Below are positions 1 through 64,000 of a stretch of DNA of 64,000 nucleotides, in pieces. Source of the stretch: Bdellovibrionales bacterium (GTDB lineage: Bacteria; Bdellovibrionota; UBA1018; CAIMNF01); the NCBI GenBank assembly GCA_947462765.1, contig CANHQK010000006.1, forward strand, positions 1-64,000. The letters run 5' to 3'. Under the pieces are notes generated by a model, which was not told the origin of the DNA, ran no database searches, and was given only the letters and a program-made list of their open reading frames with translations. A program made the translations under genes and the position numbers. Every line of letters begins with the position of its first letter. The first letter of the stretch is position 1.

Positions 1-1802
<1,802 letters not shown>

Positions 1803-1837
1803 ATATGATTATTTTATATCAAAACATAAAATATTTT

Positions 1838-1857
1838 AATGTCAAATTCATGACATT
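1838..1857. promoter_or_regulatory. Perfect inverted repeat AATGTCA-AATTCA-TGACATT in the divergent LysR/secreted-protein intergenic region; candidate operator
   Basis: 7-bp perfect arms, 6-bp spacer, AT-rich divergent promoter region. Confidence 0.5.
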
Positions 1858-1874
1858 CTGTTACATTGCAATGC

Positions 1875-2363
1875 ATGAAAACTGCACTTCTGAGTCTTGC
1901 GACCCTGATCCTCTCCACCCCGGTAGCGCTGGCTGACGGATTCCTTTGTGAAGGCAAGAATTCCGGACTCCAGGTCAAACTCTACAACCACACCGACCCG
2001 GCCTATGGCACCCGCACCCCGGCTGTCCTCGTACTTTCCAATCCTCATGTACAGAGTGACCGTAAAACCATTGCGGTGTTCTCGGATCAGAACGAGACCC
2101 TTGCTTATCTTGGCCGCGGTCAATACCAAGCCAAAGTGGACCTCCGTTACTTGGACAGCGGTCGCCAGGGAGAGAACGTGGCGGGAACCAAACTCGGCCA
2201 GCTGAAAACCATCATTTTGAAAATCAAGTTCTCTTATTCCCATACCGGTACCCTGATCGCGAACTCGGTGGACGAGATCCCGGCTGCACTGTTCTATCAA
2301 AAGCGGAATGGTGAGCTCCTTGACGAGCAAGCGACCTGCAAGCGTTACCGCAAACAGAATTGA
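1875..2363 (+). CDS. hypothetical secreted protein
   Basis: Signal peptide MKTALLSLATLILSTPVALA; ATG at 1875 preferred over the TTG at 1866. Confidence 0.65.
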   Translation: MKTALLSLATLILSTPVALADGFLCEGKNSGLQVKLYNHTDPAYGTRTPAVLVLSNPHVQSDRKTIAVFSDQNETLAYLGRGQYQAKVDLRYLDSGRQGENVAGTKLGQLKTIILKIKFSYSHTGTLIANSVDEIPAALFYQKRNGELLDEQATCKRYRKQN

Positions 2364-2387
2364 TTTTTTTAACGCAACGATTCCAAG

Positions 2388-2429
2388 AATCACGGGGCCA
2401 TGTTAGGGTGACCCCGTGATTTTTCTTTT
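2388..2429 (+). terminator. Intrinsic-terminator-like hairpin AATCACGGGG...CCCCGTGATT followed by TTTTCTTTT; overlaps GTG start of the next gene
   Basis: 10-bp perfect arms at 2388-2397 and 2412-2421, then a T-rich tract. Confidence 0.7.
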
Positions 2430-3813
2430 GTGGTCCCTGTTGTTTCATCCGGTATCGGCGCGTGCCGTCGAGCCGTCCCCCGAAGCGCGTGAACTCATGC
2501 AACTCGACTTTTTCGAGGGTGGCCGGGGAATGCATCTGTCTCCGGGGATCCTGAACAAGCTCGATCAGCTCCGGGATGTGATCGGTGGGACCCGTGCCGA
2601 TGAGAGCCTGCTCCGGACCCTGACCCGGCGTTGGGGACTCCAGGAACATCAGGGCGAAATCATCGGGATCAAGACTGTGAAGTACAAGAACCTTCATGTC
2701 GGAGTCCTGGGTTGTGTGGCCTGCCACAGCGGCAAGGCAGCCGGTCAGCACATCGTCGGGATCGGAAACAAAAACATCGACCCGGGCAAGATCGGGATGG
2801 ATGGAGTGCGAATCGAGAAGCGCTTCAAAGCTTTGACCGACGCATTGGTCAGAACCCATCTTCTGAAGAAATCCAAAACCTGGTCTGCTCTAGAGGATCG
2901 ATCCATCCGCCTCATGGAGAAACTCGCCGATCCCCGGATGAGTGCCTTGACTCAGGGACTGGTGCCGGTGTCCTTGGTAGGGAGCTGGTTTTACGAAATG
3001 GATCAGACCCGGGCCCCCGACCATGGCTACATCGGAGCGGTAAAGGTTCCCTCTTGGTTCGGCTTCGAAAAGAAGCTGGAAGCTGGCCAATTTGCGGATG
3101 GAATCGGACGCGGCCACCCCCCGGGTTGGATCATCGGTGTCGAGATCACTTCGGGTCAGACGCCCGAACAGGTCCGTGCCTACTTCGGAAAAGTTGAAAA
3201 AGCCGTTTCACTGATCAGCGCCCTCACTCCCCCCCCTTATCCCTTTACCATCGACCGGGCTCGTGCTGACCGCGGAAAGACGATATTCGACCGCACCTGT
3301 GCCAAGTGCCACGGCACCTACAGTTATCATCCGGATGGCAAACCCGTGTACGAGGTACCCAAGTTCATCCCGCTCGAGAAGATCGGCACCGATCCCGACC
3401 GCCTCGACTATGTCACCCCGGATTTTCTCACCCGTGTGCTGCGAAGCCCGCTTCAAGACCTGATCCAGCTCTCCGAGCAGGCAGGCCAGAGAAAGTACAT
3501 TGCGCCACGACTCCATGCCATTTGGGCCAGATTTCCGTACCTTCACAATGGATCGGTCCCGACGATCCGCGACCTGCTTGAAAAGGCCTCCGATCGACCC
3601 GTAAGATTCTCACTGAAAGACGCCGGCGAACGATACCGCTTCGACCCTGTCCGGATGGGACTGACACGGGTTGAGATCCCCGCTTCGGCCACCCCCGACC
3701 GCGTGATCTACGACACCCGCCTCCACGGACAAACGAACCAGGGCCATGAAAAGTTCATCGATCTGAGCCCGACCGAAAAAGACGAAATCATCGAATACCT
3801 GAAAACCCTCTGA
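2416..3813 (+). CDS. secreted di-heme c-type cytochrome (RoxA / di-heme peroxidase-like family)
   Basis: Two CXXCH motifs (CVACH, CAKCH), signal peptide MIFLLWSLLFHPVSARA, conserved-looking 'APRLHAIWARFPYLHNGSVPTIRDLL'. Confidence 0.8.
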   Translation: MIFLLWSLLFHPVSARAVEPSPEARELMQLDFFEGGRGMHLSPGILNKLDQLRDVIGGTRADESLLRTLTRRWGLQEHQGEIIGIKTVKYKNLHVGVLGCVACHSGKAAGQHIVGIGNKNIDPGKIGMDGVRIEKRFKALTDALVRTHLLKKSKTWSALEDRSIRLMEKLADPRMSALTQGLVPVSLVGSWFYEMDQTRAPDHGYIGAVKVPSWFGFEKKLEAGQFADGIGRGHPPGWIIGVEITSGQTPEQVRAYFGKVEKAVSLISALTPPPYPFTIDRARADRGKTIFDRTCAKCHGTYSYHPDGKPVYEVPKFIPLEKIGTDPDRLDYVTPDFLTRVLRSPLQDLIQLSEQAGQRKYIAPRLHAIWARFPYLHNGSVPTIRDLLEKASDRPVRFSLKDAGERYRFDPVRMGLTRVEIPASATPDRVIYDTRLHGQTNQGHEKFIDLSPTEKDEIIEYLKTL

Positions 3814-3823
3814 GACCGTTTCC

Positions 3824-4249
3824 ATGACCAAGAAAAAGGATGAACCGATCAAGATCAACGGAGCCCAAATGGCTTCAGAACTCCTCGCCGGACTCGACCC
3901 GTCCATGAGGAACCGGATCCTCGGAGAAATCCGGCAAAAAGATCCCGGTCTTGCTGAAAAACTCAAAAAAGGCCTGGTCAGCTTTGATCGGGTGGTCGCA
4001 CTCGATGCGGCGGATTTGCAGAAAGTGCTCCGTTCCTGCCCGCAAAACCTGATCGCCCTCGCACTCAGGGGTCTCGATGATGCATCGAAAAAAGCCGTGT
4101 TCTCGAAGATGACCGAAAGACAGGCGGGAGCCTTGCTCGAAGAGATGCAACTCATGGGCCCTCAAAAGCAATCGGATGTGCTCCTGGCCCGCGAGAAGAT
4201 CTGTGAAACCGCCCGGACCCTCGGAGAGTCCGGGCAGATCAAACTGTAA
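3824..4249 (+). CDS. stand-alone FliG middle/C-terminal-domain-like protein
   Basis: 'SFDRVVALDAADLQKVLRSCPQNLIALALRGLDDASKKAVFSKMTERQAGALLEEMQLMGPQKQSDVLLAREKICETARTLGESGQI' resembles the FliG C-terminal region. Confidence 0.75.
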   Translation: MTKKKDEPIKINGAQMASELLAGLDPSMRNRILGEIRQKDPGLAEKLKKGLVSFDRVVALDAADLQKVLRSCPQNLIALALRGLDDASKKAVFSKMTERQAGALLEEMQLMGPQKQSDVLLAREKICETARTLGESGQIKL

Positions 4250-4255
4250 ACGGAA

Positions 4256-5230
4256 TCACCAACCGAGAATGTAAGCGAACATGAGCGGCGCCACGATGGT
4301 GGCATCGGACTCGACGATGAACTTCGGGGTATCGACTCCGAGCTTGGCCCAGGTGATTTTTTCGTTCGGAACCGCGCCGGAGTAAGATCCGTAAGACGTG
4401 GTCGAATCGCTGATCTGGCAGAAGTAGCTCCACAGCTTGGGGGATCTGTTCAGATCTTTCTCGAGCATCGGTACCACGCAAATCGGGAAATCGCCTGCGA
4501 TCCCGCCACCGATCTGAAAGAAGCCGACGGTGCTCTTGCCGGAAGTGTTTTCCATGTACCAGTCGGCGAGCATCATCATGTACTCAATGCCGGTTTTGAC
4601 GGTGTGCACGTTCTTGACCCGCTTCTCGATGCAATAAGCGGCGTACATGTTGCCGAGAGTGGAGTCTTCCCAGCCCGGAACGATGATCGGAATGTTCTTC
4701 TCGGCCGCTGCGAGCATCCAGCTGTTCTTCGGGTCGATCTGATAGTGTTGCTTGAACTTGCCTTTCAGGAGGGCCCGGAAGAAGAACTCATGCGGAAAGC
4801 AACGCTCGCCCTTGGCTTCGGCTTCGGTCCACTCTTCTTCCATGATCCGCCAGATTTTCCGCATGGCTTCTTCTTCTGGAATACAAGTATCCGTCACGCG
4901 GTTGAGTGCGCGCTTCAGAAGGTCATTCTCTTGCTCGGGAGTCAGGTCACGGTAGTTGGGGATCCGGACATAGTGCTCATGAGCAACGAGGTTGTAAATG
5001 TCTTCTTCAAGGTTCGCGCCCGTGCAGGAGATCGCATGAACTTTATCCTGACGGATCATCTCGGCCAAGGAGAGCCCGAGTTCGGCCGTGCTCATCGCTC
5101 CTGCGAGAGTGACCATCATTTTGTTACCGTCTTCGAGGTGTTTCTTGTAGCCCTTGGCGGCATCCATCATCGCCGCTGCATTGAAGTGGCGGTAGTGGTG
5201 TTCCATGAATTGGGTGACGGTTTTCGACAT
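4256..5230 (-). CDS. deoxyhypusine synthase family protein
   Basis: 'MMVTLAGAMSTAELGLSLAEMIRQDKVHAISCTGANLEEDIYNLVAHEHY' and 'ITWAKLG' (equivalent of catalytic-Lys WGK motif). Confidence 0.87.
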   Translation of the reverse strand: MSKTVTQFMEHHYRHFNAAAMMDAAKGYKKHLEDGNKMMVTLAGAMSTAELGLSLAEMIRQDKVHAISCTGANLEEDIYNLVAHEHYVRIPNYRDLTPEQENDLLKRALNRVTDTCIPEEEAMRKIWRIMEEEWTEAEAKGERCFPHEFFFRALLKGKFKQHYQIDPKNSWMLAAAEKNIPIIVPGWEDSTLGNMYAAYCIEKRVKNVHTVKTGIEYMMMLADWYMENTSGKSTVGFFQIGGGIAGDFPICVVPMLEKDLNRSPKLWSYFCQISDSTTSYGSYSGAVPNEKITWAKLGVDTPKFIVESDATIVAPLMFAYILGW

Positions 5231-5296
5231 GGCGGATTCTCCTCGGTTTCCGGACGGTTTTTCGATCCATCCGTTTTAGAGGAAATTCCGAAAAGA

Positions 5297-5704
5297 TCAA
5301 GGGTTTTTCCAGCCCATTTCCTGCATCACCAGCTTCAAATCCTCCCAGGCGGAACGCTTCAAAGCAGGGCGCTCGAGCAGATCGGCAAGAGACTCGGTGA
5401 CGATCACCCGGACTCCGTTCCAGCTGAGAAGCCCACCTTTTTGCCAGCCACCACGGGCTGCGATTCCGGCTCCCAGAATCACCCACACGCGGAATTCCGA
5501 AATACGGGCCGGATCGAAATCCTCTGTAAACTCCTCGAGTACCACTCCACCTGGAGGGGCCTGAAGGGAGGCTACCATTTTTGAAAGCAATTCCCCGCTC
5601 GCCCCCCCGTGAACGCCGGTTCCAAGAATCAGGATCCGATCCGTGTTTCTTCGGGCCATGATAAAGGAGGATTCGGGAAGCAATGACGTCAGACGGGAGC
5701 TCAC
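5297..5704 (-). CDS. hypothetical protein
   Basis: Open frame in an otherwise unoccupied interval, same strand as neighbours; no family recognised. Confidence 0.5.
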   Translation of the reverse strand: MSSRLTSLLPESSFIMARRNTDRILILGTGVHGGASGELLSKMVASLQAPPGGVVLEEFTEDFDPARISEFRVWVILGAGIAARGGWQKGGLLSWNGVRVIVTESLADLLERPALKRSAWEDLKLVMQEMGWKNP

Positions 5705-5721
5705 GTCCGGAGGCTAACCCA

Positions 5722-5982
5722 TTACTGAAGACGATGCAAAACTTCGCGATTATCTAGCCCGCACTCAGGGCAAATGGCTTTCTCTTGCGTCGTATTGCGG
5801 CTGAAATCACTCACATAATTGAAGTGCATCCGCCCCCCGCAAATCTGGCAGTGGGAAAAGTGCCGGATGGCTTGATCGAGGGATCCGATCCCCGGTTTCA
5901 AGGCGGAAGCCTGACCGGTCTCCGTTGCGGAAGTGTCGTTGGAAAGCTCGATTTCCTCGAAAATCTCGTTTGCCTTGCTCAT
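5722..5982 (-). CDS. small zinc-ribbon-like hypothetical protein
   Basis: CQICGG...CPECGL paired CXXC motifs. Confidence 0.55.
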   Translation of the reverse strand: MSKANEIFEEIELSNDTSATETGQASALKPGIGSLDQAIRHFSHCQICGGRMHFNYVSDFSRNTTQEKAICPECGLDNREVLHRLQ

Positions 5983-6054
5983 TTCCTCATCCCTCCTCAG
6001 GTGATGACTCCTCTTCGGGAGTCCGGGGACACCCCTGAATGGGAAATGATTGCC

Positions 6055-6507
6055 TTAGCGTTTCGGTTCAATCAGAACTGACGCAGGCAGTCGACCGGGG
6101 CTGTTTTCTGCTTTTTCGAGTGCTTGGGTCTCGGCCACCGGCAAAGAGATCATGTGCTCGGTATTCCCCTCGAGGTGAATGGTCTGCTTCACCCCACACT
6201 CCCCTTTGGCCACCTGAATCTGATAGGAGCCAGAGGGCGCCACGATGGAAAATCTTCCGTTTTGATCGGACTGGGACTCCACCTGGTTCTGGGACTCATC
6301 GTTCAAGCCGACCAAGCGAATCTGATAGTAGCCACCGCTACAACGGGGATTGAGCTCGAGAACACCGGTCAGTCGGGCAGGAAAAGAAGACCCCCGCTCT
6401 CCCCGCCCCTCTTCATTCTTGGCAAAGAATGGAAGAGAGCACGAAAATGCAGTCACACCCAGAAATACGGTGATGACGGTGGAGTGCTTGCGGAGTCTGG
6501 AAGCCAT
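6055..6507 (-). CDS. putative lipoprotein with carboxypeptidase-regulatory-like/Ig-like fold
   Basis: Lipobox-like 'TVITVFLGVTAFSCS'; 'SDQNGRFSIVAPSGSYQIQV'; internal ATG at 6507 preferred. Confidence 0.55.
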   Translation of the reverse strand: MASRLRKHSTVITVFLGVTAFSCSLPFFAKNEEGRGERGSSFPARLTGVLELNPRCSGGYYQIRLVGLNDESQNQVESQSDQNGRFSIVAPSGSYQIQVAKGECGVKQTIHLEGNTEHMISLPVAETQALEKAENSPGRLPASVLIEPKR

Positions 6508-6541
6508 GGTTCCTGATCGGCAAAAACCCGAAAAAGTTGAG

Positions 6542-7228
6542 TCAAAAATCGCCCGAACGGAGGTGTTCGCGTGACGCCTCGAATACACGGTCAAACATGG
6601 CTTCCGTGAGGAGACCGGTAAAGGTATTTTGCTGGCTGGGATGGTAGGAACAGACGATCACCCGCCCGTCATTTAAGGGGATTTCAGCGCCGTGAGCGAA
6701 TGCAGGCAGAGCCCGCCCCGGCTTGATGCCTTCTGGCAACCGGCGCCAGAGCGCATGGAGGGCGACCTTACCCAGTGCCAGGAACACTTGAATCCGCTTC
6801 AGCTCTAGCAATTCTTCGGAGAGCCAGGTACCGCAACGTTGCAGCTCCTCCGGGAGAGGCTTGTTGGCCGGCGGTGCGCATCTGGCCGCAGTCGTAATGT
6901 AGCAATCCCTGAGCCTGAGTCCGTCTCCCCTGCTTTCGCTCACCGGGCTATTCGAGAATCCGGCCTTGTAAAGGGCACGATAAAGCCAAAGTCCTGATTG
7001 ATCCCCGGTAAACATCCTTCCCGTCCGGTTTGCTCCATGGGCGGCCGGCGCAAGCCCTACGATCAACAGGCGAGCTTGTGGATCACCAAATCCGGGCACC
7101 GGCTTGCCCCAATAGTCTTCGTCCCTGAATTGACGTCGCTTCACACGAGCCACTTCCCGACAATATGCCCTCAGTCTGGGACAACCCTCACATTCGATGA
7201 TCCGGGCGTCGAGTCCGGTCAAACCCAC
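6542..7228 (-). CDS. uracil-DNA glycosylase, family 5 (UdgB-like)
   Basis: 'ECEGCPRLRAYC', 'LLIVGLAPAAHGANRTGRMFTGDQSG', 'VCSYHPSQQNTFTG'. Confidence 0.88.
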   Translation of the reverse strand: MGLTGLDARIIECEGCPRLRAYCREVARVKRRQFRDEDYWGKPVPGFGDPQARLLIVGLAPAAHGANRTGRMFTGDQSGLWLYRALYKAGFSNSPVSESRGDGLRLRDCYITTAARCAPPANKPLPEELQRCGTWLSEELLELKRIQVFLALGKVALHALWRRLPEGIKPGRALPAFAHGAEIPLNDGRVIVCSYHPSQQNTFTGLLTEAMFDRVFEASREHLRSGDF

Positions 7229-7905
7229 GGGGATTCCACCTCTTGCCGTTCTCCCGGCTTCAATCCACCCAGCTCGTACTCTCCCATCCGGATCCGGATC
7301 AGTCGGACCACTGACAAGCCAAGAGCACCGAACATGCGTCTCACGAAACGATTCCTGCCTTCGGAGACCGTGACCCGGTAACGGGTCCCGGACTGGACCT
7401 CCTCCAGCTCATCGAACTTGCCGGGACCGTCAGAGAGTTCGACCGACTCGACCAAGCGCTTCTTGAAATCACGCGGTCCCTTGCCTTCCACGTCCACCTC
7501 GTAAACCTTACGAACTCCGTATCGAGGGTGGGTCATTTTGAGGAGTAAATCTCCGTCGTCGGTCATGAGCAGCAGGCCCTCGGAATCGAAGTCCAAGCGC
7601 CCCACCGGATTCAGACCGGGGAGATCCCTGAAAAAATCCATCACCGTGGGGCGGCCCTCCGGATCGTCCTTGGTGGTGACGACTCCCCTCGGCTTATGAA
7701 ACAGGAACAGGCGTTTCCGCTCAGGCCTCTTGACCGGAACACCATCGAGAGTGAGGTGCTCGCATGAAGGATCAAGGGTTCGACCGAGGTCGGTGAACAC
7801 CTCGCCATTCAACGCCACACGACCCGCACGGATCGCTTCCTCCGCGTGCCTACGGCTCATCAGTCCTGCAGCTGCGATGACTTTTTGTGCCCGTTCCTTC
7901 GGCAT
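7219..7905 (-). CDS. RsuA/RluB/RluE-family pseudouridine synthase
   Basis: S4-like N-terminus plus 'LNPVGRLDFDSEGLLLMTDDGDLLLKMTHPRYGVRKVYEV'. Confidence 0.92.
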   Translation of the reverse strand: MPKERAQKVIAAAGLMSRRHAEEAIRAGRVALNGEVFTDLGRTLDPSCEHLTLDGVPVKRPERKRLFLFHKPRGVVTTKDDPEGRPTVMDFFRDLPGLNPVGRLDFDSEGLLLMTDDGDLLLKMTHPRYGVRKVYEVDVEGKGPRDFKKRLVESVELSDGPGKFDELEEVQSGTRYRVTVSEGRNRFVRRMFGALGLSVVRLIRIRMGEYELGGLKPGERQEVESPWV

Positions 7906-7943
7906 AAAAAAAAGGCCGGAACCCGGGTAAACCGGATCCGGCC
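7906..7943 (-). terminator. Rho-independent terminator (GC-rich hairpin + T8) downstream of the small basic protein gene
   Basis: Minus strand GGCCGGATCCGG-loop-CCGGGTTCCGGCC followed by TTTTTTTT directly abutting ATG at 7905. Confidence 0.75.
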
Positions 7944-7962
7944 CTTCTCCTGGAATCAGGAA

Positions 7963-8172
7963 TTACTTCTTGGCTTTTTTCTTGCGGAACGCGACTTTTT
8001 TGTCAGCGGAACGCTTGGATTTGCCATCGAACAGCTTCTTGGCGAATTCTTTATCGGCCACGATCTTGGTCTTACGCTTGTCGCGTCCGAGCTTGCGGAT
8101 GGTGCGGCGTCCGAGTTTGGCCTTGGGGGTGGTAGTGGTGGTAGTGGTGGTAGTGGTGGTAGTCGTGCTCAT
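7963..8172 (-). CDS. small basic Lys/Arg-rich protein with N-terminal poly-threonine tract
   Basis: 69 aa 'MSTTTTTTTTTTTTTPKAKLGRRTIRKLGRDKRKTK...FRKKKAKK'; 13 bp after the peroxiredoxin stop, followed by a terminator. Confidence 0.7.
   Translation of the reverse strand: MSTTTTTTTTTTTTTPKAKLGRRTIRKLGRDKRKTKIVADKEFAKKLFDGKSKRSADKKVAFRKKKAKK
8128..8163. repeat. Four perfect tandem copies of 9-bp GGTGGTAGT (minus strand ACTACCACC) encoding the Thr tract
   Basis: Read directly from sequence. Confidence 0.95.
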
Positions 8173-8185
8173 AGTCAGTTTTCCT

Positions 8186-8743
8186 TTACTTCTTGGTTAA
8201 AGTTGCCTGGCCCGGTTTCCAGTTTACGGGGCACAGTTCGCCGGTTTGGAGGGCTTGAAGGGTGCGGAGAGTCTCCTCGACTGAACGTCCCACGCCGAGA
8301 GCATTCACACTCATGGCTTGCAGGATCCCGTTCGGATCGATGAGGAAAGTACCCCGGAGGGCGATTCCGCTGTCTTCAATGAGAACTCCGTAGTTCCGGG
8401 ACACAGCATGATTGGTGTCCGCGAGAACGGGGAATTTCACTTCTGGAAGGTCTTTCTCGAACCACGCCTTGTGAGAGTGTTGGCTGTCGGTCGACGCGCC
8501 GATCACCTGGCAGTTCGACTCAAGGAATTGTTTTTCAAGTTGAGCGAAGCTCCGGATCTCCGTCGGGCAAACGAAGGTGAAGTCGAGAGGATAGAAAAAC
8601 AGGCAAACCCATTTTCCCTTGTAGTCATTGAGAGAAACGTCTTTGAACTGGCCTGCGACATAAGCTGGAGATTTGAATTGAGGAGCGGGCTGGCCCACTT
8701 TAACATTCCACACGGGAGGGTTTCCTTTCTGGAGTTGAATCAC
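8186..8743 (-). CDS. 2-Cys peroxiredoxin (AhpC/TSA family); start may be GTG at 8713
   Basis: 'DFTFVCPTEIRSF' peroxidatic Cys and 'GELCPVNWKPG' resolving Cys. Confidence 0.92.
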   Translation of the reverse strand: MIQLQKGNPPVWNVKVGQPAPQFKSPAYVAGQFKDVSLNDYKGKWVCLFFYPLDFTFVCPTEIRSFAQLEKQFLESNCQVIGASTDSQHSHKAWFEKDLPEVKFPVLADTNHAVSRNYGVLIEDSGIALRGTFLIDPNGILQAMSVNALGVGRSVEETLRTLQALQTGELCPVNWKPGQATLTKK

Positions 8744-8757
8744 TTTTGAATTCCAAT

Positions 8758-8786
8758 ACCTTACTTGCGAAGGTAGACTCTGACAA
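8758..8786 (-). promoter_or_regulatory. sigma70-like promoter TTGTCA-N17-TAAGGT upstream of peroxiredoxin
   Basis: -35/-10 hexamers with 17-bp spacer on the minus strand. Confidence 0.5.
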
Positions 8787-8791
8787 GAAAA

Positions 8792-9496
8792 ATGCCACCG
8801 TTTCCCCGCCTGAAATCACTGACTCAAGCCATACTGCTGCCCGCCGGCATCTACCTCGGTTTCTTCCTGGCTCGCCCGATCTGGTTCAAACCCTGGTGCG
8901 CCACCGACCCCACTCCATGCACGGTCGACCGGGTCAACGGGATCGATCGGATCGTATTCGAATTCCAGTCGGTATTCGCAGACTTCCTTTCAAACCTCCT
9001 CCAGAATTCAGTGGGAGTCGTGGCATTTATCCTTCCTTGGATCCTGATCCGGAAAGGTGCCGCCCGCTCCCTCACGCTCAATCTCGGACTCCTGTCGGCC
9101 ACAGCCTGGAACGGCGTGCTGGTGGAAGCGGTCCGGGCCGTGGCCCAGCGCCCCCGCCCTCTCGTGTTCCGATCCCCCGCGGGCGACGGTGCCAACATCC
9201 ATCAGTACACGTCGTTCTACTCTGGCCACACCAGCTTCGTGGCACTCGCCCTGCTCATCACCTGCTTGAGCCTCAGGGATCACGTCGAGGGGGATCGCCG
9301 GCGAACCATCCTGACCTTGGCCTGGCTCGCCTACCCGCTCCTGACGGGCCTGACCGCCTGTTTACGAGTCATCGGTGGTCGCCATTACCCGACGGACACT
9401 CTGGCGGGGTTTTTATTTGGAAGTTTAGTGGGTTGGATCGTTTATCAATCCATAACGCGGCGCGAAATTTTTATTGAATCCCAACCTTCGCCATGA
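8792..9496 (+). CDS. PAP2-family membrane phosphatase
   Basis: 'YSGHTSFVALALLI' and 'RVIGGRHYPTDTLAG' PAP2 motifs; multiple TM segments. Confidence 0.85.
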   Translation: MPPFPRLKSLTQAILLPAGIYLGFFLARPIWFKPWCATDPTPCTVDRVNGIDRIVFEFQSVFADFLSNLLQNSVGVVAFILPWILIRKGAARSLTLNLGLLSATAWNGVLVEAVRAVAQRPRPLVFRSPAGDGANIHQYTSFYSGHTSFVALALLITCLSLRDHVEGDRRRTILTLAWLAYPLLTGLTACLRVIGGRHYPTDTLAGFLFGSLVGWIVYQSITRREIFIESQPSP

Positions 9497-9511
9497 TAAC
9501 ACAGCGCATCT

Positions 9512-10651
9512 ATGCGCAACCTTCCTCTCCTCTTGGCCGGTACCACCTTTCTCCTGTTCGGAATTTCCGCCCAAGCTTCCCCGCCTGAACCCACCCCCGT
9601 TCCTCTGAGCGGGATCCCGCATGACCACGAGGTGGATACAGCGCATGACCAGGCTCAAAACGATCCCTCGAAGGGGGTCCGCTACCGGCTGAAAAAGCCT
9701 CTGAACCAGGAGCGACTGGTCCTCACCGGCACCAACGGAACCATCGAAGCGAATATCGAGAGATCGTTTCGTTCCATGAAGGCCGAGTACCGGAAGCAGA
9801 AATCAGCCCGTGAGCGTATTTCAGATCCAGCCTACAGCCGCTACCTCAAGGTTCATCAGCGCCGTTACCAACCCGAGCCTGAGAACGGACTCTCGCTCGT
9901 CAATGCCGATCATGAGTTCGAGGGCATCAGTGACCGTAAATTCGGATACTGCTGGGGCTTTGCCACACTCTTCCGGAATCTCACCCAATTGGCGTTTTTC
10001 GATCCGACCCAACCCCGCGTGGATGATGTCGACTTTTATCTCCGGAAGATCGACCGGATTGTGGCCGGCCAGGCGACTGTCATTCCCGGCTACAGGAACC
10101 TACGTGAATTCAGCCTCGAACCGCGTATCGAGCTCTATTTGAAATTGAACACCATGGAGCTCTGGCGCAACCGCGCCGTACGGAGTACCTCGCTCGGGAT
10201 CTTCAAGAACTCCACGAATGCGATGAGCTTTGAGGAAGTGGAATCCCTGCTCAGAAATCTGGAAGCACGCCTCGGTCGGGGAGAATTTCCGAAAGTCCTG
10301 TTCTCAGCCCTGGTCCCCACCGGCAAGGTGCTTGGAATGAGCACGGATATCCATGTGGTGCTCGTCAATCGAGTGGAACGTCTTCCTGGAAATCGGGCCA
10401 AGATCCACCTGTGGGACATCAATTTCTACGCTGAGACGCTCAAGGAATCCCCGAAGATCATCGAGGTCAGCTCCAAGCACGGCCTTGCTTACGAGCCGTG
10501 GTACGAGCCGGATAAACCGTACGCCGAGGTGAGCGCTCTCGTTTCGAGAATCGAATTCGCACCGGAGGAAGACATCGAACTCGCTCGAAACCTCAAGAGC
10601 CTGAAACTCTTTTGCGAAGCCTCCGGGACCCGGCACCACTGCAAACTGTAG
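9512..10651 (+). CDS. hypothetical secreted protein with possible Cys-His-Asp hydrolase-like motifs
   Basis: Signal peptide; 'FGYCWGFATLF', 'DIHVVLVNRV', 'IHLWDINFY'. Confidence 0.6.
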   Translation: MRNLPLLLAGTTFLLFGISAQASPPEPTPVPLSGIPHDHEVDTAHDQAQNDPSKGVRYRLKKPLNQERLVLTGTNGTIEANIERSFRSMKAEYRKQKSARERISDPAYSRYLKVHQRRYQPEPENGLSLVNADHEFEGISDRKFGYCWGFATLFRNLTQLAFFDPTQPRVDDVDFYLRKIDRIVAGQATVIPGYRNLREFSLEPRIELYLKLNTMELWRNRAVRSTSLGIFKNSTNAMSFEEVESLLRNLEARLGRGEFPKVLFSALVPTGKVLGMSTDIHVVLVNRVERLPGNRAKIHLWDINFYAETLKESPKIIEVSSKHGLAYEPWYEPDKPYAEVSALVSRIEFAPEEDIELARNLKSLKLFCEASGTRHHCKL

Positions 10652-10661
10652 AGATTGAGCC

Positions 10662-11207
10662 TCAGTCGATCTGATCGTGCTTGAGTTCTTCGCCGGGTAC
10701 GACCCCTTTGGCATTCACCACTTTGGCAGGAATGCCGGTAGCCGTGCAATGCTCTGGAACGGACTTGATCACGACCGAGTTCGCTCCGATCCGGGCATGG
10801 TCTCCGATCATGATGTTACCGAGAATCTTTGCACCCGCTCCGACCACGACATGGTTCCCGAGTGTCGGATGGCGCTTCACCGGACTGAAATCGACCCCAC
10901 CGAGAGTCACTCCGTGAAAAATCAAACAGTGGTCGCCCACCTGAGCGGTCTCTCCGATCACCACTCCCATGCCGTGATCGATGATGAGATTCTTCCCGAT
11001 CCGAGCACCCGGATGGATGTCGATGCCGGTCAAAAAGCGGGACCACTCGCTGATCGCACGCGGAATGAAAGGAATCCCGGCACGATAAAGGGCGTGGGCG
11101 ACCCGGTGAAACCCGATTGCCTTCACTCCCGGATAAAGAAAAAGCACCTCGAGAGAGCTCTTAGTGGCCGGATCGTATTTTCGGTAGGTCCGGATGAGCT
11201 CCCACAT
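10662..11207 (-). CDS. cysE: serine O-acetyltransferase
   Basis: '[29 protein letters not shown]' left-handed beta-helix hexapeptides. Confidence 0.93.
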
Positions 11208-11983
11208 CAGGCACCCATGATATTGAAGCCGGAGTCCACATACAGGACGTTTCCGGTCATATGACGGGCGCCATCCTGACAGAGGAATGCAGCGAGGGAT
11301 CCCACATCTTCGGGCGAGACATTCTCGTGCAAAGGAGCGCGTTGCTCGATCTGGCCGAGGAAATCACGGAAGTTTGAGATTCCACCGGCGGCAGCCAGGG
11401 TTTTGATCGGGCCGGCTGAAATCGCATGCACGCGGATCTTCTTCGGACCCAAATCATGAGCCAGGTAGCGTACCGAGGCCTCAAGAGCGGCTTTGGCAAC
11501 TCCCATGACATTATAGCCGGGCATCACCTTCTCTGATCCGTAATAAGTGAGGGTGATCACAGTGCCACCCTTTGCCGGATCCATGAGTTTTTCGGCTTCA
11601 CGTGCCGTGGCCACGAGAGAATAGGCGCTCACATCGAGAGCCAGGCTGAACCCGTCACGGGTGGTATCCACAAAGCGACCGGCAAGATCCGTTTTATTGG
11701 CAAAAGCCACGGAATGGATCAGGATGTCGACCCCACCCCACTTCTCCTTCACCTTGGCAAAAAAAGAAGCGATCTGCTCGTCGCTGCTCACATCGCAGGG
11801 TTCAATGATCGAGGCACCGAGGCTCTCAGCCAGAGGGCGGACCCGACGCTCGAGCGATTCCCCGAGATAATTGAAGGCGAGTTCGGCTCCCGCCGCGTGC
11901 AAGGCCTGAGCAATTCCCCAAGCGATCGACCGGTCATTGGCGAGCCCGAGGATAACAGCTTTTTTACCTGCGAGTGTGCTCAT
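11207..11983 (-). CDS. fabI: enoyl-[acyl-carrier-protein] reductase (NADH)
   Basis: '[27 protein letters not shown]', '[19 protein letters not shown]', '[11 protein letters not shown]'. Confidence 0.96.
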
Positions 11984-11988
11984 GGAGA

Positions 11989-12534
11989 TCAGAGGCAGGG
12001 CTGGAGGCCACCAAAAGAAAACGTGGCCAACGTTGCCCTGAAAGAGTCACTCATAAAGGAAAGAGGGCAGATCGCTGCACCGTCTAGCAAAACTTGAAAG
12101 GCCACGCGGTTGGCACCCCACCCTACGAAAGCACCGAGTGAATCACCCGCACGAACGGAATCTCCCGCCCGCACAATCACGTTCTGCATACCATAAATGG
12201 CCGTCGAAATCCGACCCGAATGGGCAATCGCCACATAGGTCACCGAATTACCATCGATATTCGTAATCCCCGTAGAAGTGACAATTCCGTTCGCGGGGCT
12301 TACAACGGGCGCACCCACCATAGTTCCAGTCATCACCCAATAAGGTGTTCCCAGCGTGAAATTACCAACGAGAGTTTGTCCTGCAAACCCGTTCGCAACA
12401 ATCGCATTCAGCTTCGGAATGGAATTGTCACTGAAGAGCGTGATCGGATCGACCACCCCGTTCGCTCCGCCGCAAGCAGAGAGACCGAGTACCAGACTGA
12501 TTCCCACGATGGCATTCTTGATAAGGTTTTTCAT
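11989..12534 (-). CDS. putative lipoprotein with M23/LytM-like domain (apparently degenerate)
   Basis: Lipobox '[10 protein letters not shown]'; 'SPANGIVTS...[16 protein letters not shown]...[16 protein letters not shown]' resembles M23/biotinyl-like hairpin. Confidence 0.6.
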
Positions 12535-12556
12535 GATCTTCCCCGTGTTTCCCAGA

Positions 12557-13105
12557 TTAGAGCGCATAGTTGGCTCCGAAGGTGTAAGTCAGGTAACTGA
12601 TGGTGGCCGAGCTGACCATGTAGGTGATGGGCAGACGGAAGAAGGTCGAGACCCCACTGCCGAGATCATACTCAACCCCGGCATGGAGTTGCGCAGAAAA
12701 GTACCCGTAGGTGCGAAAGAGAGTGGCTGAGCGAGAATTGAGGTAAGCGGTTGCGAACCCGATCCCCCCCCCGATCGTCGTGTGGATCTTGTCCGACACT
12801 TTGCCCTGGAACTCCAGGCCTGCCAGAACCGGGAAGATCCTGAATGAACTGTTCGCCTCGGTTTTCAAGGAGAGATTCTGATACGCCACACTTACATAAT
12901 TCCGAATGGACGGATCGAACATGGGGTTCAGATAAATCTTACCGGTGAACCCGAGGTTCGGGTTGAAGTTCTGGGCCGCCGCACCGACTCCTACCGGATA
13001 ATCCACCGAACCTTCAACCATGAGGGCGTGCGCTACCCCGGCAAAGCCGAGTTTCAGCAAGGCACAAAGAGCGACTAGACGCAGAGTGTGACGTTTGATC
13101 TTCAT
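12557..13105 (-). CDS. putative outer-membrane beta-barrel protein
   Basis: Signal peptide 'MKIKRHTLRLVALCALLKLGFAGVAHA', alternating aromatic/hydrophobic strands. Confidence 0.55.
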   Translation of the reverse strand: MKIKRHTLRLVALCALLKLGFAGVAHALMVEGSVDYPVGVGAAAQNFNPNLGFTGKIYLNPMFDPSIRNYVSVAYQNLSLKTEANSSFRIFPVLAGLEFQGKVSDKIHTTIGGGIGFATAYLNSRSATLFRTYGYFSAQLHAGVEYDLGSGVSTFFRLPITYMVSSATISYLTYTFGANYAL

Positions 13106-13176
13106 ACTGCTGACATTAGACCAAAGCCATTGAAAATCAACAGGAAAAACCATGAAGATCGTGTTAACCTCCACCC

Positions 13177-13860
13177 ATGATCGATCCGGTCTTCGAGGAC
13201 GACTTCATTCTTGCCCTCAACAAACCTTCCGGACTTCCCTCGCAAAACCAAGAGGATCCGGACCAAGACACCGCAGAGCGGCGCGTCAAGACGCACTCAC
13301 CTGACTTGCCCCCTCACCTCCTCCACCGCCTGGATACCGGAACCAGTGGCGTCCTCCTGTTTGCCAAAACCGAGGCGGTCTTCCGGGAGATGAGGGAGAA
13401 GTTCCGCAATCGATCCATTGCCAAGTCCTACCTGGCTTGGAGTCCAACCGGCCTTCCCGCCCGTAAGTTTGACCTTCCTCTCCGAATCGATCTACCTTTG
13501 GCTCACCACCCCCAAAACAAGAAAAAAATGATCGTACTGCCCGAGGGCAAGTTCCGTCGTTATCGTGGCAAGCCCCTTCCGGCCATCACCTGGATCGACT
13601 CCATCCGGGAGTGCGAGATCTCAGGGATACCCTTGCTGAAATTTGCGATCCGGATCGAAACCGGGGTCATGCATCAGATTCGGGTGCACCTCGCGCACTC
13701 AGGATTCCCGCTCTTGGGTGATCCGCTGTACGGAAACCGGGCCGATCCGTCTTCTGGATTCCGGCTCGGTCTGCATGCCCGGTGTGTCGAGTTTGATCTG
13801 TACGGAGCACGCTACCGAATCCATGCACCCGAACCAGAAACCCTCCAACAAATCCCTTGA
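13177..13860 (+). CDS. RluA-family pseudouridine synthase
   Basis: 'LLHRLDTGTSGVLLFAKT' and 'HQIRVHLAHSGFPLLGDPLYG'. Confidence 0.92.
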   Translation: MIDPVFEDDFILALNKPSGLPSQNQEDPDQDTAERRVKTHSPDLPPHLLHRLDTGTSGVLLFAKTEAVFREMREKFRNRSIAKSYLAWSPTGLPARKFDLPLRIDLPLAHHPQNKKKMIVLPEGKFRRYRGKPLPAITWIDSIRECEISGIPLLKFAIRIETGVMHQIRVHLAHSGFPLLGDPLYGNRADPSSGFRLGLHARCVEFDLYGARYRIHAPEPETLQQIP

Positions 13861-13897
13861 TCCTACCGGAATCTCTGGGGATCATTTCAGCTGACCC

Positions 13898-15019
13898 ATG
13901 ACAAAACCCAAGATGACCCAGGCTCAGAGAAAACGTTTTTTCCTCTTTCTTCCGGCCCTGGTCTGCGGGCTCCTGATTTTTTCCGGACGCCACCACTTCG
14001 AGAATCACTTCGGCTCGAGCCTGGCCCAGGCTGACCTGCATATCGGTTTTGCCCGATTGACCGACACCGAGCGGGATATCGACGAAACCCGAGCGATCAC
14101 AGACGAAGTCGCATCCGAAGCGGGAGGGATCGATCCGCATTGGCTGAAGAAAACATCCTCCCCACCGATTCAAAAATCGACTCTGGTGGCGTTGAGAGAA
14201 CTTCGCGACCGCATCCGCAAGTGGGCTCCTCGTTGTGATGATGGAATCCTGACCTACCATAGCTGTCCCTACCCGGATGCCCTCCGGCATCTGGGGCTGC
14301 TCTGTCTGTCCGGGGATTTTCCGTCATGCGAGCAAGTCAGGGAATCTCGCGATGAACAGGGGCGCTTCTGGCGCAGTAAAAGTTTCATCGGATTGGAGAA
14401 TGAGCCTCTCCCCAGTTTCTCATCGTCATCGGGTCGCGGGGTCATGGCCTACCTCATCGCCAAGGCGGACCAAAAAACAGCCTCCGATTGGATCACCTAC
14501 ATCCGGAAAAACGAAGGACGCTTCTGTCCGGATGTCCGGGATCCCGAGAATCAATGCCGGATCCGCGCGTATTTTTGGCACCTGGCCTGGCAACTGAACG
14601 AACATTACCGGTTCTTGGAGGGCGACCAGGCCCTCCGCTACCTGGGGTTCCTGATGGTCCGGAACGAGGAGAACAAGCGTATCGGTCATGAGAAAGCCTA
14701 CGATCTGCTCGGCACGGCTGAGACCATTTACCTGCTTCGTGAAATGAAAAAACGCGGGATCCAGATCTCCGACTCCGACCTGATCGATGCGGTCAGCCTG
14801 GTGCTTCATCAGCGTCATCCGGAGAATGCCATGTTGCGTTTTCTGGTACGCGGCGCGGACGAAGAAACGGCGCGCCTGCTGATCAGTCAGTGCCCCGCCA
14901 ACAAACCCTTCCCCCGGGTGGAGGACGGATGGCCCAAATACGACGTAGAGCTCTCACCCAAATCCGCGGGGCATTATTGCATTTTTCTGATCAACCTCCT
15001 GCTCGGATCGGCAAAGTAG
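13898..15019 (+). CDS. hypothetical membrane-anchored protein
   Basis: N-terminal TM segment; 373-aa open frame between collinear genes. Confidence 0.55.
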   Translation: MTKPKMTQAQRKRFFLFLPALVCGLLIFSGRHHFENHFGSSLAQADLHIGFARLTDTERDIDETRAITDEVASEAGGIDPHWLKKTSSPPIQKSTLVALRELRDRIRKWAPRCDDGILTYHSCPYPDALRHLGLLCLSGDFPSCEQVRESRDEQGRFWRSKSFIGLENEPLPSFSSSSGRGVMAYLIAKADQKTASDWITYIRKNEGRFCPDVRDPENQCRIRAYFWHLAWQLNEHYRFLEGDQALRYLGFLMVRNEENKRIGHEKAYDLLGTAETIYLLREMKKRGIQISDSDLIDAVSLVLHQRHPENAMLRFLVRGADEETARLLISQCPANKPFPRVEDGWPKYDVELSPKSAGHYCIFLINLLLGSAK

Positions 15020-15051
15020 ATTTTTAGTCCTGCCTCAGGTACGGTTCATCC

Positions 15052-16044
15052 ATGACCTCACATCCCCGTGTTGCCATCACCGCAGTGGGCGGCTATGTCC
15101 CCGAGACACGCCTCACCAATCAAGATCTCGAGAAAATGGTGGAAACCCAGGATGAGTGGATCCGGACCCGGACCGGGATCCGCGAACGCCGGATCCTGAA
15201 CGAGCCGGGTAAAGCCACGTCGGATCTGATTGTGCCCGCGGTGATCGAGCTGTGCCAAAAACGTGGAATCACGCCCCTCGAGATCGACTGCCTGATCGTC
15301 GCCACCGTGACCGGGGACTACCCGTTTCCGTCGACAGCGAACCTGGTCTGTGACCGGATCGGCGCAAAAAACGCTTGGGGCTATGATCTCTCGGGCGCAT
15401 GCTCTGGATTCCTCTACGCCTTGACCTCGGGCGCCGCCCTGATCGAAAGCGGAAGGTATCGCAAAGTGGTGGTGGTCGGTGCGGACAAAATGAGTTCGAT
15501 CATCGATTATCAAGATCGCAACACCTGCATCATCTTCGGCGATGGTGCCGGTGCCGTTCTGCTGGAACCGACGGATTCGGGTTTGGGCATCGGTGATAGC
15601 GTGCTCAAGAGCGATGGCTCGGGCGTGAAGTACCTCCGAACCGAAGCCGGTGGCTCGCTCCTTCCTCCGAGTTTAGAAACAGTCCGGGCACGCCAGCATT
15701 TCGTCAAACAGGAAGGCGCCGCCGTCTACAAATTTGCAGTGAAAGGCATGGCCGATGTGGCCCTCGAACTGATGGAACGCAACCACCTCAAGCCGGAAGA
15801 CATCACCTGGCTGGTTCCCCACCAGGCCAACATCAGGATCATCGAGTCGACCGCCGACCGGGCAGGAATCCCGATGGAGCGGGTCATGGTCAATATCGAA
15901 AAGTTCGGCAATACGACGGCTGCTACCCTACCCCTTTGCTTGTGGGAGTGGGAACCACGTCTGAAAAAGGGCGATCGCCTGGTGCTGGTGGCCTTCGGTG
16001 GCGGTTTCACTTGGGGCGCGACATTGGTCGAGTGGGCTTATTGA
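15052..16044 (+). CDS. fabH: 3-oxoacyl-ACP synthase III
   Basis: 'WIRTRTGIRERRI', 'DLSGACSGFLYAL', 'VPHQANIRI', 'GNTTAATLPLCL'. Confidence 0.96.
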   Translation: MTSHPRVAITAVGGYVPETRLTNQDLEKMVETQDEWIRTRTGIRERRILNEPGKATSDLIVPAVIELCQKRGITPLEIDCLIVATVTGDYPFPSTANLVCDRIGAKNAWGYDLSGACSGFLYALTSGAALIESGRYRKVVVVGADKMSSIIDYQDRNTCIIFGDGAGAVLLEPTDSGLGIGDSVLKSDGSGVKYLRTEAGGSLLPPSLETVRARQHFVKQEGAAVYKFAVKGMADVALELMERNHLKPEDITWLVPHQANIRIIESTADRAGIPMERVMVNIEKFGNTTAATLPLCLWEWEPRLKKGDRLVLVAFGGGFTWGATLVEWAY

Positions 16045-16059
16045 CCGGGACGGATAGAT

Positions 16060-19000
16060 TCAACTGCACCCGATACTATTGCCGCAATTCAGGCACCTGA
16101 AGCAAGCACCACTGCGGACCGTCCGGTGACCACAGGCCTCGCAAAGCGGAGCCTCAGCGGTCAGTCCGGCCAGGCGCTCTTCCATACCGGCCCCCATCAT
16201 TTCCTGCCGGGGAGCTGCAGCTGCGGGCTTCACTTGCAGGAAATCTGTTCTTCCGAGGTATTCCATTCCGAGCACCCGGAACACGTAGTCCACCATCGAC
16301 GTCGCCATCTTCACATTCGGATGACCTGTAACCGGCCCGGCCGGTTCAAAACGGGTGAAGGTGAACTTCTCGACGAACTCGGATAGCGGAACCCCGTATT
16401 GGAGCCCGAGGCTGATCGAGATAGCAAAGCAATCCAGCATTGCACGCTGAAACTCGTTTCCATGATCCAGATCGATGAAGACCTCACCGAGGCGTCCATC
16501 CTCATATTCACCGGTCCTGAGATACACCTTGTTTCCTGAAACGGCCGCCTCGACCGTGAGACCTTTCCGTTTGGCAGTGAGACGGTGCCTCACGCCGACC
16601 GTTTCGTGGCCTGCCTTCCCGGGAGCACTGGTAGACAAAGGTTGGGACCACTTACAACCGTCCCGATAGATGGCAACCGCTTTCAGACCGAGCGACCAGG
16701 CCTGAAGGTGAATCTCTTCGATTTCCTCGATGGTAGTCCGGTTCGGAAGATTCACCGTCTTTGAAATCGCGCCAGACAAAAAGGGCTGGGTCGCCGCCAT
16801 CATCCGGATGTGTCCCAGGGGAGCGATCAGCCTGGTCCCCTTGCGTCCACAGGGGTTGGCGCAATCGAATACAGGAAGGTGTTCTGGCAACAAATGTGGC
16901 GCACCTTCGATACCGAGCGTCCCGCATACCACCGAGTTCGCCTCATCGATTTGTGCCGGACTCAACCCGGCCCATTCCAGAAAATTGAACCCCGCGGATT
17001 GGAAATCCGTCTCCCCCACGCCGATCCTCAGCAAGCATCGGTCACCCAGAGCCAGACGGGTGAAGGCACTCCTCAGGTCGAGGACCCCCGGAAGGCTTGC
17101 TTCGATCTTACGGATCTCCTCCTCGGTGAGTCCCCGGGAGCGGAGAAAGTCTTCGTTCACATATGGCGCGCGCGAATCGAGCTTTTGAATCCCCACTAGC
17201 GTTTCCAGAATATCTCTGACTTGGGCGTCCGTGTAACCGAGGTTCCTGAGCGCTCCGCTCACGGATTGATTGACGATCTTGAATACACCGCCTCCGGCCA
17301 GCTTCTTGAATTTCACGAGGGCGAAATCCGGTTCAATTCCGGTCGTATCGCAATCCATGAGTAGACCGATGGTTCCAGTCGGCGCTAAAACACTCACCTG
17401 AGCATTCCGGTAGCCTGAGTGCTCACCGATGCTCAGCGCACGGTCCCAGCATTCCGATACCGCGTCGAGGACTTCGGAATCCACCCCACCCCGATCGATC
17501 CTGCCAATGGCCTCCCGGTGCTTACGGATCACCCCGAGCATCGAGTCTCGATTGGGGGCATATCCCTCAAAGGGGCCGATCACCTGGGCCATTTCGGCAC
17601 TCACCGTATAAGCCTCACCGGTCAGGATGGCGGTGAGAGCGGCGGCCCATGCCCGCCCCCTCTCCGAGTCGTAAGGAACCCCCTTCAACATCAGAAGCGT
17701 GCCAAGATTGGCGTAACCGAGACCGAGGGGCCGGTAATCGTGAGAGTTCCTGGCGATCTTGGATGTGGGATAGCTGGAATGATCCACCAGAATCTCCTGT
17801 GCGAGGATCAGGATGCGGATGGCATGACGGTAAAGTTCAACATTGAATGTTGCATCCGGGTTCAGGAACCGCGTCAAGTTCAACGAGGCCAGATTACAGG
17901 CGCTATCGTCCAAGAACATGTATTCCGAGCAAGGATTCGAAGCCCGGATCGGTCCACTCGCCGGACAAGTGTGCCACGAATTGATGGTGGTATCGAACTG
18001 GAGTCCCGGATCCGCACAGGACCATGCAGCCTCAGCGATCTTCCTCCAGAGGTCTCGCGCGCGATGGGTATCGATGACCGATCCATCCACCCGGGAGAGT
18101 GTCTGCCAGTCACCATCTTCCAGGACCGCTTTCATAAACGCATCCGTGACCCGCACCGAGTTGTTCGAATTCTGACCCGATACGGTCCGATAGGCCTCGC
18201 CATTGAAGTCGGGACTGTAGCCGGCAGCAACAAGCGCGGCCACTTTTTGCTCCTCCCTCATCTTCCATTCAATGAAGTCCATGATCTCGGGATGATCCAG
18301 ATCCAGACAGACCATCTTCGCCGCTCGACGGGTGATCCCTCCTGACTTGGTCGCACCGGCTCCGCGGTCGAGCACATCCAGAAAGCTCATCAAGCCCGAG
18401 GAATAACCCCCACCCGAGAGTTTTTCCTGGCGTCCACGGATCTTCGAGAAATTGGTTCCGGTTCCCGAACCGTACTTGAATAATCGGGCCTCGTTTTTCA
18501 TCAAATCGAAAATCGACATCAGATCGTCATCCACCGACTGGATGAAACAGGCCGAACACTGCGGATGCTCATAGGCATCGTTCATCTCTCGAATCTTCTG
18601 AGTGACCGGATCATACGCATGGTTCCCGCCACTGCCCCGGATACCGTATTGCTCATGGAGACCGAGATTGAACCAGACCGGGGAATTGAACGCGGCAAAT
18701 TGATGCAACAGCAGAAACGCGAGCTCGTCTTGAAAAACGCCACGATCGGCGTCCGAGAGCAGGCCGGCACGGACTCCGCCGCCTCCCAAGGCTGAAACAA
18801 TTCTCCGGATCACCTGTTTGACCGAAGTCTCATGCCCCGTATCCGGCACGCCTGCTTTGCGGAAGTACTTTGAAACCAGGATGTCGACGGCCAGTTGTGA
18901 CCAGGACTCAGGCACCTCGAGCCCCTTCATTTCAAAAACAACCCTGCCATCGTGGTCCTGGATTTTTGAATCCGCGAGGGTCATTCGGGTGTGTTCAATC

Positions 19001-19071
19001 GGATCTTGACCCTCCTTCGAGAACCTGCGGGAGAGTCTCATTCGAGATCGATTCGAATCCGCCTGGTTCAT
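16060..19071 (-). CDS. nrdJ: vitamin B12-dependent (class II) ribonucleoside-diphosphate reductase
   Basis: 'NPCSEYMFLDDSACNLASLNL', 'APTGTIGLLMDCDTTGIEPDFA', C-terminal CXXC zinc motifs. Confidence 0.95.
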   Translation of the reverse strand: MNQADSNRSRMRLSRRFSKEGQDPIEHTRMTLADSKIQDHDGRVVFEMKGLEVPESWSQLAVDILVSKYFRKAGVPDTGHETSVKQVIRRIVSALGGGGVRAGLLSDADRGVFQDELAFLLLHQFAAFNSPVWFNLGLHEQYGIRGSGGNHAYDPVTQKIREMNDAYEHPQCSACFIQSVDDDLMSIFDLMKNEARLFKYGSGTGTNFSKIRGRQEKLSGGGYSSGLMSFLDVLDRGAGATKSGGITRRAAKMVCLDLDHPEIMDFIEWKMREEQKVAALVAAGYSPDFNGEAYRTVSGQNSNNSVRVTDAFMKAVLEDGDWQTLSRVDGSVIDTHRARDLWRKIAEAAWSCADPGLQFDTTINSWHTCPASGPIRASNPCSEYMFLDDSACNLASLNLTRFLNPDATFNVELYRHAIRILILAQEILVDHSSYPTSKIARNSHDYRPLGLGYANLGTLLMLKGVPYDSERGRAWAAALTAILTGEAYTVSAEMAQVIGPFEGYAPNRDSMLGVIRKHREAIGRIDRGGVDSEVLDAVSECWDRALSIGEHSGYRNAQVSVLAPTGTIGLLMDCDTTGIEPDFALVKFKKLAGGGVFKIVNQSVSGALRNLGYTDAQVRDILETLVGIQKLDSRAPYVNEDFLRSRGLTEEEIRKIEASLPGVLDLRSAFTRLALGDRCLLRIGVGETDFQSAGFNFLEWAGLSPAQIDEANSVVCGTLGIEGAPHLLPEHLPVFDCANPCGRKGTRLIAPLGHIRMMAATQPFLSGAISKTVNLPNRTTIEEIEEIHLQAWSLGLKAVAIYRDGCKWSQPLSTSAPGKAGHETVGVRHRLTAKRKGLTVEAAVSGNKVYLRTGEYEDGRLGEVFIDLDHGNEFQRAMLDCFAISISLGLQYGVPLSEFVEKFTFTRFEPAGPVTGHPNVKMATSMVDYVFRVLGMEYLGRTDFLQVKPAAAAPRQEMMGAGMEERLAGLTAEAPLCEACGHRTVRSGACFRCLNCGNSIGCS

Positions 19072-19228
19072 CTAGTTCCCCCCGAATGGTTCACTCCTGA
19101 TTTTGCCGGACGCTCCGCTCCCTGTCCAGCGGGGACAGTGTCCGGATCTTGACGCTTTCTTCCGGACTTCAGTCCATAGCGACATCAACCGAACAGTGAA
19201 TGACCACGCTTTGCCATTCTGTCCGACC

Positions 19229-21256
19229 ATGAGTGAAAAAGACCTCTTCAATCACCGCGATTTAAGCTGGCTCGAGTTTAATGCAAGGGTTCTCCACGAG
19301 GCGCTCGATGAGCGGACTCCCCTGTTCGAGAGGGTCAGGTTTCTCGGAATCTTCCAATCCAATCTGGATGAGTACTTCATGAAACGGATGGGATCGCTTT
19401 ACTCTCATGCCCGGCTTCACTTCCGGAAGCAGTTGCTTCCCCTCCTATCCGATCTCAGAAACTGCTTCGAGCGTGAACTCATCCCGGAACTGAAGAGCGC
19501 GGGGATCCACCTCTTGCACTGGAAAGAGCTTTCCTCCGATGAGCGAGAACGGGCCAATCATTTTTTCAGACACCAGATTTTCCCCGTCCTGACTCCGTTT
19601 GCCGTCGACTCAGGCCATCCCTTTCCTTTTGTTTCCAACTTGTCGATCTCGCTCGGCGTCTTCCTGAATTACCCGGGGCGCGAGGATGAAACCCAATTCG
19701 CCCGGATCAAGGTCCCGAATGTGTTTCCCCAATGGATCCGGGTCGATGGCAAAAAGGACCCGAAGCACGCCCGTTTCCTGTCAGTGCTCGAACTGATCGG
19801 GGCCAACGTCGACTCCCTCTTTCCGGGAATGGAAATCCGCGACATGATGCCGTTCCGGGTGACCCGGAATACCAACATCGAGGCCGATCCGGAAGAGTCA
19901 GACGACCTGCTCGAAGCCATCTCGACGGAACTGAAAGAACGTAAATTCGGCGATGTGGTCCGCCTTGAATATGCCGGCAAGGGCCATCCGCTCATGCTTG
20001 AAATGTTGCGGGACGAGCTGCACCTCGATGAGGATCAGGTCTACTGCGTCCAAGGATTGCTCGAATACGGATCGCTGAAACCGGTTCTGGAACTGAATCG
20101 CCCGGAGTTCAAATTCGAACCCTGGATCCCGGTACCCGTGCCCGCCCTTTCCGATCCGGATCGAGACATCTTCCAAACCATCAAACACCATGACATTCTC
20201 GTCCATCATCCCTATGAAAGCTTCACCGGGTCTGTCGAACGATTCATCCGTGCGGCGGTCAACGACCCGAGAGTGACCGCTATCAAGATGACTCTCTACC
20301 GGACCGGAGCCGACAGCCCTCTGATCCCTCTGCTGAAAAAAGCCGCGGAGTTGGGCAAGCACGTGGTCTGCCTGGTCGAGCTCAAGGCCCGATTCGACGA
20401 GGAAAAAAACATCCTCGTCGCCCAGAGTCTCGAGGACTCGGGAGTCCATGTCGTTTACGGGGTGATCGGCCTCAAAACCCACTGCAAAACCACCCTGGTG
20501 GTCCGACAGGAGGGCGACGAAATGAGGAGCTATTGCCACATCGGCACGGGCAACTATCACTCCGTGACCTCGCGCCTTTACACGGACTTCGGTCTCTTCA
20601 CCTGCAAAAGGGAGATCGCCGAAGATGTGGTGAATCTCTTCCACTTCCTGACCGGAAAATCCCTCAAAAAAGACTACCACAAACTCCTGGTTGCACCGCT
20701 CACCCTGAAGGAGCAATTCCTCCGTCGCATCCAACGCGAAACAGCGAATGCAAAAAAGGGTCTCCCCGCAAGGATTATCGCCAAAGTGAACAGTCTCGAT
20801 GAGCGGGATATCAGCCATGCGCTCTATGAAGCCTCGGAAGCCGGAGTCAGGATTGATCTCATCGTTCGAGGCCTCTGTTGCCTGAGACCCGGAGTGAAAG
20901 GCCTGAGCTCAAATATCCGCGTTTTCTCTGTCATCGGGCGTTTCCTCGAGCACTCGAGGATCTTTTACTTCCAGAATGGCGAAAAAGATGCGGTCAACGG
21001 CGAGTTTTTCATCGGCTCAGCCGATTGGATGCAACGTAACCTGATTGCGCGAGTCGAAGCCGTAGCCCCGATCGAAGAGCTCCAGCACAGGGAGCGCATC
21101 CTTGACTTCCTGAACCTTCTCATCGAGGACCACCGTCAGGGATGGGAGATGAAGCCGGACGGAACCTATAAAAAAAGAAAAGTGAAACACCCGAAAAGGG
21201 ACCTGGGCACTCATCAGATCTTGATGCAAAAAGCTCGGGGAAAGCCTGTAACCTGA
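19229..21256 (+). CDS. ppk1: polyphosphate kinase 1
   Basis: 'RDLSWLEFNARVLHEA', 'LYRTGADSPLIPLLKKAAELGKHVVCLVELKARFDEE', 'YCHIGTGNYH'; ATG at 19229 chosen over upstream 19103. Confidence 0.95.
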   Translation: MSEKDLFNHRDLSWLEFNARVLHEALDERTPLFERVRFLGIFQSNLDEYFMKRMGSLYSHARLHFRKQLLPLLSDLRNCFERELIPELKSAGIHLLHWKELSSDERERANHFFRHQIFPVLTPFAVDSGHPFPFVSNLSISLGVFLNYPGREDETQFARIKVPNVFPQWIRVDGKKDPKHARFLSVLELIGANVDSLFPGMEIRDMMPFRVTRNTNIEADPEESDDLLEAISTELKERKFGDVVRLEYAGKGHPLMLEMLRDELHLDEDQVYCVQGLLEYGSLKPVLELNRPEFKFEPWIPVPVPALSDPDRDIFQTIKHHDILVHHPYESFTGSVERFIRAAVNDPRVTAIKMTLYRTGADSPLIPLLKKAAELGKHVVCLVELKARFDEEKNILVAQSLEDSGVHVVYGVIGLKTHCKTTLVVRQEGDEMRSYCHIGTGNYHSVTSRLYTDFGLFTCKREIAEDVVNLFHFLTGKSLKKDYHKLLVAPLTLKEQFLRRIQRETANAKKGLPARIIAKVNSLDERDISHALYEASEAGVRIDLIVRGLCCLRPGVKGLSSNIRVFSVIGRFLEHSRIFYFQNGEKDAVNGEFFIGSADWMQRNLIARVEAVAPIEELQHRERILDFLNLLIEDHRQGWEMKPDGTYKKRKVKHPKRDLGTHQILMQKARGKPVT

Positions 21257-21268
21257 AGGAAACCGATC

Positions 21269-21727
21269 ATGAAAAATCCTCCTCTCATCCTATGGACCAT
21301 CCTGTTCATCTCGCAGTTCTTCTATGCCGCGGTACTGGAGTCCGTGGTGAAAACGCCCGAGCCGGATCCCCAAACGCTTTCGATCCTGGAATCCCCTGTG
21401 ATCATCGCACTGGCAGTGATGGCAACGGGTACGCTCGCCATTGCGTGGATGATTCCGAAACTGCTTTGGAAACAGGCATCAAAAAAACTCCCGCCTGCTG
21501 AGAAACTTGCGGAATCGGACTTGCTCGAGGGGTTTTTCACTGGATTCGTGGTGAGACTCGCCCTACTCGAAAGTGTCTGTCTGTACGGTTTCGTTGCGGG
21601 CTTTCTCCAAAAACAACCGTCGCTCATCCTCCCCTTCCTCGGGGCCTCCGTGGCGGGGTTTGTCGTGAATTTCCCGAACCGGACCTTCATCCGGAAAACC
21701 CTCGGGAAAGACCTTCAGGGATTTTGA
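21269..21727 (+). CDS. hypothetical membrane protein (3-4 TM)
   Basis: Hydrophobic segments; 13 bp after ppk1. Confidence 0.55.
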   Translation: MKNPPLILWTILFISQFFYAAVLESVVKTPEPDPQTLSILESPVIIALAVMATGTLAIAWMIPKLLWKQASKKLPPAEKLAESDLLEGFFTGFVVRLALLESVCLYGFVAGFLQKQPSLILPFLGASVAGFVVNFPNRTFIRKTLGKDLQGF

Positions 21728-21730
21728 ATC

Positions 21731-23221
21731 TCAGTCCTTGGCAACGAACTCATGATTGGAGAGGTAGCTGTAAAAGCGGCTTCTCCCGTCAATCGTGGTC
21801 TCGATATGGACCGGGCGCTTCCACATCATGAAGATCGATCGCATCGTCTCACGGGCATAACGCAAATCCAGGTCACCACCGAGGTGCTTATGCGCCAATA
21901 ACAGCTCGCCACGGTTCTCGTGGTTGGCATTCACCACTGAAATATGGGGTTGTCCTTGATTGGTGAGCGAGGAGAGCAGTTTCTCTTTGACACTCTTGAA
22001 ATCACGATCGGTGATCTCGTACTGGCCTGTCCGGCGGTTCAATTCATAGGAGTACAGCCGGAATCGATCTACAAACTCAGGGGTGATGTATTCATCGATG
22101 AAGGTCACATCATTGCAAACCTTCCTGACCTCGAAGATCTTCTGGCGTCCCAGACCGAGCTTCTTATCCCAATGGGCACGTTCTCTCAGATCGGAGCAAT
22201 CCTCAAAGGCTTTGCCAAAACGTCCCCGGTTCCAGCGATCTTCGATATCACGAAACAGCTCGATACCGATTTTGTAAGGATTGATGCGCCCGGGAGCCAT
22301 GGCAGTCACGCCCGCATGGTGATCGGCAAAGTCGAGAATTTCGCTGTCTTTCAGAGCCTTTTTGGTCATGATCTCGGAGTGCCAGTAAGAAGCCCAGCCC
22401 TCGTTCATGATCTTGGTCTGCATTTGAGGCACGAAATAATAAGCCTCGTCTCGGATCATCCGGAGAACATCGGCCTGCCACTCGGATAAAGGAGCATTCT
22501 GCAGCAAGAAGAGCATGATGTCCCGGACCGGAGCTTCTGGGAACACCTGCCGCTGACGGCTCTGCTCCTCGAGCTTCTTGCGTTGAGCTTCCACGAACTC
22601 AGGCGGGTTGATGTAGCGGTCCATGTAAGACCGTTCCACCTTCAGTTTCCCTGTCTCGGAAGGTTTTTGATCCTCTTCCCTCTTGGCCGACTTCGGGGAC
22701 TCGAAAGGGAGATGCGGATCGATCAAATTGTCGAGACTCAGACAGAGGTCGATAAAACTCTCGACCTCGTCCTGTCCGACATCATCCATGTATTGCCTGA
22801 TTCTGACAGCATGGTTGGCCATCGTATCGAGCATTTTCCTGTTGGTCTTGGAGAACCAGATGTTGTTCTTGAAGAAATCCACATGCCCGTACACATGGGC
22901 CATGACCATCTTCTGGTCGACATACGAATTGGAGCTCATCAAGTAGGCATAAGAAGGATTGGTGTTGATCACCATCTCGTAGATCTTGGAGAGACCCCAC
23001 TCATAGCCTTTCGAGTATTGGTCGTAATTCATCCCGAAACGCCAATGCGGATAACGGACCGGGAACCCCTCCTGGGCCGCAAGGGCGTTGATGGCATCCG
23101 ATGGAACCATCTCGAAAATCGTTTCAAAAAAATCGAGACCGAATCCCTCTGCAAACCCGCGAATCTCCTCCTGAAGCCGTGAGAGTTCGAGTGGAAGCTG
23201 GGTCGAGCGGATACCCATCAT
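21731..23221 (-). CDS. SpoVR/YcgB family protein
   Basis: '[38 protein letters not shown]', '[13 protein letters not shown]'. Confidence 0.94.
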
Positions 23222-24339
23222 TTCCCCCTTCCCAGGAATTCCTTGATCGAAGGAAGGATCCCGTCCTTGTTCTCGATCCTGGAAAGAATCACCTGATCAT
23301 CCGCCTTACCGAAGGCTTCGTTCAAATCCTTGTAAAATTGGCCGGAACCGTACCTGGAATCGACCTGACCGTAACAGAACACGTTCACCTTGGACAAAAG
23401 CGAGGTCTTCAGGAGCTCGATACAGGACTTGGTGTCCTCAGTGGACCAATTGTCCCCGTCTGAAAAGTGAAAGGGATAGATGTTCCAATCACCGGGCGGG
23501 TAATCCGTGGTGATCATCTGCTCACACAATTTGTAAGCCGAACTGATGAGTGTGCCCCCGCTTTCGCGTGTCCTGAAAAACGTTTCCTCATCCACTTCCT
23601 TGGCCGTAGCATCGTGGATGATGTAGCGGGTCTCGACTCCCTTATATTGGGAGCGGAGCCAGGTGTTGATCCAGAAGGCTTCTGTCCTGACGATTTCCTT
23701 CTGCTCGTCACCCATCGAACCGGAGACATCCATCATGTAAATGATCACAGCCGAATTCTCGTGCTGAACATCCGATTTCCAGGACCGGTAGCGCATGTCC
23801 TTCTTGATCGGAACAATGACCGGATTCGAAGGATCGTAGGTACCGGACGCGATCTGCCGCTTCAGCGCTTCCTTGAAGGTACGCTTGAAGTGCCGCAGCG
23901 AATTGGGCCCTTGGGTGGCGATGGCGGTGTATTTGTCCACCTTCGACTTCAAGGTCTTCTGTCCTCTCGGTTCGATTCGAGGGAGTTCCAACTGCTCGCC
24001 TAGAATCTCTGCGAGCTCCTCGAGAGTGAACTCCACCTCGAGCTCGTGCTCGCCTCCGTCTTTACCCGCTTGCTTGCCGCCCTCGCCCTGCTGTTCGCTC
24101 GGATCGCCTTGGCCAGGAACAGGATCGCCCACATCACCTTCCCCCTGACCGACGCCGCCCTGGTTCGTTCCGTAACGGAACCGGGGGATGTCAATCTGAG
24201 GCATGGGAATGGTGACCGTGTCCTTGCCCTTGCGACCGATCATCTCGGAATGGGTGATGTACTTCTTGAGATCCTGCTTGATCTTCCCACGGACAATCTG
24301 ACGAAAACGAGCATGATCGCGGCGAGCACCGTCTATCAT
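23218..24339 (-). CDS. yeaH: DUF444 family protein (YeaH-like)
   Basis: '[35 protein letters not shown]', '[10 protein letters not shown]' VWA-like motif. Confidence 0.93.
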
Positions 24340-24341
24340 GA

Positions 24342-26414
24342 CTAATCCCGCTTCTTCACGTCACCCCGGGCGAAAATGCTCGCCACGAAGTTGAGCACGT
24401 CTGTAGCCGAGATCTCATCATATCCGAAGGATTTGATGAGTCGGGATTTGACCACGTCGATCTTTTCCTGTGTGGCTCGATCCACCACATTGGACACCAG
24501 ACTGGTCAATTTGATCGTGTCCTTCTGGTCCTCGAACAACTTGAGTTCGAGTGCTTTCAGGAGCCTCTCGTTGGTTCTGAAGTCGAAAGTCCGACCCTCG
24601 ATGGCCAAAGCGCCGATGTAGTTCATGATCTCGCGTCGGAAATCATCTTTACGGCTCTCTTGGACTTCGGCTTTCTCCTCGATCGAGCGCATCAGGCGCT
24701 CATCGGCCTCCTCATCCATACCGGTGTACTTGTTCCGGACTTTTTCCCGCTGGGTATAGGCCTTCACGTTATCGATGTAGTTGCCACAGAGCTTCGCGAT
24801 CGCGTCCTCATCGGCAGAAATAGCGCGCTGGACTTCGTTCTTGACGATGTCCTCGTACTCCTGCTTCACCACCCCGATCAGATCGCGATATTCGCGGCGC
24901 TTTTCTTCGCTGGCGATCAAGCCATGATTCTTCAGCCCGGATTCGAGCTCGTTCAGAATCATGAACGGGTTCACGCAAGGAATCTCACTCTTGACGATGG
25001 CGTTCGAAATCTTGTCCTGAACATAACGAGGGGAGACCCCGTCGAGTCCTTCACGGATGGCTTCCTTGCGGAGCTCTTTCACATTCTCCTCGGAGAAGCC
25101 TGAAAGTGCTTTCCCGTCGTAGAGCTTGAGTTTCTGGATCAAAGAGAGATTGGACTTTTTAGGGTGCTCAAGCCGGGTCAGAATGGCCCACATCGCGGCC
25201 ACTTCGATCGTGTGGGGAGCGATGCTCTTGCCACGGATCTTCTGCGGATTGAAGTCCTTCTCGTAGATCTTGATCTCGTGTTTGAGCTTGGTGATGTACG
25301 GAATGTCGATCTTGACCGTCCGGTCCCGGAGCGCTTCCATGAACTCGTTGTTCTGGAGCTTCCGGAACTCGGGCTCGTTGGTGTGCCCGATAATCACCTC
25401 ATCGATGTCAGTCTGGGCGAACTTCTTGGGTTTGATCTTATGCTCTTGAGACGCGGTCAGGAGGTCATAAAGGAACGCCACGTCGAGCTTCAAAACCTCG
25501 ATGAACTCGATGACGCCCCGGTTGGCCACGCAGAATTCGCCATCGAAATTGAACGCGCGGGGATCGGAATCCGATCCGTACTCGGCGATTTTCCGGTAAT
25601 TGATATCACCGGTGAGTTCCGTGGAATCCTGGTTTTTCTCGTCCTTCGGTTGGAAGGTGCCGATGCCAATCCGGTCTTTCTCAGAAAGAACCACACGGAC
25701 CACACGGATGTGGTTCGTCACCACCTGTGCCCAATCCCCCTGGTAACGCTTGAGGAGCTCTCTCATCACAAAACGGGAAGCCGGGTCAATGTCCCCTTTG
25801 ATCTGGACCTTGTAATCCGTCTTGAGCCCCTTGTTGATCTCGGCCAGCACCTGCGCCCGCATTTCTTCGGGAATCAGCTTCAACGGATCTTCGTGCATGG
25901 GCGACATCATCTCGGTCGCACCGCCGAACAGAACCTCTCCTTTACCGGTCGGATCGATCCACTTGAACGTATAAAGCGCACCGGTATCGGTCCGAGAATA
26001 GTGCTCGATCCCCTTCTTCAGGAGCCGGGCGATGGTCGATTTGGCAGAGCCGACCGGACCGTGCAACAGGAGGACCCGTTTCTCGGTACCGTACCCGTAG
26101 GCGGCCGATTTGAAGAAATTGACCAGCTTCATGAGCTGGACATCCAAGCCGAAAACAGCGTCTTTACCGCCATCGATCGGATCATCGAAAAACTTGTAAC
26201 GGGTGATTTCCTTCTTGTACTCGACAAAATTGTCGGTTCCCCAGGAAAGGACCATGTCGTACATGCGCTGGAACGCATTCCGGGCGATGTTCGGATTCTT
26301 CTTCACCAACTCGAGGTAATCGAAGAAATTCCCCTCCCAGTTGAGATGGCGGAATTCCTCTTTCATCTGGATTTGATTCAGGTACTTCGACCATTCTTGT
26401 GCGGATGCAGTCAT
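24342..26414 (-). CDS. prkA: PrkA (YeaG) serine protein kinase
   Basis: '[26 protein letters not shown]' Walker A; full-length PrkA-like; start set at MTASAQEW since the longer ORF overlaps murI. Confidence 0.94.
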
Positions 26415-26574
26415 CGTGACAGGCCCTCTTCTCGACACCAGTGTAGCGATGCAATGGCTCCCCCGTCTAAGGAAAACGCCCTCTGCACCGCATTCCATTC
26501 TACAAAGATGATTTAACCGGGAGCAACATTTTTCTGCCAAAGTTTTGACTTTTCTGCTCGGATCGAACAAATTG

Positions 26575-27351
26575 ATGACCGTGAGGATCGGAGTCTTTGA
26601 TTCGGGAATCGGCGGAGTCACCGTGCTGAAGGAGCTGCGAAAGCAATTTCCCTCCCATCACTACCTGTACTTCGGCGATACCGCGAACGTCCCTTACGGA
26701 TCGAAGAGCCCCTCCCAGATCCGCTCCTTGTGTCGGGATGCGGCACTCAGAATGAAACCACACGGCATTGAAGCGCTGGTGATTGCCTGCAATACGGCTG
26801 CGAGTCTGGCTCTCAATGAATTCAAACAGGTGCTTGATCCGATTCCAGTCCTCGATGTGGTCGAAGCAGGAGTGGAGGCGCTCACTGAGGCGATTCCCGA
26901 CGGACGTCCGGCCCTCGTCCTCGGAACCCGGGCGACGATCCGGAGTAAAATCTATTCGAACTCAATTCACTCCAAGTTCCCTGGGGGCCGGGTATTCGAA
27001 CAGGAGTGTCCGCTTCTGGTGCCGCTGATCGAAGAAGGCTGGGTGGAACACCCCATCCTTGGCCTGACGGTCGAAGAGTACGTCCGGGAATACCGGAATC
27101 TCGACCCCGGAGCCGCCCTACTGGCCTGCACTCACTACCCCTGGATCAGGAGGGCTTTCGAGGAACGTCTTCCCGGCTGGAAGATTCTCGACTCCGCCGG
27201 GGCGTTGGCCCGGATCGCGGGCCAGAGACTGTTACAGACTCCATCTGCGCCCCCTCTCGAGCTCTGCGGAGTGACGTGGCTCTTTTCCGATCCGGACGCA
27301 CTGTCCCGGCACATCCTGGAAGAGACTGGCCAGAACCTGTCAAAATTCTGA
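26575..27351 (+). CDS. murI: glutamate racemase
   Basis: '[17 protein letters not shown]', '[14 protein letters not shown]', '[12 protein letters not shown]', 'LACTHYPWI'. Confidence 0.95.
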
Positions 27352-27418
27352 TCTCCCGAGACGCCGACAGAAATCATGGACATCCGCCCCGATCTTGTTC
27401 AGACTGAGACCTATTGCC

Positions 27419-28165
27419 ATGCGTGGAACCTCGAATCTGATCCTGGATTGTGCTTTGATCTCCGACATCGGCCTGAAGCGTAAACAGAACCAAGACACGG
27501 GCTCCGTCCGCCCTGATTTGGGACTGTTTGTCGTAGCGGACGGCATGGGGGGGCATCAAGGGGGAGAAATCGCGAGCCAACTCTGCGTTGAAACCCTCAT
27601 TCACACGGTCGAAACCCATCCGGAAGTGCCGGATCGCGCCCTGCTCGACCAAGCGATCCAGAACGCAAATGAGGCCATCCTGAAACGGGCTCAAGAAGAC
27701 TCGAAGCTCCACGGAATGGGAACCACTGCAACCGCATTGCTGATCAGGGGTGATACCGCCACACTGCTCCAGGTCGGAGACTCACGCGGATACTTTTGGA
27801 ACGAAGACGGGATCTGGCAACTCACCAAAGACCACTCCCTGGTTCAGGAAAAGCTTCGTGCCGGACTGATCAATCGAGAACAGGTGAAGTCTGACGAGAT
27901 GAAGAATGTCATTACGCGCTCCGTCGGATATGAGCCGGGCCTCAAAGCCGACTGCTTCACCATTCAGGTGGCGCGGGGAGACGGATTCCTCCTCTGCTCG
28001 GACGGTGTTTCCGGTCCGGTAGACGATGCACTAATGTTTGAAATTCTTGAAGAAACCAGAAAAAACGGGTTAAGCTTGGGCGAAGCAGCCAAACGACTCA
28101 TCCATACCGCGAATTCGAAAAGCGGAGATGACAATGCGACAGTCGTTTTGGTGAAAGTGCTTTAA
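27419..28165 (+). CDS. PP2C-family protein phosphatase
   Basis: 'DIGLKRKQNQDT', 'VVADGMGGHQGGEIAS', 'LLCSDGVSG', 'SGDDNATVVLV'. Confidence 0.93.
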   Translation: MRGTSNLILDCALISDIGLKRKQNQDTGSVRPDLGLFVVADGMGGHQGGEIASQLCVETLIHTVETHPEVPDRALLDQAIQNANEAILKRAQEDSKLHGMGTTATALLIRGDTATLLQVGDSRGYFWNEDGIWQLTKDHSLVQEKLRAGLINREQVKSDEMKNVITRSVGYEPGLKADCFTIQVARGDGFLLCSDGVSGPVDDALMFEILEETRKNGLSLGEAAKRLIHTANSKSGDDNATVVLVKVL

Positions 28166-28173
28166 GCAAAACC

Positions 28174-29103
28174 ATGGCGAACCGCTTTTACACCATCATG
28201 ATCATTCCGGAGAATTCCTCACGCCCGAGGCAATTCAACATTCCTTCGTGGTTGGTTCGGGCCGGGTGGGTGATCTTGCCGGTGCTGGTTCTGATTTCGA
28301 TCACCCTTTTCCTCGATTACCGATTTGTCGCCAACCAGGTCTACGAAAACCGCGAACTCCAATCCGAAAACCGCCGTCTTCGCCAGGACGTACAACTCTA
28401 CCAGAACAGGATGGAGTCACTCGAAGCGAGTCTCGATCGCATTGAGAACTTTTCGGCCCGCCTGAAAATGATCACCAACCTGATGGATCAAGACCAGCTG
28501 TCCAGGCATATCGAGTTGCCACCACCCAATGCGGCCCAGAATCTCGCTTTTGCTGCGAAGGAGCCACTTGCCACCCAGGCGGCGGGTGAAAACCCGACTT
28601 CCAGCGAAGACACCAAGTTCGAGAAAGTCAGCTTCAAATCGCTTGAACTCGAACAATCCTTGCACGATCTCTATGAACTGCTTTCCGATCAGAAGTCTTT
28701 CCTGAACGCCCTGCCGACCAAGAAACCCGCTGACGGTTATTTCACCTCGGGGTTCGGAGTCCGGGTATCGCCTCTCGGTGACGGTGCGGAGAAAATGCAC
28801 GAAGGGCTCGATGTCGCCAATGCCGTAGGGACGCCGATCAAGGCCCCCGCCCAAGCGACAGTGGTTTTTGCCGGAAGAAAATCCGGTTACGGGCAAATCG
28901 TGATCCTGGACCACGGGTACGGTCTGGAAACCTGGTACGGTCACACGTCACGGATCATCGTCAAGCCCGGGCAACTGGTGAAACGGGGGCAGCTGATCGC
29001 GCTGATCGGCAACTCCGGTAAATCGACCGGTGCCCACCTCCACTACGAAGTGAGGGTGCACGGGATCCCTGTGGACCCCTTGGCCTATATTTTGGAAAAT
29101 TAA
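28174..29103 (+). CDS. M23-family metallopeptidase, membrane-anchored with coiled coil
   Basis: '[40 protein letters not shown]', '[12 protein letters not shown]'. Confidence 0.93.
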
Positions 29104-29117
29104 ATGAAGAGGACATC

Positions 29118-31856
29118 ATGATCAACCAACTCAGCCAGATTGGCAGAAAAATTTTTGGAACCCAGAACGAGCGTGAGCTGAAAACCATCGGCCCGATCCT
29201 CGACCGGATCAACTCTTTTGAACCCAAAATGAAGGCATTGACCAATGACGACCTGAAAGCACAAACCGTGAAATTCAGGGAGAGGTTGGCCCGGGGTGAG
29301 AAAATCGACTCAATTCTCCCGGAAGCTTTCGCCACCGTCAGGGAAGCCGCTTGGCGCGTGATCGGGCAACGTCACTACGATGTCCAGCTGGTGGGTGGCA
29401 TCACTCTTCATCGTGGACGGATCGCCGAAATGAAGACCGGTGAAGGAAAGACCCTGGTTGCGACCCTGCCCTCCTACACCAATGCACTCGAAGGCAAAGG
29501 CGTGCATGTGATCACGGTGAACGACTACCTCGCCCGCCGCGATAGCGAGTGGATGGGCCGTGTTTACGGGTTCCTCGGTCTCTCGACCGGAATCATCATG
29601 CACGGACTCAGCGACCGCCAACGCCAGATCAACTACGGTTGTGACATCACCTACGGGACGAATAACGAGTTCGGATTCGATTATCTGCGGGACAACATGA
29701 AGTTCCGTCTCGAGGATTATGTCCAGCGCGAGCTGAATTATGCCATCATCGACGAGGTCGACTCGATTCTGATCGACGAAGCCAGGACTCCGCTCATCAT
29801 CTCCGGGCCTTCCGAAGACTCGACCGAGTTGTATTATATCATCGACCGGCAGATCCGGGCGGATGGCGGTTTGTCGAAGGACACGGATTACACAGTCGAT
29901 GAGAAATCCAAAACGGCGGCCCTTACCGAGTCCGGTGTGGACAAGATGGAGCAAAGGCTCGGCATCAAGAACCTCTATGATCCCGCTAATATCGAGCTCC
30001 TCCACCACGTAAACCAAGCCTTGAGAGCGCACGTGCTCTTCAAGCGCGACGTCGATTACGTCGTCAAGGAGGGCGAAGTCTGCATTGTGGACGAGTTCAC
30101 GGGGCGTCTCATGCCGGGACGTCGCTGGAGTGACGGGCTCCACCAGGCCGTCGAAGCGAAAGAGGGGGTGAAAATCGAGAGCGAGAACCAAACCCTCGCC
30201 ACCATCACTTTCCAGAATTACTTCCGGATGTATAAAAAGCTTTCCGGCATGACCGGAACGGCCGACACCGAGGCCACGGAATTCAAACAGATTTACAATC
30301 TGGATGTCACGATCATCCCGACCAACCGGACCAACATCCGGAAAGACGATGCCGATACCATCTACAAGTCCGAATCTTCGAAGATCAAAGCCATCCTCGA
30401 AGAAATCAAGACGGCTCACGAGCGCGGACAACCCGTCCTGGTGGGAACGGTCTCGGTGAATAAATCGGAGGAACTCTCCCGTCATTTGAAAACGGCAGGA
30501 ATCCGTCACAATGTATTGAATGCAAAACAACATGAGCGCGAGGCGGACATTGTCGCCCAAGCGGGCCGTAAAGGTGCGGTGACCATCTCCACCAACATGG
30601 CGGGTCGCGGAACCGATATCCTTCTCGGTGGAAATGCCGAGTTTCTCGCCAAACAAGCCACCGGTCCTCTCGCTCCGGAAGCCACTGAAGAAGAGCATGC
30701 CGCTTGGAAAGCCAGCCTGGAGGAGAATATGAAGCGCTGGGCGGACGATGTCGAGCGCGAGCGCAACGAAGTGAAGAACCTGGGAGGTCTGTACATCCTG
30801 GGCACTGAACGCCACGAATCGAGGCGGATCGACAACCAGCTCCGTGGGCGTGCAGGCCGTCAGGGCGATCCGGGCAAATCCAAGTTTTACTTGTCGCTCG
30901 ATGACGATCTCATGCGTATTTTCGGAGGGGTCAATATCAAGAGATTCATGGAAGACGACGCTCCGATCGAGCACCCGTGGATCACCAAGGCGATTGCCAA
31001 TGCCCAGAAAAAGGTCGAGGGACACAACTACGACATCCGGAAACACCTCCTCGAATACGATGATGTGATGAACCAGCAACGGAAGGTCGTTTACGCTTGG
31101 CGCCGGGAAGTTCTCGGTCAGGCGAACCTCCGAGAGATGGTGTTTTCCATGGTGGAAGAAATCAATTCGGCTATCGCCGAGGATTTTTTCCCGGGTGGCA
31201 AGATCCGTAAAATCGACGGCGCGTCCTCTCTCAACCTGAAGGAACTCAACGAAGCGCTAGCCGTGACCTATCAGATCCAGACGGATATCCGCGAGTCGGA
31301 CATCCAGCCTCTGACGGGTGAAGGACTCCGAAAGCTCCTCTCCGGACTTACCGAAGAGGCCTATCGTGCTAAGGAAACCCAATACGGGGCGGACCTCGTC
31401 CGTCAGGTCGAGAAGATGGTCCTCCTGGGAACCATCGACCACTTGTGGAAAGATCACCTGCTTGCCATGGACCATCTCCGTGACGGAATCGGGCTGCAAG
31501 GTTACGGTCAAAAAGACCCTCTCGTAGAGTATAAAAAACAGGGATTCAAATTCTTCGAGATGATGATGGCCCAGATCACCGGTGACGTGGTCCGGAAGCT
31601 GTTTGCCGTCCAGATCACTGCTGAACCGACTGATTCCTTCGAGGCGGAAGAGATTCATGAAGCACCTGTTCAAGGCGCAGTCCGGACTCTCGACGATGCT
31701 CCACCGGCCAGTCCCCGGATGATCTCGGCTGCCGAGGCCCTGAAAGGATTGGGACCTCTGCCTCCCGGCACAGATCTCTCCAGCATCGGGCGGAATGACG
31801 AGTGCCCCTGTGGAAGCGGCAAGAAATTCAAAAAATGCCACGGAGTACATCTCTAA
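29118..31856 (+). CDS. secA: preprotein translocase subunit SecA
   Basis: '[20 protein letters not shown]', [16 protein letters not shown]-terminal '[17 protein letters not shown]'. Confidence 0.98.
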
Positions 31857-31858
31857 GC

Positions 31859-32974
31859 ATGGCCAATGATGGGAACCCGCCGGAAAAGAAAGACCTGACG
31901 GGGATCCTTGAGCTTCCTCAGATCGACCCGGTAGGAGACGACGGATCCGCCGTTCCGGAGGATCCTTTCGCGGTCAACGAACTCAAACCCATCGAAACCA
32001 TCGACACCTTCGAATCGATCGACCAGATCGGAATGATGGATCATGAGCCACCTCCGGAGGAGCCCGCCCCCGCGGAAGCCCCGGCTGATGCTCCGCTGGC
32101 AGATCCCTTTCAAGGTCTGGATCCGGTCCTCGAACCGGACCAGGCACCGATCGATCTCCCGGATCCGTTCGCCCCTCAAGCTGAGGCTACCGGAATGGCG
32201 GTTCCGTCGACAGAAGCTCCTGTGATGGATTCGGCACCACCGATGGATTTTCTCCAGGACTTCCCTTCCCCGGCTGAGAATCCAGTCGCACCGGCGACCA
32301 CAACACCTTCTCTCCCCCCTCTCGATACGATCCGTACTTATGCCGAGAAAGTGAAAGAAGCACCTTTCCTGCCGGGGACACGCTTCCCACACCACTTGCT
32401 GGTCTCTGGCGAGTTCGATCTTTACTCCCGGGATAAGCTACTGCTTTTCATTACGGAGAATGATGTCGGGATTTCCTCGAGTGAACTCGACTTCCAAATC
32501 TCTGCAGGTCGGGTTTTATTTTCCCGTATCAGCGAGTTTGCGGGAATCAAACTCATCCAGGATATGCGGGATTCCGGTCTTCAGTTCCTTCTGAAACCCT
32601 CACCCCGTGATCCGGATGAGGTCCTGCCCGAATCCCCCGCGTCGCGATTCCGATACGAAGGATCCCGCACCGAGACTGCTGTGGATCGAAAAATTCCGGT
32701 TCTTCCTCCTTCTGCGGCAAAGGAGGCCGGCTATGTCGTTTTTGACTCGATTCGGATGGTCCAATATCTCAGAGCTGAAATGCTTGAGGTCGAAAAATCG
32801 GAACTTTTCCAGGAATTGATCGAGCGAATGACCGAGGCTTTGAAGCGACGTGCCCGCCTCAAGGGAGCTGAGGCCCTGGGCTCCCTGGAGCACAGAGTCT
32901 CTCCTTTACGGCTCCCCTCGCAGTATGAGGTCGAACTGAGCGCAAGCCTTCTCAAAAAGAGTGTCTCCGGTTAA
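31859..32974 (+). CDS. hypothetical protein with Pro/acidic-rich N-terminal half
   Basis: Starts 3 nt after secA stop; low-complexity 'PPPEEPAPAEAPADAPLADP' then folded C-terminal half. Confidence 0.6.
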   Translation: MANDGNPPEKKDLTGILELPQIDPVGDDGSAVPEDPFAVNELKPIETIDTFESIDQIGMMDHEPPPEEPAPAEAPADAPLADPFQGLDPVLEPDQAPIDLPDPFAPQAEATGMAVPSTEAPVMDSAPPMDFLQDFPSPAENPVAPATTTPSLPPLDTIRTYAEKVKEAPFLPGTRFPHHLLVSGEFDLYSRDKLLLFITENDVGISSSELDFQISAGRVLFSRISEFAGIKLIQDMRDSGLQFLLKPSPRDPDEVLPESPASRFRYEGSRTETAVDRKIPVLPPSAAKEAGYVVFDSIRMVQYLRAEMLEVEKSELFQELIERMTEALKRRARLKGAEALGSLEHRVSPLRLPSQYEVELSASLLKKSVSG

Positions 32975-32983
32975 GGTAGGGGC

Positions 32984-33730
32984 ATGGCCCTGCATTTCAC
33001 GAAATACCACGCGAACGGCAATGACTTCATTCTGATTGATCATCGGGATTCATCCTGGAGCCCCACCCGTGCGGAGATCGCCCGTCTCTGCCACCGTCGC
33101 TACGGCATTGGAGCCGATGGCCTGATCCTGCTCACCCGGGTCGAGGGGTATGATTTCGGCATGAGAAATTATAACTCTGACGGGGGCGAGTGCACCATGT
33201 GCGGGAATGGCGGCCGGGCCCTCCTCCGCTTCGCCGCCGACCTCGGAATATCGGATGGAGAATCCCGTTTTCTTGCTATCGACGGAGAGCACTCCGGGAA
33301 GATCGTCGGCGAGACCGTTTCGATCCGCATGCAATCGGTGACCACCATCAGCGAAACTCCGGCAGGGTTCGTCCTGGATACGGGCTCGCCTCACCTGGTG
33401 ATTCCGGTTAGCGGACTCATCGATTACGATGTTGTGGGTGAAGGACGTCGGATCCGGAATTCATCCCAGTTCATGCCCAACGGGATCAATGTGAATTTCT
33501 ACGAAAAAAAAGAAAACCGGATCTTCTTGAGGACCTATGAGCGCGGAGTTGAGGATGAAACACTGTCCTGTGGAACAGGCGCCATTGCCACGGCCATCGT
33601 AACGGATAGCAATCTCGTTCATTGTGTAGGGGGCGAGTTGCGTGTGGAGTACCGCAAGATCACTCCGGATCGGATCGATGACATCTGGTTGTCAGGAAAA
33701 GTAGAGAAGACCTTCCAAGGAGTGCTATGA
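32984..33730 (+). CDS. dapF: diaminopimelate epimerase
   Basis: 'FTKYHANGNDFILID', 'NSDGGECTMCGNGGRAL', 'ETLSCGTGAIA'. Confidence 0.95.
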   Translation: MALHFTKYHANGNDFILIDHRDSSWSPTRAEIARLCHRRYGIGADGLILLTRVEGYDFGMRNYNSDGGECTMCGNGGRALLRFAADLGISDGESRFLAIDGEHSGKIVGETVSIRMQSVTTISETPAGFVLDTGSPHLVIPVSGLIDYDVVGEGRRIRNSSQFMPNGINVNFYEKKENRIFLRTYERGVEDETLSCGTGAIATAIVTDSNLVHCVGGELRVEYRKITPDRIDDIWLSGKVEKTFQGVL

Positions 33731-34548
33731 ATCAGAATTGGACGGACATCACCAATATCGAAAACCTGATCCATCGATTGCTCATCCCCTTCTTGCTGAA
33801 AGTCATTGGAGCCTTCGCTTTGTGGACCGCCGGAACCTTGGTGATCCGCTGGGCGAAGCGCCTACTCGGTACGGCCCTCAAGTCACGGAATATCGACCCC
33901 ACACTGATCCTTTACGCAAACCAGACCCTTGCCCTGTCGATCCGGACTCTGGCCGTTGTTGCGATTCTGGGTCTTTTTGGAATCGAGACCACTTCCTTCT
34001 CGGCGGTCTTGGCCGCTGCCGGAGTTGCGATCGGTGTGGCCTGGTCGGGTCTCCTCTCAAACTTCGCTGCAGGCATCTTCCTGATTGTTTTCCGTCCATT
34101 CAAGGCCGGTGATGTCATCCAGGGTGCTGGGGTCAGCGGAGTCGTGCGGGAGATCGGGTTGTTTGCCACATTGATCGATAATGCCGACCAACAGCGCATC
34201 TTTGTGGCCAACCACAAACTCTTTTCGGATAACATCGTGAACTCAAGCTCGCACCCCTGGCGTCTTGCCTCATTCAAGGTCCATTTGGGATTGATGGCTG
34301 ATGCCGATCGAGCCATCCGTGAAATCACGGAGATTCTCGCAAGTCTACCCGGGGTCAGATCCCATCCGCCTGTCTCCGGTGAGATCGTCGAGCTCAATGC
34401 TCACACCCTCGTGCTTCAATTCAAGGCCGCATGCACTCAGGCAGACCATGCGTCGGTTTTGTCCGCAGGTCACTCCCGGATCCATAGCGCATTAAAAGCA
34501 GGAGGACATCCACTCCCCCATTCAACTGGGGCGCCACTCAACCCGTAG
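33727..34548 (+). CDS. MscS-family mechanosensitive ion channel
   Basis: 'SFSAVLAAAGVAIGVAWSGLLSNFAAGIFLIVFRPFKAGDVI'. Confidence 0.9.
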   Translation: MNQNWTDITNIENLIHRLLIPFLLKVIGAFALWTAGTLVIRWAKRLLGTALKSRNIDPTLILYANQTLALSIRTLAVVAILGLFGIETTSFSAVLAAAGVAIGVAWSGLLSNFAAGIFLIVFRPFKAGDVIQGAGVSGVVREIGLFATLIDNADQQRIFVANHKLFSDNIVNSSSHPWRLASFKVHLGLMADADRAIREITEILASLPGVRSHPPVSGEIVELNAHTLVLQFKAACTQADHASVLSAGHSRIHSALKAGGHPLPHSTGAPLNP

Positions 34549-35680
34549 GGGCGAGTCTCAACACTCTCTTCTCGACATCAATCACAATGGCGGAACAATC
34601 CTCACCCGGAAAGGTCTCGCCTTCATTCAACCGGGACTTGATAAGAAATGCCAGTTCGTTCACCAAGGCGAACGGCTCACGTTCGAGTCGATCCCTGAAC
34701 ACACGGTCCAGATGGAACTCGCCCCCAACCCCCTTGACGAACCCGTCCGACAGGAGGATCAGACGGTCTTTTGGCTGGAGTTTCAGAATCTTCTCCTCAG
34801 ATTCCGCCGGAATGTGTCGATTGCTGATGGCCTCTCCATTCCGCTCGAGCTTCTTGGAAATCCCGCCCGGATCGACCACAAACCCCTCCACAGATCCGAA
34901 AAGCTGGTAGTGTAGACTGAAATCCCGGCGATTCAGGCGTCCAAAAAACATACTGAAATGGCCCTGGTCCCCTAGCGTCAGACGAAGCTCCTCATAGATG
35001 TTGCGCACCCACTGCGAAGGGGTGACCTGATGATCATTCGCCATCCTGGCCGAGCAAGACAGGATCATGCCAAGGATGGCGGCCGAAACGCCATAGCTCG
35101 AGGAGTCAACCAGAAGGAAGTTCACGAAGTCTTTCTTGTCGGACTCGAATACATCGAAATAATCCCCCCCCGGCTTGAGTCCTGAAAGGTGCTTTGACAT
35201 GATTTGAAGCCCCTTGATCCCTGAATAACGCTTCGGCGTTTTGGCTTGGAGGATCCTCTCAAGTGTGACGTTCGCTTCGACGAGATCGCGTTCGGCCGAC
35301 ACTGCCTCTGCCAGTAATTCTTCCGCTCGAATGCGTTCGTGGTGATGCTTCACCACACTCAGCAATTCGGGAATCCGGAAAGGATGCACCAACAGATCCG
35401 AAACGAGTCCGACATCCTTGCCTTCCGGCAACCCGTCTTCATCTTCAAGAACCAGCACAATAGATTTTCCCGAGCGGTCGACACTTTCCAGCCATTGCTG
35501 CCATCCGGGACGGGCAGAATCGATGAGGATCAAATTGGAGAGAATCTCCCCGGCCGGAGTCGGCGCCCCTCCCAACGCACCTCCCAGACCACGTTGGAAG
35601 ACCTTGATCTCATTGATCCAATGTTGCTCGGTCTCACGATCCCGTCCGAGGATGCTGAAATGGAACTGTGGCTTATTCAT
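34538..35680 (-). CDS. SpoIIE/RsbU-type PP2C phosphatase with receiver-like N-terminal region
   Basis: 'GLKPGGDYFDVFESDKKDFVNFLLVDSSSYGVSAAILGMIL', 'LLSDGFVKG', 'EDCSAIVIDV'. Confidence 0.8.
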   Translation of the reverse strand: MNKPQFHFSILGRDRETEQHWINEIKVFQRGLGGALGGAPTPAGEILSNLILIDSARPGWQQWLESVDRSGKSIVLVLEDEDGLPEGKDVGLVSDLLVHPFRIPELLSVVKHHHERIRAEELLAEAVSAERDLVEANVTLERILQAKTPKRYSGIKGLQIMSKHLSGLKPGGDYFDVFESDKKDFVNFLLVDSSSYGVSAAILGMILSCSARMANDHQVTPSQWVRNIYEELRLTLGDQGHFSMFFGRLNRRDFSLHYQLFGSVEGFVVDPGGISKKLERNGEAISNRHIPAESEEKILKLQPKDRLILLSDGFVKGVGGEFHLDRVFRDRLEREPFALVNELAFLIKSRLNEGETFPGEDCSAIVIDVEKRVLRLAPTG

Positions 35681-35689
35681 GTTGTCCTC

Positions 35690-36865
35690 TCATCTGGGCT
35701 TGCCCTCTTCCTCGCGGTTACGGCTATTCTGGTCCTGGAACAGGACTTTGTACTGGAGTGCGAAACGCGTGTCATAATAGGAGACGTCCTTGAAAGGGGT
35801 CGGATCCTTGTAGTAGGCCAGATTGATCTCACTCGATTCACTCCGGTAACCGAGACCTGCGCTAAACTGATTCCCGGTCATTCCTGCCCGAATCCCCACT
35901 GCAGGACTCAAACTGATATCGAGTCCTAGATTCATCTTCTCAAGAAAAGGGACACTCACACGGTTGTTGATGTCCTTGTACTGCAGGTACCAATTTGATT
36001 TCACCTGCCCCGAAATCCTCACCATCATGCCGAATGCCGCATCTACCGTCATTTCCTCGGTTGGAGGAACACCTGTTGGATTATTGGCACGGGGGAGCAA
36101 ACTTCCCGCTGCATACGTGACTCCACCGATGTTCCTCGCGACCAAGGACAAGGTTGGAAGATAAGTGAAGGGAAATGCGAAATTCACGGATGCCGTATGA
36201 GCAAGCCCTCTTCCCTCACTGAGACCAGAAAGAAAGCGAGCACCGGAGTCCGCAGTGGACTGCGTCGTTCCGGATGCGAGATTCACCAACTGCAGACTGT
36301 ATCCGAGCCTCACCACTCCGCGAGCCAATGAAAATCCGTATCCGAGGGCGGGTACAGCCAGACTGTTCGTTTCATAGTGCACATTGGTTCCATCCGAGTA
36401 GGCCCGGACCCGGTCCTGAATGAGCAACCCGACAGCGAATCCCCCCCAAGAGACAGCAGTCAGATTGCCGATCCCGCCCGAATAGAGGTAATTGATGTCC
36501 GAATTCAGCACATCAGTCAGAGTGCCGAGATTGAACATCTTCGTGGCCTGGGTCATGTCTCCGGCAACTCCCGAATTCACATCGAATTGAAGATTGAGGT
36601 ACTCGGCCCTGAACTTGGTGTTCTTGGCCAGACCCGCCGGGTTATTAAATAGTGAGTTCCCCGTCTCATTCGTGAGTGGAAGCGTCACGCCTCCCATCGA
36701 ATGACTGTAGGGACTCACATAACGGATTCCCGGATAGGAATATGGAATGGCGGATGCCTGCCGGGCCAAGCCTGTCAGGATGAGTCCGGTCATCATGAGT
36801 ATTCCCCTACACGACTTCAAGGATTCCACCTCCATTGTTCTCTTCGGCGGAATCGATCGAAACAT
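35690..36865 (-). CDS. putative outer-membrane beta-barrel protein (FadL/PorV-like)
   Basis: Signal peptide; 'SMGGVTLPLTNETGNSLFNNPAGLAKNTKFRAEYLNLQFD'; start may be internal ATG. Confidence 0.6.
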   Translation of the reverse strand: MFRSIPPKRTMEVESLKSCRGILMMTGLILTGLARQASAIPYSYPGIRYVSPYSHSMGGVTLPLTNETGNSLFNNPAGLAKNTKFRAEYLNLQFDVNSGVAGDMTQATKMFNLGTLTDVLNSDINYLYSGGIGNLTAVSWGGFAVGLLIQDRVRAYSDGTNVHYETNSLAVPALGYGFSLARGVVRLGYSLQLVNLASGTTQSTADSGARFLSGLSEGRGLAHTASVNFAFPFTYLPTLSLVARNIGGVTYAAGSLLPRANNPTGVPPTEEMTVDAAFGMMVRISGQVKSNWYLQYKDINNRVSVPFLEKMNLGLDISLSPAVGIRAGMTGNQFSAGLGYRSESSEINLAYYKDPTPFKDVSYYDTRFALQYKVLFQDQNSRNREEEGKPR

Positions 36866-36957
36866 TCAGCGTCAAAACGCTAGCGGCAAACTTTACCTAC
36901 CCGCCCGCCAAATCCCTGACTCTATTGATCATTCGCACCCTGTGAGACACTCAAGAC

Positions 36958-37449
36958 ATGAACATCCTTTTCCAGACCAGAAATGGCATCCATGAGTTCC
37001 GCATCCAGGGCCCCACCTCCAACGCGGATCTCGAAACCCTTCGATCGAGTCTTTATCGGTTCTTCGAAACATCTCCCCTTTTCACGGTCTTGGACCTGAG
37101 TGGTCTAGAGCCCGATGAGTCACCCGTCGACCTTAAACGCCTGATCGAGGAAGCCAAGTCACTCGCTTCCTCCAAGGGTTTGCATTTCAAATGCGCGTGG
37201 AATGCATCAGAACTCGATGAAATCAGAAAACGCCTGGTCGAGTCGGCTCTAGAGGAACAAGTGAATGTTCTTCAGGCCAGACTCGAGCTTCGCGAAAAAA
37301 TGCGGATGGATACCGAGAGACTCATGGAGGAGAACCGCAACCTTCGACGTACGGTCGAAGAAGAACTGAAGCGGATCGACCACCTGGGGGAAACCTCCCC
37401 TTGGTTCGGAACCCTCGCCAAAAGGCTTTGGAGTGAGCGGAACAAATGA
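36958..37449 (+). CDS. STAS-like domain protein with C-terminal coiled coil
   Basis: N-terminal alpha/beta 'FTVLDLSGLEPDESPVDLKRLIEEAKSLASSKGLHFKCAW' then charged heptad-like helix. Confidence 0.5.
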   Translation: MNILFQTRNGIHEFRIQGPTSNADLETLRSSLYRFFETSPLFTVLDLSGLEPDESPVDLKRLIEEAKSLASSKGLHFKCAWNASELDEIRKRLVESALEEQVNVLQARLELREKMRMDTERLMEENRNLRRTVEEELKRIDHLGETSPWFGTLAKRLWSERNK

Positions 37450-37598
37450 GGGACCAGGAGTTGCTTCATACCCTGACCCGGATACTCGGATTGAGCCAGC
37501 CCCTTGATCCTGTGGAGAGTGAATTACTCCTCTCCGGACTTTCCCTGATTGCCGAAAGACTCTCAAATGCGACAGAAGATCCTGGTCATCGAGGATAA
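37446..37598 (+). CDS. 50-aa ORF overlapping both neighbours (not in supplied ORF track)
   Basis: ATGA overlap with upstream stop; MRDQELLHTLTRILGLSQPLDPVESELLLSGLSLIAERLSNATEDPGHRG; overlaps the start of the response regulator. Confidence 0.45.
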   Translation: MRDQELLHTLTRILGLSQPLDPVESELLLSGLSLIAERLSNATEDPGHRG

Positions 37599-38241
37599 TC
37601 CCGACACACGACGGTTCCTCCAGGTCATGCTGGGCCGGGAATTTGAAGTTCTAGTCGCAGAAAACGGCTTAGAAGGGATCGATCTTGCGCGCGCTAAGCT
37701 TCCCGACCTCATCGTCCTCGATGTGATCATGCCGGTCTTGAATGGCTATGATACCTGCAAGCGCTTGAAGTCGGATCCCGAGACACAATCGATTCCGGTG
37801 ATCTTTCTTTCTGGAAAGAACACGACTGCAGAAATCACCTATGGTCTGTCCATGGGGGCGGAGGACTACCTGCCGAAGCCTTTCGACCATCGGGAGCTGA
37901 TGACCAGAATCAAATCACGCCTATTGCGATCGAAGACCGCCACATCACCAAAAGTGAGGGTGGGAAAACTCGAGATCGACCCCATCAACCGCACCGCGAA
38001 CTACAACGATCAACTTGTCCCCCTGACTCTCACTGAATACGATATCCTCCGCCTCCTCGCATCCCGAAACGGCGTGGTTGTTTCACGCTCGGAAATCATG
38101 AAGGAGATCTGGAAAGATTCGGCACCGGCTACCACCGACCGTACCATCGATGTTCACATCCGATCCCTCAGAAAAAAAATCCCTGAAATGAATGTCCACA
38201 TCCAAAGTGTGTACGGAGTGGGTTACAAATACCTTCCCTAA
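37567..38241 (+). CDS. OmpR/PhoB-family response regulator
   Basis: 'ILVIEDNPDTRRFL', 'LIVLDVIMPVLNGYDTC', C-terminal winged helix 'LTEYDILRLLASRNGVVVSRSEIMKEIW'. Confidence 0.93.
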   Translation: MRQKILVIEDNPDTRRFLQVMLGREFEVLVAENGLEGIDLARAKLPDLIVLDVIMPVLNGYDTCKRLKSDPETQSIPVIFLSGKNTTAEITYGLSMGAEDYLPKPFDHRELMTRIKSRLLRSKTATSPKVRVGKLEIDPINRTANYNDQLVPLTLTEYDILRLLASRNGVVVSRSEIMKEIWKDSAPATTDRTIDVHIRSLRKKIPEMNVHIQSVYGVGYKYLP

Positions 38242-40217
38242 CGACGATTGCTCGCCGGACTCCTCACAGGCTCAAGTGCGATCCCGTTCTTGACCAGGCG
38301 GTCCCCTTCTTTGATCTCGATCTGAAACGATTTCTCTACGTTCAGCGTCTCATTCCGCACCGTCACCCGGTAATGCCCGACCGGGAGCTTTTCCTGGTAG
38401 ACTGGGGTCTTCAAAAGCAACGGCTTGGATGAATTCCCTGAAGTTCCCTGATCCAGATTGACGATGCTGACATCGGCAATCTCGGGCTGGGTCGAAAGAG
38501 TGAAGGTTCCGTAAACCATCGGATCAAGCTTCACATCCATGATGTAGTCACGTGTAGGGCTCAGATCAGCCTGCTTGACGGTGAACTCTTTGCGGTAAGT
38601 CACGAATCCGGGACGCTCGATCACCAGTTCCACCGGCTCATCCAAATTCAACTTCATGAAGCCCTTATTGGGATCGAACGGCGCTGAGTTCACTGAAATT
38701 CTCGTTTTGGAAAGATCCCCGTCAGGGAAAATCTTCACTCTCAGGTTCGCCTTACTCGTAAACGGGTTCTGCACCGTCGGAGTCTGATCTTCGATCGGTA
38801 CCGAGTCCGGCTTACGATCTACCGGATTGAAGTGCTCGAAGGCAAAGAAGCCTCCGATCGCAAGCATGGCCGCACCCCCGAGAAGCTTTAAAATCCCGCC
38901 TCCCCCGGCCGACTCCCTTACGGGCTCGACCGGCGCTGGACGCCGGATACCGGTGTTGGTGCCCCTACTCACTGGTGCCGCCGAACGGATTCCGGTCTGG
39001 GTGTTCGGCTTCGATGCCGACGGGACCCTCATTTGATTCTGGGGCTGACGGGCGATCTCGACCCGATCCGCCGAAGTGATCTGGGACTTCTCGAACTTGT
39101 CACCCAAATTACTGACTCGCGTTTGCTCGCGGGTCGTCTCCTTAGGCTGGACACCCGAATCCGTCACAGCCTCGGATACTGGAGCCGGTTTAGCCTGTGC
39201 CTGACTTCCGAGGGCGATCAACTCATCCGCCCGGGAGTTCAACTGTTGGAGCTGTTTGCGGTCTTCCACAATCAGATCGTGAAAAAGCTTTTTTACGAAA
39301 ATAGAAAGATCGGAAGGGCCGAAGTCGGAATATTCCACTGCGAGCAGTTTCCGCAGGGCTCGTCCCATTTCCTCGCCGTTTTGGAAACGCTTTTTCGGAT
39401 CACGGGCGAGAGCCTGCATGACCACCGCATCGAGATCTTTCGAAATCTCCGGATTGAAAGTCGAAGGTGGCTTCACATAGGTGGTGCAACTTTCGATCAT
39501 CTTCAAAACCTGGAACTCATTGTCCCCATCGGCGACAAACAGTCGCTTACCGGTGAGCAGTTCCCAGAGCACGATACCGAGCGCGAAGATGTCCGAACGT
39601 CCGTCGAGGACATCACCCATCACCTGCTCAGGCGAGAGATAACTGAGTTTACCCTTGATCACCCCGGCTCGCGTTGCTTCTCCGTTGGTCGCCGCCTTGG
39701 CGATACCGAAATCGATCACTTTGATGTTCCCGTCATAGGAGACCAGGATGTTCTGAGGACTCACATCGCGGTGAACCAGATTCAATGGCTCTCCGGTGAT
39801 CCTGTCCTTGAACTGATGGGCATAGTTCAAGCCCGCAGCGGCCTGTTCGATGATGAAGCAAGATGCGGGAATCGGAATCCGTTGTTGCTTCTGGGAAATC
39901 TTGGAAAGCACCTGGCGGAGGTTCCGCCCCTCGACCAGCTCCATGGCGATATAATGCTGACCGGAGTCCTCACCGGACTCGTACAACTGAACGATGTTCG
40001 GATGGGAGAATCGCATGGTCACCTGGACTTCGGCGCGGAACATCTGCACGAACTCCTGGTTGTTACTGTAAGCACCCTGAATCCGCTTGATGACGATGAA
40101 ACGGCCATTCGCATCGGCCGTGGCCATACGGGCACGGAAAATCTCGGCCATCCCGCCTTCACCGATCCGGTCGAGCAGGAAATACTTCCCGAATTTTTTG
40201 AGGACTGATTCGCTCAT
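38238..40217 (-). CDS. membrane serine/threonine protein kinase with PEGA-like C-terminal region
   Basis: 'LLDRIGEGGMAEIFRAR', 'LVHRDVSPQNILVSYDGNIKVIDFGIAK', TM segment, extracytoplasmic beta-rich tail. Confidence 0.92.
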   Translation of the reverse strand: MSESVLKKFGKYFLLDRIGEGGMAEIFRARMATADANGRFIVIKRIQGAYSNNQEFVQMFRAEVQVTMRFSHPNIVQLYESGEDSGQHYIAMELVEGRNLRQVLSKISQKQQRIPIPASCFIIEQAAAGLNYAHQFKDRITGEPLNLVHRDVSPQNILVSYDGNIKVIDFGIAKAATNGEATRAGVIKGKLSYLSPEQVMGDVLDGRSDIFALGIVLWELLTGKRLFVADGDNEFQVLKMIESCTTYVKPPSTFNPEISKDLDAVVMQALARDPKKRFQNGEEMGRALRKLLAVEYSDFGPSDLSIFVKKLFHDLIVEDRKQLQQLNSRADELIALGSQAQAKPAPVSEAVTDSGVQPKETTREQTRVSNLGDKFEKSQITSADRVEIARQPQNQMRVPSASKPNTQTGIRSAAPVSRGTNTGIRRPAPVEPVRESAGGGGILKLLGGAAMLAIGGFFAFEHFNPVDRKPDSVPIEDQTPTVQNPFTSKANLRVKIFPDGDLSKTRISVNSAPFDPNKGFMKLNLDEPVELVIERPGFVTYRKEFTVKQADLSPTRDYIMDVKLDPMVYGTFTLSTQPEIADVSIVNLDQGTSGNSSKPLLLKTPVYQEKLPVGHYRVTVRNETLNVEKSFQIEIKEGDRLVKNGIALEPVRSPASNRR

Positions 40218-40267
40218 AAAGTGATGTACCCTCGTCAAAGTCTGATCGGCAGATCGCACCAAAAACT

Positions 40268-40723
40268 TTAACGCTCTTCTGAGGCCGGAGTCGGAGACGG
40301 CAAGGGCTTGAATTTAATGGCGATTCCCTGCAGAAGCACCTCCCCCTCCGCACCATCGTCCGAACATTCTGCACGGGGGTAGAACTCGAGCTTACCGTCC
40401 AACAGCAAGACCACCGAACGAACCTTGATCACAGCATCCGCACCCGCCTTGTGGGCCTCGTCGAGCAGAGATTTGGCCGCTTTATTGAAATAATTCCGGC
40501 ACAAACGGGGAGAGTTCGGATCCTGATCCAAGGTGGACCAAGTGGCCTTTGACTTCACCCAGCCGAGCGGCTGATAAGGCCGCCCGGAGTCTTTTCCCTC
40601 CGGTTCCTCAATATAAACACGCTCTCTCGGAAACCGATAACGGGCGTGCCGCTCCGGAAGCATGTCCGGAGTCCCAGCGCAGGAGGTGAGAAGCAAAAGC
40701 CAGATCGGGGCTTTACGGCTCAA
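40268..40723 (-). CDS. putative lipoprotein
   Basis: 'MSRKAPIWLLLLTSCAGTP' lipobox; 11-bp overlap with kamA end. Confidence 0.6.
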   Translation of the reverse strand: MSRKAPIWLLLLTSCAGTPDMLPERHARYRFPRERVYIEEPEGKDSGRPYQPLGWVKSKATWSTLDQDPNSPRLCRNYFNKAAKSLLDEAHKAGADAVIKVRSVVLLLDGKLEFYPRAECSDDGAEGEVLLQGIAIKFKPLPSPTPASEER

Positions 40724-41867
40724 AATACTTGTACTCTTGATCCCGGTAATTCCGGAGCGTCCACTCCTTGCCTTCCTGCCCCATCACATATTTGGGCAGA
40801 AGAGGGATCTTGCCACCGCCACCCGGGGCATCGATCACGAAATGAGGAACCGCCATTCCGGAGGTCCAGCCACGAAGGGCCTTGATGATCTCGAGACCCT
40901 TTTCGACCGGGGTTCTGAAATGACTGATGCCCTGGGAAAGATCCGCCTGGAACATGTAGTAGGGCCGTACGCGAGCCATCAGGAGTTTGTGGTTGAGCTC
41001 CATCACGGTTTTCGGGTCGTCGTTCACCCCTTTCAGCAACACCATCTGGTTGTTGATCACACAACCCGCATCGGCAAGCTTCGCACAGGCATCGAATGCC
41101 TCACGGGTCAGCTCCTTGGGATGATTGAAGTGGGTGTGGATGAAAACGGGTTGGTACTTCTTCAACATTTTGCAGAAGTCGTCCGTGATCCGCTGTGGAA
41201 GGGTCACCAGGTTCCGGGTCCCGATCCGGAAAATCTCGATATGATCCATCGCCCGGAGACGGGAGAGGATGTACTCGATCCGGTCATCCGAATTCGAGAG
41301 CGCATCACCGCCGGAAATCACGACATCGCGGATGCTCTTGGTCCGTTCGATGTAAGCAAGACCTTCTTCGAGAGTCTTGGCTGAAGTAGCGGAATCAGGA
41401 TCGGCCACTTTTCTTTTCCGGGTACAGTGGCGGCAGTACATCGCACAGTTGTGGGTGGTGTAAAACAGCACACGGTCAGGATAACGGTGAGTCACACCGG
41501 GTACGGGCATATCCCGCTCCTCGGCCAGCGGATCTTCCAGATCCTCCGGAGCGATATGCAATTCGCCCTTACCGGGAACAGACTGAAGACGGATCGGACA
41601 GTTCGGGTCGTCCTTGTCCATGAGAGCCGCGTAGTACGGAGTGATCCCCATGTTGAACATCTCATGGGACTGCGCGAACGCTTCACGCTCGTCTGCGGTC
41701 GGGTTGATGACCTTTTCGAGCTGTTCCATCGTTTTGATGCGCTTCTGTTGTTGCCAGATCCAGTTGTTCCAATCCCGTTCCGGGGCATCCGCCCACAGAT
41801 CGGGGCGGGGGGCGGCTTCGAATCGACGTTCACGAATGGTATTGACTGTCTTGATCTCGTATCCCAT
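40713..41867 (-). CDS. kamA: KamA-family radical SAM aminomutase (lysine 2,3-aminomutase-like)
   Basis: 'YTTHNCAMYCRHCTRKRKV' radical SAM CX3CX2C; 'VISGGDALSNSDDRIEYILSRLRAMDHIEIFRIGTR'. Confidence 0.9.
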   Translation of the reverse strand: MGYEIKTVNTIRERRFEAAPRPDLWADAPERDWNNWIWQQQKRIKTMEQLEKVINPTADEREAFAQSHEMFNMGITPYYAALMDKDDPNCPIRLQSVPGKGELHIAPEDLEDPLAEERDMPVPGVTHRYPDRVLFYTTHNCAMYCRHCTRKRKVADPDSATSAKTLEEGLAYIERTKSIRDVVISGGDALSNSDDRIEYILSRLRAMDHIEIFRIGTRNLVTLPQRITDDFCKMLKKYQPVFIHTHFNHPKELTREAFDACAKLADAGCVINNQMVLLKGVNDDPKTVMELNHKLLMARVRPYYMFQADLSQGISHFRTPVEKGLEIIKALRGWTSGMAVPHFVIDAPGGGGKIPLLPKYVMGQEGKEWTLRNYRDQEYKYFEP

Positions 41868-42008
41868 GCCGGCATCTTGCCCGAGACCCGCCGTGAATTC
41901 AAGGAAAAAGCCCTCTGATGACGCGGAAGTTCGGGAGTTAAGAATACGAGATTTAAGGATTTTTATCGCAGCATCCCTTCACCCCTCGATCATGATAGTC
42001 TCGGCAAT

Positions 42009-43553
42009 ATGCACGATGATTCGACAGGCGCTCTCGCGAATCCCGCGGTACTGGATGACGAGAATCTCTCAGAGAGTTTTCCCGGCCCCTGCGCCCCGAT
42101 CACGAGGGATGTGATTCTCCGGATTTACCCTCCCCTCGCCCGTACCCTGGCCCGTTCCGCGGGCCTTCCGGAACCGGCATCGCCCGTGGTGTTTCATGAG
42201 GGCCGTGCCTTTTATTCCGTGTCGTCCCTGTCGAACCTGCTCCGGATCGGACCGAGTGTCGCAAGGAAACTCCTGCTCCCGACCGCCTCCTTTCGCCCCG
42301 CTCTTCGGAGCCTTTGGCCACTGATCCGTGATCTAACCTCAACCTTACGGAAGGTAGAGGACCGGGAGATCAAATTTATCAGGGAACTCGACTTATTCTT
42401 GAAAAACGAGCGCGACCGGTTCGAAACGGTTCGGGAGTGGAATGAACTGAGGGACTCACTCCTCCCCTTCATCGACGAAACGCGCCGGCGCTTCGAACCG
42501 ACTCTTCAGATCGATATCCTGGCGCTTTTTCTGGATGACTTCTACCGCTGGCTGGGCAGAACACCTCAAGTCCGGAGTGATCCCCTAACCGCTTCCTGCT
42601 TGAGAAGCATGCGTCATTTGAGAAACGCGATCAACCAAGACTCGGCCGCACGGGACTACCTGCTCTCTTGTGCTGGTACCGGACATTATTCTCCAGCCAT
42701 GTTGCGTCTCCGGAACGACGATATCGCTCACCTGCTGAATGATTTTCTGGATGAATTCGGGGATCGTTGTCCGGGAGAGCTGAAGCTGGAAACACGAAGT
42801 TATCGTGAATATCCCGAACTTTTTCTCCCTGTTCTACTGGGCGGGAATGAACCGAAAAAGGTGAGTCCGGAGAATCAGTCCACGCGTGGCTGGATTCCGA
42901 ATTGGCTCGAGCGGAAATTCGCCTCACTTCTTTCTTTCAGACAAAGTTCCCGTTGGATGAGGGCACGGGCGTTCGGTGTTCTCCGGGAGCGTTTGCTCAA
43001 GATGGGCAGTCTGCTCGAAGAAAAAGGAGCGGTGGAATCGAGGGAGGATGTGTTTTTCTTCCATCTCGAAGAATTGCTCCGGATGGAAAGCGCCGAAGGA
43101 AAACACCGGGATCTGGTGATGGACAGAAGGGTGATTCATTTTGATCAGGGAGAAATCACCGTGGCCGGCAGACTTCGAGCAGACGGCCGAGGGAACTGGG
43201 CTCCTGAATCTGACACCGGGACGCCAGCCGTGCTGGGACTGAATTCGGTCACGCAACCCATGGAGGGCGAGGTACTCCTGGTACCCCGTGAAGATCTCAT
43301 TCAGGAAACACCGGAATCCATTCGTGGCAAGATCCTGGTCATGCACGCGGCCGGCCCGGGGCTGGTCCACCTCCTGCCGTGGGTGGGCGGACTCATTTCT
43401 GAAACCGGATCAGCACTATCGCACGCTTCGATTCTCTGCAGGGAATTCGGGATCCCCGTGATTTACGGGGCAAAGGGTGCTCTGGAAAAACTCCGCTCCG
43501 GACAAAGAGTCCGATGTTCACCGGGAAGCCGAATCATCCAACCCATCGGCTGA
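42009..43553 (+). CDS. PEP-utilizing-enzyme mobile (phospho-His) domain protein, rifampin phosphotransferase-like but lacking ATP-grasp region
   Basis: 'SESFPGPCAPITRDV', 'GDRCPGELKLETRSYREYPE', 'GGLISETGSALSHASILCREFGIPVIYGAKGAL'. Confidence 0.8.
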   Translation: MHDDSTGALANPAVLDDENLSESFPGPCAPITRDVILRIYPPLARTLARSAGLPEPASPVVFHEGRAFYSVSSLSNLLRIGPSVARKLLLPTASFRPALRSLWPLIRDLTSTLRKVEDREIKFIRELDLFLKNERDRFETVREWNELRDSLLPFIDETRRRFEPTLQIDILALFLDDFYRWLGRTPQVRSDPLTASCLRSMRHLRNAINQDSAARDYLLSCAGTGHYSPAMLRLRNDDIAHLLNDFLDEFGDRCPGELKLETRSYREYPELFLPVLLGGNEPKKVSPENQSTRGWIPNWLERKFASLLSFRQSSRWMRARAFGVLRERLLKMGSLLEEKGAVESREDVFFFHLEELLRMESAEGKHRDLVMDRRVIHFDQGEITVAGRLRADGRGNWAPESDTGTPAVLGLNSVTQPMEGEVLLVPREDLIQETPESIRGKILVMHAAGPGLVHLLPWVGGLISETGSALSHASILCREFGIPVIYGAKGALEKLRSGQRVRCSPGSRIIQPIG

Positions 43554-45405
43554 GCAAGGAAAAGGTGATCCAAGAGGCTCCATAAGCGAGGGCGAACAGG
43601 TAAATCGTCATGAATACGGCGTGCTTGGTACCTTGGAGTTCACGGCGAACCGTTGCCAATGTGGACAGACACATCGGTGCGAAAATGAACCAGACCAAAA
43701 GAGAAACGCCGGTGGCAACGCCCCATTCTTTCCGGAGCACCTCCCCGAGATCTGCAGACTCTCCAGGACCGTTCCTACCCTCCACCGCATAAACCGTGGC
43801 CAGGGTGCTGACCATCACTTCCCTTGCGGCAAAAGTGGGGACCAAGGCCATACCGATCCTCCAGTCGAAGCCGAGGGGACTCAATACCGGCTCGAGGGTC
43901 TTCCCGATCCGCCCGGCGTAGGTGGACTCGATCGGCAGTGCGGACCCATTGTCAGCACGAGGAAAACTCAACAAACCCCAGATCAGGACCGAGAGCACCA
44001 GGATGACGGTCCCTACCCGTACGAGGAAAAGCCTTGCCCGGTACAACAGCCCTTTCAACAAGCTACGGAATGAGGGGCGCTTGTACGAAGGCAACTCGAT
44101 CAGAAGTGGAGGGCGCCCCTTCTTGAATAGCAGTTTTTTCAATATGGCTCCGACCGCGAGTGCAGTCACCAGACCGACCCCATACAATCCAAGCATGACC
44201 AGCCCCTGCAACCTCATCCCCCCGAAGACCTCGGAGTTCGGGACAAACGCTGAGATCAGCAAGGTGTACACCGGCAACCTTGCCGAACAGGTGGTGAGCG
44301 GAATGATCCAGGTGGTGATGATCCTGTCCCGACGCTCTTCCATGGTCCGAGTCGCCATGATGCCTGGAACGGCGCATGCGTAGCTCGACAAAAGAGGCAA
44401 AAATGCGCGTCCATGCAGCCCCACCTTGCCCATGAGGTGATCCAGAATGAAAACCGCACGGGCCATGAATCCCACATCCTCTAGCAAAAGGATCATTGCG
44501 AACAGGATCAGGATCTGAGGCAGAAACACCAGGGTCCCCCCCACTCCCGCCAACACCCCGTCGGAAATAAAACTCCGTACCAATTCAGGAAGCGCACTCT
44601 CGTTGACCGTGGACTGGATTCCCGAAATCACCCCTTCGATCAAGTCCATCGGCCACTGCGCCAGATTGAACATGAGTTGGAAAGTCAAACCGAGCATGGC
44701 CACCAGAATGATCAACCCCCAAACCGGGTGCAGAACGATCCGGTCGATCTGACGCGAGCGCGCATCAGGATCCCCGGCACGTAAGAGCACACCCTTCTTG
44801 ATCTCATCCGCCCGCTTGTAAAAATCGAGAATCCGGCGGGAGGACTGCTCTCTGGTCTCGTTTGCATCGGGAGGTGAGAAAAACACGTGCTTCTCACGAC
44901 GAGGGCCATTCACGGCCTTTTCGAGCAAATGAGTCAGGGCCTTCAAACCTGTTTTCCGGATGGCGGAACAGGAGACGATCGGAACCCCGGTTTCGGTCTC
45001 AAATCTGGAAAGATCGAATTGAAACCCTCTCGACTCTGCGAGGTCCATCATATTGAGAGCGATCACACATGGAATGGAAGTCGTATCGAGAACTTCCAGA
45101 ATGAAACGGATGGAACGTTCCGGCTGGGTGGCGTCCGCAACGAGAATCATGCCATCGTATTCCTGCCCTGCAAGGGCTCGGGCCAGCACCCCCTCATCCT
45201 CGGTATAGGGTCTGAGACTGTAGGCGCCGGGAAGATCCACCAAAACCGAAACCTCCCCGCTGGGGAGGCGCAAATCAGCCTCTGCGCTTTCGACCGTCAC
45301 ACCACTGTAATTCGCTGTTCTCTGATGGGAGCGAGTCAGCGCATTGAATAAAGCTGTCTTCCCGGCATTCGGGGTCCCGACGAGGGCAATCCGCTTCCTG
45401 CTCAC
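43534..45405 (-). CDS. feoB: ferrous iron transport protein B
   Basis: 'IALVGTPNAGKTALFNALT', GTPase motifs and Gate domains. Confidence 0.95.
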   Translation of the reverse strand: MSRKRIALVGTPNAGKTALFNALTRSHQRTANYSGVTVESAEADLRLPSGEVSVLVDLPGAYSLRPYTEDEGVLARALAGQEYDGMILVADATQPERSIRFILEVLDTTSIPCVIALNMMDLAESRGFQFDLSRFETETGVPIVSCSAIRKTGLKALTHLLEKAVNGPRREKHVFFSPPDANETREQSSRRILDFYKRADEIKKGVLLRAGDPDARSRQIDRIVLHPVWGLIILVAMLGLTFQLMFNLAQWPMDLIEGVISGIQSTVNESALPELVRSFISDGVLAGVGGTLVFLPQILILFAMILLLEDVGFMARAVFILDHLMGKVGLHGRAFLPLLSSYACAVPGIMATRTMEERRDRIITTWIIPLTTCSARLPVYTLLISAFVPNSEVFGGMRLQGLVMLGLYGVGLVTALAVGAILKKLLFKKGRPPLLIELPSYKRPSFRSLLKGLLYRARLFLVRVGTVILVLSVLIWGLLSFPRADNGSALPIESTYAGRIGKTLEPVLSPLGFDWRIGMALVPTFAAREVMVSTLATVYAVEGRNGPGESADLGEVLRKEWGVATGVSLLVWFIFAPMCLSTLATVRRELQGTKHAVFMTIYLFALAYGASWITFSLLSRWVG

Positions 45406-45668
45406 GGCAACTCCCTCATGACGAGGATCCTTGCCGCCTCACGCTTACGGATCGCATAAACACCCTCCATCACCTGGACGCTGAGCGGATCGCTGCCGAA
45501 CGGGGAGACATTCAAAACCTCGATGCGTTCGCCCGGTAGAAAACCCACCTCAAGCAGCCGCAGAAAAAAAGGCTCCGCCTGGGCATCTGAATCGAACCCC
45601 AGTATGCGTCCAGCCTCTCCGGGGCGGAGACTGGACAAAGGCGCGGAATCCTCTTTGTTGAGAATCAT
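45402..45668 (-). CDS. feoA: ferrous iron transport protein A
   Basis: 'LSSLRPGEAGRILGFD...RLLEVGFLPGERIEVL'; ATG at 45668 (alternative TTG at 45674). Confidence 0.88.
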   Translation of the reverse strand: MILNKEDSAPLSSLRPGEAGRILGFDSDAQAEPFFLRLLEVGFLPGERIEVLNVSPFGSDPLSVQVMEGVYAIRKREAARILVMRELP

Positions 45669-45674
45669 TCTCAA
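45658..45674. promoter_or_regulatory. Fur box-like perfect palindrome TTGAGAAT-C-ATTCTCAA spanning the feoA start codon
   Basis: Contains TGAGAATCATTCTCA, matching the 7-1-7 Fur pattern TGAnAATnATTnTCA. Confidence 0.75.
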
Positions 45675-45703
45675 CAGTTACCAAACCTCCCTCCCCCCGT
45701 CAA
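45675..45703 (-). promoter_or_regulatory. candidate feoAB promoter TTGACG-N17-TAACTG
   Basis: Minus-strand hexamers with 17-bp spacing; -10 ends 6 nt before the A of the feoA ATG. Confidence 0.5.
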
Positions 45704-45724
45704 GGATATGGTACGATTCCCAGC

Positions 45725-46417
45725 ATGGGAAAACTGGTGATCCTCCGCCACGGAGAAAGTCAATGGAACTTGGAAAACCGCTTCACAGGCTGGGTGGATG
45801 TGGATCTATCCGCCAAAGGCGTTGAAGAAGCCAAAGAAGCAGGTCGAGCACTCCGCTCCCTGGATCTCGAGTTCCATCACACCTATACCTCGGTGCTGAA
45901 GCGGGCGATCCGAACCCATTTTCTCGCTCTCGAATCCATGGACCGCCTTTGGTACCCGGTGACCCGCTCGTGGCGCTTCAACGAGCGTCACTACGGAAGC
46001 CTCCAAGGCCTCAACAAGGAAGAAACCGCGAGACAATACGGAGAAGCCCAAGTCAAAATTTGGAGACGCTCCTACGAAACCCTTCCCCCGATGCTGGAGC
46101 CCGGGTCCCCGATGAACCCGGCGCTGGATCCGCGATACAAGCTATTGGGCCTGGAAAACCCTCCTTTGGCGGAGTCTCTCAAAACCACCATCGAACGGGT
46201 CATGCCGGTCTGGAATGAAGAACTGGCACCCCGACTATCACGGGATCAGAACTTGCTGATTGTTGCCCACGGCAACAGTCTCCGCGGACTGGTGAAACAC
46301 ATCAAAAAACTCTCTCCAGAAGAGGTGCTCGAGCTGAACATCCCCACGGGGAAACCGTGGATCTTCGAGTTCGACACCTCGCTCGGACTGAAACACGACG
46401 CCTATCTGGGATCCTGA
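45725..46417 (+). CDS. gpmA: 2,3-bisphosphoglycerate-dependent phosphoglycerate mutase
   Basis: 'LVILRHGESQWNLENRFTGWVDVDLS', 'ERHYGSLQGLNKEETARQYG', 'IVAHGNSLRGLVKH'. Confidence 0.96.
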   Translation: MGKLVILRHGESQWNLENRFTGWVDVDLSAKGVEEAKEAGRALRSLDLEFHHTYTSVLKRAIRTHFLALESMDRLWYPVTRSWRFNERHYGSLQGLNKEETARQYGEAQVKIWRRSYETLPPMLEPGSPMNPALDPRYKLLGLENPPLAESLKTTIERVMPVWNEELAPRLSRDQNLLIVAHGNSLRGLVKHIKKLSPEEVLELNIPTGKPWIFEFDTSLGLKHDAYLGS

Positions 46418-46450
46418 AAAAAAAAGGGGACAGGGCAGCGCCCCGTCCCC
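46417..46450 (-). terminator. Rho-independent terminator at the end of the cox operon
   Basis: Minus strand GGGGACGGGGCGCTGCCCTGTCCCC hairpin followed by T9. Confidence 0.85.
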
Positions 46451-46470
46451 CAAATCATTTCAAGAGACCC

Positions 46471-47262
46471 TTATTTTCCCTGGCTGATCTGATCGATGGC
46501 CAGATCGACCGGGATCGACTTCTCACCGGAACCGCCACCATCGGCCTTGGTCGGATCAATGCCGATCTTCTTCAGATCGTCGGATCCATCCTTCTCTCCC
46601 TCGTGTGGACCGAGGGTCCGCACATAGTGAGCCAGGGCCCAGCGATCATCCGGAGGCAGCGTCCCGAAAGCGGGCATCTGGTTCAAACCCTTGGTGAGGG
46701 TGTTGTAGATCTGGCTCGGTTTACGACCCGCCTTCCATCCATCTCCGACCTTGAAGTTACGGGGCTTCGGGTTCAATCCGGCAGCAGCCACACCGTCTCC
46801 GCCCCCTTCAGCGCCGTGACAGGAAACGCATTGGGCAGCGAAGAGCTCCTTACCGGCCGAGACCAATTCTGGATTGGAAACCCAAGCCTTATCGAACTTG
46901 GACTTCGTTGAAGCGGCGACCGCCCCATCCGGAATGATCTTTTTCATGTCCTTCACATAAACATCCCCACGGGTGAGCAAGTCACCGAAGGTGAGGATCA
47001 TGAAGATCGCCATGAAAATGAGGGAGGTCGAGAAAATGACCGTATTTTCTTTATGGTCGTACTTGAGCCCCATGAAGAACATACAGACCAGGGAGGCCTT
47101 GATCGAGGCCACCAACATGGCAACCGCGAAATTGAAAACCCCGAGATCGACCTGGGCGATGGCAACCGTGACAACAGTCAGGAAGATCAGGGCTCCGAAG
47201 ACCCTCCAGGCCAGGGAATTAGAAAGGATATGATGACTATGGTGTTGATGTTGATCTGACAT
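46471..47262 (-). CDS. ctaF: cytochrome c oxidase subunit IV (CtaF-like) fused to a cytochrome c domain
   Basis: N-terminal three TM helices 'ALIFLTVVTVAIAQVDLG...ASIKASLVCMFFMGLKYD'; C-terminal 'ELFAAQCVSCHGAEGGGDG' CXXCH. Confidence 0.85.
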   Translation of the reverse strand: MSDQHQHHSHHILSNSLAWRVFGALIFLTVVTVAIAQVDLGVFNFAVAMLVASIKASLVCMFFMGLKYDHKENTVIFSTSLIFMAIFMILTFGDLLTRGDVYVKDMKKIIPDGAVAASTKSKFDKAWVSNPELVSAGKELFAAQCVSCHGAEGGGDGVAAAGLNPKPRNFKVGDGWKAGRKPSQIYNTLTKGLNQMPAFGTLPPDDRWALAHYVRTLGPHEGEKDGSDDLKKIGIDPTKADGGGSGEKSIPVDLAIDQISQGK

Positions 47263-47277
47263 ATTCTATTCCTCTCC

Positions 47278-47937
47278 TCAGCTCACCAGGTACAACAACG
47301 GGAACAAGTAAATCCAAACCAAGTCCACGAAGTGCCAGTAAAGTCCGGTCATCTCGACCGGGGTGAAATAATTCGGACCGAACTCATTACGCGATGCCCG
47401 GCGGATCAGCCAGTAAATCACGCCCATCCCGATGATCACGTGCAATCCGTGAATTCCGGTCATGACGAAATAAACCGAGAAGAACAGCGGAGCTTTGGCA
47501 ACGCTCAACTCCTGGTAAGCGTAAAGCTTGCCTGGAAGAATCGCCTCATGGATCTTATGCGAATACTCGAAGTACTTCACCACCAGGAACCCGCCTGCGA
47601 ACAGGAGGGTGATCCAGAGGTTACGGATGATCTTCTCGCGCTCACCCTTCTGGGCGGCGGTCACCGCCAGAGCCATGGATAGCGAACTGCTGATCAGAAT
47701 CACGGTATTGAGCGCACCCATCTTCCAATTCAGCAGCTGATGAACATCTTTCATCATCTGCGGATAGAAAACGCGGAGCACGGCGTAGGCCATGAACATG
47801 CCGGCGAAGAAGAGAACCTCGGTTACGAGGAAAATCCACATCCCCTGCTTACATGCCTCGAATTCTTCCATGCCCGTCTTGAAGTGATGGGCATGGTGAC
47901 GTTCATAATGCGGTACTGAACCGGTTGCTTGAGCCAT
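47278..47937 (-). CDS. ctaE: cytochrome c oxidase subunit III
   Basis: 'MWIFLVTEVLFFAGMFMAYAVLR', 'TGIHGLHVIIGMG', 'GLYWHFVDLVWIYLFPLLYL'. Confidence 0.95.
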   Translation of the reverse strand: MAQATGSVPHYERHHAHHFKTGMEEFEACKQGMWIFLVTEVLFFAGMFMAYAVLRVFYPQMMKDVHQLLNWKMGALNTVILISSSLSMALAVTAAQKGEREKIIRNLWITLLFAGGFLVVKYFEYSHKIHEAILPGKLYAYQELSVAKAPLFFSVYFVMTGIHGLHVIIGMGVIYWLIRRASRNEFGPNYFTPVEMTGLYWHFVDLVWIYLFPLLYLVS

Positions 47938-47951
47938 GTTTTTTTCCTTTC

Positions 47952-49592
47952 TTAGGCGTTATCGCCCATCAAAGCTTTTTCGCCACGGTACTCATAAGGA
48001 CCATCGGTCACGACGGGCTCCACGAGGAAATTCTCATGCGGAGGGGGCGAGGCGGTCATCCACTCGAGAGTAAGCGCACCCCAGGGGTTCGGACCGGAAG
48101 CACGTCCGGACTTCAGCCCGCGAGCCAGGTTCCACGCCACAATCAGGAATCCGAGACCGAGGATCCAGGAGCCCATGGTGGAAATCCGGTTCAGAGTGGT
48201 CAGCTGTGGAAGATAGTCCGCATACCGGCGAGGCATTCCAAGCACGCCCAGGATGAACTGCGGGAAGAAGGTCACGTTGAAGCCGACCATGATCATCCAG
48301 GAAGCCAGACGAGCCGGCCCTTCGGAATACATCTTTCCGCTGAACTTCGGAAACCAGTAGTGCAGACCAGCAAGGAATGCCAGCAGCGTTCCGCCCACCA
48401 TCACGTAGTGGAAGTGTGCCACCACGAAATAAGTAGCCGTCAGGTGCACGTCAACCGATACCACGGCAAGGAACACACCAGTCAAACCACCGATCGTGAA
48501 AACGAACAGGAAGCCCATCGCATACAACATCGGCGTGTCGAAACGAAGGGAGCCCTTGTACATCGTACCGAGCCAGCTGAACACCTTCACGCCGGTCGGA
48601 ACTGCCACGAGCATGGTCAGAAAAGAAAACACGAAGTTCGCGAAGTCAGACTGACCGCTCACAAACATGTGGTGTCCCCAAACCACGAACGACACCAGAG
48701 CGATCCCGAAGGTTGCTGCGGCAATCGCCTTGTAACCGAACACCGGCTTACGCGAGAAAGCGGGGATCACATCCGAAATCACACCCATCGCCGGAAGAAC
48801 CATGATGTACACGGCCGGGTGGGAGTAAAACCAGAAGAAGTGCTGGAACAATACCGGATCACCTCCGAGAGTCGGGTCGAAGATCCCGATACCGATCAAA
48901 CGCTCGAGCACGAGAAGCAGGAGTGTGATGGCCAGGACCGGAGTCGCCAGGACCTGAATGATCGAAGTGGCGTAGATCGCCCACAAGAACAGCGGCAACC
49001 GGTCCCAAGTGAGGCCTGGTGCGCGGAGCTTGTGGATGGTCACGATGAAATTCAGCCCGGTCAAGATCGAGCTGAACCCCATGATGAATGCCCCGAGAAG
49101 AACCAGCGTAGTGCTCGAACTGGTCTTGATCGAATAAGGCGCATAAAAGGTCCATCCGGTGTCGACACCCTTCAAAAACAGGGTGCTCGAAGCGATGGTG
49201 GCGCCCAGGATGTAGACGTAGAAGGAGACCAAGTTCCAACGGGGGAACGCGACATCCTTTGCACCGATCTGCATCGGTAGAATGAAGTTACCGATCGCGG
49301 CAGGAATCAAGGGAATGATCACCATGAAGACCATGATCGCACCGTGGTAGGTGAAGAACCGGTTGTACTGATCCATCGTCAGATACTGCATCCCGGGAGA
49401 GAACAGTTCCAAGCGAACCCCGAGAGCAAAAAGCCCTCCGAGCAGGAACATCCCGAGAATCACGAAAAGGTACATGAGACCGATTCGTTTGTGATCCAAA
49501 GTGAACAACCAGGACTTCAGTCCGTGGGAGTGATTCAGATAGTTATCGCCATGTGCGCCAGTAGAGTGAGACATATCGTCGTTCTCCTTCAA
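47952..49592 (-). CDS. ctaD: cytochrome c oxidase subunit I
   Basis: '[21 protein letters not shown]', '[10 protein letters not shown]', 'HFHYVMVGG'. Confidence 0.97.
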
Positions 49593-50666
49593 TTATTTCA
49601 AACTCTTGATGTATTCGATAATCGCCGCGAGCTCTTCCTCGTTCACGAGACCTTTGTAAGGAGGCATCGAGGGCGGATAGCCTTCAACCACCTTGGCCAG
49701 AGGATTCTCGATCGACTCGCGAAGGTAATTGTCATCAACGGTGACGGTGATCGTTTTACCGCCTTCGACCACTTTCTCCTCACGACCGTAGAGACCCTTG
49801 TACGAAGGACCGACCAGCTTGGAGCCGTCCGAAGAGTGGCAGGCAATACAGCCCTTCGTCGAAGTGAGCGCCTTACCCTTGTCCGCAAGGCTCAGCTGAC
49901 CGCCCGTAGTGGCTCCAGCTTGGGCTTCAGGCATCCCCTCTCCCAGGCGGTTCGCGCGGAAACCGGGGAAAGTCGGGTCTGCGGGCAAAGAGTCGACATC
50001 GATCTTTTTGCCGGAAAGCCAATCTTTCCACTGGGCATCACTCAATACGATCAAGCGCGCCAACATCCCGGAGTGGGAGGTGCCACAGTACTCGGTGCAA
50101 TAAACCTGATGAATACCGGGAACCTTGGCCTCAAACCAAACACTCGAGTACATCCCCGGAACCACGTCTTTTTTAACGCGGAAGTTAGGAATGAAAAAAG
50201 CGTGCAAAACATCTTCGGAGGACATGATCAGCTTAACGGGCTTGTTCGCAGGAACAAAAAGATCCCCGACACTGCTGGTGCCGTTCTTGTAAACGAATTG
50301 CCAGAGCCACTGCTTGCCGATCACCCGGACTTCCATCGCATCAGATGGAGCATGAATCATTTCTTTGTAAACCTGCCATCCCCACCCGAAACAAATGAAG
50401 AGGAGAATGGTCGGAATCACCGTCCAGATGATTTCCAGAGGAGTGTTACCGTGGATGTACTTCGGCTTCTTGAATACACCGCTACGATACTTGATCGCAA
50501 AGATGAGCATGGCAGCCACAATCCCCACGAAGAATACGAGACTGAGGTAAACCAGGAACCAATAGATTCCGTCCCAACTCTGGGCCACGTCCGACGCTGC
50601 CACCGGAATGGTGGCGGCTTTTGCAGTTGAGGTGATGAAGAGCAAGCAAAGCAGCAGCTTGTTCAT
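49593..50666 (-). CDS. ctaC: cytochrome c oxidase subunit II with C-terminal cytochrome c domain (caa3-type)
   Basis: CuA motif 'CTEYCGTSHSGM'; C-terminal 'TKGCIACHSSDGS'. Confidence 0.95.
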   Translation of the reverse strand: MNKLLLCLLFITSTAKAATIPVAASDVAQSWDGIYWFLVYLSLVFFVGIVAAMLIFAIKYRSGVFKKPKYIHGNTPLEIIWTVIPTILLFICFGWGWQVYKEMIHAPSDAMEVRVIGKQWLWQFVYKNGTSSVGDLFVPANKPVKLIMSSEDVLHAFFIPNFRVKKDVVPGMYSSVWFEAKVPGIHQVYCTEYCGTSHSGMLARLIVLSDAQWKDWLSGKKIDVDSLPADPTFPGFRANRLGEGMPEAQAGATTGGQLSLADKGKALTSTKGCIACHSSDGSKLVGPSYKGLYGREEKVVEGGKTITVTVDDNYLRESIENPLAKVVEGYPPSMPPYKGLVNEEELAAIIEYIKSLK

Positions 50667-51553
50667 TTCGTTTTTCCTTTCCTTTGTCTGGTCCAAAAGA
50701 TGCTTAAATAAGAGCCCAGCAGGAGCGTTGTCAAAGCAGCGCCCAATTGCATCACCCTGAAAGCTTGGAGGGAATACCCCCGAGCAGAGGGCTCGTAGTG
50801 ATAGCAAAACATGAGTAAACGATCCAAAACATTCCCGATCTTGCCCTTCGAAGCCTCGAGTAACGCAAGCTTGAGATCCTTGGGCTGATAGGTCACACCA
50901 TAAAGATAACGGGATATGACTCCTTCGGGAGTCAGAACAAAAGTCACCGCAGAATGCGCATACTGTTTCTGAAACGAATCATATTTGAAATTGAAACCCA
51001 CCTGCGAAGCGATTTTTTTGATCTGCTCCTCAGTGCCGGTAAGAAAGTGCCAACCCGACTTGGCTGCATCCACATCCCTCTTGGCCCCGTCGAAATACTC
51101 CTCGAGATAAGCCTCTTTCTTGGCCAGTGCCATCTGAGGAGACTCTTTGTGATTGATGCTGACGGTGACCATACGGAACTCTTTTCCGACGCTCCACTGG
51201 AGACCCTTGATCCCTTCGGTCACACCGTTCAAAACCATCGTGCACAACATCGGGCACTCGTAATAGACCAGATTGAGAATCACTGGCTTGCCACTCGTGA
51301 AGAACTCACCGAGCTTCTTTTGTTTACCATCGACGGAATCCGTAAGTTCGATTCCGGCCAAGTCCACCTTTTCGCCAAGATGTTCAGAAACCCCAACACC
51401 GTCGAGTTCTTGAGGAACTTTTTTCGGATCCCCTTTCAACTCGACTTGCGCGGGCTTTGCCGGCTGTGCGGAATCTGCACGCGAAGAGACCGGGCCCGCA
51501 AGACCCAGCAACAGGACGCAAAAAATCGCATTTTTTCCAAAATGCAGCTTCAC
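50663..51553 (-). CDS. SCO1/SenC family copper chaperone
   Basis: 'VILNLVYYECPMLCTMVLNGV' CX3C motif and distal His ('QYAHSAVTFVL'); GTG start at 51553. Confidence 0.88.
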   Translation of the reverse strand: MKLHFGKNAIFCVLLLGLAGPVSSRADSAQPAKPAQVELKGDPKKVPQELDGVGVSEHLGEKVDLAGIELTDSVDGKQKKLGEFFTSGKPVILNLVYYECPMLCTMVLNGVTEGIKGLQWSVGKEFRMVTVSINHKESPQMALAKKEAYLEEYFDGAKRDVDAAKSGWHFLTGTEEQIKKIASQVGFNFKYDSFQKQYAHSAVTFVLTPEGVISRYLYGVTYQPKDLKLALLEASKGKIGNVLDRLLMFCYHYEPSARGYSLQAFRVMQLGAALTTLLLGSYLSIFWTRQRKGKTK

Positions 51554-51625
51554 AAACCACCCTCTTCGTATGATGAATACCTTAACAGCAGGAACCGGAT
51601 TCCGTAATAAAAATATGACACTACC

Positions 51626-52522
51626 ATGACAAAAATTTTGGACCAGACCAAGGTCATTCTCAGGCTGACCAAAGCGGAAATCGTCCTGCTGGAGGCCATT
51701 ACTCTTGCAGCTGGATTCATGATCGGGCACCCTTTCGAACTTCCATTCGATTGGTCGAGATTCTTCTTGGCGTTGATCGGCGTCTCTTGCTTGGCCCTGG
51801 CTGCCGGCGCACTGAATCAAATCCAAGAGAGGGAGCAGGACTCCCAAATGGATCGGACCCGGACACGACCCCTTCCAAGCGGACGGATCAGTCTCACCAC
51901 TGCATGGACCCTGACTCTTCTCTTGCTGGGCTTCGGAACCTTATTGCTCAGCTGGATTTCAGTAACCGTCCTACTTCTTGGCTGGGCAGCCGTCATCAGC
52001 TACAACGGACTCTACACTCTCTGGTGGAAGCGAAAGCTCGCTTTCGCCGCGATACCGGGAGCCATCCCCGGCGCCCTCCCGATTTGGATCGGATTTGTGG
52101 CAGCCAATGGTAGCCTCACGGACCTCAGGGGCTATTACCTCTTCGCCATACTCTTCTTCTGGCAAATGCCTCACTTCTGGGTTCTGGCGCTGAAATACTC
52201 CGAGGACTATCACCAAGGAGGCTTCCCCACCCTACCCGTGGCTCGAGGAACAGGGGTCACGCGTTTCCAAATCACCCTTTGGTGCCTGGCTTACGCCGCA
52301 CTCGGCCTTCTTTCACCCCTGTTTTTTCCAATCGGAATCCTGGGGTTGACCGGAAGCCTTCTGACCAGCACCTGGCTCATTTTCGAACTGATGCGCTTCC
52401 TTCATCACCCTGCTCAAAAAACCTGGCTCAGATTTTTCTTAAGCATCAACTTCAGCATGATGGTCTATCTCTTTGTGATCACAGCAGATCTCTGGTCGAT
52501 CTGGCTCCATCCCCGATCCTGA
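51626..52522 (+). CDS. ctaB: protoheme IX farnesyltransferase
   Basis: 'NQIQEREQDSQMDRTRTRPLPSGRIS', 'YSEDYHQGGFPTLPV'. Confidence 0.94.
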   Translation: MTKILDQTKVILRLTKAEIVLLEAITLAAGFMIGHPFELPFDWSRFFLALIGVSCLALAAGALNQIQEREQDSQMDRTRTRPLPSGRISLTTAWTLTLLLLGFGTLLLSWISVTVLLLGWAAVISYNGLYTLWWKRKLAFAAIPGAIPGALPIWIGFVAANGSLTDLRGYYLFAILFFWQMPHFWVLALKYSEDYHQGGFPTLPVARGTGVTRFQITLWCLAYAALGLLSPLFFPIGILGLTGSLLTSTWLIFELMRFLHHPAQKTWLRFFLSINFSMMVYLFVITADLWSIWLHPRS

Positions 52523-52564
52523 CCCAACAACTTAAACCCTCGTTTTAACGGAGATTTTTGCTTA

Positions 52565-52592
52565 TTGCGAAGTTGGCGCAACGCGTTATACT
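52565..52592 (+). promoter_or_regulatory. sigma70-like promoter TTGCGA-N16-TATACT
   Basis: Hexamers at 52565-52570 and 52587-52592, 9 nt before the next ATG. Confidence 0.55.
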
Positions 52593-52601
52593 AATTGTAT
52601 T

Positions 52602-52808
52602 ATGCTGTGCAAACACGATTGGTCCCATGCGGGATATGACGCGGAAGAACTCTACTTTGAAAAACTCAACCGCGAGCTGATCAACCAACTGAAAGCGGAA
52701 AAAGAAGGTCGAAAGGACCCAGCCGGGAATGAACGCCCGCTGGCACAAGTCATCCCCTTTCCGAATCGTCGCTCCGTGACTCCGGAGCGCGATAAAAAAG
52801 CAGCTTAA
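52602..52808 (+). CDS. small hypothetical protein (68 aa)
   Basis: Good promoter directly upstream; open frame MLCKHDWSHAGYDAEELYFEKLNRELINQLKAEKEG... Confidence 0.6.
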   Translation: MLCKHDWSHAGYDAEELYFEKLNRELINQLKAEKEGRKDPAGNERPLAQVIPFPNRRSVTPERDKKAA

Positions 52809-53254
52809 GCGCTGGCCTCAAACTCGAAGGTTTTGCCCGTCTTAACTGAATTCAAAATCAGACAGGATTGACTTGTCTTCTCCAGAAGTCTGCGTGCACG
52901 CTCCGGATCCGGAGCCCCCTCCACACTGGCCGTTAGGTGAAAATGCTTCATCCAGGGGGAGCCCTTTTCATCCCGATCGACGACCAACTCACCCTTCAGT
53001 TTTACCGACTGAAACACCAATTGGGATTTCGACGCGATCACCCGGAACGTGGCCATGAAGCAGTTCAGGAGGGCTAAGGCATAAAAGTCTTCTGGAGAAT
53101 ACCCCCCTCCCGGACCTTGGAACTCAGGTGGAATGGCTGCAATCAGATCCCGGTATTCCTCAGGCCGATGAGCGGGAACGCGCGTATTCCAAGTTGAATC
53201 GATACCGGACAGACCTTCCGCCGAAACTGAGAACTTGAGTGGATATTGAACCAT
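52805..53254 (-). CDS. OsmC-family protein
   Basis: 'GGGYSPEDFYALALLNCFMATFRVIASKSQL', redox Cys pattern and size. Confidence 0.85.
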   Translation of the reverse strand: MVQYPLKFSVSAEGLSGIDSTWNTRVPAHRPEEYRDLIAAIPPEFQGPGGGYSPEDFYALALLNCFMATFRVIASKSQLVFQSVKLKGELVVDRDEKGSPWMKHFHLTASVEGAPDPERARRLLEKTSQSCLILNSVKTGKTFEFEASA

Positions 53255-53290
53255 AATTGAGCCTCCGAACGCTGACTTTCAGCGCGCGAT

Positions 53291-53310
53291 AGTTTAAGAT
53301 AGTATAAACT
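53291..53310. promoter_or_regulatory. Inverted repeat AGTTTA-N8-TAAACT between osmC-like and gbsR-like genes; candidate autoregulatory operator
   Basis: Ends 2 nt before the regulator ATG and overlaps a TAGTAT -10-like box. Confidence 0.4.
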
Positions 53311-53311
53311 C

Positions 53312-53830
53312 ATGAAACGTCAATCCACAATGAGTCAAGTCAATCGACTCGCTGAGAAAATCGGGGTCTTCATCGAATACTGGGGATTCAAACGAATCCA
53401 TGGGATGATCTGGACCCACCTTTACCTCTCTCCGCGTCCAGTATCGGCTCAGGAGCTGATTGCCCGGCTCAAGGTCTCAAAAGCCCTGATCAGCCTTTCT
53501 TTGAAAGACCTGCAACACTATGGCCTCATTCTTCAAACCGAAGACAGCCTGAACAAGAAGAACAAGTTTTACATAGCCAATCCTGATGTCTTCTCGGCCA
53601 TCCGACAGGTCCTGGTCACACGTGAGCAGGAGCTGCTTAAAAAAACCCACGAAGAATACCATCTGCTCAAAACGCTCACGGAGTCAGGAGCGGATACGAA
53701 CATGATCGAACTGGAAAGACTCGGATCACTCGGGCTGATGATCGGAGGGGCGGAGAGCACACTTCAGGCCATCCTGGCATTCTCGGAGATCCATCCGGAG
53801 CAACTCAAGAACATGTTCGACATCAAATAA
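53312..53830 (+). CDS. GbsR/MarR-family transcriptional regulator
   Basis: 'VFIEYWGFKRIHGMIWTHLYLSPRPVSAQELIARLKVSKALISLSLKDLQHYGLI'. Confidence 0.85.
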   Translation: MKRQSTMSQVNRLAEKIGVFIEYWGFKRIHGMIWTHLYLSPRPVSAQELIARLKVSKALISLSLKDLQHYGLILQTEDSLNKKNKFYIANPDVFSAIRQVLVTREQELLKKTHEEYHLLKTLTESGADTNMIELERLGSLGLMIGGAESTLQAILAFSEIHPEQLKNMFDIK

Positions 53831-53832
53831 AA

Positions 53833-53861
53833 CAGGCACTGGAAGAATCCTCCAGTGCCTG
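53833..53861. terminator. Bidirectional terminator-like hairpin between convergent genes
   Basis: Perfect 11-bp arms CAGGCACTGGA / TCCAGTGCCTG with 7-nt loop. Confidence 0.7.
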
Positions 53862-53884
53862 ATCGTTGATTGACTGAACTCGAA

Positions 53885-55093
53885 TCAAATATGGTGATGG
53901 AACACGGAATCCGGAAGGTACGGATCCTTGATCGCGAGAACGTTGTTCTTCCGGTAGAAACGGCTGACCAGCAAACCGAACACACCGAAAAACCCGAGCC
54001 AGATACCGATATCGGCCAGGTGAAAGCGAGGCCCTGCTTCGAAAATCTGGGGCTGGATCATCCAGTTCAGATCGAAGTACTCGGTGATCAGAATCCAGCA
54101 AGCCGTCAAGAATACGATCTCCTCGCTCCTTTTATTCCCGCGTGGGAGCAAAAGAAAGAACGGGAGCAGGAACTTACCCGCGAAGAGGGAAATGGTCCAA
54201 GGCGTCCAACCTTCATTGAAGCGAAGCAAGAAATAGCCGGTCTCTTCTGGAAGGTTGGCGTACCAAATCAGCATGTACTGCGAAAACCCGGTGTAAGCCC
54301 AAAATACCGTAAACGCGAACATGAGCTTCGCAATGTCATGGATATGGTTCTCATTCACCACTTTGGACAAGTACCCGGAACGCTTCATCAGAATGACCAC
54401 AATGGCCAACATCGCGAAGAATGTCTGGTAGGCACCCGCGAAAGTGTACACACCGAACATGGTCGAGAAGAAGTGCGGATCAAGGGACATGAGCTGATCG
54501 AAGGCACCCATTGAGAAGGTGATTGCGAAAAACACTAGGAACGCCACACCCCACTTACGATTGGTCTCGTAGGCCGCCTTGTAGTCAGCACCGTTATCCG
54601 TTTTCAAAGATGCACCGACGATTTTGTTAGCAAAAAACGCCCATCCCAACACGGCAATGAGGGTCCGAATGCTAAAGAATGTCATATTAAGGTAGCCGAG
54701 CTTGCCCTCAATCACATGGTCTCCGTGCGTGTGGGCAGGATCAAGCCACATGAACAGGGATTTGGACCCGGCAAACACCAGCAAGGTCGACACAAGGATG
54801 AACGGGATGTAGGCGGTGAAGCCCTCTGCGATCCGGCGAACAGGAGCACTCCACATCGAGGTGGTCACCCATTGGATCACCACGAAGAAAAGTGCGGTCA
54901 TCGAGATCGCCAGGAAATAAAAGTGCGAACGGAGAACGGCCGACCAAGCGTGCTTCTGGTCGATCGAAAACAGCACGAAAAACGAAACCAGTCCGAGCAG
55001 AATGAAAAACGAGAACAGCCCGGTCATGAAACCGGAAGCCCTAAGGCGTCCGGGATTCTCAATCTTGTGATCCATCGCGTGTGCGTGTCCCAT
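53885..55093 (-). CDS. actF: Alternative Complex III subunit ActF (membrane)
   Basis: Multi-TM protein in act order; 'HFYFLAISMTALFFVVIQWVTTSMWSAPVRRIAEGF'. Confidence 0.88.
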   Translation of the reverse strand: MGHAHAMDHKIENPGRLRASGFMTGLFSFFILLGLVSFFVLFSIDQKHAWSAVLRSHFYFLAISMTALFFVVIQWVTTSMWSAPVRRIAEGFTAYIPFILVSTLLVFAGSKSLFMWLDPAHTHGDHVIEGKLGYLNMTFFSIRTLIAVLGWAFFANKIVGASLKTDNGADYKAAYETNRKWGVAFLVFFAITFSMGAFDQLMSLDPHFFSTMFGVYTFAGAYQTFFAMLAIVVILMKRSGYLSKVVNENHIHDIAKLMFAFTVFWAYTGFSQYMLIWYANLPEETGYFLLRFNEGWTPWTISLFAGKFLLPFFLLLPRGNKRSEEIVFLTACWILITEYFDLNWMIQPQIFEAGPRFHLADIGIWLGFFGVFGLLVSRFYRKNNVLAIKDPYLPDSVFHHHI

Positions 55094-55113
55094 GCTTCTT
55101 TACCAATCCTTTC

Positions 55114-55704
55114 TCAGAGATTCTCTTCGACGTAACCTTCGGCCTTTTTCAGGTCGTCGGCACTCGGGTGTTTGGCCCGGTAAAGAGCCCGGACATAATG
55201 CACTACGGCCCAACGCTCTTCCTCATTCAACTTCTCGGCGTATGAGGGCATCAGGTTCTGACCCATGGTGATGACATGGAAGATCTGTCCGTCTTTATAG
55301 TCACGAACCTTGTCACTTTGGAGGCTAGGCGGACGGGGGTAAAGAGGACGGGGCCAATCTTTCATCGCCACCACGTTACCGTCGCCCTCGCCATACTGAC
55401 CGTGACAAACGATACAGTAAGTATTGTAAAGGGCCTTACCGCTCAGAAGCGTGTCTTTGCTCCGGGGAAGCGGATTCAAATTGGCTTTGGATTCATCGAT
55501 TGAAACGTATGAATAAGGTCTGAAGTCACGCGGCACAGTCCCCTCGACCGGAGAACGGGTCGCCCCTTCCTCTTGGGCCTTGAGAGCAACACTGTAGTGC
55601 ATGTCAGGCGCGTAAACATAGTACGGCTTGGAATGCTTCACGTAACAACCGCTCAGCAAACTCGCCACTGCGGAAAAAAACGAAACTTGAACCAAGGTCT
55701 TCAT
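55114..55704 (-). CDS. actE: Alternative Complex III subunit ActE, mono-heme cytochrome c lipoprotein
   Basis: Lipobox 'SLLSGCY'; 'YNTYCIVCHGQYGEGDG'. Confidence 0.88.
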   Translation of the reverse strand: MKTLVQVSFFSAVASLLSGCYVKHSKPYYVYAPDMHYSVALKAQEEGATRSPVEGTVPRDFRPYSYVSIDESKANLNPLPRSKDTLLSGKALYNTYCIVCHGQYGEGDGNVVAMKDWPRPLYPRPPSLQSDKVRDYKDGQIFHVITMGQNLMPSYAEKLNEEERWAVVHYVRALYRAKHPSADDLKKAEGYVEENL

Positions 55705-55705
55705 C

Positions 55706-56278
55706 TCAGAACCACCCCTCTTCAAACACTTTTCTCGTGTCCTTCGCACCGAGAGACTTCAGGAACGCTTCGGCTTTCTCTGCAGAGAACTCGGCCGGAG
55801 CCTCATCGTCATCCGATACTGGCGGACTTTCGATCATGATCGCAAAACGGCTGTTGGTGATCGACGGATCAAAGGACCGTTTGCTCAGATTGGGGAGACG
55901 ATTGAACGCAAGCATTGCAAGGAAAGTCGCTATCCCGCCAAAAAGGACCGAAAGCTCGAACATGATCGGAACGAAAGCCGGAAGAGAATTGAACGGCTTT
56001 CCACCGATGATGTGCGGCCACCAGGTCTTCGATGCGGCATACTGCCACGCAAACGCCGTGGCAGTTCCAGTGAAAGCCAGAGCACCGGTGACATAGGGCA
56101 CCTTCGAACGTGGAAGACCCTGTGCATGCTCGAGACCATGGACCGCATACGGTGTGAAACAATCGAAATCCTTGTATTCCGAATCACGGACCTTGGCTGT
56201 CGCCTCGATCAGACTTTCAGGGTCGTCGAAAAACCCCACCACCCCTGACAGAACCGGACCTTTGTTCTCCTTATGCAT
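55706..56278 (-). CDS. actD: Alternative Complex III subunit ActD (DUF3341)
   Basis: '[43 protein letters not shown]'. Confidence 0.9.
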
Positions 56279-57659
56279 GAGCCCCTCCTTTGCGGGGTTG
56301 ATCCATCACCGACTTGACCTCGCCCATTGCAATCGACGGCAGGAACCGGACGAAGAGCAGGAAGAAGATGAAGAAGAATCCCATCCAACCGAAGAACATC
56401 CCCCACTCCACCCAGGACGGAACATACATCGCCCAGCTGGAAGGCAGGAAGTCACGGTGCAGGGACGTGACGATGATCACGAAACGCTCGAAGTACATCC
56501 CGATGTTCACATACAGGGAAACCACGAACATGACCGGGATCGAACGACGGAACTTTTTGAACCAGAAGAGCTGCGGAATGAACACGTTACAGCTCACCAT
56601 GATCCAGTACGCCCACCAGTAAGGACCGAAGGCCCGGTTGATGAACGTGAACTGTTCGAACGGAGACCCGGAATACCACGCGATGAAGAACTCGACCCCG
56701 TAGGCATAACCGACCAACATCCCGGTGGTCATGATGATCTTGTTCATCTTCTCCAGGTGATCCATCGTGATGTAGTGCTTCAGATTGAACGCCTCACGAG
56801 CAAGCACCAGGAGCGTCACCACCATCGCGAAACCGGAGAAAATAGCTCCAGCGACGAAATATGGCGGGAAGATCGTAGTGTGCCAACCCGGAAGCTGGGA
56901 AACCGCGAAGTCGAACGAGACAACCGAGTGAACGGACAAAACCAGCGGAGTCGAAAGACCGGCGAAAATCAGATACGCCTGCTCGTAGTGAAGCCAGTGT
57001 TTGTTCGACCCCCTCCAGCCCAGGGAGAGGATCGTCAAAGCGACTTTACGGATCTTGTTCTTGGCACGATCACGCACCGATGCGAGATCGGGAATAAGCC
57101 CCGTGTACCAGAAGATCAGGGAGATCGTGAAATAGGTCGAAACCGCGAACACGTCCCACTCGAGTGGCGACCGGAAGTTCGGCCAAAGCTGGCGTTGGTT
57201 CGGATAAGGGAGAAGCCAGAAACACGCCAACCAGGACCGGCCGGTGTGAGTCAAAATGGTCATCCCTGCCGTCATCACCGCGAAGATGGTCATCGCCTCG
57301 GCAGAACGGTTGATCCCGGTACGCCATTTCTGACGGAACAGGAACAGGATCGCGGAAATCAGGGTTCCCGCGTGACCGATACCGACCCAAAACACGAAGG
57401 TGGTCACGTCGTTACCCCAGCCGACTGGCTGGTTGAGACCCCACACCCCGATCCCGTCACGCATGGTGATCAAAAGCATCACCGCGCCGATGAAAAAGGC
57501 GCCGAGGGCAGCGATAAAACAAACCCACCATTTGCCTGTCGGGAATGTCTCGAGGGGTCTGGATACGTCTTCGTTGACCTCTGCGAAAGTCCTTCCGCCG
57601 GTCACGAGCACATCATTCACGGGTTTCACCAACTCGTTCGAGCTATCAGCCGTGGCCAT
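56271..57659 (-). CDS. actC: Alternative Complex III subunit ActC (NrfD/PsrC-like)
   Basis: NrfD-type multi-TM; '[49 protein letters not shown]'; start 57659 or 57677. Confidence 0.92.
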
Positions 57660-60600
57660 GTTCTTTGCCTCCTGCATGGTGTTCGCCTTCGGCGTTTCTG
57701 ACCTTCGTGAGGTAGTTCACTGCCGGACGGGTGTTGAGAATCTCCATCGACCGGAAGGTCCGGGGATTGGAAATCCATTTTGAGATCTGACTTTCCTTGT
57801 CGTTCACGTTTCCGAACACAATGGCGTCGGTCGGACAAGTCTGCTGACATGCCGTCCGCAATTCACCATCCTTGATCTTGGTCTTATTGTCTTTCGCCTT
57901 GCTCTTGGATTCGTTGATCCGCTGGACACAGAAGGTACACTTCTCCATGATCCCCCTCGAACGTACGGTGACGTCCGGGTTCCAAACCATGTTCATGGTG
58001 TCCTTGTAGTCTTTCCAGTGATCGAAGAAGTTGAAACGACGGGTTTTGTAAGGACAGTTATTCTGACAATAACGGGTCCCGACACAACGGCTGTAGGTCA
58101 TCTGATTGAGGCCGTCATCGCTGTGAGAAGTCGCCACCACCGGACAGACCGTCTCGCATGGGGCGTTTTCACAGTGCTGACACATCATCGGTTGGAAGAC
58201 GACGGTAGGATTCGTCTCGTCGCCACTGTAATAACGGTCGATCCGCATCCAGTGCATTTCACGGCTCTGGCGGACACGATCACGCCCCACCACAGGGGTA
58301 TTGTTCTCCGCCTGACACGCGATCACGCAAGCGCCACAACCGGTGCAGGAGTTGAGATCCACGCCCAACATCCAGCGGTATTCGTTCTTGGAGTAATCGA
58401 CGGGAGCATCCCAGAGCGTCGGAACTTTCGCCATTTTGACAGGTGGCTCGACTTCCATGGCCGCATTAGGATCCTTGCGGTACTCATCAAGGGTGATCTC
58501 GTTCAGGATCGGACGACCCATGATCCGATGGTGCTCTTGAATGGCAGCCAATTGGTACTTCATCCCGGTCTTGGAGATCGTCACAGTACCCTGATTGAGA
58601 AGCAGTCCGCGTTCGCCCGAGAATGCAGCCAGCTTGAACGCATTCTTGCCTACAAGCGAACCGACTTTCCCGGCGCGTGTCCGTCCGTATCCCATAGCGA
58701 GAGTGACGACACCCTTCAGGATACCGGGCTGCACCTTCACGGGAATCTCAAAGCTGGCCCCTTCACCACTCACCAGAACGACGTCATTCGTCTCGATACC
58801 GAGCTCGGCTGCCGAGGCAGGTCCGATATTGAGGTAATTGTCCCAGGTGATCGTGCTGATCGGATCCGGCATCTCCTGAAGCCAGGCATTGTTCGCGGAA
58901 CGCCCGTCAGCAACAGAAACCTTAGAGTAAATTCCCAGCGCGAAACCAGAACCTTCGATACGAGGCCCCATTTTTTTCTTGCCGAGAGACAAGCCCTTCA
59001 GGCTGGCAATCGAGTCTTTTGCGAACTTGAGCGAGCCGGGCTTAAATGCACGCTCACGAGGAGCGCCACCTTTTGACTCGAGAATCCCCTTCTGCAGGGT
59101 CAACTCCCAGAAATCCTTGAAAGCCTTGCCCTTGCCGTGAACCGGATAGAGCGTCTGCTTCCAGTTTTCCTTGAGGTAGTCGTGGAAACTGTTTTTCGGG
59201 CCGGAAGCGATCGTTGAAAGGAGACCACCGGCTTTAACGCCGCCACGGGTCCAACCGATCAGGATGTCTTCCATGCTCCGGGTATCGAACAAAGGAGCGA
59301 TTGTGGGCTGTTGTAACGAATGGAGGGACGCCTTCGGGTGTGCATCCCCCCAGCTCTCGAGATAGTGATTCTCGGCCAGCACCACATCAGCGAATTCGGC
59401 GGTTTCATCCACACGGTCAGTAACCGCGATGACCAGCTTGGCCTTCTTCATGGCTTCGCCGAATTCACCGCCTTTTGGCAGGAAATATACCGGATTGGCC
59501 CGATGTACGAGCAACACATCAACCTGACCGGCTTCGAGCTCGGCCTGCAGTGCGACCAACCCTTTCGTGGAAGCGTTGTATCCCACCACATCTGCAGTTC
59601 CATCGATGGTTTTTCCATCGTTTTCGAGCGTGCTGTTCAGCAAGTTCACAACAGACTGCAATGCAATCGATCCATGACCGACTACGATGCTTTTGCCACG
59701 TGAATTCCAAAGCTCCTCGGCAATCTTCTTGATCTTCGCACGATCGAGACTTCCGGCCTTGGAGATCCACTCCTCGACCGATCCGGAAAGAAGTGACGAG
59801 ACTTCCTGTACCGAAGCGAACTTGCCACGCTTCTGGGTCACGATGAGTTCGTGTGCCAGCGCAAGAGCTGCCGCCACCTCATTACCTGGCACTATCGGGA
59901 ATCGCTCATCCGCGCTCGCACCGGTGATGCTCATATTGGCTTCGAACACGACAAGCTTCGAAAGAGCATCGTCCTTCTTGCCAGCCAGCTTACGAGTTGT
60001 CGCCCAACGCTTGCCATTCTCGACCGGGTTACCCCAGGTTCCGAGGAAGTCGGCACCGAAGGAAACCACCATCTCTGCGCGATCAAACGCATAGTCCGGG
60101 AACACGTGGGTCCCGTAGCTCTCGGCCTGACCATCAGCCACCTCGTCCATGCCGATCGGATCCACTTCGATCCACTTGGCATCCACAAAGGCCGCCATGA
60201 ACTCTTTCATGATCCGACGGGTAGAGTCGCCCGACTCGGACAAGGACACAATGCGCACCTTTTTAGCTTCCTTGAGGGCGGCAACAACCAGAGCATCAAC
60301 CTCGGCCCAGTTGGCACCGTTTTTGGCCCCACCCTTGACGCCCTTCATAGGCTGACGCAAACGATCGGGATCATAGAGGTTCAGAATCGAAGATTGCCCG
60401 CGGGCACACAGCTTACCGGCATTCATCGGGTGCGACTCGTTACCTTCGAGTTTGACCGGACGGCCTTCGCGGGTTTTCACCAGGATCCCACAAGCCTGGG
60501 CACACTCTTTACAAGTGGAGGCGTAGTGTAGCGGAATCCCGGGTGTCAGCTCTTGCGGCTGAACCACGTAGGGAATGATCTTGTTTACGGGGCGACGGGC

Positions 60601-60843
60601 ACAGGCAAAACTGGCCATGGCCATGCTCGCTCCCATCACCGTGAGGAAATCACGACGGGAGACACCCGACTTGTCCATCGCCTCGATTTTCTCGAGGGTC
60701 TCAATGGGCTTGTCGTAGAACTCCTGCGCATTGCGGGTCTGGACAGCATCGTCGGACCAATAAGAAGCATTCAGCTCCTCAGGACCTTTCCAGTACCGGG
60801 GCTTCTCGAACTTCTGCTCATTCTTCTTTTCGTTGAGTTCCAT
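57646..60843 (-). CDS. actB: Alternative Complex III subunit ActB (molybdopterin-oxidoreductase-like/Fe-S fusion, TAT signal)
   Basis: '[21 protein letters not shown]' twin-Arg; C-terminal '[16 protein letters not shown]' 4Fe-4S motifs. Confidence 0.93.
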
Positions 60844-60865
60844 CGTGATTCAGCTCCAAAAAGGT

Positions 60866-61435
60866 TCAGTAGTGACAGGTGTTGCAAGTGAAAGGCGCGA
60901 CCGGATCGGTCGAGTCCGGATTCTCCGGGTAAATGCTTTTCTTCAGGTATTTCGGGGTCTCAAAACCGCGATGACAGTTCAAACACCAACCCATCGTGAG
61001 CGGCTGAGCCTGGTAGACCTTGTCCATCTCTTTCACATTTCCGTGACAGGTCTCACACGAAACACCCTTGGATACGTGGCGCTTGTGATTGAAGTGAGCA
61101 TGATCGGGAAGCTCGTGGATCCGCACCCACTCAATCGGTTTCCCTTCCGCATAGGCCTTCTTGATTTTTTGCATCCAAGGGCTCTCGGGATAAACCACCG
61201 AGTGGCAGTTCATGCAGGTTGAAACCGAGGGAACCGTCGCATGGGCGCCTTTGTAAGCACCAGTGTGACAGTAACGGCAATCAATATTGAATTTGCCCGC
61301 ATGAAGCTTGTGACTGAATGGGATCGGCTGCTCCGGTTCGTATCCCTGATTCGAGGTTCTCGGAAGTACCTGCCAGAGAAGTGCTGCTACAACTACCACC
61401 CCAAATAGCGCAAATTTGCGCAGACCTGAGTTCAT
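60866..61435 (-). CDS. actA: Alternative Complex III subunit ActA, penta-heme cytochrome c
   Basis: Five CXXCH: CRYCH, CMNCH, CETCH, CLNCH, CNTCH; N-terminal TM. Confidence 0.93.
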   Translation of the reverse strand: MNSGLRKFALFGVVVVAALLWQVLPRTSNQGYEPEQPIPFSHKLHAGKFNIDCRYCHTGAYKGAHATVPSVSTCMNCHSVVYPESPWMQKIKKAYAEGKPIEWVRIHELPDHAHFNHKRHVSKGVSCETCHGNVKEMDKVYQAQPLTMGWCLNCHRGFETPKYLKKSIYPENPDSTDPVAPFTCNTCHY

Positions 61436-61462
61436 GCTGGGTCGCTCCAATTCTTTAGATCG

Positions 61463-61484
61463 AAAAAAACGGGCATAATGCCCG
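61463..61484 (-). terminator. Terminator/attenuator-like hairpin in the actA leader
   Basis: Minus strand CGGGCATTATGCCCG followed by TTTTTTT; ends 28 bp before the actA ATG. Confidence 0.65.
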
Positions 61485-61522
61485 AAATTTCATCAATTTA
61501 ACTTACTGCTGGAATGACCTTG

Positions 61523-61551
61523 AGATTATTGAAAACGCCTTGAGTTGACAA
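61523..61551 (-). promoter_or_regulatory. sigma70-like promoter TTGTCA-N17-TAATCT, candidate act operon promoter
   Basis: Minus-strand hexamers with 17-bp spacing, upstream of the 61463-61484 hairpin. Confidence 0.55.
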
Positions 61552-61649
61552 TGACGAAGTTGTGACAAAGCCATACCCCGAATGATGCGCGCCGCCAGAA
61601 GACTGCGGTTTGCCTCGCGGGCGATAAAAAAATGACGATTTTTCCCGAG

Positions 61650-61967
61650 TCAAAGACCGTTTTTCTCACGCTCGAGCTGGGCAAACAGCAAATCGACCGG
61701 CGTGCTTAATTTTTTTTGCGCATTGCATCCTTTGCACAAGGGAACCAAATTCGACTTGGTTGATGTGCCGCCCCGGGCCAAGGGCACGACGTGATCCATG
61801 GTCAGTTCTTCCGGCTTGAACTTGGCCCCGCAATGGGAGCAAAGACCCGATCGGATCTTTTCCTTCCACCAAGCACTCTTCTTGAGCTCACGTGCTAGAT
61901 CACGCTCTTTTTTGATCCGTTTCGGATCAGTGTGCGCAGGATCGAGAAAGAAGTATTCGTCACTCAT
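61650..61967 (-). CDS. HNH endonuclease family protein
   Basis: 'CSHCGAKFKPEELTMDHVVPLARGGTSTKSNLVPLCKGCNAQK'. Confidence 0.88.
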   Translation of the reverse strand: MSDEYFFLDPAHTDPKRIKKERDLARELKKSAWWKEKIRSGLCSHCGAKFKPEELTMDHVVPLARGGTSTKSNLVPLCKGCNAQKKLSTPVDLLFAQLEREKNGL

Positions 61968-61974
61968 AGTCTTC

Positions 61975-62010
61975 AAAAAAAGAGGGTTGCCGGATCCCTC
62001 CGACAACCCT
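61975..62010 (-). terminator. Rho-independent terminator downstream of the XRE gene
   Basis: Minus strand AGGGTTGTCGGAGGGATCCGGCAACCCT hairpin, followed after CT by TTTTTTT. Confidence 0.75.
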
Positions 62011-62040
62011 CATCCCCTACCGAGCCCCCTCGGCAAAGAT

Positions 62041-62508
62041 TCATACGGATTCGAGCAATTCCTTAGCGGCAGTATAAAGCTTTTTCCTGTTTGCGGGAGC
62101 CGCTGCCTGATAGAGGCGGATGATGTCACTGAGAAGGGTGTCCTGAGCGCTAGCGGCCACCACAGTGGCTGCATCCTTCACCGAGGCCAATGCGGTATTG
62201 GCCTTCGCCACACGCTTGCCTTTGGATGTGGCCATAAAGCTTTTAAAGTCAGCCCGGATCTGGAGATTGGCAGCCTGAAGCTCGTCCATCGGGATTTCAA
62301 GGAAGCTGGAAAGCCGCTCAGCCTTTTCCCAAGGAAGTGGAGCACGTCCGTGTTCGATGTTCGAAATGAACTGCACGGAACACTTCACAGCTTTGGCCAC
62401 ATCCGCGAGTCCGAGAGCCTTCTCGAGTCGACGCTTGCGGATGAGATCTCCGAGCGGTCCGAATGAGCGTTTATCAGTCGATTTACCTTTTGGTCTGCCA
62501 CGTTTCAT
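62041..62508 (-). CDS. XRE-family helix-turn-helix regulator
   Basis: 'LGDLIRKRRLEKALGLADVAKAVKCSVQFISNIEHGRAPLPWEKAERLSSFLEI'. Confidence 0.88.
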   Translation of the reverse strand: MKRGRPKGKSTDKRSFGPLGDLIRKRRLEKALGLADVAKAVKCSVQFISNIEHGRAPLPWEKAERLSSFLEIPMDELQAANLQIRADFKSFMATSKGKRVAKANTALASVKDAATVVAASAQDTLLSDIIRLYQAAAPANRKKLYTAAKELLESV

Positions 62509-62618
62509 CACTGCTACTCCTCTGAAAGTGGGCTCAACTAACCATGTTTAATTCAATTATTCAACGATAAAATTTAATCGGCATTCCTTTTTTTCTAACC
62601 ACTTCTACACATCTGAAA

Positions 62619-63146
62619 TCATGAGGTTTTTTCTGACTGACGGCCATACACAGAAAAACGATAACGAAAGGGGGACTGCGAGTCGGATTGTTCGCGGACC
62701 CCGATCCTCGTAAACCCGGTCGCCGTAAATTGCCCACCGCCGTAGTGAGGAAAAAACACATCCCCTTCGAACTCGGAGTCAATCTCTGTGAGCCAAACTT
62801 CATCGAGAAACGGCAGAGAAAGAGAGTAGATTTCCGCACCGCCGATCACAAATACGATTTTTCCCTCATTCCGGGCGAAAGGCTCGAGAGTCTTCAATGC
62901 GATGGACAAATCAGGGTAAACTTCCGCATCCGAGACCGCCCAGTCTGGATTGCGGGTGATCACCGCATTTCTCCTAGCAGGAAGCGCCTTTCCGAGGGAA
63001 TCATAGGTCTTCCGCCCCATCACGACGATCTGACCCCGTGTTGAATCCCTGAAAAATTTCATGTCTTCGGGAATGTCCCATGGCAGCTCGCTGCCCCTTC
63101 CGATGACTCCATTCCTACCGACTGCAGCGATGGCGATGACTTTCAC
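62619..63146 (-). CDS. folA: dihydrofolate reductase
   Basis: 'IAAVGRNGVIGRGSELPWDIPEDMKFF', 'VVMGRKTYDSLGKALPARRNAVITRN', 'FVIGGAEIY'. Confidence 0.94.
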   Translation of the reverse strand: MKVIAIAAVGRNGVIGRGSELPWDIPEDMKFFRDSTRGQIVVMGRKTYDSLGKALPARRNAVITRNPDWAVSDAEVYPDLSIALKTLEPFARNEGKIVFVIGGAEIYSLSLPFLDEVWLTEIDSEFEGDVFFPHYGGGQFTATGFTRIGVREQSDSQSPFRYRFSVYGRQSEKTS

Positions 63147-63155
63147 TCGACGTCC

Positions 63156-63950
63156 TCAGATCGCGACCGGCGCTTTGATGGCTGGATGCGGATCGTAGCC
63201 CTCGAGTGTGAAATCCTCGAATCGGAAACCGAAAATATCCCGGATGGCAGGATTCAGGTTCATCTTCGGAAGCGGTCGAGGCTCACGCGACAACTGGAGT
63301 TGTGCCTGTTCGAGGTGGTTCAGATAAAGATGCAAATCACCGAAAGTGTGGACGAAATCACCGGGCTTCAGGTCACACACCTGGGCCACCATCAGGGTAA
63401 GAAGCGCATAACTGGCGATATTGAATGGCACGCCAAGAAAGAAATCAGCCGAGCGTTGGTACAATTGGCAGGACAGCTTCCCATCTGCCACATAAAACTG
63501 GAAAAAAGCATGACAAGGCGCCAAGGCCATCTTGTCGATTTCGCCGGGATTCCAAGCACTCACAATGAGCCGCCGGGAATCCGGATTCTTTTTGATCTGA
63601 TCCACCACCTGCGTGATCTGATCGATGGTTCTTCCATCTGGAGCACGCCAAGAACGCCATTGGGCTCCGTACACCGGTCCGAGATTTCCATCGGCATCCG
63701 CCCACTCGTCCCAAATGCTCACTCCGTTTTCTTTCAAGTAGGCGATATTCGTCTCCCCTTTTAGAAACCAAAGGAGCTCATGGATGATCGATCTCAGGTG
63801 GACCTTCTTAGTCGTGACGAGAGGAAACCCCTCTTCCAGATTGAAACGGAGCTGAGCACCGAAAAGACTCAGGGTTCCGGTTCCGGTCCGGTCGGTTTTA
63901 CGCGTGCCTTCATCCAGGATTTTTTGCATCAGATCGAGATACGATTTCAT
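63156..63950 (-). CDS. thyA: thymidylate synthase
   Basis: '[14 protein letters not shown]', '[43 protein letters not shown]'. Confidence 0.97.
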
Positions 63951-64000
63951 CCGGAATCAGGGTGTCACCGGATTGGCGAAATTGCAAAATCAAAAGGGCT

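Follow-up and report, generated by a model that had tools for sequence, protein, structure and literature searches.

A stem-loop in the probable leader of the Alternative Complex III operon of Bdellovibrionales, with intrinsic-terminator form in a three-species clade

In a Bdellovibrionales bacterium, a hairpin followed by a run of uridines lies just before the first gene of the Alternative Complex III (act) operon, which raises the question of whether the operon is controlled by premature termination, whether the hairpin ends transcription of the preceding gene, or whether it is a structural element of the act leader. The window, that is, the whole 64,000-nt stretch of DNA analysed, carries both the element and the operon on its minus strand. 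The relatives named below are mostly metagenome-assembled Bdellovibrionales or Oligoflexia genomes, and the comparison within the genus covers 12 genomes, the window's own included. The operon was assigned to Alternative Complex III because the genes downstream of actA match Pfam NrfD and ActD (PF11821) and the actA product matches Cytochrom_c3_2/Cytochrome_C7; the operon is closely followed by a gene-end terminator (-23 kcal/mol, at 53830). The coordinates that the first-pass annotation had given for the promoter, hairpin, U7 tract and actA ATG (61435) proved correct on direct reading of the sequence. The features concerned are the following:

61551..61568, minus strand: upstream element TTGTCAC-N6-GTCAT, at a fixed position with small variation in 12/12 genus genomes
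61546..61551, minus strand: -35 hexamer TTGTCA, read from the sequence; TTG[TC]CA or TTGCAA in 12/12 congeners
61523..61528, minus strand: -10 hexamer TAATCT, read from the sequence; TAnnnT in 12/12 congeners
61504..61515, minus strand: ATTCCAGCAGTA, putative 5' end of the act mRNA with +1 near 61515, placed from the -10 hexamer; kept in the genus with small variants
61465..61491, minus strand: leader stem-loop with GAAA/UUUU outer arms; homologous hairpins in seven genomes, with covariation
61463..61469, minus strand: U7 tract, confined to the window genome and two sisters
61445..61448, minus strand: Shine-Dalgarno GGAG of actA, read from the sequence; kept in 12 congeners
60866..61435, minus strand: actA, the gene that opens the Alternative Complex III operon, encoding a multihaem cytochrome c (Pfam)

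The stretch 61551-61523 is very probably the act promoter, from which transcription would start near 61515 and yield a leader of approximately 80 nt; an ATTCC-AG-AGTA-like block is found 6-7 nt after the -10 hexamer in the genus genomes. Since the spacer between the two hexamers is exactly 17 nt in 12/12 congeners, act is most likely transcribed through the hairpin, which was one of the two options that the first-pass annotation had considered. Its description of the promoter as being of consensus quality was overstated, as 8/12 letters match (5/6 in the -35 and 3/6 in the -10 hexamer) and a promoter scan of the window did not call it. Conservation begins abruptly at TTGTCAC, and the 80 nt upstream are about 35% diverged even from the nearest sisters. 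The upstream element is a direct repeat with an 11-bp period, the last base of which overlaps the -35 hexamer; as TTGTCAC-N6-GTCATTG, with small variants, it occupies the same place throughout the genus, and the act site is the sole genomic match to TTGTCAC-N6-GTCAT with fewer than three mismatches. Direct repeats of 11 bp are of the type bound by OmpR/PhoB-type regulators, and the element may be viewed as a PhoB-box-like candidate activator site. When the promoter and +1 elements were used to look for a wider regulon, no site other than that of act was convincing. A FliA-type promoter (TTAAG-N16-CCGATA, PMC3627812) does not fit the act promoter. The UUCCA of ATTCCAGCAGTA could pair with the actA Shine-Dalgarno (UGGAG); it is not claimed that the conserved 5' end masks the Shine-Dalgarno, as such pairing is possible in many species and clearly beats shuffled 5' ends only in G003 and G006.

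The hairpin downstream of this promoter has canonical intrinsic-terminator form in the window species. Its inner stem, CGGGCA-TTA-TGCCCG at 61484-61470 on the minus strand, is perfect, and its dG is -8.6 kcal/mol. In a strict search that required a stem of 6 bp or more, 5 or more GC pairs and an abutting run of T6 or longer, it is one of three sites in the window, with 6 bp, five GC pairs and an abutting T7, compared with a mean of 0.1 sites in 30 dinucleotide shuffles, and the terminator-like hairpin described in the first-pass annotation is in this respect real. Of the other two strict sites, one follows an XRE gene (61981); the second, at 46425, is 47 nt past a gene end. A looser scan of the window gave no excess over chance (8 versus 6.1 +/- 2.5), and the strong gene-end terminators of the window reach -21 to -25 kcal/mol, well beyond the value of the leader hairpin. 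A single perfect genomic match of the hairpin plus T5 pattern rules out a widespread repeat or terminator cassette.

Directly upstream of actA lies a small HNH endonuclease gene (61964-61650), and HNH-like coding sequence is found at the same position in the congeners whose upstream sequence was read that far as well as in the same-family genome G012; the HNH-actA linkage is therefore conserved. The second option in the first-pass annotation was that the hairpin serves as the terminator of this gene, with act initiation being unusual; act would then be transcribed from an unusual promoter downstream of the hairpin or inside it. The hairpin does lie on the same strand, 165 nt past the HNH stop codon, in canonical form, but the proposal fails because the conserved act promoter and the hairpin are both downstream of HNH, with the promoter between the two, and because homologous hairpins in sister species lack the U-tract. 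In addition, only 27 nt are left between the U7 tract and the actA start, and an A/T-rich hairpin (61649-61614, -6.1 kcal/mol) already follows directly after the HNH stop codon. A terminator of HNH is consequently regarded as highly improbable.

A leader hairpin of some sort occurs in 9/12 congeners and is homologous in seven. CGGGCA/TGCCCG together with U7 is found in G000, G001 and G009; in G004, G008, G011 and G002 the hairpin can be aligned: its GAAA/UUUC arms are conserved, its interior has diverged, and the U-tract is missing. The hairpins of G003 and G005 are unrelated and also without a U-tract, and G007, G010 and G006 have no leader hairpin. The first-pass annotation had named in advance the absence of the hairpin from the actA leaders of close relatives as evidence against attenuation; 3/12 congeners indeed have none, and the U-tract is absent from 9/12 (G002-G008, G010 and G011). 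Among 18 other relatives, no leader terminator was found upstream of actA in 17, and the match in L023 is weak (-3.3). Immediately ahead of the actA ribosome-binding site in L028 and L029, which belong to another genus of the same order, the folded stretch (-15 to -19 kcal/mol) contains GC-rich hairpins without a U-tract.

The homologous hairpins align in register. In a covariation test on the six distinct sequences, 85% of cells pair and three pairs have changed on both sides, with a score higher than 500/500 shuffles and every slid version. Hairpin stability relative to shuffles gives z of about -2 to -3 in G000, G001, G008 and G002, and z of -4.4 for the unrelated G003 hairpins. Homology and covariation thus imply that the stem is older than the U-tract. 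Furthermore, the U7 clade has U-U mismatches at three pairs (columns 18-20 with 46-48) that are wholly or partly kept in the others, and the U-tract was therefore gained at the cost of pairing.

The explanation considered best, although with no more than moderate confidence, is that the hairpin belongs to the 5' UTR of the act mRNA as a stem-loop that lately took intrinsic-terminator form in the three-species clade. Lying downstream of the 5' end and ahead of the ribosome-binding site, the stem-loop would, by analogy with known leader stem-loops, most likely work after initiation, affecting how stable the mRNA is or how accessible its start site, while being dispensable over evolution. In the clade ancestor, the lower 3' arm would have mutated to U7 with the loss of three base pairs, and in the clade the hairpin may now reduce act expression, with a constant fraction of transcripts ending prematurely; nothing able to act as a sensor or antiterminator was found in the leader. 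Counting against this explanation are the strict terminator form, like that of two clear gene-end terminators, the nearly frozen leader within the clade, and the gain of the U-tract through loss of pairing, a step not expected from maintenance of the stem alone.

The extent of this freezing is considerable: among G000, G001 and G009 the 80-nt leader shows 0-1 differences, while the fourfold sites of actA from codon 24 onward diverge by 34-43%. The lone hairpin change, in G009, keeps the pairing as G-U as well as the Cys codon of a short open reading frame (ORF) described below. This pattern would reflect either strong selection on something in the leader or recombination that homogenised the block. 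Further into actA, at about 61285-61220 (150-215 nt into the gene), dense third-position differences distinguish the window genome alone from both sisters, which suggests a small recombined segment; recombination at the locus is therefore possible. The hairpin might also be neutral or newly inserted in a tolerant leader, where it would merely fold away and leave the leader effectively short. The distance from the conserved block to the ATG is 40-101 nt across the genus, the variation being mostly hairpin and 33-54 nt remaining unenclosed, and both this and the presence of unrelated hairpins in two species and of none in three fit such a scenario, but the in-register covariation and the fact that the leader is almost identical across the clade although synonymous sites have diverged make it improbable.

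A regulated attenuator requires an alternative state. A terminator-form hairpin lies between the probable start site and the regulated gene, but neither a mutually exclusive antiterminator nor a known sensor was found in the leader: the best competing fold has -3.4 versus -10.6 kcal/mol, the inner pairs of the hairpin have a stem probability of about 1, the part of the leader that precedes the hairpin is AT-rich, and an Rfam scan of the leader gave sub-threshold chance matches only, none near the gathering score. One short ORF overlaps the hairpin:

61455..61493, minus strand: possible 12-aa leader ORF MKFRALCPFFSI*, read from the sequence; not kept outside the clade

This ORF is intact only in the three-genome clade, being cut short or missing elsewhere (MKFRA* in G004), and has no clear ribosome-binding site; a conserved translated ORF with regulatory codons, as in a leader-peptide attenuator, was not found. 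Because no alternative state is visible, a structured 5' UTR with possible leaky termination is favoured over regulated attenuation. Conserved attenuation in act operons generally or in the genus is not supported, the terminator not being kept upstream of orthologues (U-tract in 3/12 congeners, one weak match among the 18 distant relatives), and of the attenuation suggested by the first-pass annotation only a form restricted to the clade is still conceivable. In that form, the hairpin and U7 would end most act transcripts in the clade, with read-through regulated by some further factor or by translation of MKFRALCPFFSI. The strict terminator form above chance, the frozen leader, the acquisition of U7 at the cost of stem pairs, and the G009 change that spares both a G-U pair and the Cys codon are in its favour; the missing antiterminator or sensor fold, the failure of the ORF to persist even in G004, the sister species that do without the terminator form, and a dG and stem length under 5'-terminator averages (PMC2965389) weigh against it, rendering it possible but unlikely. 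It is doubtful that the leader stem-loop recently turned into a working attenuator of the Alternative Complex III operon in this one clade; if it did, a respiratory complex would be under premature-termination control that is missing in sister species. Limited open-access literature searches on the regulation of the act operon or Alternative Complex III found nothing relevant.

Like 5'-leader intrinsic terminators and attenuators, the act hairpin has a GC-rich stem with a U-tract directly after it and is placed between the promoter and the gene that opens the operon, but it differs in having no antiterminator and in a U-tract limited to three sister genomes, and at -8.6 kcal/mol and 6 bp it is weaker and shorter than published 5' terminators, which average -16.5 kcal/mol with a 7.0-bp stem (PMC2965389). 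The rimP-leader terminator (PMC2965389) shares the GGGC...GCCC stem core, the U-stretch and the location in a leader, whereas the act hairpin belongs to another operon, has no Rfam match to it, and does not keep the core in G002, G008 and G011. Stem-loops in 5' UTRs are also known to stabilise mRNA, for example those of recA of Acinetobacter and vacA of Helicobacter (PMC7509114). The act stem-loop is similar in its position between the 5' end and the ribosome-binding site and in a structure that outlasts its sequence, with compensatory stem changes among six distinct sequences; unlike them, it is not at the extreme 5' end and is missing in some congeners.

A further signal lies within the start of actA:

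61408..61426, minus strand: actA codons 4-9 (GGT CTG CGC AAA TTT GCG), nearly synonymous-invariant in the genus
61421-61408, minus strand: palindrome GCGCAAATTTGCGC within codons 4-9, unique to actA in its own genome

Across the 12 genus genomes, codons 4-9 are identical in 97% of comparable pairs, versus approximately 45% elsewhere, and the best codon window beyond the start region reaches 68%. As RNA, the palindrome GCGCAAATTTGCGC might fold into a hairpin with a 5-bp stem (GCGCA-AAUU-UGCGC), located 14 nt past the ATG; in G004, the one exception in the block, a G-U pair preserves the stem. No such invariant block was found at the actB start, where few first codons are comparable. The actA block is possibly a start-site RNA element or an operator, and its signal is stronger than that of the leader hairpin and extends throughout the genus.

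The act leader is thus probably structured in an ordinary way, possibly with a brake particular to this lineage. The same promoter is followed in the 12 congeners by a hairpin with U7, a hairpin without U7, or none, which constitutes a clean natural comparison, and RNA 3' ends from two or three such congeners would tell whether the stem-loop became a terminator. More may be gained from the near-invariant synonymous block at the start of actA, which is genus-wide.
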